Shown here: piece after piece, positions 1-41,585 of the stretch
Numbering within the stretch: the first letter of the stretch is position 1
How the letters are laid out: the number at the start of each line of letters is the position of its first letter
Source: a virus
IMG/VR virus record: IMGVR_UViG_3300020156_000053
Location: 1-41,585 of that record
DNA: 41,585 nucleotides
Direction: 5' to 3' (one strand)
Notes under the pieces: model-generated
What the model was told of the DNA's origin: nothing
Databases searched by the model: none
Seen by the model: the letters and a program-made list of their open reading frames with translations, nothing else
Program-made: the position numbers and the translations under genes

Positions 1-189
1 GTGGGCGCAGTCGTAGTGCTCCTCCGGCTTGCCGCCGTGGTACGAACGCCAGCCCTCGTCCTTGTCCGTGATCGGGAGGCCGCACAGGGTGCAGGTGCCA
101 AGCGCGTCCTGGTCCTTGTCGGGGGGTGCTGGGCGCACGGCCTTGTCGGGGGTGGGTGCTGGGCGCACGGCCTTGTCGGGGGAGGTCAT
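1..189 (-). CDS. Partial small zinc-binding protein, cut by the left window edge
   Basis: The ATG at 187-189 opens a frame of 63 codons that runs off the left end without a stop, so the C-terminus is missing. The N-terminus holds two near-identical blocks of the type PDKAVRPAP, encoded by a 30-bp tandem repeat. It is followed by a CxxC pair (CTLCGLP) and then closely spaced His and Cys residues (YHGG...EHYDCAH), a pattern like a zinc ribbon or HNH-type zinc knuckle. The start overlaps the stop of the upstream gene as ATGA, which argues for translational coupling. The function is unknown, and zinc binding is inferred from the Cys/His spacing only. Confidence 0.55.
   Translation of the reverse strand, partial: MTSPDKAVRPAPTPDKAVRPAPPDKDQDALGTCTLCGLPITDKDEGWRSYHGGKPEEHYDCAH
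124..181. repeat. Two-copy tandem repeat, 30-bp period
   Basis: A unit of about 28 bp (containing GCTGGGCGCACGGCCTTG) occurs at 124-151 and again at 154-181. The period is a multiple of three, so it duplicates 10 codons in the overlapping minus-strand gene. It looks like a recent slippage or duplication event in a proline-rich N-terminal segment. Confidence 0.8.
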
Positions 190-443
190 GGCTGGGTGTC
201 CGTGTCGCGGCGGCACGTGTACTCGACCGACAGACTCACGATGACCGGGCGGTGGCACTCGGTGCAGTCGAGTGATTCGCTGTGTCCGTCGAGGTCGCTC
301 AGGCGCGCGCCCGGATCGTCCTCGCCGTCGATGACCTCGACGCACCACGGACAGACGATGCGGCCGATGTTCTTGGTTTCGTGGAAGCCGGACGCGCTCG
401 CGTCGCGTTTCGGCTTGCTGTCGGATGGTTCGGCATCGTTCAT
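186..443 (-). CDS. Small zinc-ribbon protein, 85 aa
   Basis: The frame from the ATG at 441-443 gives 85 aa. It contains two CxxC pairs, CPWC near residue 32 and CTEC near residue 61, separated by an acidic stretch. This is the arrangement of a compact zinc ribbon. The stop (186-188) overlaps the start of the next gene. Unlike its neighbours, this gene does not overlap the gene before it: 65 bases (444-508) without a recognisable signal separate them. No family is recognised. Small zinc-ribbon proteins are common in phage early operons and rarely have known roles. Confidence 0.6.
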   Translation of the reverse strand: MNDAEPSDSKPKRDASASGFHETKNIGRIVCPWCVEVIDGEDDPGARLSDLDGHSESLDCTECHRPVIVSLSVEYTCRRDTDTQP

Positions 444-508
444 GGTTGACCTACAGGTGGGGTGTCGGGTGGCGGGGCCGTGGTGGCTGCGAGTTACGGA
501 ATGGGGTG

Positions 509-784
509 TTATCGGCCGCTCGGTTGAGCGTCGGGCGATCCGGCAGTGAGAGAGGCCAGGTCGGCCTCCCCCGCGCGATAGCCGTCCGTCCACGATTCGC
601 GGCGCTTGTTCCGCAGCAGGAAGCGGACGCCGATGAACGGCTCGCGCTTCGCCACGTCGTACATATCGCACGTCACGGCGCGGACGCACACGCCCCGGCG
701 AACGACGCGTCCGCCTCGCTCCTCCTGCAACTCGTGACCAAGCTGCGGATGGTTCGGGATGACCATGCCTGCGGTGATCTTCAC
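509..784 (-). CDS. Hypothetical protein, 91 aa
   Basis: This gene has a GTG start at 782-784 preceded by GGAG, and a TAA stop at 509-511. The start overlaps the stop of the upstream gene as GTGA. The protein has a hydrophilic beta-rich start (residues 1-50, with MKITAGMVIP and two Cys around 33 and 39) and a basic middle (FLLRNKRRESW). No domain is recognised. It is supported by the coding frame, the ribosome-binding site and the operon overlap. Confidence 0.55.
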   Translation of the reverse strand: MKITAGMVIPNHPQLGHELQEERGGRVVRRGVCVRAVTCDMYDVAKREPFIGVRFLLRNKRRESWTDGYRAGEADLASLTAGSPDAQPSGR

Positions 785-936
785 GGCGTCTCCTTCGCGC
801 GCTCCGGCGTGGTGTCGGGGGGTGCGGCGGGGGATGAGGTGAGAACAATCCTGGCGCGCTTCTCAGCAGGCCACGACGCGACCTCCTTGGATGCGCGCCG
901 CAGTTGGCGGCGAATGTTGGCCCAGGTGTACTTCAC
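781..936 (-). CDS. Hypothetical protein, 51 aa
   Basis: A longer frame exists, but the GTG at 934-936 has a strong purine-rich site (GGGAGGGG) just upstream and overlaps the previous stop as GTGA, so I place the start there. The protein begins VKYTWANIRRQLRRAS, a basic amphipathic helix, and ends in a Pro/Thr-rich tail. No family is recognised. Confidence 0.5.
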   Translation of the reverse strand: MKYTWANIRRQLRRASKEVASWPAEKRARIVLTSSPAAPPDTTPERAKETP

Positions 937-1124
937 GTCCCCTCCCCCGCGTCGGCGTTCGGTGGCGGCGGGAGCGGGCGCTCCTCGTCCTTCCACCAGC
1001 CATCCATGCCGTCGCAGGTACGGCACACGTTGAACTCGCTGTTGAACTCGCCGCCCCACCATCCGCCGTCGCCGTCGCACTCGGGGCACACGACCCATTC
1101 GGGCTCGCGCTTGTCAGGCTCCAC
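933..1124 (-). CDS. Small DnaJ-type zinc-finger protein, 63 aa
   Basis: The GTG at 1122-1124 is preceded by GGGAGGGGG and is preferred over an upstream in-frame start. Two CxxC repeats occur in the form CPECDGDGG (about residue 14) and CRTCDGMDG (about residue 36). These resemble the CxxCxGxG modules of DnaJ and of phage zinc-finger proteins, which bind one Zn2+ as a pair. The stop overlaps the next gene as GTGA. It probably mediates a protein or nucleic-acid contact. Its role is unknown. Confidence 0.6.
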   Translation of the reverse strand: MEPDKREPEWVVCPECDGDGGWWGGEFNSEFNVCRTCDGMDGWWKDEERPLPPPPNADAGEGT

Positions 1125-1818
1125 GGTTGTCCCCCTCCCGCTCCCCCGCAGCCGCGTCAGGTGCCCCCGCTGGGTGCGCGGAGAGGGCGGCGTCGTAGTC
1201 GGCAAGCGCGTCGATGAGGCGCCGACACACTTCCTGTGCGTATACGTCCTCTACGTCGGACTGCTCCCAGTCTCGCGCTGCTGCGACCACGCGCTCCGCT
1301 GCCTCGGCCCGCTGCTGCCACGCGGCGGCGGAGGCTTCGATGCGCTCCATGTGGCGGACCAGGGCGGCGCGTACCTCCACGCCCGCAGCGACCTCCCGCT
1401 CGGCCTTCTCGGCGCGGGCGAGGGCGGCGTCGCGGTCCATCTCCATGCGCCGGTGCTTCTGGTGCCACTCGTGAACGATGGCCTCGGCGGCGGCGGCGCG
1501 GAGCACGATGGCCTGGGCGGCCTTGATCGACTCGTAGTCGCCATGGACGAACCTCTGGCCGCTGCCGTCGCCAACGCCCATGGACGCCTCCGGCTTGATC
1601 CAGCCGCGTTGCGCGATGCACGCGAGGATGGCGTCGGCAATGCGACCACGCGACGCTTGATCCACTATCTCGGCGTCCGGCAGAGCGGCGATAATCGCCT
1701 CCCTGTCCCCGCTGGTGGCGCTGGTGTGGGGGTCGGGGGTGGTCATGGCTGCCGCCTCCTGGCGCGCGGACTCCTCACCCTCCGCGAACCAATCGCGCAT
1801 TTCCTCGGATTCACTCAT
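1114..1818 (-). CDS. Coiled-coil early protein, 234 aa
   Basis: The ATG at 1816-1818 overlaps the preceding gene's stop. The first 90 residues are mixed and include an acidic start (MSESEEMRDWFAEGEE). Residues of about 95-190 are Ala/Glu/Arg-rich and predicted by eye to form a long helical coiled coil (IVLRAAAAEAIVHEWHQKHR onward). The C-terminus is short and disordered. It resembles the large group of variable coiled-coil proteins found in phage early operons, of the Ead/Ea22 kind. I do not assign a specific family. Confidence 0.55.
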   Translation of the reverse strand: MSESEEMRDWFAEGEESARQEAAAMTTPDPHTSATSGDREAIIAALPDAEIVDQASRGRIADAILACIAQRGWIKPEASMGVGDGSGQRFVHGDYESIKAAQAIVLRAAAAEAIVHEWHQKHRRMEMDRDAALARAEKAEREVAAGVEVRAALVRHMERIEASAAAWQQRAEAAERVVAAARDWEQSDVEDVYAQEVCRRLIDALADYDAALSAHPAGAPDAAAGEREGDNRGA

Positions 1819-2074
1819 GTCGCGTCTCCTTCTCGTCCGCGCGGTTGGGCGTGGGGGTGGGGCGCTTCTTCCGCGTGACTCGCGGTCGCGGGTTGTCGGC
1901 CATGATCGTATCGAGCGTGTCGATGAGGTAGGCCGTCGCGTGGCTCACGGGCTCGACTTTCGCAGCAGCATAGACGGCCCCGTGGTTCATGAAGTCGAGG
2001 TGGTCGCGCAGGTGCTCGACCAGCAGGCGCGGGACCGGGATCAACTCCAGGTCTGGATCGATCTTGATGCGCAT
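1811..2074 (-). CDS. Hypothetical protein, 87 aa
   Basis: Two in-frame ATGs lie six bases apart. The first (2078-2080) overlaps the upstream stop but sits directly against the purine tract. The second (2072-2074) is about 7 nt after GGAGG, so it is the better start. The sequence (MRIKIDPDLELIPVPRLL) is helical with a basic C-terminus (TRKKRPTPTPNR). The stop overlaps the next gene's ATG. Its function is unknown. Confidence 0.55.
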   Translation of the reverse strand: MRIKIDPDLELIPVPRLLVEHLRDHLDFMNHGAVYAAAKVEPVSHATAYLIDTLDTIMADNPRPRVTRKKRPTPTPNRADEKETRHE

Positions 2075-2076
2075 GT

Positions 2077-2703
2077 TCATCCCTCCCCCGTCCCCGTGGT
2101 GCTCGGCGTGGCGGCGAGGGCGGCGTCGATCGCTGCCCGGTCCGCTGCCACCTTCGCCGCCGTCTCCGGGTAGGCGTACGCCAGCGTCTCCTCGTCGCGA
2201 CCTTCGTGGTCGGACTGGAACACGTAGGACCGTGCAATGGCCAGCGCCTCACGGAGCGCGTCCCGCTCGCGGACGGCAGCGCGGTACATCTCTCCGCTGG
2301 TCATCAGCGCATCGTGCGCTGTCAACCGCATGCGACGCTCGTTGTCTCGTTCGCGTTGGCAGTCTGCCAGGCCCTTGAGAAGTCCCTGCACGTCGTCGCT
2401 ATGCAGGCGACTGCTCGCCTCGCACAGACGACACGGAACGGCCTCGCCTTCCTCGTCGTCAGGCCCGCCCGTTCGCTGCATGAAACCGCCGGCGCCGTCG
2501 CACTCAGGGCACCTCACGCTATCCGCCGCCCCTCGCGCCGCCTCAAGCGCGTCGAGGAGGGCGAGGATGGCCTGCGGGTTGGCGGCGGCGATGAAGGCTT
2601 CCAGGTTCGCCTGTTCCCGGGTGAACCCAACACACCAGCGATCATGTTCCGGCGTCGCCGCCATGGCTGCCGAGCGGAGGGAGGAGAGGGAGAGCGGGGT
2701 CAT
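2077..2703 (-). CDS. Ead/Ea22-like early protein with zinc finger, 208 aa
   Basis: The ATG at 2701-2703 is preceded by AGAGGA and overlaps the upstream stop as ATGA. The N-terminal part has PEHDRWCVGF. Residues 65-93 contain CPECDGAGG and CRLC, a DnaJ-type zinc pair, and the rest is an alanine-rich coiled coil. It has the same style as the proteins at 933-1124 and 1114-1818, as if zinc and coiled-coil modules had been shuffled among early genes. The molecular function is unknown. Confidence 0.55.
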   Translation of the reverse strand: MTPLSLSSLRSAAMAATPEHDRWCVGFTREQANLEAFIAAANPQAILALLDALEAARGAADSVRCPECDGAGGFMQRTGGPDDEEGEAVPCRLCEASSRLHSDDVQGLLKGLADCQRERDNERRMRLTAHDALMTSGEMYRAAVRERDALREALAIARSYVFQSDHEGRDEETLAYAYPETAAKVAADRAAIDAALAATPSTTGTGEG

Positions 2704-2912
2704 GGGAGGTCCTCTGGCGCGTGCTCATCCAGCTTCGTCGACTCGCAGTCCGGGCACGCGATCGCGTAATCGTGATGCCAGCCGCGCTGGCTGCCCATCT
2801 CCCACGGGCCGATGCCGAAGTCGATGCGGCGCGGCTGCACCATCGCGTTGCAGACTGGGCACCAGGCGGGCTCGGCGCGCTCGCGGTCGTCGTCGTCGCG
2901 GTGCCGGCTCAC
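2700..2912 (-). CDS. Small zinc-ribbon protein, 70 aa
   Basis: The GTG at 2910-2912 follows GGAGAT at a normal distance and overlaps the upstream stop (GTGA), so I reject a longer upstream frame. Cys pairs CPVC (about residue 18) and CPDC (about residue 52) flank a central aromatic segment (GPWEMGSQRGWHHDYAIA). This is a classic two-knuckle zinc ribbon, and its role is unknown. Confidence 0.6.
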   Translation of the reverse strand: MSRHRDDDDRERAEPAWCPVCNAMVQPRRIDFGIGPWEMGSQRGWHHDYAIACPDCESTKLDEHAPEDLP

Positions 2913-3124
2913 GACTGGATCTCCAGGTCGCGCGTCCACCCGTTCCAGGCGCAGCGCAGCCGGTACATCGGGTTCGCGCGCACCGTGCGCAGCCACCAGC
3001 GGCGGAAGCGACGCGAGCGCCGGCAGCAGTCGAGCACTTCGCGCCACCGCTCCGGCTCCGCCTCGCGGATCGAGCGGAACGAGCGGTAGAGCGTCACGCC
3101 GTCGGCCCATCGAGCTGGTCTCAT
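2909..3124 (-). CDS. Basic hypothetical protein, 71 aa
   Basis: The ATG at 3122-3124 overlaps the upstream stop. The protein is strongly basic and rich in Arg/Trp (RRSRRFRRWWLRTVRANPMY), which suggests nucleic-acid contact. No recognised domain is present. It is coupled on both sides by overlaps. Confidence 0.5.
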   Translation of the reverse strand: MRPARWADGVTLYRSFRSIREAEPERWREVLDCCRRSRRFRRWWLRTVRANPMYRLRCAWNGWTRDLEIQS

Positions 3125-3288
3125 GCGTCGTCCTTCGATGCGTCGGTGGTGGGCTCGGGCTTCCGCCACTCGTGCCCGCAGGCCCAGCAGCGGAACGCGC
3201 CGCCGATCGGGTGCCGGTCGACGAGCGCGCTGTCGCATCGCTGGCAGAGCGACGGCGGCGGCGGCATGGAGGAGCGCGGGCGGATCAC
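3121..3288 (-). CDS. Small zinc-ribbon protein, 55 aa
   Basis: The frame carries CQRC and CWAC pairs separated by 18 residues, followed by GHEW, a rubredoxin-like zinc ribbon. Two starts are possible. The GTG at 3286-3288 overlaps the upstream stop as GTGA. The ATG at 3265-3267 would give 48 aa. Neither has a clear Shine-Dalgarno sequence. I chose the coupled GTG because this arrangement is the rule in the operon. Confidence 0.5.
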   Translation of the reverse strand: MIRPRSSMPPPPSLCQRCDSALVDRHPIGGAFRCWACGHEWRKPEPTTDASKDDA

Positions 3289-3644
3289 AGCGGGTACCAG
3301 CGGTACAGCGTCCCGGCGAACGGCAGGCCGTGCGTCTCGCGGAACCAGGCGACGAGGTCGGGCCAGCTCGCGAAGCCGTCGGCACGCGCGAAGGCGTGTC
3401 GGTCGACCTCGGTGCCGTTGACGACGACGATCAGGTCGTCGAGCTCGACATGGTCGGTCCCGGCGATGCGCCCGCGCGCGAGCTCGACCTGCGGGCTGCG
3501 GTAGGCGGCGCCGGACCAGCGGCGCAGGCTGACGACCTCACCGATGCCGGGCACGCCCCGCTTGCGCGGCGGCCGCAGCGTCTGCCGCTTCGCGCCGCTG
3601 GCGACGAGGTCGGCGAAGCGCGGCTTGAACATGAGGACGATCAT
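3285..3644 (-). CDS. ASCH-domain protein, 119 aa
   Basis: The ATG at 3642-3644 lies about 7 nt after GGAGGCG. The start MIVLMFKPRFADLVASGAKR and the following TLRPPRKR, then GEVVSL and the C-terminal DGF..WPDLVAWF, match the ASCH (PUA-like) fold at its usual length. Family members bind RNA or nucleotides and some hydrolyse N4-acetylcytidine. A phage copy could edit or read modified nucleotides or RNA. The assignment is by pattern recognition, and catalytic activity is not established. Confidence 0.7.
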   Translation of the reverse strand: MIVLMFKPRFADLVASGAKRQTLRPPRKRGVPGIGEVVSLRRWSGAAYRSPQVELARGRIAGTDHVELDDLIVVVNGTEVDRHAFARADGFASWPDLVAWFRETHGLPFAGTLYRWYPL

Positions 3645-4231
3645 GCCGTCGCCTCCGTCCACCGCGCCCGCGCGGCCGCGACGACCTCAGGCCCGGCGAG
3701 CCGCTGCAGCAGGCCGAGGACGTCGACCGGGAGCGCGCGGTCGATGCGCGCCCACTCCTGGGCGGCGACGTAGGCCGGCAGCCACGCGGCGAGCATCCGG
3801 TCGGCGGGCCGCAGGAGCCGCGTCGCCATGTGCAGGTGGCGGGCGATCGCCGGCGCGTCGCGCAGCTTGAGGGCGACGACCAGGTGCGTCCGGTACGACC
3901 GGGCCATCCGGTCCTCGGGCTCCGGCACCTGGGCGAGGACGGACCAGCGAGGGATGCGGCCAGAGCCCGGCGCCTCGCTCGGCCAGTGCGGCCGGCCGTC
4001 GATGATGAGCGCGCCGATGCGGTGGCCGGCGCGCAGCAGGGCGACGACGCGGGCGACCTCGGCGACGACCGCGGGCGAGAAGACCCGGTAGCCGTTGGGC
4101 AGGCGCATCGGCTGCGGCCAGCCATAGCGCACCTCCCAGGCATGCAGCGTGTGCCGGCCGATGCCGAGCCGCTTCGCGACGTCGTGCACCAGGAGGTCGG
4201 TCGGGAACAGCGATCGCGGGCCTGGGCTCAT
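3641..4231 (-). CDS. MerR-type DNA-binding protein with C-terminal helical bundle, 196 aa
   Basis: The ATG at 4229-4231 overlaps the upstream stop. Residues 15-75 form a MerR winged helix-turn-helix: VHDVAKRLGIGRHTLHAWE, then RLPNGYRVFSPAVV and a helix ending in GHRIGALI. After a linker, residues of about 110-185 form an all-helical region (ALKLRDAPAIARHLHMATRL, then WLPAYVAAQEWARIDRAL). It is similar in spacing to the four-helix bundle that precedes the cobalamin-binding domain in CarH/MlrA-type regulators. No B12-binding Rossmann domain follows. It is probably a phage transcription regulator. The bundle's ligand, if any, is unknown. Confidence 0.6.
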   Translation of the reverse strand: MSPGPRSLFPTDLLVHDVAKRLGIGRHTLHAWEVRYGWPQPMRLPNGYRVFSPAVVAEVARVVALLRAGHRIGALIIDGRPHWPSEAPGSGRIPRWSVLAQVPEPEDRMARSYRTHLVVALKLRDAPAIARHLHMATRLLRPADRMLAAWLPAYVAAQEWARIDRALPVDVLGLLQRLAGPEVVAAARARWTEATA

Positions 4232-4485
4232 CCGAGCCTCGCGAGCTCGGCGTTGACGCGGCGCAGCTCGGCGGCAGTCGCCTCGCGCAGCGGGCGCATG
4301 GCGGCCCGGGCCTTGCGCTCGCCCAGGGCCCGAGCGTCCAGGCTCAGGTCCGCGACTCGGCACCGGAACACCCGGCCGACGTCGCCGGCGAGGTCGTCGG
4401 CCAGCTCGAGCGCGCGGTCGCGCAGCGGGCGGAGCTGGTCGCGGATGGCGGCGGCGCGGCGCCACCGGCGGCTGGGGCGGGTCAT
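4228..4485 (-). CDS. Basic helical protein, 85 aa
   Basis: The ATG at 4483-4485 begins two bases after the previous stop. The product is almost entirely helical and Arg/Ala/Leu-rich (ALELADDLAGDVGRVF, KARAAMRPLREATAAELRR). No family is recognised. It lies between the winged-helix gene and the MerR gene with the usual overlap at its end, so it is supported by operon structure. Confidence 0.5.
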   Translation of the reverse strand: MTRPSRRWRRAAAIRDQLRPLRDRALELADDLAGDVGRVFRCRVADLSLDARALGERKARAAMRPLREATAAELRRVNAELARLG

Positions 4486-4487
4486 GG

Positions 4488-4883
4488 TCAGGCGGCTCCT
4501 GCGCTGGCGCGCGCGGCGGTGGGCATGGCGGGGACGTAGCGGCCGTAGCCGCGGCTCGAGCGACGGGCGAAGCCGGCAGCGACGAGGCGCCGGAGGGTCG
4601 CCCATGCCTGCTTCGACGTCGGATGGCCCAGCGCGCGGCTCAGCTCCATCGGCGTCAGGGATTGGCGCAGGCGCAGGAGCGCGAGGGCGCGGACCATCCC
4701 GCGGCACCGGAGGTCGCCGGTCATCTCGGCGACGTCGGCGGCCTCGTTGATCCCGGCGTCGATGGCGCGGGCGATCGCGCGGTCGAGCGGCTCGACCCCC
4801 TGCTCCGCCCGGCGGATCGCCTGGCGGGCGAGCTCGAGGTGGCGCGGTGCGGCGCCGCGGTGGGTCCGGTTCGGTTGGCTCAC
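4488..4883 (-). CDS. Winged-helix DNA-binding protein, 131 aa
   Basis: The GTG at 4881-4883 overlaps the upstream stop. Residues 75-115 read LTPMELSRALGHPTSKQAWA, followed by LRRLVAAGFARRSSRGYGRY, a MarR/GntR-like winged helix with a basic wing. The N-terminal half is a helical Arg-rich region (ELARQAIRRAEQGVEPLDRA). It lies just downstream of the replication-initiator-like gene, so it may act in replication (helicase loading) or regulation. The sequence does not decide. Confidence 0.55.
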   Translation of the reverse strand: MSQPNRTHRGAAPRHLELARQAIRRAEQGVEPLDRAIARAIDAGINEAADVAEMTGDLRCRGMVRALALLRLRQSLTPMELSRALGHPTSKQAWATLRRLVAAGFARRSSRGYGRYVPAMPTAARASAGAA

Positions 4884-5212
4884 GACTCGGCCTCCGGCTC
4901 GAAGAACGACCGCTGCGTCGGCTCAGGGCGCGCGGGCGCGGGCTGCAAGACCACGGCCGGCCGCAGCGGCGGCAGCTCGCGATCGCGCACCGCGGGCCAG
5001 CCGGCCCGGACCTCGGTGAGATCGTCGGCGAGCACCCGGCCCTCGGTGATGATCGTGGTCCGCATGCGCTCGACGGCGACGCACCAGGTCGGGCTCGCGT
5101 AGGCCAGGCGCCGCGGGTCCTCGCGGTCGATCATGCGCAGCAGGCACTCGCCCTGCTCGCGGTACGCGCCGCGCTCGCGGGCGGCGCGGTCGTCGAGGTC
5201 GGGCTGGCTCAT
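4880..5212 (-). CDS. Hypothetical protein, 110 aa
   Basis: The ATG at 5210-5212 overlaps the upstream stop and gives MSQPDLDDRAARERGAYREQ. It is acidic to neutral, with a helical middle and a Pro-rich tail ending RSFFEPEAES. There is no recognised domain. The position directly after the replication gene is where phages often place helicase loaders or partners, but no motif supports that here. Confidence 0.5.
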   Translation of the reverse strand: MSQPDLDDRAARERGAYREQGECLLRMIDREDPRRLAYASPTWCVAVERMRTTIITEGRVLADDLTEVRAGWPAVRDRELPPLRPAVVLQPAPARPEPTQRSFFEPEAES

Positions 5213-6201
5213 GCCGCCCCCTCGGCGGCCGCGCCGCGGTGGTTCTCGACCCATGCGTCGACCAGGGGCGCGAGGTGCGACGGGAGCCGCGCGGGCTGGT
5301 TCGCCTTCCGGCGGACGCCCACGGCGAAGCGCAGGAACCGGCGCGCCTCGTCGGCGCTGCGGCACTGGGCCTGGTGCTGGAACAGACCTACCCACCCCGC
5401 CCGGTACTTCTCGCCGGAGTGGAGCCCGAACTCCTCCACCAGCGCGCCGACGTCGATCCTCCCCCCGGGCGCGGCCCGTGAGGCCGGCGCCCCGGCGGCG
5501 GCGGTGGCGGTCCTACGGTCGGGAGCTCGGCCGCCGCCACCTCCGCCACCCGCGGTCGCGCCTTGAGGGCGCGCCGCGTGAGCGGCCGCCTCTACATGGA
5601 TGGATGGATGGTTGGATGGAGGGCAGCCCGAAACGCTGCCGGCGGCACCATTGTTGGCTGCCGCCGGCACTGCCGCCGGCACGTCTTCGGGCTGCCGCCG
5701 GCACTCCGCGCCTTCTGGAGCCTGCGCGTCCGTGTTCACTTTCTTGCCGGCGGCACCGTTCTTGGATGCCGGCGGCAGGTCCGGATCGTGCCGCCGGCAA
5801 TCGCGATCGCCCTGAGAGGAGTTGCCGGCGGCAGGGTTCTCGGGTGCCGGCGGCACATCGCCTTGCCGGCGGCGATGGGCCTCGACGGCGCGCTGGCGGT
5901 TCCGCTCGGACACTTCGTGGTAGTGCAACTCGCCGTCGAGGTCGTATCCGACGAGCGCGAGGTCGTCGCCGTCCCAGGTGCCCAGCTCGGACTTGATGAG
6001 GTGGTCGACGTCCGCGCGCATGCAGTCGGTGCGCGAGAACCACTGGCGGTCGTTCCAAAGCTTGCACCCGACGATGCGGCCGCGGTTCTCCTGGTCGGCG
6101 CAGTACATGTGCAGCGTCAGCCAGCAGCCGCGCGCAGCCATGTCGGCGTCCTTGAAGACGACGCTGCGGGTGAAGCGGCTCTGGATCTTCGCGTACTGCA
6201 T
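5209..6201 (-). CDS. Replication-initiator-like protein with embedded iterons, 330 aa
   Basis: The ATG at 6199-6201 overlaps the HNH gene's stop (TGATG). The protein has three parts. Residues 1-105 form a conserved-looking domain (MQYAKIQSRFTRSVVF, MYCADQENRGRIVG, WFSRTDCMRADVDHLIKSEL) with the flavour of the N-terminal winged-helix region of phage replication proteins. Residues of about 110-245 are a low-complexity Ala/Gly/Pro linker. Residues 250-330 form a C-terminal helical domain (LVEEFGLHSGEKYRAGWVGL) reminiscent of DnaD/replisome-organiser tails. The linker DNA carries ten copies of an 11-bp element, as in lambda O, where the origin lies inside the initiator gene. The function is inferred from this layout, and no family match is proven. 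Confidence 0.55.
   Translation of the reverse strand: MQYAKIQSRFTRSVVFKDADMAARGCWLTLHMYCADQENRGRIVGCKLWNDRQWFSRTDCMRADVDHLIKSELGTWDGDDLALVGYDLDGELHYHEVSERNRQRAVEAHRRRQGDVPPAPENPAAGNSSQGDRDCRRHDPDLPPASKNGAAGKKVNTDAQAPEGAECRRQPEDVPAAVPAAANNGAAGSVSGCPPSNHPSIHVEAAAHAARPQGATAGGGGGGGRAPDRRTATAAAGAPASRAAPGGRIDVGALVEEFGLHSGEKYRAGWVGLFQHQAQCRSADEARRFLRFAVGVRRKANQPARLPSHLAPLVDAWVENHRGAAAEGAA
5597..5620. repeat. TGGA tetranucleotide tract
   Basis: A short run of TGGA/TGGT units (TGGATGGATGGATGG and continuation) lies just left of the iteron array within the same gene, encoding SNHPSIH on the minus strand. It is one of the less GC-rich patches in the area. It could be simple slippage, or part of an origin unwinding region, which is not shown. 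Confidence 0.6.
5637..5874. repeat. Iteron array, candidate replication origin
   Basis: The 11-mer TGCCGGCGGCA, or its reverse complement TGCCGCCGGCA, occurs nine times exactly. The starts are at 5637, 5659, 5671, 5693, 5745, 5767, 5789, 5823 and 5845. A tenth copy at 5864 differs by one base. Start-to-start distances are 22, 12, 22, 52, 22, 22, 34, 22 and 19 bp, mostly close to whole helical turns. The copies fall in all three reading phases of the overlapping gene, encoding CRR, PAA, AAG or PPA, so the DNA word and not the peptide is what is repeated. A TGGA-rich tract at 5597-5620 adjoins the array. Confidence 0.75.
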
Positions 6202-6977
6202 CAGTCCCCCGCCTTCTCGGACGACGGCCCGACGTCGGCGATCATGTTCTCGATCAGGTCGCGGACGTCGCGCCAGTTCCTGAACGCCGCGCGGTGCTTC
6301 GAGACGTGGCGATACACGTGGTCCGCCGGCACCCCCTGCCGCACCAGCTCAACGAGCAGGTCCCTGGCGATGTACCTCGCGTTGCTCCATGGGAGGAAGC
6401 AGCCGATGCGATTGATCGCGCGGTGCGCCTCCGCCGCCTCCGGGTCCTCGCGCTCCATCTTCCGGACGCGGCAGATGCCGCTGATCTTCGAGTAGGCGGT
6501 CTCGGCCGGGTACTGGTCGTAGGCGATCGCGACGGCGGCGATCACCTCCTGCACCCCGAACTTCCGGACGAGGTTGCGCATCTCGCGCTTCCCCTGGTCC
6601 GTCAGGGTCCTGCCGGCGATGCGATCGAAGGCGTCATTGATGGCCTCGGTCTCGACGTCCATCCGCGAGAGCTCGACCTGCCAGTCGGCCATCATCCGCA
6701 CCTGGTTCCGCCGCTCTTCGATCATGTCCGCCTGGTTCCTGGCGAGCACGACGGCGGAGTCGTCGGCGATGGCGCGGTCGCTCTTCCCGCTGTTGCAGGT
6801 CCAGCACGACGTCGCGAGGTTCATGAGGTCATCGGTTCCGCCATCGGCCACCGGCTTGATGTGGTCGACGTTGAGGACGACGTCGGGCGCCTTCCCGCCG
6901 CAGTACTGGCAGGTGAAGCGATCGCGCTTGAAGACCTCGAAGCGGATCGTGTTCGACAACTTCCGACGTTCGGTCAT
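6201..6977 (-). CDS. HNH endonuclease-domain protein, 258 aa
   Basis: The ATG at 6975-6977 starts MTERRKLSNTIRFEVFKRDR. The HNH core spans residues 12-64: C23-x2-C26 (FTCQYCG), DH at 38-39 (NVDHIKP), GG..DLMNL with N53, and a second pair C58/C61 (CWTCNSGK). This is a complete zinc-stabilised HNH nuclease. The remaining 190 residues are helical. They include GVQEVIAAVAIAYDQYP and a C-terminal segment, so the protein is longer than a bare HNH. It sits directly upstream of the replication gene. It may process DNA during replication or packaging, or be a free-standing homing-type nuclease. The context does not decide. Confidence 0.75.
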   Translation of the reverse strand: MTERRKLSNTIRFEVFKRDRFTCQYCGGKAPDVVLNVDHIKPVADGGTDDLMNLATSCWTCNSGKSDRAIADDSAVVLARNQADMIEERRNQVRMMADWQVELSRMDVETEAINDAFDRIAGRTLTDQGKREMRNLVRKFGVQEVIAAVAIAYDQYPAETAYSKISGICRVRKMEREDPEAAEAHRAINRIGCFLPWSNARYIARDLLVELVRQGVPADHVYRHVSKHRAAFRNWRDVRDLIENMIADVGPSSEKAGD

Positions 6978-7125
6978 GCGTGTCCTCGTGTGCCAGCGCG
7001 GCTGTTGCTCGGCGTGCTGGCGGCCGCCGTGAATGGAGGTGGCCGGCCCGACTGTCCTCGCGCGCCCATCGGGCCGGCCGTCGGCACCTGCCGCTGGCCG
7101 TGATGTGCCTGGGCGCGCTCGGTGG
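6978..7125. other. Intergenic gap with strong inverted repeat
   Basis: This is the longest break in the left two-thirds of the early operon. Its main content is an inverted repeat with perfect 11-bp arms (GGCCGGCCCGA at 7041-7051 and TCGGGCCGGCC at 7069-7079) around a 17-nt loop. No T-run follows on the minus strand. A minus-strand frame ends at 6974 with a possible 31-codon ATG start, but it has no ribosome-binding site and an Arg/Pro-rich composition, so I do not call it. The hairpin is probably an attenuator or a processing/stability element between the 498-aa gene and the HNH gene. Confidence 0.55.
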
Positions 7126-8622
7126 TCAGGCTCCGGCGGCGGCGTCCTTTCCGACGGAGGCGGCCGGCTCGGGCTCGTCGCCGAGCCGCTTCGCCGGCAG
7201 GCGGACGAGGAGCGCGGCCGACTCGGGACCGATGAACGCCAGGGCCCGGCCGACCTTCACGGGGATCCCGCAGAGGGCGCCGCCAGCGGCGAGACCGGGG
7301 TGAGGTTCGTCGCTCTCGAGCGAGCGCGGCTTGCCGATGATGTCGCCCCACTCGCTCGCCCACTCCTTCGCGCTGACGATCGGCAGGAGCGTCGCGATGC
7401 CGTTGGCGACGTCGGTCGCGAGGTAGCGGGCGAAGCTCGCCCCCCGTGGCGCGACGGGCGCCACCTGCTGCGGCTTCCCGGTCGAGGCGGTGGCGCGGTT
7501 GAACGCCGCGGCCTCGACCTGGTCGAGCGTGACGCCGAGTTGCTCGAGCGACTGGATGCCGCTGGCCTGGTCGTGCTCGGCGTCCGTGGCGGTGGCCGCG
7601 GGCGCGTCCTTGCGGCTGCCGGCGCTCGCCGCGGGCGCGTCCTCGCGCCGCAGCAGGTCCTCGGCGTCCGTCGGCTCGCTCGCCATCTTCTCGCCGCGGC
7701 TGGGTCCGCCCTCGCCGACGACGTCGCGCAGGTCCGTCTGCCCGGGCTCGGAGCGCGCGTGCTCGGCGAGCTCCTCCGCGAGCTTCGCCATCGCCTTGCG
7801 GTGCTCGCTCAGGTTCTCGGCCAGGCGCCGCTCGGTCGCCGCCATCTCGACGTGCTTCTGCGCCAGCGCGGCGCCGTGGTCGATGTGCCGCTGGAGCGCC
7901 GCCATGCGCATCCGCATTTGCGCCATCTCGCCCTCGGCGTCGAGGTCGCGGGCGATGCGGTTCGCCGGCACGCCGTCGAGCGTGGAGCCGGTCTCCGTCG
8001 CCAGGTCGTAGAGGACGAACGACCCGTGGTCGGCGATGTTCCGGATGATGGCCTTCTTCGGCGGGTGGCCGTCGGTCAGCAGCAGGACGGACGAGCCGAC
8101 GTCGTGCGGCCAGGCGATCCGCTTCGGGCTGGCCTGCGCCTCGGCGACGTGGTCGCCCAGGGTCTTCTCGGCCGGCTCGGATACTCCATCACCCGATGCA
8201 GTATCGGGCTCCGGGGCGATACTCTCTCCTGACGGCTGCGCCTCGGCGGCGAGCGCCTCGCGATGCTCTGTGTGGGCGACGCTGGCGATGAGCCCCACGA
8301 GGTTCACCCGGTCGCGGTCGACGATGACGAATCGGTCGTCGGCCTTGATGAGGCGCAGGACCGCCAGCTCGCGGTCGGGCGTCCACTCGCCGCCGTAGAG
8401 GTGCAGGATCGCCTCGCGCACCGGGGTCAGGCCGGAGCACTGGCCGAGGTGGCGCTCGAGCTCGTCGAGCGAGGGCTCGTGCGACTTCGCCTTCCCGCGC
8501 TTCGGCGGCGGCGTGTCCGCGGGCGCCTCTGCGGCGACGTCCGGCGCGGTGAGCACCTCGGGCTCGGTGGTGGGGGCGGCCTCGTCCTTCGGGGCGCGGC
8601 GGCGGGACGTCTTCGTGGGCAT
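7126..8622 (-). CDS. Large coiled-coil early protein, 498 aa
   Basis: The ATG at 8620-8622 has only a weak AGGA upstream. The order is: a basic/Pro N-terminus; a possible small globular domain at 50-115 (LDELERHLGQCSGL, AVLRLIKADDRFVIVDRDRV); an acidic linker; a second segment at 165-215 (WPHDVGSSVLLLTDGHPPKK); a helical coiled coil at about 225-300 (MRMRMAALQRHIDHGAALAQ); a disordered stretch; and a C-terminal domain ending near 480. I recognise no family. It precedes HNH and replication genes, so an accessory role in DNA metabolism is possible but unsupported. Confidence 0.5.
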   Translation of the reverse strand: MPTKTSRRRAPKDEAAPTTEPEVLTAPDVAAEAPADTPPPKRGKAKSHEPSLDELERHLGQCSGLTPVREAILHLYGGEWTPDRELAVLRLIKADDRFVIVDRDRVNLVGLIASVAHTEHREALAAEAQPSGESIAPEPDTASGDGVSEPAEKTLGDHVAEAQASPKRIAWPHDVGSSVLLLTDGHPPKKAIIRNIADHGSFVLYDLATETGSTLDGVPANRIARDLDAEGEMAQMRMRMAALQRHIDHGAALAQKHVEMAATERRLAENLSEHRKAMAKLAEELAEHARSEPGQTDLRDVVGEGGPSRGEKMASEPTDAEDLLRREDAPAASAGSRKDAPAATATDAEHDQASGIQSLEQLGVTLDQVEAAAFNRATASTGKPQQVAPVAPRGASFARYLATDVANGIATLLPIVSAKEWASEWGDIIGKPRSLESDEPHPGLAAGGALCGIPVKVGRALAFIGPESAALLVRLPAKRLGDEPEPAASVGKDAAAGA

Positions 8623-8664
8623 CGGGCTGGGTCCTGGGGGTCGTGGTGGTTGAAGGGCGGCCGG

Positions 8665-9048
8665 TCAGTGCTCGCCGGGCGCGGCGGGCGTGGTGGGATC
8701 CGCGGGGGCGATGTCGGCGGAGTGGCGGCGCGGCGAACGCAGCCGCTTCCATTCGCGGTGGTACTGCCGGCGATCGACGAGGATCAGCCCCGTCGGCCGC
8801 CAGGGCCGCGCCAGGCCGTGCGCCCGGCGCCACTTCGTCACGCTGTTCGGCACGACGCCGGCGGACTCGGCGATGCGGCGGCACGAATCGCCGGCGTTGT
8901 GCATCTCCATCGCCTCCGCATGCGTCAGCCGGCCCAGCATGCCGCGGGCGCGACTGCCGGCCTTGAGCTGCGAACGGTGGCAGGAGCGGCGGGTGGTGGC
9001 GGCGTCGTCCCGCGCGAGGACGGCGAGTTCGTGCTGGGTGAAGGTCAC
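8665..9048 (-). CDS. Helix-turn-helix protein, 127 aa
   Basis: The GTG at 9046-9048 overlaps the methyltransferase stop as GTGA. Residues 40-75 read LTHAEAMEMHNAGDSCRRIA then ESAGVVPNSVTKWRRAHGL, a homeodomain-like or resolvase-type HTH. It is followed by a basic tail (YHREWKRLRSPRRHS). It is a likely DNA-binding regulator or a terminase-small-subunit-like protein, but its place in the early operon favours regulation or replication. The assignment beyond HTH is not secure. Confidence 0.55.
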   Translation of the reverse strand: MTFTQHELAVLARDDAATTRRSCHRSQLKAGSRARGMLGRLTHAEAMEMHNAGDSCRRIAESAGVVPNSVTKWRRAHGLARPWRPTGLILVDRRQYHREWKRLRSPRRHSADIAPADPTTPAAPGEH

Positions 9049-11336
9049 GGCGCGGCCTCGCCGACGGCCATGTCGAAGAGCGACGTCTGGCCGCGGTCGA
9101 TCGCCTCGGCCGTGCGCAGGTTGTCGCAGGCCGAACGCCAGTAGGACTCCTTGAGCTCGACGCCGACGAACCGCCGACGCAGGCGGACCGCCTCGTAGCC
9201 CTCAGAGCCGATGCCGGCGAACGGTGACAGGACGAGGTCGCCGGGGTTGGACCAGAGCTTGATCGCGCGCTCGATGACGCCGAGCTGGAGCGGGCAGAGG
9301 TGGCGCTCGTCGTCGGTCTCGCGCGCCTGGCGCACGTTGAGCACGTCGGTCTCGGCGATGCCGTCGCCGTTCGGCGCCCAGTCCTCGGCATACCACACCG
9401 GCCGCGCCCACCGGATCCATTCCTCCTGGCTGATCCAGCCGTCGGCGTTGTCGTACTTCTCGCTGATACCGGCGCGGATCGGCTCGCCGGAATCGCCGTC
9501 CTTACGGAACTGCAGCAGGTAGTCGGCCATCGCCATGTGCATGTGCGACGAGTCGGTCGCGAGCGTCTTGAAGAGCAGGCCGCGATCCTTCGTCCGGATC
9601 GCCTTCACCTGCGGGTTCTTGTCGATGCAGACCTCGCCGTAGTAGCGCCAGCCGGCCCTCTCCATCGTCGCGATGACGGCGCCGCGGAAGTCGCGCATGC
9701 CGATGAAGCCGTCGGTCGTCTTGTGCGCGGCGTACTGCGTCAGATGGACGCAGCAGTGCCGTCCCGGCTTGGTGACGCGCAGCAGCTCCGGGACGAGGAA
9801 CCGGTAGTGCGCGATCATCTCCTCGAGCGACGTCGTGTTGCCGATGTCGTGCGGGCTGTTCGTGTAGGTGTACATGCCCGGGAACGGCGGCGAGAAGACC
9901 GTCAGGCCGACGCTCGCGTCCGCGACGTGGCGAAGCTGCTTCACGCAGTCGCCGAGGTACATAGTCCAGGCGTCACCCGACGCGACCGCCTCGGCGTACG
10001 GCATCTCCTGGCGCACCGCGCTCTCGCTGAGCGAGACCTCGCCGGCCATCTCGCGAACGATGTTGTCCATCATCTCCCTCGCCTGTTGTTCCTTGCGGTT
10101 GATGTTCTCGACGACCACGCCCTCGGCGGTCGATGTGATGACGTGCGCGGTGACGGGCCGCTTCTGCCCGAAGCGCCAGCACCGGCGGACGGCCTGGTAG
10201 AACTGCTCGAACGAGTCCGAGAGCCCGACGAAGACGACGTTGGCGCAGTGCTGCCAGTTCATCCCCATGCCGCAGATCGACGGCTTGGAGACCAGGACGC
10301 GGACGGTGCCGGCCGAGAAGGCCAGCATCCGCGACTCCTTCGCCTCGTTCGAGTCCGTGCCCGTGACCTCGACCGCGCCTGGGATCGCCGCGACGAGCGC
10401 CTCCGACTCGCTGTTGAGGTCGCACCAGACGAGCCACGGCTCCGACGACGAGTTGACCAGCGCGGCCGCCGCGGCGACGCGGTCCGGCAGGCTGTTGCGG
10501 CGCGCCGCTCGCCGCTCATCCAGCGTCAGGGACTCCGGGTTGTCCGAGAGGAGCGACTGCTGCCCGATGCGCTCCCCGGCGGCGACGACGACCTGGCGAA
10601 CGTCGAGCGGAGGCAGGAGGAACGCCCCATCCTCGTAGCCGAGGTCCGACGGCTTGCGCAGCGCGACGGCCCACGACGCGAGCCAGCGGTAGAACGGCCG
10701 CTTGGCGTGGCCCTTGAGGCGCCACTGCGACGTGGAGTTGCCGTCCTGCGTGAAGAAGAGCGCCTTGACCTCCTTCTGCTGCATGACGCCGAGGAACTCG
10801 GCGTGATTGCAGAGCTCGGTCAGGTCGTTCGGCGCCGGCGTCGCGGTGCAGGCGAGGCGGTACGGGACGTGTTCGCCGAAGTCGAGGATCGCGGCCTTCG
10901 TCTTGCCGTCGTACGCCTTGAGGATCGATGACTCGTCCAGGACGAGGCCGGCGAACTCGCCCGGCGAGAAGTGGTGCAGGCGCTCGTAGTTGGCGATGTT
11001 GATGCCAGGGCGGCAGTCGGCCGCGGTGCGACAGACCGTGACCTCGACGCCGAACTTCACCCCCTCGGCGCGCGTCTGCTCGGCGACGGCGAGCGGCGCC
11101 AGGATGAGCACGTCGCCGCCGGTGGTATCGCGGACGAGGCGCGCCCATTCGAGCTGCATCGCCGTCTTGCCCATGCCGGTGTCGGCGAAGATCGCCGCCT
11201 TCCCGCGCCGGCACGCCCACCGGACGATGTCGCGCTGGAAGGGGAACAGGGCGGGGTTGATCCAGGCCGGGTCGCAGGTGAAGCCCGAGGGCTCCGAGGC
11301 GATGCGCTTGGAGGCGAGGAAGGTCTCGTAGCTCAC
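9045..11336 (-). CDS. SNF2/SF2-type helicase fused to DNA methyltransferase, 763 aa
   Basis: The GTG at 11334-11336 has GGAGGTG just upstream and overlaps the rusA-like stop, so I reject the longer frame. The helicase half has Walker A ADTGMGKT (51-58), motif II LDES (133-136), motif III TAT (164-166) and motif VI QAVRRCWRFGQ (381-391), all typical of SNF2-like translocases. The methyltransferase half has SPPF (482-485, the SPPY-type catalytic motif of N4-cytosine/N6-adenine enzymes) and, near 705, the SAM-binding motif SPFAGIGSEG, in the beta-class order. One polypeptide thus joins an ATPase to a DNA methylase. Related fusions occur in phages and in restriction-like systems. No nuclease domain is seen here, so protection of phage DNA is more likely than restriction. 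Confidence 0.85.
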   Translation of the reverse strand: MSYETFLASKRIASEPSGFTCDPAWINPALFPFQRDIVRWACRRGKAAIFADTGMGKTAMQLEWARLVRDTTGGDVLILAPLAVAEQTRAEGVKFGVEVTVCRTAADCRPGINIANYERLHHFSPGEFAGLVLDESSILKAYDGKTKAAILDFGEHVPYRLACTATPAPNDLTELCNHAEFLGVMQQKEVKALFFTQDGNSTSQWRLKGHAKRPFYRWLASWAVALRKPSDLGYEDGAFLLPPLDVRQVVVAAGERIGQQSLLSDNPESLTLDERRAARRNSLPDRVAAAAALVNSSSEPWLVWCDLNSESEALVAAIPGAVEVTGTDSNEAKESRMLAFSAGTVRVLVSKPSICGMGMNWQHCANVVFVGLSDSFEQFYQAVRRCWRFGQKRPVTAHVITSTAEGVVVENINRKEQQAREMMDNIVREMAGEVSLSESAVRQEMPYAEAVASGDAWTMYLGDCVKQLRHVADASVGLTVFSPPFPGMYTYTNSPHDIGNTTSLEEMIAHYRFLVPELLRVTKPGRHCCVHLTQYAAHKTTDGFIGMRDFRGAVIATMERAGWRYYGEVCIDKNPQVKAIRTKDRGLLFKTLATDSSHMHMAMADYLLQFRKDGDSGEPIRAGISEKYDNADGWISQEEWIRWARPVWYAEDWAPNGDGIAETDVLNVRQARETDDERHLCPLQLGVIERAIKLWSNPGDLVLSPFAGIGSEGYEAVRLRRRFVGVELKESYWRSACDNLRTAEAIDRGQTSLFDMAVGEAAP

Positions 11337-11698
11337 GCCGGCACCTCCTGGAGATGGATCCTGGTGCACCTGAGCGCCTTGGGCGCGCGCTGCTGGACGT
11401 ACTCGCACGTCCACCAGCGCGGCGAATCGTCCACGATGTAGCCGAGGCGCTTGAGGCAGTCTGGGATCGGCTTCGCGCCGCCGACGAAGTTGCCGTAGTC
11501 GATGATCCTGTTGCGCAGGCTGAGGATCGTGGCGCGCACCGGTCGCGTCGGCGGGTGGGGCCGAGGACGGAGGTGCACACGCAGCATGAGGAGCCAGGCA
11601 TCGCGCTCGCGCGTGTACGCCAGCCAGTGCGAGTACTGGAAGCGATTTTGCGACGGGACCTCCCGCGCGATCACGACGGTGATGGGTTCGCCGATCAC
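11333..11698 (-). CDS. RusA-like Holliday junction resolvase, 121 aa
   Basis: The GTG at 11696-11698 follows a G-rich site and overlaps the stop of the homing endonuclease gene. The sequence has the RusA layout: an N-terminal strand (ITVVIAREVPSQNRF), then IIDYGNF with D67 and N70, PDCLKRLGYIVDD with D80, D90 and D91, and a basic end. In RusA these acidic residues bind the metal that cleaves four-way junctions. The first Asp pair of the classical RDxDN motif is partly replaced (RIIDYGN). The length is close to that of E. coli RusA. The role is resolution of recombination or replication intermediates before packaging. Its 5' end is duplicated upstream (12216-12263). Confidence 0.75.
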   Translation of the reverse strand: MIGEPITVVIAREVPSQNRFQYSHWLAYTRERDAWLLMLRVHLRPRPHPPTRPVRATILSLRNRIIDYGNFVGGAKPIPDCLKRLGYIVDDSPRWWTCEYVQQRAPKALRCTRIHLQEVPA

Positions 11699-12219
11699 GG
11701 ACGCCCCCCGCGGCAAGCTGCGAACTCGCCGAACTCGCGCTGCTCGGCAGCGATGCGCGCCTCCTTCGCCTCTTCGAACGTCGGATAGGTTCCGACCGTC
11801 CACGTACGGCCAGCCGACGTGATCCTCACGCGATATCCTCCGCGCTCGCGGCGCAGGCCGCGGAATCCGCAGGCGTTGTCGACGCGCGTCCGCTGGTTCC
11901 GAGCATTCTCCCGCGCAGTAGCAAATCGAAGATTGCAACGCCGGTTATTGAGGAAGTCGCCGTCGATGTGGTCCACTATTTGACCACGCTTCGCGCCGAT
12001 GATGACGCGGTGCATGTGAATGAGCCCGCCCTTGCGAGCAGGATCAGCCCGGCGCACGGATCCACTGCCGGCGTACCAGCGATGGCAAGCGATCTCGCCG
12101 TAGATGTCGGCATCCACGAGCGCGTACTTACCGCATTTCAACGGGACCATCCGGGCCCCGACCGGACACTGGTCAAGCACGGCAGGCGGTATGGCCACGA
12201 TTCTCGGACGCGCCTTCAT
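11695..12219 (-). CDS. HNH-AP2 homing endonuclease, 174 aa
   Basis: The ATG at 12217-12219 overlaps the stop of the rusA-like start fragment as ATGA. Residues 65-110 are an HNH_3 core (HMHRVIIG with H70, VDHIDGD with D83/H84, NNRRCNLRFAT, NARNQ). Residues 117-162 are an AP2 DNA-binding domain (GFRGLRRERGGYRVRI, TVGTYPTFEEAKEARIAAEQ). This pairing is typical of free-standing phage homing endonucleases that cut an intron- or insert-less allele and copy themselves in. Its base composition is visibly less GC-rich than the flanking genes, as expected for a mobile gene. It splits the resolvase start from its body. Confidence 0.85.
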   Translation of the reverse strand: MKARPRIVAIPPAVLDQCPVGARMVPLKCGKYALVDADIYGEIACHRWYAGSGSVRRADPARKGGLIHMHRVIIGAKRGQIVDHIDGDFLNNRRCNLRFATARENARNQRTRVDNACGFRGLRRERGGYRVRITSAGRTWTVGTYPTFEEAKEARIAAEQREFGEFAACRGGRP

Positions 12220-12263
12220 GGCCGGACCTCGCGGGCGATCACGATCGTCAACGGGGCGATCAT
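12216..12263 (-). pseudogene. Duplicated start of the RusA-like gene, 15 codons
   Basis: The frame starts at the ATG 12261-12263, coupled as ATGA to the upstream gene, and reads MIAPLTIVIAREVRP then stop. The downstream resolvase begins VIGEPITVVIAREVPSQ. The shared TxVIAREV core and matching DNA (GTGATCGC, CG, GAGGTCC) show they are copies of the same 5' end. The stop codon overlaps the homing endonuclease ATG. I read this as the original rusA start, cut off when the endonuclease element inserted carrying a replacement 5' end. It still serves to couple translation into the endonuclease gene. Confidence 0.65.
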
Positions 12264-12529
12264 GCCGTCGCGTCCTCGGCGTTCAGGTCGATCGACACCT
12301 GCTCCCCAGTCGCCTGGAACTTCCGCGCCGCGGCCATCAGCCGCTCGTGCTCCCGGCGGTGGCGGCACTCGCGCAGGGCGACCTCCGCGGCGGCGCCGGG
12401 CGTCAGCCCCTGCGTCTGGATGTCGTGGGCGAGACCGTCGGCGATCCGGCGCTGGCGGTTCGCCAGCTCGAGCAGGCGCTCGAGATCGCCCGAGCCGCGG
12501 ACGGTGAGGATGCGGGGCGGGGCGGTCAT
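12260..12529 (-). CDS. Hypothetical helical protein, 89 aa
   Basis: The ATG at 12527-12529 is preceded by a G-rich tract and overlaps the nuclease stop. The product starts MTAPPRILTVRGSGDLERLL and continues as two helices (RRIADGLAHDIQTQGL, RECRHRREHERLMAAARKF). No family is recognised. It lies between the RecE-like nuclease and the RusA-like resolvase, so a part in recombination is plausible from position alone. Confidence 0.5.
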   Translation of the reverse strand: MTAPPRILTVRGSGDLERLLELANRQRRIADGLAHDIQTQGLTPGAAAEVALRECRHRREHERLMAAARKFQATGEQVSIDLNAEDATA

Positions 12530-13365
12530 GCGGCCCCCGGGATCTCGCCGAGCACGTCGGGCTCGGCCTGGGGTGACCCATAGTCCCCGGCTGCGATGCC
12601 GGTGAGCGCGCGGTCGACCTCGAGCATGCCGGCGTCGAGCAGCGCCTCGTGGCACTCGATGACGCGGCACTCGAACGGCCAGACGGTCGACTGCACCGCC
12701 CAATAGAAGGGCACGCGCGGCCGGCCGGTGACGCCGACGCGCACGGCGTCGTAGAGCGCGGCCTGGACATGGAGCAGGTAGTCGCGGACCTGCCACTTGA
12801 ACGACCGGATGGGCGAGGCGGTCGTCTTGTAGTCGACGATCCAATCGTCGTGCAGCACGTCGAACCGCGCCTGCACCATGAGGCCGGTATGGGGGTCGCG
12901 CAGTCGGCCCGTCACCTCGGCGCGGCCGCCGGTCATGAGGCGCAGCGCCACCGGGTTCGCGCGGACGCGGTCGGCGAGGAATCGGGCCTTGGCGTCCTCC
13001 GCCGGCGACAGGGCGAGCTTCCCGACGAGGGCGAAGCGGTCGAAGGTCGCTTGCGCCTGCTTCGACCGGGACCGGTAGCCGGCCTCGGTGAAGCACTCCG
13101 GCGGCGCGATGACGCAGCGGGCGCGGTAGTGGTCCTCCCCCTGGAGCAGCAGGTGCACCAGGGTCCCGAGCTCGGTCGCGTCGTTCCCGTGGAACGCGGC
13201 CAGCGGGTGCCGGTCGACGTAGCGCAGGCGGAAGCCGTCGGGGTTCGTGAGCCAGGCGCGGATCTCGGTCGAGCCCCAGGCGCCGCTCCTGCGGTAATCG
13301 GCGTCGGGCTCGTCGAAGATGAGGCCGAGCCGGGGCGCGGCGTCGGCGGAGGCGGCGGCGATCAC
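12526..13365 (-). CDS. PD-(D/E)XK exonuclease, RecE/RecB-type, 279 aa
   Basis: The GTG at 13363-13365 (VIAAASADAAPRLG) overlaps the upstream stop and follows GAGGTG, so I reject the longer upstream frame. Motifs of the RecB/RecE nuclease family are present in order: H71 in LGTLVHLLL, E150 in AEVTG, D169 in ARFDVLHDD, D178-x-K180 in VDYKTT, and Q201..Y205 in HVQAALY. In phages this enzyme degrades the 5' strand to give a single-stranded end for an annealing protein. The candidate partner is two genes upstream (13670-14578). Confidence 0.8.
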   Translation of the reverse strand: MIAAASADAAPRLGLIFDEPDADYRRSGAWGSTEIRAWLTNPDGFRLRYVDRHPLAAFHGNDATELGTLVHLLLQGEDHYRARCVIAPPECFTEAGYRSRSKQAQATFDRFALVGKLALSPAEDAKARFLADRVRANPVALRLMTGGRAEVTGRLRDPHTGLMVQARFDVLHDDWIVDYKTTASPIRSFKWQVRDYLLHVQAALYDAVRVGVTGRPRVPFYWAVQSTVWPFECRVIECHEALLDAGMLEVDRALTGIAAGDYGSPQAEPDVLGEIPGAA

Positions 13366-13673
13366 GACTGCACCTCGCGGCCGCACCATGCGCAGCACGT
13401 CTTGCCGCCCTGGTCCTCGTCGGCGAACGTCTCCCACTCGCGTCCGCACGCCGAGCACTGGTCCTGGTGCTTGCGGTTGACGACGAGGCGCACGTCGTCC
13501 TGGCTGCGGTGGTCGCGGATGAAGGCGTTGAAGTCCTCGACCCGCCGGTCGAGCTCGGCCGCGCGCTTCTCGACGTTCGAGCTGTAGGTGCGGAAGTGCG
13601 CCTCGACCTCGACGTCGACCAGCACCTTCGGTCGCTTGGTGCAGACGCGGGTGGTGGTGGTGGCGTCGCTCAC
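13362..13673 (-). CDS. Zinc-ribbon protein in the recombination module, 103 aa
   Basis: The GTG at 13671-13673 follows AGGAG and overlaps the upstream stop. Residues 1-65 are helical (VDVEVEAHFRTYSSNVEKRA, DRRVEDFNAFIRDH). The C-terminus carries CSACGREW and CAWCGREV pairs, a zinc ribbon. It is inserted between the annealing-type protein and the nuclease, with overlaps at both ends, so it is translated with them. It may be an adaptor or single-strand-binding accessory. That is inference. Confidence 0.55.
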   Translation of the reverse strand: MSDATTTTRVCTKRPKVLVDVEVEAHFRTYSSNVEKRAAELDRRVEDFNAFIRDHRSQDDVRLVVNRKHQDQCSACGREWETFADEDQGGKTCCAWCGREVQS

Positions 13674-14578
13674 TGGATCTCCTGCTGCGCGCCCGGCGCC
13701 GTCGGCGTGGGAGCGGCGCCGCCCTGCGCCCCGGCGAAGCGGTTGGCGCTGGCCTTCGGCTCGGCCGGCTTCTTCGCCTCCATCGCGGCGCGCCAGGTCG
13801 TCTCGCCGTCCTTGATCGCGGCGTGCAGCGCGCGCAGGTCGGCCAGCTCGGCCGGCGACAGCTTGGCGAGGTCGGTGCCCAGGTACGACTTGAGGTCTTC
13901 GACCGAGACGTGCAGCGCCGAGAAGGCATCGATCATCTTCCGTCGCGCCGCATCCGGGTCCGCCTTGTCGCGGTTCCGCTGCGTCTCGACGACCAGGTCC
14001 ATGCACTCGTCGATGAGGTCGCCGGGGATGAGGCGCAGGGCGATCGTGCGGATCGCCTTCGACAGGAGCGCGTTCTTCTTGTTGAGGATGTCGTCCTCGG
14101 TCGCGCGGAGGATGTAGACCTTGTTCCCCTGGCTGTTGGTGCGCTCGCGGATGACCTCGTCGTCGGGTTTCTTGTTCCGGCGCTCGATGGTCTTCTCGAC
14201 GGTGACGCTGGTGGTGTACGGGACGTTCGCCTCGAGGTCCGTCACCGAGACCTGGATGATGCGCTTCTCGTCGTCGTCGTAGGTCGTCGTCTCGTCGATG
14301 ACGATGTTCTTCATGCACCGCACGGCCGCCTCGGCGAAGCGGATCGACGGGCCGGTGACGCCCTTCCCGATCGGCTTGTTGTAGCGCGCGACCTCGGCGA
14401 ACGACGGGCGGCGGCACTCCTTGAGCAGCGCCTCGCGCACGGCGTCCATGTCGCGCGGCCGGGCGAGCGCGACGGTGTAGCGGGCCTCGACCAGCGCCTT
14501 CACCTGGGCGGCGGCGGCGGAAGCGGCGGTCTCGTAGACCTTCGGGAGCTGCGGGTTGGTGACGGCTGGCAGGTTCAT
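13670..14578 (-). CDS. Candidate single-strand annealing recombinase, 302 aa
   Basis: The ATG at 14576-14578 overlaps the previous stop. The core (residues 20-200) has strongly patterned segments: ARYTVALARPRDMDAVREAL, CRRPSFAEVARY, GKGVTGPSIRFAEAAVR, DLEANVPYTTSVTVEKTIER, NSQGNKVY and KAIRTIALRLIPGDLID. The C-terminal 60 residues are disordered (Pro/Ala/Gln). I recall such proteins only as conserved phage proteins beside RecE-like nucleases. Together with the nuclease at 12526-13365, this position suggests a RecT/Erf-like role in pairing strands. The family is not identified from sequence alone. Confidence 0.5.
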   Translation of the reverse strand: MNLPAVTNPQLPKVYETAASAAAAQVKALVEARYTVALARPRDMDAVREALLKECRRPSFAEVARYNKPIGKGVTGPSIRFAEAAVRCMKNIVIDETTTYDDDEKRIIQVSVTDLEANVPYTTSVTVEKTIERRNKKPDDEVIRERTNSQGNKVYILRATEDDILNKKNALLSKAIRTIALRLIPGDLIDECMDLVVETQRNRDKADPDAARRKMIDAFSALHVSVEDLKSYLGTDLAKLSPAELADLRALHAAIKDGETTWRAAMEAKKPAEPKASANRFAGAQGGAAPTPTAPGAQQEIQ

Positions 14579-14964
14579 CGGGTCCTCTCGCTGGGGGTGG
14601 TGGGGGTGGGGTCTTCGCCGCGCGCCATCTGCGCCTCGCGGTCGACGAGCGACGCGCGGTGGATGGCGGACAGGCGCTCGAAGTCGGCGGCCTCGCGCTC
14701 GGCGACGCCGGCGCGGTAGTCCAGCGACAGGCCGAAGTGGGCGGCGCTGCCCAGGTCGAGCAGCCGGCGGAGCACGCCCTGCGCGCGGAAGGTGTCGCCG
14801 ATGGACAGGTGGCAGTCCGCGATGCGCGTCGCCGCGGCGAGCAGCCGGCGGAGCGCGCGGTTGTCGTCGAGCGCGGACACCTCTTCGGCGGAACGCTCGC
14901 CGCGCTTCGGGGCCTCATCGGGATGGGGACGCATGCAGTCGATGCCGGCGACGAGTCGGGTCAC
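14575..14964 (-). CDS. Hypothetical protein, 129 aa
   Basis: I place the start at the GTG 14962-14964 because it overlaps the previous stop (GTGA). An in-frame upstream GTG is possible. The product (VTRLVAGIDCMRPHPDEAPK) is mainly helical, with NRALRRLLAAATRIADCHLS and a Pro/Thr-rich end. No recognised domain is present. Confidence 0.45.
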   Translation of the reverse strand: MTRLVAGIDCMRPHPDEAPKRGERSAEEVSALDDNRALRRLLAAATRIADCHLSIGDTFRAQGVLRRLLDLGSAAHFGLSLDYRAGVAEREAADFERLSAIHRASLVDREAQMARGEDPTPTTPSERTR

Positions 14965-15047
14965 GGAGCGGACCCCCACGCGAGGCGGATCGCGGTGCCG
15001 GTGGCGGCGAAGACGACGACGGGGAGCACGGGCGGCCAGGGGATCAC
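14961..15047 (-). CDS. 28-residue membrane peptide
   Basis: The GTG at 15045-15047 and the stop at 14961-14963 both overlap neighbours as GTGA, so this tiny frame fits exactly between two genes. The peptide starts VIPWPPVLPVVVFAATG and continues TAIRLAWGSAP: one hydrophobic span of about 14-18 residues and a short basic end. No homologue is recalled. The double coupling is the main support for it being expressed. Confidence 0.5.
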   Translation of the reverse strand: MIPWPPVLPVVVFAATGTAIRLAWGSAP

Positions 15048-15313
15048 GGGCGCACGCCCTTCGGCAGCCGGCCGATGATGCACTCGTCCCCCGCCGGCGC
15101 GTCGAGGTCGAGCACGCGGACCGCCGGGTGGCAGACGGCGGTGTCCTCGACGCCGAGCACGCGCGCGTCGAGGAACCGCGGCGGCACCGGGCAACCGGCC
15201 TCGACGGCGAGGTCGGCGGCGCGCGACCAGGCGAGGTCGATCGCGTGGAGCATGGCGCGCGCGGTGATTGCGCGGTCGGCGTCGTCGGCGAAGGTGATGG
15301 GCAGCGAGATCAT
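15044..15313 (-). CDS. Hypothetical protein, 89 aa
   Basis: The ATG at 15311-15313 follows AAGGA at good spacing. The product begins MISLPITFADDADRAITARA with a helical N-half (LHAIDLAWSRAADLAVEAG) and a beta-type C-half (CHPAVRVLDLDAPAGDECII). No family is recognised. It is the first gene after an intergenic hairpin (15344-15369). Confidence 0.5.
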   Translation of the reverse strand: MISLPITFADDADRAITARAMLHAIDLAWSRAADLAVEAGCPVPPRFLDARVLGVEDTAVCHPAVRVLDLDAPAGDECIIGRLPKGVRP

Positions 15314-15343
15314 CGGAGGTTCCTTCCGGTGGTTCGTCAGAGG

Positions 15344-15369
15344 CGCCCGCGGGGTAGCAGCCGCGGGCG
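15344..15369 (-). terminator. Hairpin in the early operon, attenuator-like
   Basis: Perfect 9-bp arms CGCCCGCGG (15344-15352) and CCGCGGGCG (15361-15369) enclose an 8-nt loop in the 67-bp gap between two minus-strand genes. No U-run follows, so it is not a canonical intrinsic terminator. It could reduce read-through or protect transcript ends after the first three early genes. Confidence 0.45.
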
Positions 15370-15380
15370 TCGTCGTTTCG

Positions 15381-15629
15381 TCAGGTGGCGCGGTTGGCGG
15401 CGATGGCGACGTGCCAGGCCAGCCACAGCAGCGAGAACAGGAACAGCGACAGGCCGGCGAACACGCCGAGCCAGAGCGCGACGACGGCGAGCAGCGGCGG
15501 GCGCGGCTTGACGCTCGGCTCGGGCGCCGTGACCCAGGCGACGAGGATGCGGCCGGTCTGCGGGCACGTCCGGCGGGCGATGCCGCCGATGCGCTCGACG
15601 CGGCGCGTGGTGTCGGTGGCTAGGCTCAC
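15381..15629 (-). CDS. Small membrane protein, 82 aa
   Basis: The GTG at 15627-15629 overlaps the upstream stop. The first 45 residues are soluble (VSLATDTTRRVERIGGIARR, CPQTGRILVAW). Residues of about 47-78 are strongly hydrophobic (LLAVVALWLGVFAGLSLFLF SLLWLAWHVAIAA without charges), enough for one long or two short membrane spans. As the third early gene after the Cro-like gene, it would be made immediately on lytic entry. A role in exclusion or host takeover is conceivable, with no motif to confirm. Confidence 0.55.
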   Translation of the reverse strand: MSLATDTTRRVERIGGIARRTCPQTGRILVAWVTAPEPSVKPRPPLLAVVALWLGVFAGLSLFLFSLLWLAWHVAIAANRAT

Positions 15630-15967
15630 GGCGCGCCCCACGTGCCGGTCCACTCGACGACCTGCGCGGGCACCGGGTCGACGGCCGCCGGCGTCGGTGC
15701 CACGAGGAACCCCCGCTGACGCAGCGCGGCGACGCTCCACCAGGTCGAGCGGCGCGTCGCGCGGTAGATGCACGCGCGCAGCGCCTGGCCGCGGGGGGTG
15801 CGCTCCCGGCGCCAGTCCAGGAGGGTCGAGGTGCCGATGCCCAGGCGGGCGCAGAGGTCGCGGGAGCGGATGATCCCGGCTTCGGGCGCCGGCGCGGCGG
15901 GGCGTCCCGCCTTCGCGGGTGCCAGGCTTCCGCGGAGGCGCGGTGCGGGTACGCCGTCACGCCCCAT
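15626..15967 (-). CDS. HTH DNA-binding protein, AlpA/CII position, 113 aa
   Basis: The ATG at 15965-15967 overlaps the Cro-like gene by 11 bases. After a disordered Pro/Ala N-terminus, residues 32-90 read IIRSRDLCARLGIGTSTLLD, WRRERTPRG, then STWWSVAALRQRGFLV, an AlpA/MerR-like winged HTH. It is second in the leftward operon, the place held by cII or excisionase-type genes in temperate phages. It could control the lysogeny decision, excision or the early promoter. Confidence 0.55.
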   Translation of the reverse strand: MGRDGVPAPRLRGSLAPAKAGRPAAPAPEAGIIRSRDLCARLGIGTSTLLDWRRERTPRGQALRACIYRATRRSTWWSVAALRQRGFLVAPTPAAVDPVPAQVVEWTGTWGAP

Positions 15968-16238
15968 GGCCGGACCCCCCGTTGTTGCTGGAGTTGGCGA
16001 AGGCGCGGCGGCGGCTCTCCAGGATCGCCTGGCGAACGAGTTGTGGGCTGACGCCGATGGCCTGTGCCAACGCCCGGACCGTGCTCGGCCAGGGCTTCTC
16101 CACCTTGCCGGCCTCGGCGACGCAGACGGTCGACAGGCTGACGCCGGCTCGCTCCGCCAACTCCTCCTGCGTCAGCACCGCCCCGACGCGAAGCTCAGCC
16201 AGAGACGGCGCGCTTGGGTTGGCGATTGGTTGGTCCAT
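15957..16238 (-). CDS. XRE-family HTH protein, Cro-like, 93 aa
   Basis: The ATG at 16236-16238 sits directly against the operator palindrome. Residues 15-70 form an XRE HTH: AELRVGAVLTQEELAERAGV, SLSTVCVAEAGK, STVRALAQAIGVSPQLV. It heads the leftward early operon and is divergent from a second HTH gene, the standard Cro/repressor pair. The short length and absence of a second domain fit a Cro-like role. A repressor role cannot be excluded. There is no good Shine-Dalgarno sequence at normal spacing (GGGGAAAGG lies 15 nt away). Confidence 0.75.
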   Translation of the reverse strand: MDQPIANPSAPSLAELRVGAVLTQEELAERAGVSLSTVCVAEAGKVEKPWPSTVRALAQAIGVSPQLVRQAILESRRRAFANSSNNGGSGHGA

Positions 16239-16255
16239 GGTTGTGGTCTACAACC
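16239..16255. promoter_or_regulatory. Operator palindrome between divergent HTH genes
   Basis: GGTTGT-GGTCT-ACAACC is a perfect 6-bp inverted repeat with a 5-bp spacer, the form bound by HTH dimers. Another copy of the half-site (ACAACC on this strand) occurs at 16273-16278. The site directly abuts the start codon of the Cro-like gene and covers the -35 of the rightward promoter proposed at 16241-16269. Binding there would therefore affect both directions. Confidence 0.65.
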
Positions 16256-16269
16256 TTTCCCCATCTAAA
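16241..16269 (+). promoter_or_regulatory. Candidate rightward promoter for the repressor-like gene
   Basis: A -35-like TTGTGG (16241-16246) and a -10-like TCTAAA (16264-16269) are separated by 17 bp. The match to sigma-70 consensus is moderate. This is the least GC-rich part of the area, and no better pair is visible upstream of the gene. The -35 lies inside the operator. Confidence 0.4.
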
Positions 16270-16313
16270 GCCACAACCTTTTGACCAACTTTCGCTAATC
16301 CCTTTCCCAATCC

Positions 16314-16859
16314 ATGCTTGCATCCATGAAGCCACCCCCCGGCCCTTACGCCTCCATGCAGGAGCGCGTGGCCTGGGCGCTAGACCGGCAGGGGCTGGGA
16401 TGGACGGCTCTCGCGAAGCGAATCGGCATCACGGAGCAGGCGCTGCGGAAGATGATCGCCAACGACGGCGGCCGGTCCGTGCGGAAGGACGGCAGCACCA
16501 GGATCGAGCAAATCGCGCGGATTCTCGGCGTGCGCGTGCCGTGGCTAACGATCGGTGAACTGCCGGCAGTCGATCAGCCAGAGCCTCGACCCGACGATGG
16601 CGACGAGTCGGAAGACGCGGAGATCCTCGCGTTCCTCCGCGATGCGCGAACGTCGGCTAAGGCTCTGCTCTCACGCTTGGCGGCGTTGGAGAGTCAGGTC
16701 GCCCACCTCGAGGAACAACTCGCGCTCGAGCGCGCAGACGACGAGACCGAAGGCGGACCGCCGTCTCGTCCTGCACCCGACCCACGCGACGGGACAGGAT
16801 CTCCGCCTGCGCAGCCGCCTCGGACAGGAGCGCCCGTACCTCGTTCATCTGGCCGGTAA
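16314..16859 (+). CDS. Repressor-like HTH protein with C-terminal coiled coil, 181 aa
   Basis: Three in-frame ATGs (16314, 16326, 16353) are possible and none has a clear ribosome-binding site. I give the longest. Residues 15-85 form a Cro/CI-type HTH (RVAWALDRQGLGWTALAKRI, GITEQALRKMIAN, RIEQIARILGVRVPWLTIGE). Residues of about 103-143 carry a leucine-zipper-like coiled coil (LLSRLAALESQVAHLEEQLA) suited to dimerisation, and the tail is disordered and Pro-rich. It lacks a LexA/S24 peptidase domain, so induction would not be by RecA-stimulated self-cleavage. It is divergent from the Cro-like gene and is probably the lysogeny repressor. Confidence 0.7.
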   Translation: MLASMKPPPGPYASMQERVAWALDRQGLGWTALAKRIGITEQALRKMIANDGGRSVRKDGSTRIEQIARILGVRVPWLTIGELPAVDQPEPRPDDGDESEDAEILAFLRDARTSAKALLSRLAALESQVAHLEEQLALERADDETEGGPPSRPAPDPRDGTGSPPAQPPRTGAPVPRSSGR

Positions 16860-16956
16860 GGCGGTGACGCATGGGGCGGCGACTCTAGTGCGGATGGCGA
16901 ACGTCAACCACAGACGGAAACGTTGCAGGCGTCTCGGCAACCGGGATCGGTGAGCG

Positions 16957-18069
16957 ATGGCCTACGTCGAGCCGACCCGCGGCGGGTTCAAGGTGCGCTG
17001 GCGTGAGGGCGGCCGCGGCTCGCGGCTCCTGACGTCGCGCGTCTTTACCAGCCGGGACGCCGCCGACGACTACGCGCTGCGGGTCGCTGAACGCCTGGCG
17101 GCGCGCAGCCGCCTCGGATCGATCGCGCCGCGGCTCGGCCTGGGCGAGGTGCTCGAGCGGTGGCTGCGGTCCCGCCTGGCCGAGCGGCGGGTGACGCCGG
17201 CGGGCGGCGCCGAGATCGTGCGGCTCCTGCGCCACCTCGCGCGCGCGCGCGGCTGGACGTCGACCGGCGACATCACCCCGGCCGAGGTCGACCGCTGGCG
17301 GGGCGACAACGGCGGCCGGAACGCCCGGGTCGGGGCGTACCTCCGGGCCGTCCTGCGGTGGGCCGGGGAGCGGATCGGCCAGGACGTCGACCCGGCGGCG
17401 CTCGTCGCCCTGCGTCCACCCAAGGCGGCGCGGCGGCCGCGCCCTGACCTGCCGGCGGCGCAGCTCGTCGCGACGTGGCGGCGGCAGGCGGCCCGGCAGT
17501 CGCCGCACGCCGAGGCCCTCGTGCACTGTCTCGCGAGCTACGGCTGGCGGCCGGTGACGGCGGCGCGGATGCGCGTCGCCGACGTCGACCTCGCGCGCGG
17601 GACCGTCCGCCTGCGCGGGCTCAAGGGGACCGGCGACGACCTGGTGCATCCCCTGCTCCCCGAGACGGTGCGCCTGCTGCGCGCGCTGTGCGCCGGCCGG
17701 CGCGGCGACGACGCGCTCTTCCTCGACCCGCGCACGGGCCGCGCGTTCCAGGAGCGGGCTCGGCATCGCGGTTCGATCACGGGCTGGTGGCGCGCGACGA
17801 TCGACAGCGGCGTCGGCCGCGGCGTCTACCAGGTGAAGCGCCTGGCCATCTCCAACCTGCTCGCGCTCGGCATCGCGCCGCAGGACGTCGCGCTCTTCAC
17901 CGGCCACCGCACGCTGTCGCAGGTGCTGACGTACGCCCGCACGAACGAGGAACGCGCGCGCGAGGCGCTCCGGACCATGGGTGCACGGAGGGTGCACGCC
18001 GCCGGCTCTGGCCGGGCCAAGCCGCGCCGTCGGAGCGCGAAGCCACGGGAAATGCGCGGCACCGCGTAA
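16957..18069 (+). CDS. int: Tyrosine-recombinase integrase, 370 aa
   Basis: The ATG at 16957 follows GGTGAG. It has an arm-binding-type N-terminus (GGFKVRWREGGRGSR), a core-binding SAM-like domain (about 60-150) and a catalytic domain (about 165-345). The catalytic residues are R198 (GWRPVTAARM), K223 (LKGTG), R295 (YQVKRLAI), H317 (FTGHRT) and the nucleophile Y326 (LTYAR). The His of the usual HxxR box is replaced by Gln292. The 25-residue C-terminus is basic. The gene ends 30 bp before the tRNA-derived core, as expected for an integrase acting on attP. Its 3' end carries one pair of the arm-type repeats. Confidence 0.9.
   Translation: MAYVEPTRGGFKVRWREGGRGSRLLTSRVFTSRDAADDYALRVAERLAARSRLGSIAPRLGLGEVLERWLRSRLAERRVTPAGGAEIVRLLRHLARARGWTSTGDITPAEVDRWRGDNGGRNARVGAYLRAVLRWAGERIGQDVDPAALVALRPPKAARRPRPDLPAAQLVATWRRQAARQSPHAEALVHCLASYGWRPVTAARMRVADVDLARGTVRLRGLKGTGDDLVHPLLPETVRLLRALCAGRRGDDALFLDPRTGRAFQERARHRGSITGWWRATIDSGVGRGVYQVKRLAISNLLALGIAPQDVALFTGHRTLSQVLTYARTNEERAREALRTMGARRVHAAGSGRAKPRRRSAKPREMRGTA
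17979..18000 (+). repeat. Integrase arm-type repeat pair, left of attP core
   Basis: Two direct copies of GGGTGCACG start at 17979 and 17990, an 11-bp period (about one helical turn). The same pair with the same period occurs on the other side of the core at 18200. This pair lies inside the 3' end of the integrase gene, 98 bp from the core. Confidence 0.6.
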
Positions 18070-18098
18070 CGCCGCGCGAGGCCGGATGTGGCCGCGCC

Positions 18099-18155
18099 GA
18101 CTCAAAATCCGTCGCCCGCAAGGGCTTGTGGGTTCGACTCCCACCTCGGCTACCA
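18099..18155 (+). other. attP core: 3' part of a tRNA-Leu(CAA) gene
   Basis: From the 3' half of the anticodon arm onward, the sequence is a normal bacterial tRNA-Leu: loop CTCAAAA (anticodon CAA), variable arm GCCCGCAAGGGC, T-arm GTGGG-TTCGACT-CCCAC (18128-18144), acceptor strand CTCGGCT, discriminator A and encoded CCA (18153-18155). The 5' half does not fit: the anticodon stem has a mismatch and neither D-arm nor acceptor 5' strand is present. So this is not a functional tRNA gene. It is the segment a phage carries to rebuild the host tRNA after integration. Confidence 0.85.
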
Positions 18156-18169
18156 CGGTGTTTACCGTG
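18154..18169 (+). other. Inverted repeat adjoining the attP core
   Basis: CACGGT-GTTT-ACCGTG forms a perfect 6-bp hairpin overlapping the CCA end and is followed by CTTTC. It may be a weak terminator or a processing signal inherited from the host tRNA gene, or a protein-binding site in attP. Confidence 0.45.
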
Positions 18170-18199
18170 CTTTCGGCGTTCTCAGCGACATCGGCCTCC

Positions 18200-18220
18200 G
18201 GGTGCACGCAGGGTGCACGG
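18200..18220 (+). repeat. Integrase arm-type repeat pair, right of attP core
   Basis: Direct copies of GGGTGCACG start at 18200 and 18211, again with an 11-bp period and in the same orientation as the left pair. They lie 45 bp beyond the core in the 200-bp non-coding stretch (18070-18269) between the integrase and exonuclease genes. Apart from the core, the hairpin and this pair, I see nothing else in that stretch. Confidence 0.6.
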
Positions 18221-18269
18221 GGCTGAAACCGGCTTTGCGGGGCCGGTGCGACTGGAGTAGGAGCGACGC

Positions 18270-19058
18270 ATGGGCTTCATCCTCGTCCTGACCTTCCTCA
18301 TCGCGCTCGGCAATGCCGTCGTCGGATGGACGCGGTTCCCCGAGCACGAGGCGCCCGTCGCGTCGACCATCACGGCGATCGTCTGCCTGCTCATGCTGGC
18401 GATGCGCGCGACCAGGAAGACCGGCGCGAGTACGGACGGCGGCAAGCGGAAGGTCTCGCCCAAGGTCAAACCCGGCAACGCGAAGAAGGCGCGCAAGGAG
18501 GCGGTCGCCTGGGCGCAGCGCGTCGCCGCCGACCCGGACGGATACGCCATCCTCGACACGGAGACCACCGGCCTCGGCGAGGACGACGAGGTCATCGAGA
18601 TCTCTATCATCGACCCGGAGGGGCGGTTGCTCTACCACGGTCGGGTGCGCCCAGCGAAGCGGCACAAGATCCCGGAGGAGGCGACGGCCATCCACGGAAT
18701 CCGCATGGAAGACCTCGCCGGCGCGCCGACCTGGCCCGAGTGCTGGGAGAAGATCGCCGAGGCCGTCCGCGGCCGCGCGATCATCACCTACAACGCCGAG
18801 TACGACCGGCGCATCATCCGGCAGACCGCGCTGCGCAACGGTGGTGAGGTGGTCGGCGGCGGAACGTGGGACTGCGCCATGCTCGCCTGGGCGGCGTGGG
18901 TTGGCGAGTGGAACGACGATCACGGCGGCTGGCGCTGGCACCGGCTCGACGGCGACCACAGCGCGCTCGGCGACTGCATCGCGACCCTGCGGCGGATCCG
19001 GAAGATGGCGGGCGACAAGCGTGAGGTGCGCTGGCCCGACCTGCCGAGCGCGGCCTAG
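18270..19058 (+). CDS. Membrane-anchored DEDDh (DnaQ-like) 3'-5' exonuclease, 262 aa
   Basis: The ATG at 18270 follows AGGAG at 7 nt. Two hydrophobic spans open the protein (residues 2-20 FILVLTFLIALGNAVVGW and 30-46 VASTITAIVCLLMLAMR). A basic linker follows, then an exonuclease domain with all catalytic residues: D96 and E98 in DTETTG, D179 in NAEYD, and H230..D235 in HSALGDC (DEDDh type). HGI (142-144) matches the family's accessory motif. The nuclease would face the cytoplasm at the inner membrane. The gene is alone, rightward, opposite to the virion operon and beside attP: a cargo (moron) position expressed from a prophage. Degrading incoming DNA is a possible role. Confidence 0.8.
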   Translation: MGFILVLTFLIALGNAVVGWTRFPEHEAPVASTITAIVCLLMLAMRATRKTGASTDGGKRKVSPKVKPGNAKKARKEAVAWAQRVAADPDGYAILDTETTGLGEDDEVIEISIIDPEGRLLYHGRVRPAKRHKIPEEATAIHGIRMEDLAGAPTWPECWEKIAEAVRGRAIITYNAEYDRRIIRQTALRNGGEVVGGGTWDCAMLAWAAWVGEWNDDHGGWRWHRLDGDHSALGDCIATLRRIRKMAGDKREVRWPDLPSAA

Positions 19059-19204
19059 AGGCCGAGCGCTCGCTCGACGATCCGCTTCACCAGCGCCCGC
19101 ACGCTCCGCCCGTGGTGGTAGCCGACGGCGCGCGCATGCACGGCGCATACGCGCGTCCACCGCGGCAGGTCCCGGGTCAGCGGCCAGTCGCGCAGCGGGA
19201 TCAT
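19055..19204 (-). CDS. Small basic protein, 49 aa, last gene of the virion operon
   Basis: The ATG at 19202-19204 overlaps the upstream stop as ATGA. The TAG stop shares the palindrome CTAG with the stop of the convergent exonuclease gene. The product starts MIPLRDWPLTRDLPRWTRVC and ends with a basic amphipathic helix (VRALVKRIVERALGL). No family is recognised. No terminator is visible between the convergent genes. Confidence 0.5.
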   Translation of the reverse strand: MIPLRDWPLTRDLPRWTRVCAVHARAVGYHHGRSVRALVKRIVERALGL

Positions 19205-19407
19205 CGCTCGGCATCCCGGCGCATCGCCGCCGCGATGCCGCGGCTCGTCGCTGCCGCGATGGCCGACGTGCGGCGGATCTCCGGCGTCGGGTCGCGGGCG
19301 TCGCGCGCGTAGGAGTCGGCGACCGCGTCGATCCGCGCGGCCGCCTCGAGCAGCGTGCGGCGGCGCTCGGCCCGGCGGACGCTCCCGACGCTGACCCGCC
19401 GGGTCAC
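19201..19407 (-). CDS. Hypothetical protein, 68 aa
   Basis: The GTG at 19405-19407 overlaps the preceding stop as GTGA. The product is helical and Arg/Ala-rich (RRTLLEAAARIDAVADSYAR). It is coupled on both sides. The function is unknown. The position at the end of the tail genes is where lysis or fibre-assembly genes can lie, but no motif supports either. Confidence 0.45.
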   Translation of the reverse strand: MTRRVSVGSVRRAERRRTLLEAAARIDAVADSYARDARDPTPEIRRTSAIAAATSRGIAAAMRRDAER

Positions 19408-20393
19408 TGCGCCTGGTCGAACCAGCAGCCCCAGCCGCTCACGCCGTTCGGCGGGCCGAAGTGGATGGCGATCTCGTCACCGTCGGCGTCGCGCATCGTC
19501 TGCACGTGCTGTGCCTGCGGGCCGAGGCGGATCTGCCGGAGGTAGCCGAGGAACGACTGCGTCGGGCTGGAGAGCGTGTTGGTCGATTCGAGCACCGGGA
19601 CCGGGATGAGCGTCGATGGCGCGGCGTTGCCGCCGATGCCCGGGTCCGTGCCGATCGTCGTGGTGAGGGAGATTGCACGGCCGCAGGCGCGGAACTGGCC
19701 AAGGGTCGTGTTCCAGTAGCCACCACGCGGGATTCCGCCGGAGCCACTCAGGAGCGGGAGCGGCGACTGACCGCCTGAGGCGGTGCTGTCCATGTTGCCC
19801 GAGGTCGTGACGTTGCCGCGCGCGCCGCACGACGCGAGCACACCCCACATCAGCGAGTCGTCGGCGGCAGCGATGATGACGCGACCGAAGATGACCGAGC
19901 ACCACGTCGAGGAATCGCCCAGCCAGATCGCGAGGGCGTCGGCCGACTCGACGAGCGATACGCGCGGGCTGTCGGCCGCCTGGATGGCGTTATTGGCCGT
20001 GACCATCTGACCGAGGACGCACTTCGATGCGTAAGGGGCGCCAGCGGCGTACGACGTGCTCGGACCCGTCGTGTTCGCGTCGACCGACATCGCCGCGTAG
20101 AGATGGGTGTTGGCGGCGGCCAAGTTGACCGCGAGCGCGTTCGCGTGCGGCACCTGTCCGCCGAACAGCAGGAAGCGCGCGGTGGCGAGCTCGCCCGTCG
20201 GCGCGTCCGCGGCCTTGCGCTTGATCTCCAGCGTGCCGTCGGTGGCGTCGTAGTCGCTGACCTCCCACTTCTCCGAGAGGTTGTCGATCGCGTCCTTCAC
20301 GGCGAGCAGGAGCTCCGCAGGCGTGGAGTTGGTGCCGGCGACCGTGAACGCCTGGAGGTTCGAGGCTTCCCAGGTCAGGGTAGGATGGGGCAT
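19404..20393 (-). CDS. Putative virion (tail-end) protein, 329 aa
   Basis: The ATG at 20391-20393 gives MPHPTLTWEASNLQAFTVAG. The protein is rich in beta-prone Ser/Thr/Gly segments (NTHLYAAMSVDANTTG, ARGNVTTSGNMDSTASGGQ, RAISLTTTIGTDPGIG). It closes with FLGYLRQIRLGPQAQHVQTM and DGDEIAIHFG. Such a composition is typical of phage structural proteins. It lies after the tail-tip genes and may be a fibre or tip component. No named family is recognised. Confidence 0.5.
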   Translation of the reverse strand: MPHPTLTWEASNLQAFTVAGTNSTPAELLLAVKDAIDNLSEKWEVSDYDATDGTLEIKRKAADAPTGELATARFLLFGGQVPHANALAVNLAAANTHLYAAMSVDANTTGPSTSYAAGAPYASKCVLGQMVTANNAIQAADSPRVSLVESADALAIWLGDSSTWCSVIFGRVIIAAADDSLMWGVLASCGARGNVTTSGNMDSTASGGQSPLPLLSGSGGIPRGGYWNTTLGQFRACGRAISLTTTIGTDPGIGGNAAPSTLIPVPVLESTNTLSSPTQSFLGYLRQIRLGPQAQHVQTMRDADGDEIAIHFGPPNGVSGWGCWFDQAQ

Positions 20394-20405
20394 GGTGTGG
20401 TTCCG

Positions 20406-20753
20406 TTACGGGATCTGCACGGTGTCGAAGACGCGCAGCGAGGCGCGCTGGAGCAGGACGGCGGCGGACGAATCGAAGTAGACGTAGCCGAAGACGATGA
20501 AGCGGCCGGCGCCGACGTCCTCGTCGGTCACGCAGACGGTCTGGCCGCGCGAGATGAAGTCGTCGCCCTTCATGATCACGAGCGAGTAGGTGCCGGGCTC
20601 GAGGTACGCGCTCCAGTCCCCTTCGGCGTCCGTGATGACGGGGTTCGCGCCGCCGGTGTCGGCGAGCGCGCCCTCGTCGTCGCGGATCCACACCTGCGCG
20701 GCCGCGACGGGGCGGCCGTGCTGATCGATCACGGTGTTGGAGATGGTGCCCAC
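20406..20753 (-). CDS. Carboxypeptidase-regulatory/Ig-like domain protein, 115 aa
   Basis: The GTG at 20751-20753 follows the previous stop by one base. The sequence GTISNTVIDQHGRPVAAAQV, then DDEGALADTGG, TDAEGDWSAYLEPGTYSLVI matches the CarboxypepD_reg fold, a small beta sandwich in which a variable loop follows the TDxxGxW motif. Phages use it as a decoration or binding module on tails. The C-terminal 35 residues (GRFIVFGYVYFDSSAAVLLQ) may attach it to the tail. Confidence 0.6.
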   Translation of the reverse strand: MGTISNTVIDQHGRPVAAAQVWIRDDEGALADTGGANPVITDAEGDWSAYLEPGTYSLVIMKGDDFISRGQTVCVTDEDVGAGRFIVFGYVYFDSSAAVLLQRASLRVFDTVQIP

Positions 20754-20754
20754 G

Positions 20755-21372
20755 TCAGACCTTCGCCATCCACAGGGAGGCGTCGGTAACGAGGGCGCCT
20801 GTATCGAAGTGGGTGACGTAGAGCCCGATCGTGTCGCCGGCGTTCAGCTTCGTCGGGAAGAAGCCGTCTTCGCTGGTTCCGCTCGGGAACCCGGCCGGGA
20901 GCGTTCCGTTGCGTCGCAACTCGATGTTGCGGCCGATGCCTGAGGTCTCCCACGTGTACCGGATGAGGTAGACGCCCTCGTCCTCGACGGTGAAGATGCC
21001 TGCGGCGAGCGCGATCCGGTTCGACCCGATCGTCGTGCCCGCCGTCGATCCGTTGTCCGTGGTGCTGCCGACGTATCCGGCCTGGTCGACGTTGTACTCC
21101 ATGCCGCGAACGTCGATGTACGCCGTATGGATCGATCCTTCGGGCCCCCACTCGACGCTGCCGGAGCCGTCGGGACGCAGCACGCGGTCGCGTGCGGTCT
21201 CGTCGGTCGCGAGCGCGGTCTGGCTGTTCACGTCGATCGCGACGCGCGGCGCGCCGGGAGCGCCCTCGGCGATGGCGATGGGGTTGTTGTACCACGCTCG
21301 GCCCATCTCGAACGTGATCGGCAGCTTGATCGCGACGCGCACGGCGAGATCGATGTCGACCCAGTCGGTCAT
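20755..21372 (-). CDS. Tail protein with C1q/TNF-like C-terminal domain, 205 aa
   Basis: The ATG at 21370-21372 gives MTDWVDIDLAVRVAIKLPIT. The N-terminal 80 residues probably attach to the tail. Residues of about 95-205 have the strand pattern of a C1q/TNF jelly roll: NRIALAAGIFTVEDEGVYLI, RYTWETSG, NIELRRNGT, then LNAGDTIGLYVTHFDTGALV and a final SLWMAKV. Trimeric heads of this type bind receptors or sugars. The family call is by eye. Confidence 0.55.
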   Translation of the reverse strand: MTDWVDIDLAVRVAIKLPITFEMGRAWYNNPIAIAEGAPGAPRVAIDVNSQTALATDETARDRVLRPDGSGSVEWGPEGSIHTAYIDVRGMEYNVDQAGYVGSTTDNGSTAGTTIGSNRIALAAGIFTVEDEGVYLIRYTWETSGIGRNIELRRNGTLPAGFPSGTSEDGFFPTKLNAGDTIGLYVTHFDTGALVTDASLWMAKV

Positions 21373-21375
21373 GGT

Positions 21376-23109
21376 TCACCCGAAGAGATAGGCGGGGTCG
21401 TTCGGACCGAAGTCCGCCCCCGCTGCGTTGGAGAAGAAGCCGCCCGGGTCGCGCTCCCAGGCGGAGGCGTCGTCGTAGTCGGGGCAGTCGGCAGCGGTGT
21501 AGAAGGCGTAACGGCCGCCGAACGCCGCCGCCTCGAGCGTGTAGCGGTAGGCGCTGCCGGCCTTGATCGGCTCGCGCTTCACGACGACGGCGCGGGTGCG
21601 CACCGGCATCCCGGTCCGGTCCACGATGTCGCGCGTGAGGATGTCGAGGACGTCGCCGATCTTCCGCGCCGAGTCCTTCGCCGCGACCTCGCAGACGAAC
21701 GTGCGGCGGCCGTCGGCGAGGCTGAGCGTCACCTGCGCGGAGGCGCGCACGGCGAGGGCGATCTGGCCGGCGTTGAGCCAGCGCGAGGCGAAGACGTAGA
21801 CGGCGGGGGAGCCGTGCTCGGTCGCAGCCTCGCCCTCGGCGTCGCCGACGAGGCGGGTCCGGTAGGACGCCGGCTCCTTCGCGTCCGCGGCCGCGTGGCG
21901 CAGGTCGAGCAGGACGTCGCAGCGGGAGACGCGCTCGCCGAGGTCGCGCTTCACCATGACCGGCTTGGTCAAGTGGAACTGATCGCCCCAGGTGCCGGCG
22001 ATCGCCAGCGCCGGGCGGATGGCGCGAAGCTGCAGGACGCCGGCCTCGTCGTCCCACCAGAGCATCGCGGCCGACGTCTCGAGCAGCTCCTGGACGACGG
22101 TGAGAACCTTGGTCGGCTCGCTGATCGTGCCGGTCAGGTTGTAGGCGGCGAGCCAGGACGCCTGTTCCTCCGCCCACGAGGCGAGAGCCAGGTTCGCCTC
22201 GGCGAGGCCGCCGTACGTGGTCAGCACGTCGGCGAGGATCTCCGTCACCGGCTCGTCCTCGTAGCGGACGCATAGCTGCAGCGTATCGCCGGCCTGGTGC
22301 TCGTCGGCGACGGTGCCGAGCTGGCCCCGGGTCAGGGTCAGCGCGGCGCCGGTGCGGGTGAAGGCGCACACCTCTTCGTTGATCCGGACGTAGCCGCTGG
22401 CCGGGTAGGCGTCGGCGTCCTCCGGGGGATCGATGGTGGCGTCGATGGCGTCGGCGGTGAGGTCCGCGAGCAGCGTCCCGCGCGACGGCGCCGGCACCTC
22501 GCGATCGCCGAGGTTGAGGAGCTGCAGCGGCCCGGCCGCGGTGATCTTGAGCGCGCCATCCGACGGGCCCTGGACGTCGCGGATGAAGTAGTGGTGGACG
22601 ATGGCGTCGTTCTCGTGCCACACCCCGTCGGTCGCCCAGCCCTCGATCACGCGCAGGCGCCGGCCCGTCCAATACGGGTTGCGCGCCATCAGCTTGGAGA
22701 AGTAGGAGCCCGCCCGGCGGTCGAGGCCGTCGCGGCTGGCATCGGTGCGGAACGGGTCTTCCCGGCCGTCGTCGTCCACGAAGTCGGCGAGGTCGACCGT
22801 CACCTGCCCGAAGGTGCCGAGCCCGCGGCCGACGCGGATCTCCTCAGCGGCGATCTTCGCCGACCTGAGGCACGGGATCGCGCCGAGCTCGGGGATCGGC
22901 CGCTGCGTCGCCGTCATGAACCGGCGCGTCCGGGTGGTCAGGGTGTAGTCCCCGAGCGCCGCCTGGTCCGTCGTCGCCGGCGTGCGGTAGCAGAGCGAGC
23001 CGTCGTCGTTCGTGGCCGCGACCGCCTCGTCGTCGATCCAGTCGAGGTCGATCTCGACGACGGTGCAGGGGATGCGCCCGGTCCGCTTGGCGTGGTCGGC
23101 GTAGCTCAT
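21376..23109 (-). CDS. Tail-tip/hub-like protein, 577 aa
   Basis: The ATG at 23107-23109 (MSYADHAKRTGRIPCTVVEI) overlaps the upstream stop. I reject a longer frame. The protein runs from a beta-rich N-terminus through a mixed region (YFSKLMARNPYWTGRRLRVI, APSRGTLLADLTADAIDATI). Near residues 265-300 is an element seen in tail hub proteins (YVRINEEVCAFTRTGAALTL, then TRGQLGTVADEHQAGD). The last 150 residues are a repeat of beta strands. Its size and place after the tape measure support a central tail-tip (hub) protein contacting fibres. The specific family is uncertain. Confidence 0.6.
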   Translation of the reverse strand: MSYADHAKRTGRIPCTVVEIDLDWIDDEAVAATNDDGSLCYRTPATTDQAALGDYTLTTRTRRFMTATQRPIPELGAIPCLRSAKIAAEEIRVGRGLGTFGQVTVDLADFVDDDGREDPFRTDASRDGLDRRAGSYFSKLMARNPYWTGRRLRVIEGWATDGVWHENDAIVHHYFIRDVQGPSDGALKITAAGPLQLLNLGDREVPAPSRGTLLADLTADAIDATIDPPEDADAYPASGYVRINEEVCAFTRTGAALTLTRGQLGTVADEHQAGDTLQLCVRYEDEPVTEILADVLTTYGGLAEANLALASWAEEQASWLAAYNLTGTISEPTKVLTVVQELLETSAAMLWWDDEAGVLQLRAIRPALAIAGTWGDQFHLTKPVMVKRDLGERVSRCDVLLDLRHAAADAKEPASYRTRLVGDAEGEAATEHGSPAVYVFASRWLNAGQIALAVRASAQVTLSLADGRRTFVCEVAAKDSARKIGDVLDILTRDIVDRTGMPVRTRAVVVKREPIKAGSAYRYTLEAAAFGGRYAFYTAADCPDYDDASAWERDPGGFFSNAAGADFGPNDPAYLFG

Positions 23110-23573
23110 CCCGAGCGGCCTCCGCAGTCGGGCGGGTGGATGACCGGGATGGCTGGGATCCTCGCCTGACACTCCTTGTGCAGGCGGTTGAGATCCGCGA
23201 GTTGCTCGGAGGAGAAGTGGACGACGTAGAACTTGAGCGGCGGCGACGGGTGGAACGACTCACCAGCCGCCTTCGGGAACGCCTTTGCCTTGAGTCGCGC
23301 GACCATCTCGGCGCGCGACCCCGGTGGCTCGAGGTACCCCTTGTGTCGGCGATCGGCGATCTCGTCCTCCCAGCCGGCGCGCATCAGTGCGAGCACGTCG
23401 TCGGGGTGGGCGCCGCCGCAGTAGGCGCAGGTGCGTGGTGGGGTGCCCCACGTGTCGAGCCAGCACGAGCCGGGATCGTCGAACAGGACGCGTCCCTGCG
23501 CGTCGCGCTCCTGGCGAGGCGGACGCGGCGGCAGCCAGCGGTTGGTGAGCCAGGTTGGGTTCTCGCAGGTCAC
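23106..23573 (-). CDS. Conserved-type phage tail-region protein with zinc knuckle, 155 aa
   Basis: The GTG at 23571-23573 lies three bases after the preceding stop. A CxxC..H element (CAYCGGAH) occurs near residue 49. It is followed by a helical region (DDVLALMRAGWEDEIADRRH, KGYLEPPGSRAEMVARLKAK) and a beta segment (LKFYVVHFSSEQLADLNRLH). Similar small proteins sit between tail genes in other siphophages. The role is unknown. Confidence 0.5.
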   Translation of the reverse strand: MTCENPTWLTNRWLPPRPPRQERDAQGRVLFDDPGSCWLDTWGTPPRTCAYCGGAHPDDVLALMRAGWEDEIADRRHKGYLEPPGSRAEMVARLKAKAFPKAAGESFHPSPPLKFYVVHFSSEQLADLNRLHKECQARIPAIPVIHPPDCGGRSG

Positions 23574-23576
23574 GGG

Positions 23577-24188
23577 TCAGGTGTCCTCGATGAGGCCGTG
23601 GCCGCCGGTGGCGCGCAGCCGGGCCAGGAGGGTGTTGACCAGCGTGACCAGCGCGTTGTGGCCGGCGCGCAGGTCCTCGTACGCGGCGCGCAGCGCGTTC
23701 AGGTCGGCGAGCTGGGCGTAGACCTCGCCGACCTGGGCGTTGTCGATCCCCGTGAAGGCGGCCGATTCGTCGTCCTCGGCCTCGTCGGCGTCGGCGATCG
23801 CCGCCCCACGGGGGCCGACGACCTGGTCGCCGCGGTAGCGCAGGCCGTTGCCGGTGTCGACGACGCCGGCGGAGACGGCCACCTCGCCGTCGGCGGCCGC
23901 GGCCAGGGCGTCGCCGGTGAACTTCGCCGTGCCGCCGGTGATCGCGACGGCGCTCGCCGCCTGCAGCGCCATGGACGCCAGCTCGAGGACGGTGCGGATG
24001 GCGGCGACGTTCGCCGCGGTGAGCACGCTGCGCCCCGCCTCGGACGCGTCGGAGACCTGCGCGGCGAGGATGCGCAGGTCGGAGACCAGCGCCGAGTACG
24101 ACTCGGACCCGCGGACGGCATAGAGCCGATCCGTCTGCTGCATCGTGCCCAGCGCCGTGAGCTCGGAGAGCTTGTTGCCTTCGGTCAT
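23577..24188 (-). CDS. Putative tail fibre/structural protein, 203 aa
   Basis: The ATG at 24186-24188 gives MTEGNKLSELTALGTMQQTD, a start typical of proteins with short fibre-type repeats. Alanine- and Gly-rich helices follow (LELASMALQAASAVAITGGT). A pattern like tail-fibre trimers (AAADGEVAVSAGVVDTGNGL, RYRGDQVVG) is in the middle, and the end is helical (VTLVNTLLARLRATGG). It is probably part of the tail tip. No named family is recognised. Confidence 0.5.
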   Translation of the reverse strand: MTEGNKLSELTALGTMQQTDRLYAVRGSESYSALVSDLRILAAQVSDASEAGRSVLTAANVAAIRTVLELASMALQAASAVAITGGTAKFTGDALAAAADGEVAVSAGVVDTGNGLRYRGDQVVGPRGAAIADADEAEDDESAAFTGIDNAQVGEVYAQLADLNALRAAYEDLRAGHNALVTLVNTLLARLRATGGHGLIEDT

Positions 24189-24191
24189 GGG

Positions 24192-25040
24192 CTACTCCAG
24201 CAGCAGCGGGCCGTCGCCCGGCGGTTCGGTGAGGAGCGCCGGCGCGTCGTCGCTCGGCGTGAGGCGGCGGTCGAGGCCAGGGTCGGCGGTGAAGGAGACG
24301 GAGAGGTCGACGAAGCCGTTGGCCGAGAAGGGCGAGCCGCCGAACTTCGCGCCCGTGCACAGGCAGGCGCTCGCCGGCCAGTCGACGCGGTGCCAGTGCA
24401 GGAAGAACGGCCGCGCCGAGCACGCCCGGAGGAACGGCGTCCAGTAGGTCCGCGCCCAGGTCGCCTCGACGTGCTTGAGGTCGAGCGAGAGGTCGGCGCG
24501 CCACTGTTCGATGGCGGCGCCGAGCCAGACGCCGTCGCGGCTGACCTCGTGCGTCAGCTCGGCGCGCAGCGCCAGGACGGGGTCGGTCCAGCCGGGGCCG
24601 ACGCCTTCCGGCAGGACCAGGTCGGAGCCGGCGAAGAGGATCGCGAGGTGCGAGATGGAGGCGAAGCGCCAGCGCAGCTTGGCCGTCGCGACCGGGTCGC
24701 CGACCAGGTAGACGACCGAGCCGTCGCCGGCGGCGACCACGGCGGAGTGCTCGACCCAGGCGGCGCCGTCCCAGGTGTCCATGGCGATCGCGCCCGAGGC
24801 GTCGTGCCCGGCGATAGCCCAGGCGTTCACCGTGGGCGTCCCGTCGAGCTCGGCCTCGATGACGTGCGGGCCGGCGCCGGTCGGGCGCCAGAAGGTCCAC
24901 GGCGTCCAGTCCTTCACCTGGTCGAGCGCGCCGTCGTCCTCGTTCGACGACGTGCTCGTCAGGTCGGCGTCGTCGAGCACCGAGTCCCACGCGATTCGCG
25001 GGTAGGTCGAGGCGTTGGACAGCGGGAGGACGTCACCCAC
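24192..25040 (-). CDS. Tail protein with carbohydrate-binding-like character, 282 aa
   Basis: The GTG at 25038-25040 overlaps the tape measure stop by 8 bases. It contains DWTPWTFWRPTGAGPHVIEA and NAWAIAGHDASGAIAMDTWD, then a beta-sandwich pattern with many Trp and Asp (RWRFASISHLAILFAG, RVDWPASACLCTG, NGFVDLSVSFTADPG). Right after the tape measure, lambda-like phages encode the distal tail protein, so that or a receptor-binding role is likely. Confidence 0.5.
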   Translation of the reverse strand: MGDVLPLSNASTYPRIAWDSVLDDADLTSTSSNEDDGALDQVKDWTPWTFWRPTGAGPHVIEAELDGTPTVNAWAIAGHDASGAIAMDTWDGAAWVEHSAVVAAGDGSVVYLVGDPVATAKLRWRFASISHLAILFAGSDLVLPEGVGPGWTDPVLALRAELTHEVSRDGVWLGAAIEQWRADLSLDLKHVEATWARTYWTPFLRACSARPFFLHWHRVDWPASACLCTGAKFGGSPFSANGFVDLSVSFTADPGLDRRLTPSDDAPALLTEPPGDGPLLLE

Positions 25041-27066
25041 GGCGCACCCCCTCGATCACGTAGCCGCGTTCCTTGGCCTCGTCGAACAGGCGAGCGATGG
25101 ACTCGGCGGAGAAGACGTCGCCCTCGAGCACGAGCACCTGGCTGTTGACGCGGTTCTCGTTCGGCGCCTGCACGCCACCGAGGTTCGTCGTCGCCGTGTT
25201 CGCTGGCGCCGATCCACCGATGCCCTTCTCGCTCTGCGAGTTGGCGAGCTGGATAGCGCCAGCGGCAATGGCGGCAGCGGCGTAGGCCGCGCCGAGGGCT
25301 GGGCCGGCGTATGGGCCGCCGGCGATCATGCCGTTCTTGTAGCCGGCCATCGCCGCGGTGGCGGTGTCGACGATGATCTGCGCCTTGGCGGCGAGCTTGC
25401 CGATCTTGCGCACCTTCTTGTCGTTGGATTCCTGCAGCCTCGAGAGGTTCCCCCAAAAGGCGCTTTGCCCGGCGAGGGTGTGCTGCCAGTACTGCTCGCG
25501 CTCGCGCTTCTTGCGATCCTGCTCCGCCTTCTCGTGCTCGCTGACGACGGCCATGCCGTCCGCGTTGGCCTTGGCCGTGTCGAGTTGGTGCTGCTGCAGC
25601 GCAGCCAACTCGGCGGCGCGAGACTCCGCGCGCGCCTGCGCCTCCGACTGGATGTTCGCCACCATCGGCTCGTACGTGGAGCTGAACGACGGCGAGTCCA
25701 TCAACCCGCGCGTCGCCGCCGCCTGCTGCGCAGCAGCCTCGGCGTAGGCCTCGGCGATCTCGTCGAGCGCCGCCACCTGCGAGAACACCATCGGCGCGAA
25801 CATGTTCTCGGTCGCCGCCTGGAACCGCTTGGACGACTGCTCGAGGTTAGCTTCCCAGGCGCCCAGGCTCTTGGCAGCCTCGGCAGCCATGGCGCCCGTC
25901 GAGGCCGCTACGGCATTGCCGGCGTCCTGCACAGCGGTGCCCATTTCGGCGTTGAGGCGCCCCAGGCCCAGGCCGATGTGGATCAGCAGGTTGGCGAACT
26001 CGCCGGCGACGAACTGGAAGACCTCAGCGGCGATGTTCTTGAGCTTGACGAAGAACAGGTCGATGCCGGCGCCAGCGTACTGGATCGCCGACCACACGAC
26101 CTCGACCGCACGCTTGATGCCGACGTCGATCGTTCCGTAGACCTGCACGATGGCGGAGGCAGCGCGCAGCGCCCACTCGGCGAGCTTGGCGACGCCGGCC
26201 TGGCTCGCGTGCCAGAGGGTCGCGAGGAACTGCACTGCGTCCCCGATCTGACCAACCGCTCGGATCGCCCCCTGTGCCGAGCGGTCCACGGCCGAGCCTA
26301 GGCCGTCGGCCTCGACTGCGACGCCGACAAAGCCGTTGGCGAGCGCCTCGATCGCCGGCGCGACCTGCACGACGATGCGGTTGAAGATCCCCTGGAAGAC
26401 CAGGCCGATGCGCGTCATTGCATCGTTGGCCGCCTCGACCTTCGCGGCGTCCACCCGAGTGATGGAGATCCCGAGCTTGTCGGCTTCCGCGGCCATCTCT
26501 GCCAGGCCGTCCTTGCCGAGCGTCAGCGTGTTCAGGAGCTGACCACCGCTCTTGCCGAACAGGTCCATCGTCGCCGCGGTGCGCTGCCCCTGCGTGCCGA
26601 GGTTCTTGATGGCCTCCGCGGCCGCCGCGAACTGCTGGTCCGGGGCCAGGGCTACGAGCTCCCGAGCCGACATGCCGATGGAGGCGAGCGCCTTTTGCGC
26701 GGTGATGCTGCCCGCCGCCGCCTCCTGCACGGTGTTGGTCAGCTTCTCCATCGACGTGGTGAGAAGCTCGGCGCTCGCGCCCGAGGACTCGGCCGCGTAC
26801 CGCAACTGCGTCAGGGACTGGGTCGAGACGCCGAGACGATCGGCCGCCTTCGCGAGGTCGTCGATTCGGGAGGCCGCGTTCTTCACGCCGGCGATGAGAG
26901 CACCGGTCGACAGGACGCCGGTCAGGAGACCCAACGGCGACAGGAGCGTGTTCTTGATCGACTCGCCGAGCTTCGAGACCGCACCGACCGCGCCGCCCAT
27001 GGCCTTCTGGAACGGCCCGAGGTGGGCCGTCAGGGCGACGTTCAGCGCGGTCAGGTTGCGGGCCAT
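25033..27066 (-). CDS. Tape measure protein, 677 aa
   Basis: The ATG at 27064-27066 gives MARNLTALNVALTAHLGPFQ. The protein is long and helical, with a hydrophobic span near residues 43-62 (LSPLGLLTGVLSTGALIAGV) and an Ala-rich region near 310-420. A TMP-type segment is present (RIDDLAKAADRLGVSTQSLT, then QLRYAAESSGAS). The length is typical for a mid-size tail: by the usual rule of about 1.5 Å per residue, roughly 100 nm. It lies just downstream of the frameshifted chaperone genes, as in lambda. In the particle it sets tail length and leaves with the DNA. Confidence 0.85.
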   Translation of the reverse strand: MARNLTALNVALTAHLGPFQKAMGGAVGAVSKLGESIKNTLLSPLGLLTGVLSTGALIAGVKNAASRIDDLAKAADRLGVSTQSLTQLRYAAESSGASAELLTTSMEKLTNTVQEAAAGSITAQKALASIGMSARELVALAPDQQFAAAAEAIKNLGTQGQRTAATMDLFGKSGGQLLNTLTLGKDGLAEMAAEADKLGISITRVDAAKVEAANDAMTRIGLVFQGIFNRIVVQVAPAIEALANGFVGVAVEADGLGSAVDRSAQGAIRAVGQIGDAVQFLATLWHASQAGVAKLAEWALRAASAIVQVYGTIDVGIKRAVEVVWSAIQYAGAGIDLFFVKLKNIAAEVFQFVAGEFANLLIHIGLGLGRLNAEMGTAVQDAGNAVAASTGAMAAEAAKSLGAWEANLEQSSKRFQAATENMFAPMVFSQVAALDEIAEAYAEAAAQQAAATRGLMDSPSFSSTYEPMVANIQSEAQARAESRAAELAALQQHQLDTAKANADGMAVVSEHEKAEQDRKKREREQYWQHTLAGQSAFWGNLSRLQESNDKKVRKIGKLAAKAQIIVDTATAAMAGYKNGMIAGGPYAGPALGAAYAAAAIAAGAIQLANSQSEKGIGGSAPANTATTNLGGVQAPNENRVNSQVLVLEGDVFSAESIARLFDEAKERGYVIEGVRRG

Positions 27067-27068
27067 GG

Positions 27069-27628
27069 TCAGTTCCGTTTGATCTTGAAGGCGAAGTCGA
27101 GCGCGGCGGCAGCTTGCTCCGGCGTGCGCGCGCGGAGCGGTCGTTTCTCAGGTGGCAGCGATTGGTCGGACTCCCAGGTGTAGAACGCGATCCAGCCCAG
27201 CACCTCCTGCCACGTGACCCGCTCCCCGAGCTCTGCCACCGTGCACCCGATGTCGCGGGCAAGGCGGTAGCAGAGCCGCAGGAGCGGGTCGCGCGTCAGT
27301 TTCCCGAGGCGCTCTCCGCCGCCTTCGCGCCGAGGCCGGAGATCTCGTTGATCTCCTCGAGCAGGCGGTTGGCCGCGGCTCCCGGCAGGTCGGACAGCAC
27401 GGCCTCGTCCTCCATGGTGAACAGCCGCTTACCGGTCTCGTCGCACAGCCCCTCGACGAGCAGCGCGATCGGAGCCCGTGCCTGGTCCTTCTCGACCAGC
27501 GCGCGGAAGCGACCGACGCCACCGAGCGACAGCGGCCGCACGTAGACGGTGCCGCCGAGCTCGGGGACCTGGACGGCGCGCGGCTTGAGCTGCGTGGTCG
27601 CCGCGAGGATCTGGTCGCGCAGGCTCAC
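27069..27628 (-). CDS. Tail assembly chaperone fusion made by -1 frameshift (G-T type), 186 aa
   Basis: The first frame (27296-27628) can pass into a second, overlapping frame by slipping back one base at GGGAAAC (27299-27305). That second frame reads LTRDPLLRLCYRLARDIGCT and ends ALDFAFKIKRN at 27069-27071. It has no start of its own. This matches the lambda gpG/gpGT pattern, where a few percent of ribosomes make the fusion, and both forms help tail tube and tape measure assemble without being in the particle. The gene lies between the tail tube and the tape measure, the expected place. Confidence 0.85.
27296..27628 (-). CDS. Tail assembly chaperone (G type), 110 aa
   Basis: A start codon opens the frame at 27626-27628 (MSLRDQILAATTQLKPRAVQ). 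It overlaps the preceding stop. The protein has a beta-type core (VPELGGTVYVRPLSLGGVGR) and a helical end (LLEEINEISGLGAKAAESAS). The stop follows directly after the slippery heptamer, so the short form is made when no slip occurs. This is the expected partner of the fusion described for 27069-27628. Confidence 0.8.
   Translation of the reverse strand: MSLRDQILAATTQLKPRAVQVPELGGTVYVRPLSLGGVGRFRALVEKDQARAPIALLVEGLCDETGKRLFTMEDEAVLSDLPGAAANRLLEEINEISGLGAKAAESASGN
27299..27305 (-). promoter_or_regulatory. GGGAAAC slippery heptamer for programmed -1 frameshift
   Basis: Read on the minus strand, G-GGA-AAC in frame 0 can re-pair as GGG-AAA-C, the canonical X XXY YYZ form. Lambda uses the closely related GGGAAAG. 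It is followed immediately by the zero-frame TGA (27296-27298). No pseudoknot has been tested. Immediate stop proximity may itself favour slipping. Confidence 0.85.
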
Positions 27629-28050
27629 GCCGGCACCGCCACGTCGCTGTTGAGCAGTCTCAGGCGCAGGACCGACGCCGAGATGGCGACGCCGAGGATG
27701 GAGACGCGGTCGCCCGCCTCGAGGTCAGCGGACGGCATGATCCCGCCCGCGGTGTCGGACACGACGTAGATCGTCCCAGCGGTCATCGCCGCAGCCGCGC
27801 CGAGGGTGATGTCGCCGGTGCGCTGGTAGCGAATCGGCTGGCCCGACTCGGCGGCGTGGACGGCGATACCGACGCACGTCGCGGCGGCGGACGACAGGTC
27901 CGCGTCGGCCGGCTTGAGCTTGCCTTGGGCGGAGGCATCCGCGTAGAGCGGCTGGCCGGCGGTGATGGACGCGCCAGCGGTGCCCTCTTTGGTGTTGGCG
28001 TTGATGTCGCCCGGCTGCACCTGCGATGCGGTGATGGTGAGGTCTGCCAT
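27625..28050 (-). CDS. Decoration-type protein (DUF2190-like pattern), 141 aa
   Basis: The ATG at 28048-28050 gives MADLTITASQVQPGDINANT. Repeated short strands with Ala/Gly turns (ITAGQPLYADASAQGKLKPA, GTIYVVSDTAGGIMP, SVLRLRLLNSDV) match the pattern of phage decoration/DUF2190-like proteins. A similar protein follows the capsid gene (31401-31766). This one lies between tail tube and chaperone, suggesting a tail tube ornament. The family match is by pattern. Confidence 0.5.
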   Translation of the reverse strand: MADLTITASQVQPGDINANTKEGTAGASITAGQPLYADASAQGKLKPADADLSSAAATCVGIAVHAAESGQPIRYQRTGDITLGAAAAMTAGTIYVVSDTAGGIMPSADLEAGDRVSILGVAISASVLRLRLLNSDVAVPA

Positions 28051-28085
28051 GATGGGTATCTCTGCTTCGGTGGTGGTGGGGTGGC

Positions 28086-28496
28086 TCAGGTCGCGTCGAT
28101 CACTTCGAGGTCGCCGCTGACCTGGATGGTGACCTTGGTGGTCATCTTCGTGTCGACCCGGAACTCTTCGCCGCCCTGCTGGGTCACGAAGCCCGAGAAC
28201 TGCAGCTTGGCTGGCGTCGACTCGCCAGCCTGGAGCGGGTAGCTGATCGTGATCGTCTCGACGTCGCCCTCGAGCAGGTCGGCCGCCGCGGGGTTGTGGT
28301 CGAACTCACACGAGATGGTGCCGACGTTCTTGAGCTTCGCCGGCTTCGACGTCTTCGCGCCGACGGTTCCGAGGTGCGTGGTGTCGAGCACCTCGCGCGT
28401 GCGCTCGGGCAGCGTCAGCGAGATGAGGTCGTGGGCGAAGGACGAGGTGCCGAACGCGATCGAAGCGCCGGTCCCTTCCATAGCGATCGTGGGCAT
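28086..28496 (-). CDS. Major tail (tube) protein, 136 aa
   Basis: I start at the ATG 28494-28496 (MPTIAMEGTGASIAFG) because AGGGAAG precedes it. A longer frame begins in a low-quality context. The protein has tail-tube features: strand-rich, with DLISLTLPERTREVLDTTHL, SCEFDHNPAAADLLEGDVET and a final VTIQVSGDLEVIDAT. The order tube, decoration, frameshifted chaperone, tape measure is that of lambda-like siphophages. Confidence 0.75.
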   Translation of the reverse strand: MPTIAMEGTGASIAFGTSSFAHDLISLTLPERTREVLDTTHLGTVGAKTSKPAKLKNVGTISCEFDHNPAAADLLEGDVETITISYPLQAGESTPAKLQFSGFVTQQGGEEFRVDTKMTTKVTIQVSGDLEVIDAT

Positions 28497-28509
28497 GATG
28501 ACTTCCCTG

Positions 28510-29025
28510 CTAGGGTTTGGTGGTTTCGATGGCGCGGCGAAGGCCGGCCTCAACGGACGATGCGATCCCGGGCGTGTGCTGGGTGATGGCGCGCTCGAGG
28601 AAGTGGGCGGGGCCGGCGCGACGGCGGACGCGGCCGCGCTTGTCGACGCCGAACTCGATGCCGCGGGCGTACTGCTGCGCGCTGTACTTGGTCAGGCGCG
28701 CGCCCTTGGAGACGGCGCGCTCGACCGCCTTGCCGCGACCCTGGGCCATCTTGGCGCCCTCGGTGTCGCGGAAGGTGAAGTCCCGGCGCGTGCCGACGCG
28801 CGCGCTGACGGCGTTGCCGCGCTTGTGGCGGTGGGCGAGGCGGCCGATCGACGCGCGGAGCTGGCCGCTCTGCACCGGCGCCAGCTCCTTCGCGGTGGCG
28901 AGCACGGGGCCCATCGCGTCGAGCGTCACCTTCCGCGCGACCTTGCGCAGCTTCGGACCGCCGAGGGCGCGCAGTTCGGCGCGCAGCTCGTTGAGGCCGT
29001 TGATGTGGAGGGAGATACGGCCCAC
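28510..29025 (-). CDS. HK97 gp10-like tail completion/neck protein, 171 aa
   Basis: The GTG at 29023-29025 follows the upstream stop directly. The start GRISLHINGLNELRAELRAL and the middle LAPVQSGQLRASIGRL are the hallmark of the HK97 gp10 family, which joins head and tail. The C-terminal part has GIEFGVDKRGRVRRRAGPAH and RAITQHTPGIASSVEAGLRR. The position just ahead of the tail tube gene agrees. Confidence 0.8.
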   Translation of the reverse strand: MGRISLHINGLNELRAELRALGGPKLRKVARKVTLDAMGPVLATAKELAPVQSGQLRASIGRLAHRHKRGNAVSARVGTRRDFTFRDTEGAKMAQGRGKAVERAVSKGARLTKYSAQQYARGIEFGVDKRGRVRRRAGPAHFLERAITQHTPGIASSVEAGLRRAIETTKP

Positions 29026-29026
29026 G

Positions 29027-29248
29027 TCAGCGCCCCAGGACCAGGCCAGCAGCGAACGCGAGGACGATCGCGGCGATGGTGAGCAGGCGCTCGAACGGGA
29101 TGTTGCGGAGGGTGTGCCGCAGGTACGCCAGCTCGCGCCGCGCCCGGACGAGCCGGATGCAGTTGAGGATCTCCGGGTCCGCGCGCAGCTTCGACGCCTC
29201 CCGGTAGTCGGGGTCGCGCACGTAGTCGGCGGGATCGGGGCCGATCAT
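29027..29248 (-). CDS. Small C-terminally anchored membrane protein, 73 aa
   Basis: The ATG at 29246-29248 overlaps the lipoprotein stop. It is a soluble, charged N-terminus (MIGPDPADYVRDPDYREASK, RARRELAYLRHTL) with one C-terminal membrane span (LLTIAAIVLAFAAGLVLG) ending in Arg. Such a topology fits a holin-, pinholin- or exclusion-type protein, or a tail-anchored accessory. Its placement inside the connector genes is unusual. Confidence 0.55.
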   Translation of the reverse strand: MIGPDPADYVRDPDYREASKLRADPEILNCIRLVRARRELAYLRHTLRNIPFERLLTIAAIVLAFAAGLVLGR

Positions 29249-29910
29249 GCCTTGGCCTCCGGCTGGGGGACGGCGATCCCGGCCGCCTCGGCGGCGGCGC
29301 GGACGTCGGCGGGGAGCCGCGCCAGGTACGCCTCGACCGTCTCCGGCGGCAGCGCCGCGCGCAGCAGGGCGAGGGCCTGGGTGGTGCCGGCGGCGAGCAC
29401 CGCCTGCTTCTTGTCGGCGTCCTTCTGGCGGCGGGTGGCGAAGGCGGCCCAGACACCCTCGGCGATCGCGGCTGCAGCCGGCCCGAAGCCAGGGACGTTC
29501 CGGAGGACGGAGAAGGCGATCGGGGCCAGGGTGAGCGCCGCGGCCCACGCCCACGCCTTCCAGGCACCGCCGCGGGCGTCCGCCTCGGCCTGCTCGCCGG
29601 CCTCGCGGTAGCCGGCCGGGTCGGCGATGATCCGCTCCTGGGTCCAGGTGGCGGCAGGCAGCTCGGCGGCGCCGGCCGTCGCACGGGCGAACGCGGCCGC
29701 GCCGGCGATGATGTCCTCGACCGCCTGGGTCCGCGCCGGGCCGAGGAAGATCGCCAGCGCCTGCATGCCGGCGTCCGCCTCGACGGCGGCCTGCGCCGGC
29801 GGCGCCGGGGGCTGGCGGCCGTCGCCGCAGCCCGTCAGGAACTTCGCCAGGAGGGCCAGGACCAGGAGGGTCAGCAGCGCGGCGCGGCGGTGGTACTGCG
29901 CATCGGTCAT
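29245..29910 (-). CDS. Lipoprotein with a second membrane span, 221 aa
   Basis: The ATG at 29908-29910 opens MTDAQYHRRAALLTLLVLAL, with the lipobox FLTGC at C28, so an N-terminal lipid anchor is likely. A hydrophobic stretch at about 117-136 (WKAWAWAAALTLAPIAFSVL) would give a second membrane contact. The rest is alanine-rich and helical. Phage lipoproteins of this kind include spanins and superinfection-exclusion proteins. The size and extra membrane span do not match a simple o-spanin. The gene lies between connector genes, coupled on both sides. Confidence 0.6.
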   Translation of the reverse strand: MTDAQYHRRAALLTLLVLALLAKFLTGCGDGRQPPAPPAQAAVEADAGMQALAIFLGPARTQAVEDIIAGAAAFARATAGAAELPAATWTQERIIADPAGYREAGEQAEADARGGAWKAWAWAAALTLAPIAFSVLRNVPGFGPAAAAIAEGVWAAFATRRQKDADKKQAVLAAGTTQALALLRAALPPETVEAYLARLPADVRAAAEAAGIAVPQPEAKA

Positions 29911-30407
29911 GGCTGCCTCGTGTAGGTGAGGGTGAGCGTGCACTCGAAGACGTCGCCGCTGGCGGTCTGGTCCTTCGGCTCGGTGCGCGTCGGCGCGATG
30001 GCGAGCTCGATGGAGCGGATGGCGAGGGTCGCCGGGTTGTAGCTGCCGGCCGCCTTCTCGAGGTCCTCCCACACGCCGCCGACGGCGTTGGTGAACTCGA
30101 GCAGCGCCGCCTCGTCGTCGACCCCCTCCGCCACGTCGGACCGGAAGTAGAGCCAGAGCGTCGAGCCGTCGGCCCGGTGATCGAAGGGGCGTCCGGGCGT
30201 GACAACGCGGCGGTCGCGCGAGAGGTCGCCGTGCCCGATCATCGCCAGGCGCTCGGGCGGGTTCAGGCTCGTCTCGATGAGGAAGACGCGGGCGCGCGCC
30301 TCCGCGTCGTCGAGGCCGCCGAGCCAGCCGCGGAAGGTGGCGCTCTCGAGCAACAGCTCGCGCAGCGCCGCCAGCGGCAGGGACAGGATGCCGGTCGGGG
30401 TGGTCAT
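29907..30407 (-). CDS. Tail-terminator-like (gpU/neck) protein, 166 aa
   Basis: The ATG at 30405-30407 overlaps the connector gene's stop as ATGA. The protein (MTTPTGILSLPLAALRELLL) has helices, then strands (DGSTLWLYFRSDVAEG, ALLEFTNAVGGVWEDLEKAA) and a final beta pair (VFECTLTLTYTRQP). That pattern suits the small alpha/beta tail-completion proteins placed between the connector and tail tube genes. The family is not confirmed. Confidence 0.5.
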   Translation of the reverse strand: MTTPTGILSLPLAALRELLLESATFRGWLGGLDDAEARARVFLIETSLNPPERLAMIGHGDLSRDRRVVTPGRPFDHRADGSTLWLYFRSDVAEGVDDEAALLEFTNAVGGVWEDLEKAAGSYNPATLAIRSIELAIAPTRTEPKDQTASGDVFECTLTLTYTRQP

Positions 30408-30772
30408 CGGCGCATCTTCTCGGGCGCCATGCGGAGCTGGCCGTTCGGCCGGCTCAGGTGCAGGACCCAGGTCCAGGCGTCCTGGCGTTCGTAGTGCGTG
30501 ACGACCCACTCGACGTCGTCGCGGACGATGCGCGTCTTCGCCGGCAGCTCGCCGAGCAGGTTCTCGCGCAGGACGGTGAGCGTCGCGTCGCCGGTGAACC
30601 CCTGCATGCCGACGCCGGCATCGGCCTCGCCGAGGGCCGTCACCCGGCGGAAGATGCCGACCAGCGACCCCGTCGACCCGTCCGGCAGCCGCAGCTCGAC
30701 CGTCTCGCCGTGCACGTCGTGCAGGCGGGGGCGGGCGGCCGCGTTGAACCGGTCGGCGTGGGCGCTGCTCAC
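30404..30772 (-). CDS. Head-tail joining protein (gpFII-like), 122 aa
   Basis: The GTG at 30770-30772 overlaps the upstream stop as GTGA, which fixes the start. The core HGETVELRLPDGSTGSLVGI, then GDATLTVLRENLLGELPAKT, RIVRDDVEWVVTHYERQDAW matches the beta-barrel connector family typified by lambda gpFII, sometimes listed as a phage head-tail joining domain. These proteins join the capsid portal vertex to the tail. Confidence 0.65.
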   Translation of the reverse strand: MSSAHADRFNAAARPRLHDVHGETVELRLPDGSTGSLVGIFRRVTALGEADAGVGMQGFTGDATLTVLRENLLGELPAKTRIVRDDVEWVVTHYERQDAWTWVLHLSRPNGQLRMAPEKMRR

Positions 30773-31317
30773 GGCGTCGCGCTCCGGGCGTAGGCGGCGA
30801 CGAGCCAGCCCAGGAGGCCGATGATGGCGAGGCCGACGCCGCCGGCGGCGCTGATGACGACCGCGTCGCGGCTCTTCGCCCACAGCGACCGCTCGGTCGC
30901 TGCGTCCGCCTCGAGCTTGGCCTCCTTCCGGCCTTCCTCCCGCGCCCGACGCTCGCGGTCGCTCTCCTCGAGCGTGGCGAGGCGGGCCTGCAGGGCGTCG
31001 AACTGATGCGCCTCGACGGCTCGCAGCCGGCGGTCGTGCTCGGCCCCCTGGTCGATCAGCTCGCCGAGCTGGTGCTCGTGCTTCCGGATGGTGGCGTCGC
31101 CGTCGTTCAGCCGGCCCTCGATCCCGCTGAGGCGCGACTCGATGCCGCGCATGGCTTCCTTGAGGTCGGCGCGCAGCTCGCGGAGGTCGCGCTCCTGGCC
31201 GCGCTTCCACTCGCGGAACCAGACCTCGTCCACGCGCGTAGCCTCGAGCGGCGCTCCGCCGATGGGCTGGCGGAGGGCCTCGTAGGGCCTCGTCGGCGTC
31301 TGATCTTCGTCGGGCAT
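30769..31317 (-). CDS. Coiled-coil protein with C-terminal membrane anchor (XhlA-like topology), 182 aa
   Basis: The ATG at 31315-31317 gives MPDEDQTPTRPYEALRQPIG. Residues of about 45-135 form a long coiled coil (ADLKEAMRGIESRLSGIEGR, ALQARLATLEESDRERRARE). Residues 152-175 are one hydrophobic span (AVVISAAGGVGLAIIGLLGW) near the C-terminus. This layout is that of XhlA-type haemolysin/holin-associated proteins. Here it lies between the capsid decoration and connector genes and not in a recognisable lysis cassette. Confidence 0.6.
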   Translation of the reverse strand: MPDEDQTPTRPYEALRQPIGGAPLEATRVDEVWFREWKRGQERDLRELRADLKEAMRGIESRLSGIEGRLNDGDATIRKHEHQLGELIDQGAEHDRRLRAVEAHQFDALQARLATLEESDRERRAREEGRKEAKLEADAATERSLWAKSRDAVVISAAGGVGLAIIGLLGWLVAAYARSATP

Positions 31318-31361
31318 GGCAGCCGTTCGGGCAGAAGGTGGGCGGGTCGGCGGATGCGGAA

Positions 31362-31385
31362 CCCCCGGGCGTCGCCGCTCGGGGG
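31362..31385 (-). terminator. Strong hairpin downstream of the decoration gene
   Basis: Arms CCCCCGGGCG (31362-31371) and CGCTCGGGGG (31376-31385) form a 10-bp stem with one G-U pair and a 4-nt loop. It begins 16 nt after the decoration gene stop, in the 83-bp gap before the coiled-coil membrane gene. There is no U-run, so a factor-assisted attenuator or a 3'-end stabiliser is more likely than a classical terminator. Confidence 0.6.
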
Positions 31386-31400
31386 AACCGGATCGGTCGA

Positions 31401-31766
31401 TCAGCTCGCGACGGTCCCGACGCGGGCGTTGAGGTCGACGGTCGCGACGAGCTGGCCGCTCGTCTTCGCCGCCAGCGCGACGCCGGCGAGGACGTCGCCC
31501 GCGGCCGTGGTGGAGACGATCACGTTGTCGGCGCTGACATCGAGCGACACCGCGGCGCCGGCCGAGAAGGTCGTGCCGCTGGCGCTGGTGATGTCGAAGA
31601 CGCCGTCGATGTAGACGGCGCCCTGGACGCCGTCGGCGACGTCCGCGACGACGACGCCGACGCGGTTGTCGGACAGGATGACGACGTCGCCGGCGACCTT
31701 GTCGGCGCCGCTCGGCGTGTAGTCGCGCGTGGTGCGCGCGCCGTAGCGATGGGTGGCAGATGCCAT
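31401..31766 (-). CDS. Capsid decoration-type protein (DUF2190-like), 121 aa
   Basis: The ATG at 31764-31766 follows AAGGA. The product (MASATHRYGARTTRDYTPSG) is strand-rich with repeated VAGDVVILSDNRVGVVVADV, GAVYIDGVFDI and AAVSLDVSADNVI, the pattern of DUF2190-type decoration proteins that stabilise HK97-fold capsids. It directly follows the capsid gene and is set apart from neighbours by a strong hairpin on each side. Confidence 0.65.
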   Translation of the reverse strand: MASATHRYGARTTRDYTPSGADKVAGDVVILSDNRVGVVVADVADGVQGAVYIDGVFDITSASGTTFSAGAAVSLDVSADNVIVSTTAAGDVLAGVALAAKTSGQLVATVDLNARVGTVAS

Positions 31767-31810
31767 GATGGATGGTCCTTGATCTTGATGGTGTGTGGCG
31801 CCGACCGCTT

Positions 31811-31837
31811 CCCTCCCCGGCAACGCGCCGGGGAGGG
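31811..31837 (-). terminator. Strong hairpin between capsid and decoration genes
   Basis: Perfect 11-bp arms CCCTCCCCGGC (31811-31821) and GCCGGGGAGGG (31827-31837) with a 5-nt loop lie in the 87-bp gap after the capsid gene. There is no U-run on the minus strand. It may tune the amount of downstream message or protect the capsid mRNA 3' end. Confidence 0.6.
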
Positions 31838-31853
31838 GCGATCAGCTAGCGGC

Positions 31854-33359
31854 TCACGCCGCACCCTTCGAGCGCACGCCGCCGCGGTAGTCCTGCTTCG
31901 CGACGCCGAAGTCGTGGAAGCCGCGCATCTGGATGCCGAGCGTGTTGAAGTCGGCGTCCGCGCTCTCCACCGTCGGGGCCTCCTGGCCGTCGAGGAACAC
32001 CGTCTCGATGACGGCGAGATCCATCGGGTCGGCCAGCATGTGCCACGCCGTCGAGCTGTAGCCGCCGCCCATCGCGGCCGTGCTCAGGTAGGGCGAGGTC
32101 ACGGTCCGGAACTTGCCCGCGTGCGGGTTCGCCACCGGGTACTTGGTGCTCGCCGTGGTGTCGCGCAGCTCGGTCGACGCCATCAGCGCCGCCGCCTTCG
32201 CGCTCAGGGCCGTCGGGACGAGCAGGATGCGCGGCGAGATGCCGAGCGGCTTGCTGTTCGCGTCCTTCTGGTCGAGGAACATCTGCTCGGCGGTCGAGAG
32301 GCTGTCGATCGACAGGACCGACGAGGCGCCCTCGAAGTAGTTGCCGCGGGCGGTCGTCCAGAAGGTCGTGTTGTCGGCGAGGAACGCCGCCCAGAAGACC
32401 TCGTTGAGCTTGAGCGCGGCGCCGCGGCCGAGCATCCGCGCGACCTGGGTGAGCGCGCCGAGGTCGTCGTTCCGCAGGTCCTGGCGCGTGATGCCGAGCA
32501 TCTTCGCGTAGGTGTCCGCCTTGTTGGTGAACGACTCCTCGCCCAGCGTGCCGTGCTTGATCTCGCCGCCGTTGCCGACCTTCTCGTACGTCAGGTCGCC
32601 GGTCAGCCGGTACGACGTGATCGCCTTGAAGTCCGAGACCGGACGGATCGCCGAGACCGAGCGCCACGCCTGGTCGACCGCCATGAAGGCGTCCAGGATC
32701 GTCTTGTTCGCGACGTTCGACAGGATGCCGCCGATGTCGTTCGTGCTGAACGCAGCGCGGAGGACTTCGGCATCGACGCGCATCACGTTGCCGGAGAAGC
32801 CGTTGGTGCGCGCGGCCTCGATGATGACCTGGTTCAGCGAGATGCGGCCGCGGAAGGCGCGGTGCGCCGCCTCGACCAGCTTCTCGCCGTAGGTCGCGAT
32901 GAGCCGCTTCTCGTCGGCGCGGGCCGCCTGCATCACGGCGACCTCGAGCACGTCCGAGCCGGCCGGCTTGTGGCCGCCGTGGATGGACGGGCCCTGGGGG
33001 CGCTCGGCGCGCACGACCTCGAGCTCGGTCTTGTCGCGCGACCAGCCCTCGCGGATGGCCTGTGCCTGGATCTTCGGGTGCTTCCCGGCGCACACTTCCT
33101 CGATCGCGGCCTGGCGGTCGAGCTCGGCCGCGCGCTTGTCGCGCGACGCCTGCAGGGCCGCGGCCTCGTCGTCGGCCGGAGCAGCGGGCGTCTTCGCCTT
33201 CGGCTGGCTCTCGGCCCACGCCTTGAGGTCGGCAGCGCCCTTCTTCGCCTCGTCGTCTTCCTTGTCGGTGACCTCGGCGCGCTCGTTCAGCGCGGCAGTC
33301 AGGTGGGGGAAAGCTGCCGCGAGCGCGAGCAGCGCAGCCAGGTGGATCCTGGTCTTCAT
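31854..33359 (-). CDS. Possible internal-start capsid form, 501 aa
   Basis: Within the fusion gene, the ATG at 33357-33359 (M228) is preceded by AAGGA at about 7-8 nt, a good ribosome-binding site. The resulting product starts MKTRIHLAALLALAAAFPHL, an odd hydrophobic, signal-like stretch, and then runs through the scaffold-like and capsid parts. Nested products are known for lambda C/Nu3 and Mu I/Z. A capsid-rich product would fit the need for far more capsid than protease. It is not proven by sequence. Confidence 0.45.
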   Translation of the reverse strand: MKTRIHLAALLALAAAFPHLTAALNERAEVTDKEDDEAKKGAADLKAWAESQPKAKTPAAPADDEAAALQASRDKRAAELDRQAAIEEVCAGKHPKIQAQAIREGWSRDKTELEVVRAERPQGPSIHGGHKPAGSDVLEVAVMQAARADEKRLIATYGEKLVEAAHRAFRGRISLNQVIIEAARTNGFSGNVMRVDAEVLRAAFSTNDIGGILSNVANKTILDAFMAVDQAWRSVSAIRPVSDFKAITSYRLTGDLTYEKVGNGGEIKHGTLGEESFTNKADTYAKMLGITRQDLRNDDLGALTQVARMLGRGAALKLNEVFWAAFLADNTTFWTTARGNYFEGASSVLSIDSLSTAEQMFLDQKDANSKPLGISPRILLVPTALSAKAAALMASTELRDTTASTKYPVANPHAGKFRTVTSPYLSTAAMGGGYSSTAWHMLADPMDLAVIETVFLDGQEAPTVESADADFNTLGIQMRGFHDFGVAKQDYRGGVRSKGAA

Positions 33360-34040
33360 GAGCGTTTCCTTGCTGGAGGTGCTCGGTTGGTTCCGGCTCG
33401 CGGCCATGCGAGCGGCGGTGGAGTCGTCGGCCCCGAGGGCGACGAATGAGACTTCGGAGAGACGCGAGGCGCGGACGATCAGCAGCGGGCCGGCGAAGGT
33501 CTGGCCGTTCACGGCGACCTCGACACCGGCTCGCACCTGCTCGACGCGTTCGACCTCAGCACCGATCGACGACTGCCAGGGGAAGCCCATGTCAGCCGCA
33601 TTGACCACATCGCGCGCCACCTGGTTCGCGCCGCTGGCAATGCCCTCGACGCGCAGCTTGCCGGTCGCGTTGATGATCTTCTCGCTGTGCCCGACGATGA
33701 GCGACGGGCTGTGGTCCTTGAAGATGGGGCGCGCCTTCGCGCTGATCTTCATGCCATCGAGGTCGACAACGACCGGATCCTCGCTCCACCAGAAGCGCAT
33801 GGCGCCGCCGTTGTAGGCGTCCATGCGGAAGCGGCGCGGCTCCTTCTTCTCGCCATCGGCGGCCGCGACGAGCTCGATGCCGCCGGCGTCGTCCGAGATT
33901 CGGTCGCCGGTGCGCAGCGTGAACACGTCGCCGGACCTGCCGCTGGCCATCAGCCGACGGCGAATGGCGTCCGCGTCGACGAGCTGGTCGTCGTGCTTCT
34001 TGCCGTCGGCGTGGAGCATGAACGGGATGCGGTGCGACAT
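31854..34040 (-). CDS. Prohead protease fused to major capsid protein, 728 aa
   Basis: The ATG at 34038-34040 has GAGGA at good spacing. Residues 1-205 resemble HK97/Mu-type prohead protease: IFKDHSPSLIVGHSEKI (candidate catalytic His110) and PWQSSIGAEVERV (candidate Ser157/158), with SEVSFVALGADDS near the end. Residues of about 230-330 form a charged helical scaffold-like part (EVTDKEDDEAKKGAADLKAW, RDKRAAELDRQAAIEEVCAG). The remainder is HK97-fold capsid protein (RISLNQVIIEAARTNG, SNVANKTILDAFMAVDQAWR, LTGDLTYEKVGNGGEIKHGT). The protease would free the capsid domain during maturation. An internal start may also supply capsid alone (see 31854-33359). Confidence 0.8.
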   Translation of the reverse strand: MSHRIPFMLHADGKKHDDQLVDADAIRRRLMASGRSGDVFTLRTGDRISDDAGGIELVAAADGEKKEPRRFRMDAYNGGAMRFWWSEDPVVVDLDGMKISAKARPIFKDHSPSLIVGHSEKIINATGKLRVEGIASGANQVARDVVNAADMGFPWQSSIGAEVERVEQVRAGVEVAVNGQTFAGPLLIVRASRLSEVSFVALGADDSTAARMAASRNQPSTSSKETLMKTRIHLAALLALAAAFPHLTAALNERAEVTDKEDDEAKKGAADLKAWAESQPKAKTPAAPADDEAAALQASRDKRAAELDRQAAIEEVCAGKHPKIQAQAIREGWSRDKTELEVVRAERPQGPSIHGGHKPAGSDVLEVAVMQAARADEKRLIATYGEKLVEAAHRAFRGRISLNQVIIEAARTNGFSGNVMRVDAEVLRAAFSTNDIGGILSNVANKTILDAFMAVDQAWRSVSAIRPVSDFKAITSYRLTGDLTYEKVGNGGEIKHGTLGEESFTNKADTYAKMLGITRQDLRNDDLGALTQVARMLGRGAALKLNEVFWAAFLADNTTFWTTARGNYFEGASSVLSIDSLSTAEQMFLDQKDANSKPLGISPRILLVPTALSAKAAALMASTELRDTTASTKYPVANPHAGKFRTVTSPYLSTAAMGGGYSSTAWHMLADPMDLAVIETVFLDGQEAPTVESADADFNTLGIQMRGFHDFGVAKQDYRGGVRSKGAA

Positions 34041-34051
34041 GGGCGGTTTCC

Positions 34052-34561
34052 TCAGTCGGCCGCGCCGGCGTCGGCTTCGCCGGCTGCGACGTGGTTCTTG
34101 ATCGCGTTGCGGACCTGGACGCGCGTCCGCTGCGGCAGGTTGTCGAGCACCGCCACGCGGTTCCGGAGGTCGGCCAGCGACGTCGCCGCGGCCACCGCCG
34201 CCTTGAACGACGTGATCCACTCGCGCAGCGTGTTGACCTCGTCGAGGACGAGCAGTGCCTCGGCGCGCAGCAGCAGGAGCGCGCTTTCCTTGGCGCTGTC
34301 GAACGCCGCGGCCGCCTTGGCGCGGATATGGTCCACGCGGTCGGGGAAGGTCGGCTTGGTCGCCATGAACGCGCGCCACGCCTTGATGTGCTGCCGGGTG
34401 TGCGCCCGGTACTCGGCCTCCGTCATGCGCACGGCGCCGGCCGTGACGGGGTCCGTGTCCTCGCGCTCGATGACCTCGGCGGGCCACTCGGCGGGGACGC
34501 CGGCGGGCTTGAGGTTCGCAGCGAGCGAGCCGTACGTGATGACGTCGAGCACGCGCGTCAT
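34052..34561 (-). CDS. Helical hypothetical protein between fibre and capsid genes, 169 aa
   Basis: I place the start at the ATG 34559-34561 because it overlaps the fibre gene's stop. The protein ([20 protein letters not shown]) is largely helical after residue 50 ([60 protein letters not shown]). Proteins right after fibre genes are often fibre chaperones, but this one has no recognised family. Confidence 0.45.
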
Positions 34562-36984
34562 GGCGTGACCACGTTGATGAAGCACTTTTGCGTGGCGCCG
34601 GAGAGGTTCTTCACGCGCGTCGTCGTCGGGGACAGGCGGCGCACGCCGAACTGCGCCGATCCGGCGTAGGCCCCGACCGTCGCCACGTCATAGCGCGTGG
34701 CCTCGTCGTAGTTGATGCTGATGCCGCTGACCGACGGCGATGTGGATGCGTTCGTGGTGTGGAGACCACAGGCGAAGTCGAGATAGGTGTCGCCGCTGCC
34801 GATCGCCAGGTTGGTCAGCCCAGTCTGCACCTCGGCGGCGGTGTTGCCGTTGGCGATGTCCGCGAGTCCGCCAGCGTGCGTCGCCCACGCCGTTCCGTTC
34901 CACTTCTTCCACGTCGCGCGATCGTCGAACGAGACGAGCCACCGGATGCTCCCGCCCGCCGGGGTGGTCTGCGTGATCGTGCAGGAGTTGATTTCGATGA
35001 CCGCGGAGCCGGGAGTTTGCAACGGGATCTGCGCAGCGTCGTCGGTGTGGACGTAGTACCACGTGCTCGTCGGGTATGACGCGCTGTTCTCATAGAAGAA
35101 CAGCTCTCGGATGATCCGCTCCTTGTTGCTGCCCGTGTTGTTGGGCATCGACAGTCGATAGTGAAGATACGACCCTGGCGCAGTGACCGTGTACGACGTG
35201 GTCCCGTTCGTCACGTTCCCCGAGTTGCGGGTGTCGAGATCAGTCCACGCCGACCCATCGTTCGACCCCTGGAGCTTCCAGGCTTCGGGGTAATAGGTCG
35301 ATCCGTACCCGGCGTTGGAAAACGCCTTCATCACGTAGCTGTGGACGGTCTTCGCTGACGCGAAGTCGTATCTCCACCAGATGTCGGTCCCGGTGGGAAG
35401 CATGTTGCTGTCCCACGCCTTGCCTGTCGAAACGTCATCGACTGCCCGGAAGGCGTCATAATCGCCTGACGTGTTGAACCGATGGCTCGCCGACGCCGTT
35501 CCGCTTGTCGCGGACGCGGACGTGTGAACGTCAATGAGTGACACCGGGGAGCCGCCGCCGGTGTTGTGCAGGCGCACGAGCCCGGAATCGAAATCCGTCC
35601 CGTTCGTGGCGTCCTCCTGCACATACTGCGACTCATCGGCGAGGTCGTAGTCGATCGTCGCGTTCGTCAGGCCCTCTTGGTGAGAGTCGATGAAGACGTT
35701 GACCAGGAGTTGCTCGTTCGTGACAGACGGATGCGTGACGTCGACCGTCGCGCCGTTCGCGAGCGTCACCGGCGAGCCCGCGGGCTGGGAGAAGGTGACG
35801 CTCCCACCGCCCGAAGGCGTCGCGCCGACGACGGTGTTGCCGACGCGCTTGAGGAACTCGCCGTCGGCGATGTTGCCGACCGTCAGGTCCATGGGGCCGC
35901 TCGCCTCGGTGATGACGTTGGACGGGCCGGGCGCGCCGTCGGCACCATCCGCCCCAGCCGGCCCCTGTTCCCCCTGCGGGCCCGCTTCGCCGGCGGGACC
36001 CTGTTCGCCCTGCGGACCCTCCGGACCGATGAGCGACGCCAGCCACGCGGCCTCGTCGCCGACGAAGCCCTCGGCGACCGCGACCTCGTAGGCGCTCGCG
36101 CCGTCGTCGCCGGCGGGCCCCGTCTCGCCCTGGGGGCCGGCCGGACCGGTCTCGCCGGCGGGGCCCGCGGGGCCCTCGGCGCCGGGCGCGCCGTCGGCTC
36201 CTGCCGGGCCGGCGGGGCCTTCGGGTCCGGTCTCGCCCTGCGGGCCCTGCGCCCCGGCGGCGCCGTCGTCGCCCTTCGCGGCCAGCAGGTCCCACGCGAC
36301 CGCGGGCGGCGCCTCGCCGGTGGTGGGCGCGGTGGCGACGTAGCTCGACCCCTCGTGCTCGACGGCGTCGCCGACCTCGTAGGCGGTGAGCTCCGACCAG
36401 GCGCCCTGCCAGGTGAAGCCGTCGCCGCTGACGCCCGAGCCGGCGGGTCCCTGCGGGCCGGTCGCGCCCTGCGGCCCGGCCTCGCCCGGCTCGCCGCGGC
36501 GCGCCAGGAGGTCCCACGCCTCCGACGGCGGCGCGTCGTCCTGCGACCGCGCCAGCGCGATCCACGACGAGCCGCGGTGCTCCACGGCGTCGAGCCGCTC
36601 GTACGTCTCCGCGGCGTCCCACGGGCCGCGCCAGCGGATGCTCCGGCCGTCCTCGCCGCGGTCGCCCTTCGCGCCCGTCAGCCCGGCGGGGCCGCGAGGT
36701 CCCACCTCCCCACGAGGCCCGACCTCTCCGGTCAGTCCTCGCGCCCCCGCCGGGCCTTCGGGTCCGCGATCGCCCTGCAGGCCCCTGGGGCCGGCGGGTC
36801 CGCGCTCGCCCTGCGGACCGCGCTCGCCGGCCAAGCCGCGAGGACCGGCGGGGCCGACCGGACCGGGCGTCATCTCACGTGCGAGAGCACGCTGCGCCTT
36901 AGCCTCGGCGGCTCGGGCCACCTCCGCGGCACTGAGCGCGATGGAGGCCGTGGCGTCGAGACGGATCTCGTCCACGTCGTTCAT
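34558..36984 (-). CDS. Collagen-like fibre with carbohydrate-binding and discoidin-type domains, 808 aa
   Basis: The ATG at 36982-36984 overlaps the portal stop. The order is: a helical N-terminus (1-37) for attachment; Gly-X-Y collagen repeats at about 39-112, 163-183, 237-296 and 319-354; two chitin-binding-like modules between them ([20 protein letters not shown], and at 190-235 [20 protein letters not shown]); the linker [20 protein letters not shown]; then, at about 485-633, an F5/8C (discoidin)-like domain ([40 protein letters not shown]); and a beta-rich end. The discoidin region is visibly less GC-rich, which suggests acquisition. Its place between portal and capsid genes suggests a fibre on the head or neck. 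Confidence 0.8.
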
Positions 36985-38561
36985 TCGACCGAGCCCTTGG
37001 AGAAGCGCTCGGCCGCTCGGGCGAGACCGGACAGAGCCTCGGCCTTTGCGCGAGCCATCGCCTTGGCGTCCTCGTCGTCGGCGTCCTCTTCCTCGTCCTC
37101 GGGCTCCGGCTCATCCTCGGCGGGCTTCGCCGGCGCGGCCGCGGGCATCGAGGCGTCGGCGGGATGGCGCAGGCCGAGCGCGCGGAACTTCGCGACCTCA
37201 CGCGCGATCTGCTCGGCCTGTTCCTCCCAGTCCTTGCCCTGCTTCGCCCATTCCTCGGCGTGCGTCGAGCAGAGGTTCGCGAGGCGAGTGCCCTGCGCGT
37301 TCGCCTCCTTCTGCGGGTCGACGTGCTCGGTCCCGTCCCACATCCACTCGTGCGACCAATCGGCGCCGATGCGGCGCAGCGTCTGCGGCAGCAGTCCCTC
37401 GATGAGCACGGCTTCGCGCGCCCACGCGCGGAAGATCCGGTCGAGCACCTGCGCGCGCATGCGCTGCCGCTCGACCTTGAGCGCGCGGAAGTAGGTCTGC
37501 CAGTCGAGCCGGCCGGACGCGTAGTTGTAGGACGACGAGTTGCCGGCCGCGACGTTGTACGGCATCGACATGCAGCGCGCGATCTCGCCGAGCAGCTCGC
37601 GCTTGAAGTCGGAGTAGGTCGACGTCGGGTGCTCGGCCTTGAACTGGGTCATGTCCCAGCCGGCCGGCAGGGTCATCATCATCCGGCGCGCGATCTCGAC
37701 TTCATCGAACGGGTCGGCGGCGGCCGCCTCGCCGTCGGGCGGCGTCGAGGTCTTCAAGATCGCCGCGAAGTCGGCGGCCGTCTCCGCCGCGGCGATCGTC
37801 GCCAGCGTCCAGCGGCGGAGCTGCGCGAAGAGCGCGAGCGCCGGCGTCAACTCGGGGATGCCGCGGCGCTGGCCCGGCCGCTCGGCGAGGAAGTAGTGCA
37901 GGACCTGGTCGGCCGGCACGAGCATCGACTGGCCGAACGCGCCGAGGCCGGAGCCCGGGTGCTCGCGGAGCACCTCGTACTGGACCGGGTTCCCGTGCTG
38001 GTCGAAGCGGATGCCGTCGACCTGGTTCGGCTCGAGCGCCAGGACGCCGGGGCTCGCCACCTGCTCGGCCTCGATGAGGCGCAGGTCGAGGCGGACCTGC
38101 ACGTCCGCCGGGATGCCGTCGTTCGCGATCAGCAGCGCGAAGCCCTCGCCGTCGACCGCGCGGGCGGCGCGCAGGGTCCGCAGCTTCTCGGCGAGGTCGA
38201 TCGCCTCGGCCCAGGCGGAGAACGCGCCCTCGACCCGTGAGGCGTCGGCGCGCGGCAGGCCGAGCATGCGCACGCGGACGCACGTGCCGACGGCGTCGTT
38301 CGCCAGGGTCGAGACGATGCCGCGGGCGTAGGAGTTGTTCGCGACCTCGTAGCGCGACCGGTTGCGCAGGATCCGGCGCACGCCCGGCGAGGCCGCGGCG
38401 TCGGCCGACAGCGCGTCGGCCATCGCCCAGTGCTTCCGGTTGTCGGCCGTCGTCTGCGCCGCGTCGTACTTCGCGCGCACCCGGCGCGGGATGACGACGG
38501 CGGGCTTCGGTTCGCGCGCCGGCTTCGGCGCCGCGGCCTTCGCCTTCCGGCGGCCGCTCAC
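36981..38561 (-). CDS. Portal protein (lambda gpB family), 526 aa
   Basis: The GTG at 38559-38561 overlaps the gpW-like stop. Family hallmarks include [20 protein letters not shown], a middle [50 protein letters not shown] and [20 protein letters not shown]. Nearer the end is [20 protein letters not shown] then [15 protein letters not shown]. The C-terminus is acidic and disordered ([16 protein letters not shown]). It forms the dodecameric DNA channel at the capsid vertex and docks the terminase. Confidence 0.9.
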
Positions 38562-38770
38562 GCCGAGCCGCCCGGGACGATCTTCCGCAGGCGGAAGCCC
38601 GGCACGCCGTTGGCGGCCGCGCGCTTCTCGGCCGCGTAGCGGTCGAGGGCGATGATCTCGTCGGCGCTGCGCTCCTCGAGGGAGCCGCTGTCGCCGGTCG
38701 ACTTCTTCGGTCGGAGCGCCGCCTCCGTCAGGTCATCCGCGGAGACGCCGTCGGAGTCCGAGTCGGGCAT
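38558..38770 (-). CDS. gpW-like head-tail joining protein, 70 aa
   Basis: The ATG at 38768-38770 gives MPDSDSDGVSADDLTEAALR. The C-terminal half SADEIIALDRYAAEKRAAAN, then [16 protein letters not shown] fits the gpW pattern at nearly the lambda length (68 aa). Position also matches lambda, where W lies between the terminase and portal genes. gpW plugs the portal after packaging and prepares the tail site. Confidence 0.7.
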   Translation of the reverse strand: MPDSDSDGVSADDLTEAALRPKKSTGDSGSLEERSADEIIALDRYAAEKRAAANGVPGFRLRKIVPGGSA

Positions 38771-39024
38771 GGCCGACTGTACGTGTCGGGCTCGTCAAGT
38801 TGGAACCGCGAAGATGCTACAACGGCTGTGCCGCATATCGATGCATGTCGATACGTCGAATCAGCGGATGCGCCTCGGCGAGCCGTTGCGATCGCCGGCG
38901 CGCGTGCGTAGGGTCCGCGGCTGTAGCCTTCGCGGCTGTCGCGCCATCGTGCCGGCGGTCGTGCATCGCCCGGGGAAGCGAACGAGCCTGCGCCCTGCGC
39001 AAGCGACCCCACGACAGCCCCGGC
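38771..39024. other. Intergenic region before gpW, with palindrome
   Basis: These 254 bases hold no convincing gene. A minus-strand frame (38728-39012) exists but overlaps gpW and has no ribosome-binding site. The clearest element is an inverted repeat TATCGA-TGCATG-TCGATA (38836-38853) in a patch less GC-rich than its surroundings, a candidate protein-binding site. No convincing sigma-70 promoter pair was found, but this gap is the only place in the virion operon long enough for one. Confidence 0.5.
38836..38853. promoter_or_regulatory. Palindromic site upstream of gpW
   Basis: TATCGA (38836-38841) and TCGATA (38848-38853) are perfect 6-bp inverted arms around TGCATG. It lies 66 bases upstream of the gpW-like ATG. 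The symmetry and spacing suit a dimeric regulator. No function is demonstrated. Confidence 0.4.
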
Positions 39025-39037
39025 CTAGCGGTCGGGG
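39018..39037 (-). other. Hairpin over the stop of the ABA-sandwich gene
   Basis: CCCCGGCC-TAGC-GGTCGGGG forms an 8-bp stem with one mismatch across the TAG stop at 39025-39027. It has no U-run. It may reduce read-through from the terminase side into the gap. Confidence 0.4.
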
Positions 39038-39399
39038 TTCGTCGTTTCGCGAGAGGCGGCGGCGGTCGCGGCGCGGCAGATGGCGAGCGGCGCGGTGTCG
39101 GCAGACGCGGCCTTCTCGATGTCGTTGCTGTAGACGCGAACGATCCATCGGTCGTCGGCGTGGGCCTCGATGGTGGTCCCGTAGAAGTCGATGGCCCGCA
39201 GCCGCTCGACCACCTCCCACGCATCGGCGATGCGCGTGGACGGCTGCCAGTCCGCCGCCGGCCGCGTCCCGCCGTCGGGGCTGCGCCACCAGGTCCGGCC
39301 GCCGAGCGTCTCGCCGCGCCAGCCCATGACGAGCTCGGCGACCAGGCGGTCGAGGCCGCGCCCGGCGGGGAGGTCGGCGGTCGGGATGGGATCGGGCAT
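39025..39399 (-). CDS. Phage ABA-sandwich domain protein, 124 aa
   Basis: The ATG at 39397-39399 follows AGGA at 8 nt. The pattern LPAGRGLDRLVAELVMGWRG, WWRSPDGG, then ADAWEVVERLRA, ADDRWIVRVYSNDIE and APLAICRAATAAA is that of the phage ABA sandwich domain (BC1872-like), found in many phages and usually of unknown function. Its location between the terminase and gpW genes is unusual. It may simply be an inserted accessory gene. Confidence 0.7.
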   Translation of the reverse strand: MPDPIPTADLPAGRGLDRLVAELVMGWRGETLGGRTWWRSPDGGTRPAADWQPSTRIADAWEVVERLRAIDFYGTTIEAHADDRWIVRVYSNDIEKAASADTAPLAICRAATAAASRETTNPDR

Positions 39400-39423
39400 G
39401 GCGGGGTCCTACCGGTTGCCGAC

Positions 39424-41585
39424 TCAGGCGGAACGCTTCTCGCGCGCCGCCCGCTGGAGCGCCGCGAACGACATCCGGTCCGACTTCCCCGACGGCGGCG
39501 CGGTTCCGGGGCGCCCCGTCGCCTTCGACGTCGGGGCCGGCGGCATCCCCTGGATGGACGCCGCGACGGCGCAGCCGGTCAGCACGTCGAGGAAGTGGTT
39601 GTCCGGCCGGCCCGGCTTCATGCGCCACTCGTCCACCGTGCGGCCGCGGCCCGTCGTGCGGACGCGGTGCTCGGCCGTGACCTGGTCGGCCAGCATCCGG
39701 TGGCGGTTCGGGTCCTTGCCGAACAGCGTGAAGTTGCCGGCCTCGCCGGGCGCGGTCAGGAAGCGCGCGGCGAGCCAGGACTTCCACGCGTTCGTGTCGT
39801 AGATGACGGCGCGCAGCCCGCGCTTCGCCGACCGCAGCCGCCAGTTGTGGCCGATCCGCTCGCCCGGCAGGCGCTTCCACTCGCTCATGGACTGCGACGC
39901 TGCGCCGACGCCGCGGCCGTGCGACGGCAGCAGGAGCGCCGCGTGCGGCGAGCGCCGGCAGAAGTCGTACACCACGTCCGTCGACTGGCCCCAGTTGGCG
40001 TCGATGAGCATCCGCTCGATGCGCAGCTCGGCGCCGGTGGCGCTGCGGAACGTCCGTCCGAACAGCTCGCCCGTCAGCGCCTCGAGACCGGCGAAGAGCT
40101 GCGCCTCGAGACCGCCCTTCGTCTTCTGCGCGAGCGTGATCTTCGCGTCGCGCAGGGTGAAGTACGGCCGCGCCTGGTCGGGATACGCGCCGTAGTCGAC
40201 GGCCGATCCGTCGCACGAGTCGTCCCACGCGCACACGCCCCACCAGAGCACCGTCCCCGAGACGTCGATGAAGCCGGTCACGCGCTGCACCCACGGCGGG
40301 AGCACGCCCTGCGGCAGGCCCGACAGGCGCGACGCGACCAGGTCCGGCGTCAGCTCTTCGTCGGCCACGTTCGCGTCCGGGAGCGGGTCGTTCTGGTACT
40401 CGGCGAAGAACGCGGCCTCGTCCTGCAGGCGCAGGTTCATCGCGTTCTGGATCGCCGACAGCTCGTCAGGGTCGAATCGCGCTGGCCAAGCCACCTTGGC
40501 GCCAGCGTCCATCGCCTCGCGGTTCTTTCGGTAGAACTCCGTCGCCGCGCTGATCGAGCCCGTCGCGCGCAAGCTGTCGCCGCGGATCCGCGCGTACTCG
40601 TCCCACAGCTTCGCGTTCGTCGGCCAGGCGTAGACGAGCTTCGTCCGCTCGCCGTTCCACTCCGGGTTCTTCTGCGGGTCGAGGATCTTGTCGGCCATGT
40701 CGCCCGGCTTGATGACCGTGCACGGCATCACGCCGGCGATCTTCTTGCCTGGGCCGGCGAGGCCGAGGACGGCGCCCTTGAGCACGGCGAGCCGCGCCTG
40801 GCACTGAGACGGCGACTTCGCGGACTCGTCGGACTGGGGGTCGTCGATGATGACCAGGTCGGGGCGGACGCGAGAGCCGTCCGGGCGCTTGTAGGCCATG
40901 CCTCGGATGCGCCCGGTGATGCCCGCGACCTGAATGATCGCGCCGGTGCTCGCCCGACTGCGGTCCGGGTTGCGGATCGTCGGGAGCACCAGCTCCTTCG
41001 CCGTCCAGCCGATGCGCGTCGAGACGCCGTCGCAGAGTTGCCCGCCAGCGCGGTGCGCGATCCCCTCCAGGCAGCGGATCGGATAGCACACGGCCGGGAA
41101 GTCGTCGAGCAGGAGGTCGTTCGTCTCGAGCGACGTCTTGATCGAGTCGAGCATCAGAGCCGCCGCACCCTCGTCGGAGCCGATGATCACGACGTAGGAG
41201 CGATGACCGAAGAGCGCGGCCCACATCGCGGCAGTTTCAGCGATCGAACTCTTGCCGGCGCCTCTGGGCATGGCCATCGCGAACAGCCCGCCGAGCAGGA
41301 CCGCGCGTTCGATCTTCGCGATCACGCGCAGGTGGTCGTCGCTCCAGCCCAGGTTGAAGATCTCCGGGAAGTAGACCTCGCAGAAGGCGCGGAAGCTCGC
41401 CGCCGCCTCGGCTCGGCGCCCCGGGTTGACGACCTCCGGGATGGGGGCGATGTCGCGCGCGCCCGTCGAGACCAGCCGCTTCCGGGTCGCCTCGCGCTTC
41501 CGGCGCTCGAGCAGGGCCTGCTCCTGCTCCTCCGCGGTCCGTTTCGGCGGGGGCGGCGGCGGGGGTGGCCGAACTTGCGTCGACC
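39424..41585 (-). CDS. Large terminase subunit (lambda gpA family), 5' end missing
   Basis: The frame is open to the right edge (first whole codon at 41581-41583), so the start and the first residues lie outside the window. The frame gives at least 719 residues. A charged N-terminal stretch (EEQEQALLERRKREATRKRL) precedes SFRAFCEVYFPEIFNLGWSD, typical of the family. The ATPase has Walker A AMPRGAGKSS and Walker B LVIIDDPQSDE. The nuclease part has FIDVSG, MLIDANWGQSTDVVYDF and a C-terminal NHFLDVLTGCAVAA. It cuts and pumps DNA into the prohead. Family membership predicts cos-type packaging, with the cos site and small subunit beyond the right edge. Confidence 0.9.
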   Translation of the reverse strand, partial: STQVRPPPPPPPPKRTAEEQEQALLERRKREATRKRLVSTGARDIAPIPEVVNPGRRAEAAASFRAFCEVYFPEIFNLGWSDDHLRVIAKIERAVLLGGLFAMAMPRGAGKSSIAETAAMWAALFGHRSYVVIIGSDEGAAALMLDSIKTSLETNDLLLDDFPAVCYPIRCLEGIAHRAGGQLCDGVSTRIGWTAKELVLPTIRNPDRSRASTGAIIQVAGITGRIRGMAYKRPDGSRVRPDLVIIDDPQSDESAKSPSQCQARLAVLKGAVLGLAGPGKKIAGVMPCTVIKPGDMADKILDPQKNPEWNGERTKLVYAWPTNAKLWDEYARIRGDSLRATGSISAATEFYRKNREAMDAGAKVAWPARFDPDELSAIQNAMNLRLQDEAAFFAEYQNDPLPDANVADEELTPDLVASRLSGLPQGVLPPWVQRVTGFIDVSGTVLWWGVCAWDDSCDGSAVDYGAYPDQARPYFTLRDAKITLAQKTKGGLEAQLFAGLEALTGELFGRTFRSATGAELRIERMLIDANWGQSTDVVYDFCRRSPHAALLLPSHGRGVGAASQSMSEWKRLPGERIGHNWRLRSAKRGLRAVIYDTNAWKSWLAARFLTAPGEAGNFTLFGKDPNRHRMLADQVTAEHRVRTTGRGRTVDEWRMKPGRPDNHFLDVLTGCAVAASIQGMPPAPTSKATGRPGTAPPSGKSDRMSFAALQRAAREKRSA

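Follow-up and report, generated by a model that had tools for sequence, protein, structure and literature searches.

Gene neighbourhood of the iteron-bearing gene

The window (the whole 41,585-base virus record analysed here) carries on its minus strand a predicted replication-initiator gene of 330 aa (P0001; 5209–6201), composed of an N-terminal domain, a low-complexity linker with iterons, and a C-terminal region. Residues ~1–87 (5941–6201, minus strand) were predicted with AlphaFold2 to form a winged-helix DNA-binding domain, and the iterons follow this domain within the linker, at nt 329–565 of the ORF. Directly upstream lies an HNH endonuclease gene (6201–6977, minus strand; PF01844, E = 2e-14; phrog_16986, E = 8e-49), the stop of which overlaps the initiator start, while the next gene downstream (110 aa; 4880–5212, minus strand) has a start overlapping the initiator stop. 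These are followed by a small gene with a weak TrmB/MarR-like match (4488–4883, minus strand), a rival candidate for binding the iterons, and by a gene for a predicted MerR-like HTH protein (3641–4465). The order of HNH gene and then initiator recurs in phages D14C, Louie, P27 and Vibrio D65, and in Pseudomonas, Escherichia and Vibrio phages the gene after HNH carries a replication or replication-initiation annotation.

Neither DnaB nor a recognisable helicase loader was found among the window genes scanned, and the record may be a fragment; the C-terminal region of P0001 may therefore contact host DnaB, or else the record may be incomplete. Elsewhere in the window, a 789-aa SNF2-like ORF (9045–11414), here a helicase-methyltransferase fusion, has a counterpart in the related locus L105 (2635–5004), where it immediately precedes the initiator; the ORF belongs to the early region in both phages. 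An integrase-like gene on the plus strand (16957–18069) points to a probably temperate lifestyle.

A divergent member of an initiator family

P0001 had no match in Pfam and only weak ones among PHROGs, namely phrog_1882 and phrog_3926 ('replication initiation protein', E = 0.052). Searches with P0001 alone returned no relatives. Its first 120 residues were linked to Akkermansia phages by tblastn, and the Akkermansia phage homologs succeeded as seeds, an alignment started from them detecting 67 viral and 5 genomic loci; in a 388-genome sample of the phylum to which the Opitutaceae locus belongs, 15 genomes had matches. A family profile built without the window protein recovered P0001 at E = 1e-21, with no other window frame below E = 1. 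The protein forms a long branch with 25–40% identity to its relatives and retains the conserved N-domain positions R24, W27, QEN37–39, G41, W49, R52, W54, L73 and L81. The profile match places P0001, as a divergent member, in an initiator family that has no name in Pfam. The family appears otherwise uncharacterised and belongs mostly to Verrucomicrobia and their phages.

The genomic context of the relatives points to replication. In two Akkermansia phages the homolog sits directly upstream of an annotated DnaB; judged from translations, DnaB-like ORFs lie directly downstream of L045 and L051, and DnaC/AAA+ loader-like ORFs directly downstream of L058, L078, L080, L082 and L113. Beyond this, flanking genes vary among the relatives examined. 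Ten records related to the window through the terminase had no detectable initiator of this family, most of these records being fragments. One relative (L145 28067–29077) is carried on a circular 32.8-kb Akkermansia muciniphila plasmid, pJ30893 (NZ_AP021899.1), alongside genes for a phage protease, DUF935 and an integrase. As the plasmid's initiator is a close match to that of phage DTMo-2021a, pJ30893 is probably a phage-plasmid.

Structure prediction for the whole protein from the single sequence gave an unusable model (pLDDT 40). With a 31-row alignment, AlphaFold2 modelled the N-domain at a mean pLDDT of 86, with helices and strands in winged-helix order. Replisome organizers (E 5e-4) and HTH proteins were among its best matches in a viral structure library. 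Against the PDB the first seven rows were plasmid initiator/Rep domains at E 0.03–0.07, which is not significant alone, and a second structure aligner placed plasmid initiator domains level with unrelated winged helices (Z 5.1–5.5); this fold of initiators is also common to many transcription factors. Together with the profile match and the DnaB- or DnaC-like neighbours of relatives, the winged-helix model supports the original prediction that the host gene is replication-initiator-like.

An array of palindromic iterons constrained at the DNA level

The linker contains ten sites of the form TGCCGSCGGCA on a lattice of ~11 bp (5637–5874, no strand assigned). Nine are exact (5637–5647, 5659–5669, 5671–5681, 5693–5703, 5745–5755, 5767–5777, 5789–5799, 5823–5833 and 5845–5855) and the tenth, TGCCGGCGGCG at 5864–5874, has one mismatch. 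A pattern count over the 41,585-base record thus bore out the array as predicted, nine exact copies and one near-exact, and the spacings of 22, 12, 22, 52, 22, 22, 34, 22 and 19 bp were also as claimed. All nine exact copies in the 41.6-kb record fall within 5637–5855, and the rest of the record has none outside the array. Allowing up to one mismatch, the 11-mer has 25 matches on both strands of the window versus 3.8 expected, the largest count in 100 shuffles being 9. A scan of viral contigs found no other viral record with two iterons 11 bp apart.

Each site, TGCCG-S-CGGCA, is an 11-bp odd-centred palindrome and its own reverse complement save for the central S. Copies in both orientations, as originally described, are real, but the orientation is nominal, differing by one base; direct and inverted labels mean little because the word is self-complementary except at its central base.

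The repeat uses all three coding phases, as had been claimed, with the iterons split 3/4/3 on the coding strand and translating as CRR, PPA/PAA and AAG in the 330-aa ORF. Permutation of the synonymous codons of the gene yielded 0–3 copies in 5000 trials, versus the nine observed. With never more than three copies under permutation, the constraint on the array acts at the DNA level, in agreement with the proposal that the repeat is kept as DNA and not as peptide. These results also bear on a neutral source of the copies, by expansion of GC-rich low-complexity coding sequence (PPA, AAG, CRR) or of a mobile REP-like palindrome. The linker is GC-rich and of low complexity, and palindrome counts are raised in GC-rich ORFs even after shuffling; against such expansion, however, stand the use of all three reading phases, 11-mers that stay exact while the spacers vary in sequence and length, the maximum of three copies under permutation, and the confinement of exact copies to this part of the record. 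We grade neutral expansion as largely excluded, and its probability as very low.

Placement of the copies near one face of the helix held in part. The best period of the iterons is 10.85 bp (mean resultant 0.85; p = 0.0014, allowing for the scan across 10–11.5 bp), and pairs spaced 22 bp are about two helical turns apart, whereas iteron positions show no phasing at 10.5 bp (mean resultant 0.20, p = 0.66). The two resultants thus describe a lattice of ~11 bp and not strictly one face of B-DNA over 238 bp, and a one-face arrangement of all copies across this span depends on the twist assumed. The cumulative GC skew, also raised in the original prediction, has no switch at the array within the window. 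On pJ30893 the detrended maximum of GC skew lies ~0.6 kb from the initiator linker, although origins are not usually marked by the maximum.

A strand-asymmetric tract beside the array

On the C-terminal side of the gene, 13 bp past the last iteron, the plus strand carries a 28-bp C-less run, ATGGATGGATGGATGGTTGGATGGAGGG = (ATGG)4 TTGGATGGAGGG (5596–5623), which we consider a candidate unwinding element. No other C-less run in the record is as long, and the tract holds the least stable 25 bp of the ORF (top 0.09% of the window), while not being AT-rich, about half of it being G. Read on the coding strand it is G-less, a run that 6 of 100 synonymous shuffles also reached and that, taken alone, is therefore only suggestive.

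All 26 relatives examined have a C-less run of 27–62 nt on the coding strand, at ORF nt 371–542 and usually just after the array, which in each of the 26 is reached by no more than 7 of 100 shuffles. The run in the window occupies the corresponding place but is C-less on the non-coding strand, a bias opposite to that of all 26 relatives, and this reversal is the main departure of the window from the family.

Iterated sites are typical of partition loci. The array could accordingly be read as a centromere-like partition site that serves a plasmid-like prophage, a reading also favoured by the relative on a circular plasmid; it is opposed by the place of the sites inside an initiator gene and by the adjoining easily melted tract, which are features of an origin, and none of the window genes scanned was recognisably ParA/ParB-like. 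We regard a partition function as highly improbable.

Repeats in the linkers of related initiators

Repeats were analysed in 27 dereplicated members including the window (26 relatives), each compared with its own synonymous shuffles. Roughly half of the 26 relatives have significant DNA-level repeat arrays in the same linker, mostly at ~nt 306–509 of the ORF; in about half, the repeat count alone is not significant. Repeats of AACCCAAGC at 11-bp steps, with occasional steps of 12 and 34, occur in L055, L069, L098, L103 and L104, and 11-bp steps are also found in L135; as such steps are not a multiple of the codon, peptide repeats are excluded as their source. Other significant arrays consist of AAACCAACGT in L082, CGGAACCAAC in L137 and CAGGCAATGC in L128. 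Two kinds of repeat were not counted: those of L047 and L133, where it is the purine run itself that reaches significance, and those of the HNH-linked L005, L007, L016 and L017, where 12-bp steps may reflect peptide repeats.

The original prediction proposed a search for the same iterons in homologous genes and took their absence from close relatives as refuting. For the exact word the outcome comes close to this, as it appeared once, in L128, whereas position and steps of ~11 or 12 bp were recovered. The linker of this locus (Lentisphaerae bin) holds one exact TGCCGGCGGCA and four TGCGTCACGCA (TGCGTSACGCA form, four copies). A spaced pair of the L128 word was found in no other viral record, a weak test given that the spacing was not from L128's own array. 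The related form TGCTTSAAGCA occurs as a single copy each in L045, L047, L078 and L105 (8–10 kb per locus), located in the linker, and the TGCnnSnnGCA palindrome form or its half-site is kept in several lineages. The half-site AAGC reaches 3–10 copies per 105 bp of linker in 18 relatives versus ~1 elsewhere, an enrichment that spans the direct-repeat and palindromic groups, even though the binding domain differs little between members such as L098 and L105. Most simply, this can be read as a single recognition half-site in differing arrangements.

Several further repeats were observed at HNH-linked and other loci. The linker of D14C (L037) has GCACAACCA repeats spaced 22 bp, at 6067, 6089 and 6111; compared with D14C, phage vB_Pae_SG_WM_Sew_P27 (L042 4431–5513) has an HNH domain inserted in the initiator linker. 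CTGATTC repeats (peptide LIPDSL), in many cases with steps of 7 or 14 bp, recur in the linkers of HNH-linked initiators from different hosts (L037, L038 and L015). Long tandem arrays of 15-bp and 12-bp repeats in L017 (1946–2211) and L033 (3815–4029) are unexplained.

The comparison with relatives also bears on whether the sites are operators, through which the initiator or a neighbouring HTH protein (TrmB/MarR-like, 4488–4883; MerR-like, 3641–4465) would repress the early operon. Palindromes of 11 bp suit dimeric HTH regulators, and two predicted HTH proteins are encoded downstream; the sites, however, lie mid-gene, ~330–560 nt past the start codon, a single linker holds every exact copy present in the 41.6 kb, and among relatives the arrays keep to the initiator linker, with different flanking genes in the loci examined. 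We therefore judge an operator function unlikely.

A putative intragenic replication origin

With computed support from the array, its constraint at the DNA level, the family membership and winged-helix model of P0001, and the repeats and nearby asymmetric run in relatives, the array (5637–5874) is very probably the initiator-binding part of a putative phage replication origin, situated inside the gene of its predicted binder. The layout first proposed, with origin iterons in the initiator linker as in lambda O and a word different from that of lambda, is likewise supported by the 26 relatives.

By analogy with lambda O (PMC7466680) and SPP1 gp38 (PMC6316719), we propose a mechanism in which the N-terminal winged-helix domain would bind the 11-bp palindromes, probably as two CGGCA half-sites each, and the ten sites on their ~11-bp lattice would build a nucleoprotein complex. 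This complex may strain the DNA and open the adjacent strand-asymmetric tract (5596–5623), locally the weakest, after which the C-terminal region could bring in the host replicative helicase, directly or via an unrecognised loader. Initiator binding, tract opening, helicase recruitment and origin activity are all inferred.

A joint reading of window and relatives, which we regard as quite possible without favouring it, is that a widespread unnamed family (Akkermansia, Opitutaceae, Lentisphaerae and related phages) keeps its origin in the linker, with a half-site that is conserved and freely re-arranged and a tract set by strand asymmetry rather than AT content. If so, almost the same binding domains would serve 11-bp direct repeats and odd-centred palindromes at 12 or 22 bp, and reliance on strand asymmetry rather than AT content would permit the design in DNA of 71% GC. 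The locus offers a concrete putative pairing of origin and initiator in a very GC-rich phage and, via its relatives, in phages and a phage-like plasmid of Akkermansia; for the latter, a search of open papers turned up no described origin. A set of relatives that combines one predicted fold with many iteron words should be useful for studying how winged-helix initiators change DNA specificity and site arrangement. Genetic tools for Verrucomicrobia are few, and such origins could seed vectors for them.

Comparison with known systems

Intragenic iteron origins are already known as a kind; for this family, its iteron words and its GC-rich form, no description was found in the open literature, most subscription journals being outside the scope of the search. 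In lambda and Stx lambdoid phages, ori-lambda within O combines 4–6 imperfect 19-bp iterons with an AT-rich tract and is accompanied by the replication gene P, and additional iterons lengthen the initiator linker (PMC7466680). The likeness lies in the iterons, inverted repeats placed mid-gene in the initiator, and in the readily unwound tract that comes after them (PMC7466680). The window differs in having ten 11-bp sites, a tract of G, T and A that is C-less within 71% GC DNA, and no recognised DnaB or loader in a record that may be a fragment; nor does it match the O family, P0001 having neither an 'O-like' PHROG nor a Pfam O-type match.

RepA_N initiators (pSK41, pTZ2162 and PLE RepA) bind semi-palindromic iterons through their N-terminal domain (PMC7145576), and solved initiator N-domains of this type top the PDB fold list of our model, a weak likeness (E 0.03, Z 5.5). 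The PLE origin, in contrast, is non-coding and outside repA (PMC7145576), and the RepA_N Pfam profile (PF06970) matched none of 31 family members at E ≤ 0.1. At the same threshold, 22 of these 31 matched PHROG 3926, all weakly (best 5.6e-5), the window protein doing so at E = 0.052.

In SPP1, oriL consists of repeats within gene 38, which encodes its initiator gp38, with an adjacent unwinding element, and the pathway employs a helicase loader and a DnaB-like helicase (PMC6316719). SPP1 differs in its direct repeats, AT-rich element and second origin, oriR (PMC6316719), and the likeness considered here is one of layout. The window thus reads as a putative functional counterpart of lambda O/ori and SPP1 gp38/oriL that lies outside the O family.

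Follow-up and report, generated by a model that had tools for sequence, protein, structure and literature searches.

Layout of the locus and the HNH gene

The stretch of DNA analysed here (the window) is a virus record of 41,585 bases with a GC content of 71.4%. Genes for an integrase, a terminase, a portal, a tape measure and tail proteins identify it as a phage that is tailed and probably temperate. The minus strand carries an exonuclease VIII-like gene, followed by a gene of 89 amino acids, a short frame of 15 codons (hereafter the stub), an HNH endonuclease gene, a rusA-like gene and a helicase-methyltransferase fusion (Table 1). From the 89-aa gene through the helicase, an ATGA or GTGA overlap is found at all four joints (upstream gene/short frame, short frame/HNH, HNH/rusA and rusA/helicase). 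The first-pass annotation had placed the HNH gene between the 15-codon frame and the RusA-like gene, and both its coordinates (12263-12216, 12219-11695 and 11698-11333) and its peptides match ours. The 89-aa gene had no match in Pfam or PHROGs and is left without an assigned function by these scans. The search for a promoter or a terminator at the locus found neither.

Table 1. Features of the rusA locus (positions in the window)
Feature	Coordinates	Strand	Remark
Upstream gene, 89 aa	12260..12529	-	TGA overlaps ATG of short frame
Copy 1: 15-codon stub, MIAPLTIVIAREVRP and stop; proposed native rusA start	12216..12263	-	
GAGGT within the stub, likely ribosome-binding site of the nuclease	12226..12230	-	6 nt before HNH ATG
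Gene for the HNH endonuclease of 174 aa, C-terminal part possibly AP2-like	11695..12219	-	
Copy 2: proposed rebuilt rusA 5' end, GTG start to codon 14, VIGEPITVVIAREV	11657..11698	-	
rusA-like Holliday junction resolvase gene, 121 aa, complete, beginning VIGEPITVVIAREVPSQNRF	11333..11698	-	
Helicase-methyltransferase fusion, downstream	9045..11336	-	GTG overlaps rusA TGA

The nuclease is predicted to carry an HNH domain with its conserved residues. HNH_3 (PF13392) matched the protein with an E value of 3.7e-8 (33.3 bits against a cut-off of 24.8) and phrog_99 with an E value of 1.4e-29, and residues D83, H84, N92 and N96 are invariant among six aligned proteins. The protein had previously been labelled HNH-AP2; the HNH part of this label stands, whereas Pfam AP2 matches four of the six aligned HNH proteins and the window protein is not among them. 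Its C-terminal part aligns to those of the other proteins. The GC content of the HNH gene is 64.9%, against 71.4% for the window, which places it at the 2.8th percentile of 520-base windows. Its GC3 value is 0.74, compared with 0.90 for rusA, 0.945 for the upstream gene and 0.957 for the helicase, and because of this low value the HNH gene looks foreign. The comparison of 11695-12219 with its flanks in composition and codon use, which the first-pass annotation had proposed, hence reveals a deviation. The exonuclease ORF has a GC3 of 0.80, closer to the HNH value; its start as called is probably too early.

Nearly all bases of the interval between the stub and rusA belong to the HNH ORF, and stop codons separate the frames. 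An Rfam scan of positions 9000-14500 with E values up to 5 returned no intron family. Since there is no space for a ribozyme, no Rfam intron was found and the frames are closed by stop codons, the HNH insert is neither an intron nor an intein, in agreement with what had been claimed before. Because the GAGGT sequence within the stub precedes the HNH ATG at a short distance, the stub could serve as a leader of the nuclease gene. The earlier proposal that the old start had become such a leader thus holds as far as this motif goes; that it is used in expression, we infer. The same simple search that found GAGGT detected no ribosome site before the rusA GTG, and for this reason translation of rusA presumably relies on coupling to the nuclease gene.

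Two copies of one gene start

The stub (MIAPLTIVIAREVRP, then a stop codon) and the rusA start (VIGEPITVVIAREVPSQ) are identical at 30 of 39 aligned bases, with one codon gap in addition. The likeness spans positions 12263-12225 of the stub and one C beyond; it begins at both start codons and finishes at GAGGTCC, past which the stub continues into the HNH ATG and rusA into the P-S-Q-N codons. The copies sit exactly at both borders of the nuclease gene. Furthermore, the stub lies where the native start is expected, with an ATGA overlap with the upstream gene as at the neighbouring joints. Over the 22 bases that lead up to the joint, copy 2 differs from copy 1 by two silent changes and one I-to-V replacement.

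To evaluate the strength of the likeness, the starts of a reference set were scored: 1,486 ORFs no shorter than 100 aa, of which the window contributed 169 and loci above 60% GC the others. Many of these ORFs are probably not real genes. The stub and the rusA start scored 43 at the protein level (best other 25) and 32 at the DNA level (best other 28). The likeness was noticed first and scored afterwards, and the margin at the protein level is large. A 24-base core of the stub, chosen after the likeness had been seen, found its best non-self match in the window at the rusA start (20 of 24 bases). In a gapped DNA alignment across the window, the rusA start was again the best match outside the stub, with a score of 20; because the runner-up reached 18, the DNA likeness taken without its position is only moderately striking. 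These data confirm that the stub and the rusA start represent one gene start in two copies, as had been read from the sequence at first, and the likeness at the DNA level that was to be checked goes beyond chance: none of the 1,486 other ORF starts is as good. The nine base differences fall at codon positions 1, 2 and 3 in the ratio 3/1/5 and both frames are open, which hints that the copies separated as alleles that were both still coding, and not through decay of the stub.

Pfam and PHROGs scans of the single rusA-like sequence gave no match. A profile that included remote viral relatives placed E. coli RusA first in the PDB (1q8r, E 0.0039 from alignment A6), and the match was weaker with a slightly smaller alignment (E 0.059 from A7). 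An AlphaFold2 model obtained from a 21-row alignment had a mean pLDDT of 95.2, and its top seven matches in the PDB were all RusA, with E values of 1.2e-5 to 1.5e-3 and TM scores by query of 0.57-0.66. The model thus indicates that the gene product is RusA by fold. The duplicated part encodes strand 1 of this fold (residues 6-10), and the joint between stub and body directly precedes P-S-x-N, a conserved N-terminal motif of the RusA family in which S16 and N18 are invariant in all 23 aligned sequences. As most relatives with a readable start carry a short hydrophobic stretch before S-x-N, a RusA lacking copy 2 would be abnormal. Against the relatives' profile, the stub joined to the body scored 98.0 bits, the present gene 97.5 and the body alone 91.6; an empty-site gene made of stub and body appears plausible, because it fits the profile as well as the present gene.

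The catalytic residues of E. coli RusA are D70, D72, D91 and K76. At the catalytic positions of the window protein, D67, K76 and D91 are present and G69 (in DYGN) stands at the place of D72, as it does in four relatives (L004, L040, L036 and L037). Since a glycine replaces the second catalytic acid of the E. coli enzyme, it is not certain from the sequence that the protein is an active resolvase.

Relatives of the resolvase and other HNH loci

Relatives of rusA were searched by single-sequence and profile scans of the viral_contigs, phages, plasmids and genome_contigs collections and with two degenerate DNA patterns. In viral_contigs, 36 rusA-related loci were detected, at most 40% identical over the best segment, and the best relatives (L004 and L040) are about 34% identical. 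The phages gave one remote record, the plasmids none, and the genome_contigs none in one scan and one remote match in another. One of the DNA patterns found a single stretch with no RusA among its ORFs, the other nothing. With neighbouring genes as bait, the exonuclease retrieved nothing in viral_contigs and only remote matches in phages, the portal gave remote matches only, and the helicase gave many, the best at 65%. The RusA family appeared in none of the 36 records behind the helicase loci, in a search run without a positive control, and the upstream ORFs at three helicase loci contained no RusA. In these four collections and the 36 helicase-locus records, neither an uninterrupted close relative of rusA nor a donor or an empty site was found.

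Flanks of other HNH genes were then compared for the same signature. An earlier survey had 85 usable loci out of 87; the window ranked first and above all swapped flank pairs, none of 1,500 reaching its score of 32. The wider survey collected 143 HNH ORFs at an E value of 1e-4, of which the 97 that were unique and had 100 bases or more on each side were used. When each upstream flank was compared with its downstream flank at the DNA level, 3,000 swapped pairs served to set the 99th percentile, and the window was the only locus above it. Four of the swapped pairs (0.13%) reached 32; the set includes some pairs drawn from overlapping loci. Because about one of 97 loci would pass the 99th percentile by chance, the flank survey shows that the signature is rare but does not establish its significance, for which the comparison with the 1,486 ORF starts is the basis. 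None of the 96 other HNH loci displayed the duplicated start, by a measure that would miss more diverged copies. As far as this survey sees, the duplicated start is not a habit of the HNH family, and the signature rests on a single case that has no close relatives.

The second HNH gene of the window (6977-6201) has no such flanks (score 20, a 16-column match). HNH_3 genes occur in four of the 38 records of RusA loci. When the flanks were scored in translation, the window reached 45, L251 68 and L130 65. The window was not at the top and its best translated match was not in the true frame; the translated score is therefore uninformative in this GC-rich DNA. L130 had stood out in the survey of 85 loci for its high translated match and was rejected, since its annotated neighbours have no real likeness and the match is out of frame and driven by composition.

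Possible origins of the locus and known parallels

As the collections hold only remote relatives, we infer the direction and the source of the change at this locus. The reading that we prefer, and to which we would give about an even chance, is that the HNH gene entered rusA by one-sided break repair and brought with it a diverged rusA 5' end, leaving a hybrid but complete rusA. The gene before insertion would have been unbroken, with a start like MIAPLTIVIAREV-PSQN, and a free-standing HNH gene of the homing type would have entered it after codon 13, just before the P-S-x-N codons. A cut in the resident rusA near codons 13-14 may have been repaired from an HNH-carrying phage, with an incoming piece that comprised the nuclease and, from a diverged rusA allele, the 5' end. 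The downstream side would have been joined through rusA homology and the upstream side without long homology, so that 13 resident codons remained as the stub. The whole rusA would then be a hybrid whose new GTG start is coupled to the stop of the nuclease gene, and the nuclease would use the stub as its leader and ribosome site. As copy 2 and the body together restore the uncut site, the changes in copy 2 may in addition shield the carrier from its own nuclease; such protection would be a natural addition to this reading. Repair of this kind would explain the stub, the whole gene and a divergence of the copies that resembles two alleles more than a decaying copy. For intron homing in T4, illegitimate repair on one side, with joints at microhomologies, has been described (PMC2988022). 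According to the same paper, the cut made by a free-standing T4 nuclease lies hundreds to thousands of bases away from its gene, unlike the cut at the joint proposed here. The other HNH loci with no such signature and the searches that found no relative, donor or empty site also speak against break repair.

The same facts are accounted for nearly as well if an HNH gene and a complete foreign rusA replaced the old rusA as a cassette, leaving 13 old codons behind, the nuclease having made the cut or merely travelled along. We regard this as possible but doubtful. The GC3 of the rusA body, a little below that of its two neighbours, would suit a wholly foreign rusA and tells against break repair, but it may fall within the spread of the phage's own genes (in a gene list pre-filtered at GC3 >0.8). 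Similarly, an HNH gene lies near a Pfam RusA in three records (G048, G057 and G073, the matches about 400-550 bases apart), but there it follows RusA and does not precede it. Local slip and tandem paralogues explain less than break repair or whole-gene replacement. If the nuclease was inserted at the border of the gene and slippage during repair carried a copy of the first 13 rusA codons across, with later divergence, a second phage would be unnecessary and the confinement of the likeness to one short stretch would follow. However, a slip is not expected to start exactly at a start codon, and the identity of 30 in 39 bases, together with a codon gap that keeps the frame and differences that are for the most part synonymous or conservative, would be much constraint for a non-functional stub; we consider this origin unlikely. 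An older tandem duplication of rusA, whose first copy received the nuclease and was then mostly lost, would explain both copies with no new 5' end, and no direct evidence favours it. The window contains one RusA match and there is no tandem pair among 41 rus-profile matches, which makes such paralogues very improbable. Finally, the 15-codon frame could be a mere gap between genes and the likeness accidental, as GC-rich coding DNA yields many partial matches (the runner-up at 18 against 20). Given that no ORF start comes near at the protein level (43 against at most 25) and that the match is in register at both borders, chance is scarcely credible.

A bolder form of the break-repair reading takes the recoded 5' end as part of the mobile unit itself. 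The homing gene would then carry its own patch for the target gene, restoring the resolvase and giving immunity through silent changes, which we think rather unlikely. If it were true, insertion into a conserved coding site would cost nothing, with neither intron nor intein.

Parallels to an exchange of gene ends are found in fungal mitochondria. PMC3630166 describes mobile ORFs that carry replacement gene ends in atp6 of Allomyces macrogynus and in atp6, atp9, cox2 and nad3 of Glomus sp. As at the phage locus, an endonuclease ORF stands at the end of a gene, which itself runs into a diverged substitute end, while its native end is found on the far side of the ORF; two copies are likewise present here on the two sides of the nuclease ORF, the stub presumably being the native one. 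The two ends of Glomus atp6, for which horizontal transfer was proposed, are 63.5% identical in DNA, compared with 30 of 39 bases for the phage copies (PMC3630166). In the fungi, however, the 3' end (C terminus) is replaced, by LAGLIDADG or GIY-YIG ORFs in mitochondria, whereas here an HNH enzyme in a phage is associated with a new 5' end that includes the start codon (PMC3630166). In Tremella, too, the mobile element carries part of the host gene along, and the foreign part may replace the resident one; the introns are predicted, the fragment at their 5' end resembles the following exon, and cDNA supports one of six as real (PMC7315562). Unlike these, the phage locus has no intron and its new end is a gene start.

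Among T4-like phages, mobE in nrdA of Aeh1 and mobA in gene 60 of T4 are similarly free-standing HNH genes within a functionally critical part of a gene, and in T4 mobE an overlap of start and stop codons points to coupled translation (PMC2988022). There the gene stays split into two polypeptides, whereas here the downstream gene is whole again. A survey of lactococcal HNH genes (PMC12724721) makes no mention of duplication, RusA, Holliday or start codon. No described case of a phage gene made whole by a supplied start was found in the open-licence literature, and the principle of swapping a gene end, by analogy, appears to have its precedent outside phages, in fungal mitochondria.

Homing genes are usually harmless because they reside in an intron, in an intein or at a boundary between genes; otherwise, the gene that they enter stays split. 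If the proposed history is true, a phage nuclease lying within a gene made whole again through a second start would represent a further route to harmless insertion, and it would link phage homing to the gene-end swapping of fungal mitochondria.

Second catalytic position of the RusA-like protein

In the RusA-like protein of the window, a glycine (DYGN) stands at the place of the second catalytic aspartate of E. coli RusA. Alignment revealed the same glycine at this position in four remote relatives (L004, L040, L036 and L037), and because it is common to them this residue may mark a RusA subfamily.

Additional coding features

The second HNH-type gene of the window is devoid of duplicated flanks, as judged by flank comparison. 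The helicase-methyltransferase gene of the L124 phage carries around 900 additional in-frame bases in its helicase part, the ends of which appear intein-like from their sequence (CFAPDTPI... to ...VHN/S).

Coordinates and family matches of the features
Feature	Position	Description	Families
Second HNH-type gene	window 6201-6977	family different from that of the main HNH gene	phrog_16986, phrog_14314
RusA-like gene	window 11333-11698 (-)		
ORF with head-family matches	window 31854-34487	877 aa; a single frame matches both a major head family and a head maturation protease family	phrog_4523, phrog_133
Helicase-methyltransferase gene	L124:3986-7210		

HNH_3 genes in other virus records

An unusually high number of HNH_3 matches, six, was observed in the 38.5-kb virus record G066 (L217, L244-L247).

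In three records, G048, G057 and G073 (loci L286, L285 and L288), an HNH_3 match lies around 400-550 bases downstream of a Pfam RusA match. RusA neighbourhoods may therefore be a common home for HNH_3-type genes.

Follow-up and report, generated by a model that had tools for sequence, protein, structure and literature searches.

A DEDDh exonuclease gene with a predicted membrane anchor beside the probable attP of a phage: a candidate for superinfection exclusion

The locus and its phage genome

The DNA of a temperate phage analysed here (the window, one entire IMG/VR record of 41,585 bases with a G+C content of 71 % and approximately 57 called genes) carries all of its called genes on the minus strand except two, a tyrosine integrase gene (16957–18069; phrog_1, 6.3e-28; Pfam Phage_integrase, 8.2e-06 and 26.1 bits, just below the cut-off of 27.1) and the gene considered here (18270–19058), which has the integrase 201 bp upstream and which, judging by its ORF, its RNase_T and phrog_192 matches, codon statistics and AlphaFold model, is predicted to encode a membrane-anchored DEDDh exonuclease of 262 aa. 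Between these two plus-strand genes lies the 3' half of a tRNA-Leu(CAA), ending in CCA (approximately 18099–18155, plus strand), and a genomic stretch identical to this half at 48 of 51 bases is called as tRNA-Leu(caa). The half is bracketed by two plus-strand 20-bp repeats, putative integrase arm sites, the left one (17979–17998) inside the 3' end of the integrase gene and the right one (18200–18219) identical to it at 19 of 20 positions; from this layout we infer that the tRNA half is probably the core of an attP flanked by its arm sites. Terminase, portal, protease/capsid, tape measure and tail fibre genes occupy 21–41 kb and early genes (a helicase-methyltransferase and a RecE-like exonuclease) 9–14 kb, and the exonuclease gene is placed between the attP and the end of the tail operon. 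The first-pass annotation had described it as opposite in direction to the virion operon and adjoining attP, which agrees with its plus-strand orientation and with the tRNA-Leu half and repeats alongside.

The two ends of the record share no exact repeat of between 10 and 200 bases, and a circular or complete genome is thus not demonstrable from it. With up to three mismatches, the tRNA-Leu half was found in 1 of 246 Actinomycetota and in 0 of 19 records, 0 of 149 Planctomycetota and 0 of 151 Chloroflexota (the phylum names being our reading), and with up to two mismatches in 0 of 119 members of one class. Close relatives of the exonuclease, of the integrase and of the tail fibre were searched for and none was found. 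Elsewhere in the window, the tail-fibre gene (34558–36984) contains long collagen-like repeats, small minus-strand ORFs at 15381–15653, 29027–29248, 29245–29910 and 30769–31317 each carry one strong hydrophobic segment, and a 34-nt element whose ends are CTGCCGCCGGCA-like occurs four times at 5636–5855, inside an ORF called at 5209–6201.

The ORF at 18270–19058 is a real gene. Gene calling on the window gave it a codon score of 103.9 and a GC3 of 0.94, and its first 90 codons show the same pattern of codon-position GC as the rest (0.62/0.51/0.96 versus 0.68/0.51/0.93). The strong ribosome-binding site of its own that had been ascribed to it is present as AGGAG at 18259–18263 (plus strand), 6 nt 5' of the ATG, and no Shine–Dalgarno sequence was seen within the ORF before the internal methionines M42 and M45.

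A common nuclease domain behind a predicted anchor

The DEDDh domain spans aa 92–247 (18543–19010, plus strand); the protein matches Pfam RNase_T (PF00929) at 1.5e-13, no other Pfam domain being found, and phrog_192 at 7.3e-37 over aa 92–250. The D-x-E of motif Exo I, the D of Exo II and the H and D of Exo III are all present, and the residues D96, E98, D179, H230 and D235, earlier taken as the sign of an intact active site, prove to be the same in every aligned protein, 9 in one alignment and 41 in another. Foldseek gave DinG, a DnaQ domain, ExoX and epsilon as the best PDB matches of the window model, and a search of viral folds placed soluble-looking phage epsilon-type proteins (S-CBWM1) first. 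The label ‘DnaQ-type’ is therefore apt for the fold, but a DnaQ in the sense of the polymerase III epsilon subunit appears unlikely, since the protein reaches 46.3 bits against NCBIfam epsilon models with a cut-off of 222.7.

By sequence the nuclease domain is not new, falling within a common and normally soluble family of mobile-element exonucleases, PHROG 192. Relatives of the domain are carried by 53 of 50,697 phage records and by 3,400 of 72,556 plasmid records (2,536 of these typed as conjugative), and a strong hydrophobic segment at either terminus was seen in 0 of 26 annotated relatives, the N-terminus being scored in only 23 of them. The closest described members (phage 186 orf81, VP882 gp46 and SMHB1 gp16) share the same DEDDh domain at 39–47 % identity with all catalytic residues kept; they differ from the window protein in looking soluble and in lying, like the relative in N15, in early or replication regions, and the phage 186 gene is annotated as non-essential. 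With orthologues so placed in phage 186, VP882 and N15, the earlier view of the gene as a candidate for an undescribed defence function is not supported as it stands for the domain. Several plasmid relatives that we read have a conserved, non-hydrophobic N-terminal region ahead of the nuclease domain. A partial PADLOC match of the window protein to the defence candidate PDC-S48 (positions 4–179 of 411) was rejected, with the other PADLOC matches, as evidence of defence: the phage 186 exonuclease gives the same matches, which makes them uninformative.

The N-terminal extension carries two predicted membrane spans, at aa 2–20 (18273–18329, plus strand) and aa 30–49 (18357–18416, plus strand), called from hydropathy (KD19) and from predicted helices. 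The hydrophobic windows peak at a KD19 of 2.24 (aa 1) and of 1.84 (aa 27); when the first 90 aa were shuffled 20,000 times, two separate windows of this strength came up in no more than 3 cases. AlphaFold places helices at 2–20 and 30–49, with a pLDDT of 61–73 per 10-residue block, within a model of mean pLDDT 85.4 in which the exonuclease fold is mostly above 90 and a K/R-rich linker after span 2 is poorly predicted. The second span is the weaker, as is also apparent from its uncorrected, approximate Hessa sum of +1.62. No charges precede span 1 and many K/R residues follow span 2; according to the positive-inside rule a K/R-rich flank stays cytoplasmic, and the nuclease is consequently expected in the cytoplasm. 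The two N-terminal spans of the first-pass annotation are thus upheld as a prediction.

Anchored forms in other lineages and their neighbours

Relatives were gathered from scans of viral and genome contigs in limited samples, and the counts given here concern the matches listed. Hydropathy was read first in 116 of at least 160 loci and then in at least 60 more, the final set comprising at least 257 exonuclease ORFs from at least 266 sources, in at least 134 clusters at 60 % identity. The architecture for which the earlier annotation had proposed a search, membrane spans joined to a DEDDh domain, was found in at least nine further lineages, so that at least 10, the window included, are predicted by hydropathy to have N- or C-terminal spans. 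Two N-terminal spans are seen in the window protein, L090, L193/L273 and L274; one in L062, L277 and, weakly, L095, which was classed as anchored by eye (KD19 1.36); and C-terminal spans in L031 (one), L080 (two) and L096 (two). The eukaryotic DEDDh exonuclease TREX1, which removes stray DNA, is held in the ER membrane by a C-terminal anchor, a position shared by L031, L080 and L096 but not by the window protein with its N-terminal anchor. L108, L053 and VP24-2_Ke were not classed as anchored, since their candidate N-terminal spans precede the likely start or a stop, and C-terminal hydrophobic stretches in L018/L208, L030/L206 (via the L023 cluster) and L230 were dropped from the anchored set as doubtful.

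On a tree of 90 rows, which leaves out 29 named divergent loci, the anchor label needs six changes, at least four of them forced by the well-supported branches alone, and the anchor has therefore been gained or lost several times. The nearest anchored relative of the window protein among the matches listed is L096, whose spans are at the opposite, C-terminal end. It is the predicted anchor, then, that is the unusual and recurrent part, unrelated phages appearing to have repeatedly fixed anchors to the same kind of enzyme. We found no described membrane-anchored DEDDh phage nuclease in the literature searched, with subscription papers mostly outside its reach, and the first-pass annotation likewise knew of no characterized membrane-bound phage enzyme of the DnaQ-like kind.

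The anchored forms mostly cluster in the lysogeny module, often in the order repressor, exonuclease, integrase. In L193, L273, L274, L080 and L095, Pfam matches identify a Cro/CI-type regulator, then the exonuclease, then an integrase or serine recombinase; L277 has a regulator 214 bp upstream (seen by our local detector only) and a recombinase approximately 1.1 kb downstream; L062 has an S24-type repressor 831 bp away; and L090 has a CI-type regulator upstream, and its downstream neighbours are an HSDR_N nuclease and a KAP NTPase of the membrane, the latter matching the defence candidate PDC-S49. Neither L096, where the anchored gene, with an unanchored DEDDh gene next to it, sits between those for terminase and portal, nor L031, a lone reversed gene inside a lambda-like tail operon, has a lysogeny module.

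For counting, a locus scored if a repressor-like regulator stood no further than 1 kb away or an integrase no further than 2 kb; the detectors had first been seeded from anchored loci, which is a bias, and the counts used here take seeds only from outside the anchored loci. Among 100 viral clusters of the matches listed, 8 of the 9 anchored ones had such a neighbour, as did 17 of the 91 soluble ones (p=4.4e-05), a comparison that overstates independence because L095, L273, L274 and L277 form one clade. Among the matches listed from the first scan, which was blind to context, the counts were 5 of 6 anchored versus 10 of 48 soluble with the window included (p=0.0047) and 4 of 5 versus 10 of 48 without it (p=0.014), and for an integrase alone, without the window, 2 of 5 versus 4 of 48 (p=0.093). 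The first-pass annotation had named a part in phage replication, with orthologues inside lytic operons, as what would go against its reading; soluble relatives do occur in early or replication regions and the anchored L096 among virion genes, and most anchored forms are found beside repressors or integrases.

A possible role at DNA entry

Considering these data, we suggest, at a confidence that falls somewhat short of even, that 18270–19058 may be a lysogenic-conversion gene for a membrane-tethered 3'–5' exonuclease that gives superinfection exclusion at entry. Integration would restore the host tRNA-Leu gene, and the exonuclease gene would follow it at a distance of approximately 115 bp, reading the same way and expressed in the lysogen; the hairpin anchor would fix the nuclease to the membrane from the cytoplasmic side, where it could digest the free 3' ends of entering linear DNA, that of other phages and perhaps also conjugating or transforming DNA, the outcome being superinfection exclusion on entry. 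The chromosome and circular plasmids would be spared, having no ends and being out of reach of an enzyme restricted to the membrane, and phages with protected ends would escape, given that an exonuclease needs an end. Consistent with exclusion, the anchored forms recur, are enriched in the lysogeny module and, in L090, stand beside the HSDR_N nuclease and the PDC-S49-matching NTPase; the repeated anchoring in unrelated phages suggests, without proving it, a guard against other invading DNA. Against it are the anchorless relatives in early or replication regions of the named phages, the positions of L096 among virion genes and of L031 in a tail operon, and the fact that no sigma-70-like promoter was found in the window sequence 5' of the gene. 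The original interpretation is partly supported: the predicted anchor, the active site and the attP-side position hold, and the nearest anchored relative, with its place among virion genes, weakens it.

There is a precedent for a membrane nuclease that attacks entering DNA, as the first-pass annotation had envisaged, although its catalytic domain is unrelated. SNIPE is an inner-membrane GIY-YIG nuclease that cuts lambda DNA during injection, and its authors find it toxic to the cell without its span (PMC13190303). The likeness lies in a nuclease held at the inner membrane by one or more N-terminal spans of variable sequence, with DNA at entry as the proposed target (PMC13190303); in the window protein two such spans are predicted, by hydropathy and AlphaFold only. 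SNIPE has GIY-YIG and DUF4041 domains, neither of which was found in the window protein, which has RNase_T only and gives no sign of the tape-measure binding of SNIPE. It is thus not a SNIPE member, having the wrong nuclease and no DUF4041, but it may work alike. Olg1/Sie1 of phage Fc02 is a prophage protein shown to exclude superinfecting phages and, in its authors' account, matching a DEDDh domain (PMC9936078); it differs in being found in the soluble fraction, and the DEDDh assignment is the authors' BLASTp result, compared here by description only (PMC9936078). The actinobacterial and clostridial diDNases are likewise DEDD-superfamily nucleases borne on mobile elements, namely genomic islands, for which the authors suggest a defence role; they are dinucleotide specialists, and the word ‘transmembrane’ is absent from the text (PMC11706625). 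Neither nuclease nor exonuclease occurs as a term in the main text of a superinfection exclusion review (PMC11436027).

The strongest competing reading is an exonuclease of phage replication, recombination or repair whose anchor is incidental and which would, for instance, work at a membrane site to trim the phage's own DNA ends on arrival or during replication. We consider this unlikely, if by no means far-fetched: phrog_192 is named a DNA polymerase exonuclease subunit, its soluble members keep to early or replication regions and L096 to the virion genes, and the window phage also has a RecE-like exonuclease; but the window gene is outside the early operon, opposite to it and adjoining attP, most anchored forms have a repressor or an integrase nearby, annotation marks the phage 186 relative as dispensable, and the protein falls below the polymerase epsilon cut-offs. 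Less probable again is an enzyme whose substrate at the membrane is RNA or short signalling nucleotides, serving as counter-defence or as an off-switch in the manner of the CorA-side DEDD phosphodiesterases of type III CRISPR loci; DEDD proteins near CorA have been proposed as SAM-AMP off-switches (PMC10600005), and the structural matches of the window model include RNase T and ERI/3'hExo folds, but no CorA-like or CRISPR partner was found among the 30 window proteins scanned besides the exonuclease (of approximately 57 genes called), and the best fold matches include the DNA exonucleases DinG, ExoX and epsilon. Finally, that the N-terminal extension is no true anchor, translation beginning later (e.g. 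at M42 or M45) or the hydrophobic stretches failing to insert, would fit the moderate hydropathy of span 2 and the fact that the relative search found no second copy of this N-terminus, but is very improbable given the good Shine–Dalgarno sequence before the ATG at 18270 and none before M42/M45, the constant codon-position GC, the rarity of such windows in shuffles, the predicted helices and the recurrence of anchors among relatives.

Returning to exclusion at entry, we put forward more tentatively still the wider proposal that in temperate phages a common DEDDh exonuclease of mobile elements has become, several times and independently, a membrane guard expressed by the lysogen, often from a repressor–exonuclease–integrase arrangement, which would tell self from non-self by place and free ends and would constitute a second, exonucleolytic kind of entry nuclease beside SNIPE. 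If so, prophages would hold a simple, single-gene means of destroying entering DNA through its location and its ends, not through sequence or modification; one branch of a large nuclease family labelled only as a DNA polymerase exonuclease subunit would gain a function; and the interval between repressor and integrase would be the predicted site of similar genes.

Some of the anchored loci are of interest in their own right. L096 (3969–5825) holds tandem DEDDh exonuclease genes, one with the C-terminal double span. L277 (3314–5833) encodes an 839-aa fusion of an N-terminal span, an FtsK gamma domain, two RNase_T domains and a BRCT domain, between an HTH regulator and a serine recombinase. In L090 (3814–8970), a prophage of 26 % G+C, genes for a CI-type regulator, a small membrane protein, the two-span DEDDh nuclease, the HSDR_N nuclease and the KAP NTPase follow one another in the same direction, possibly as an undescribed defence cassette.
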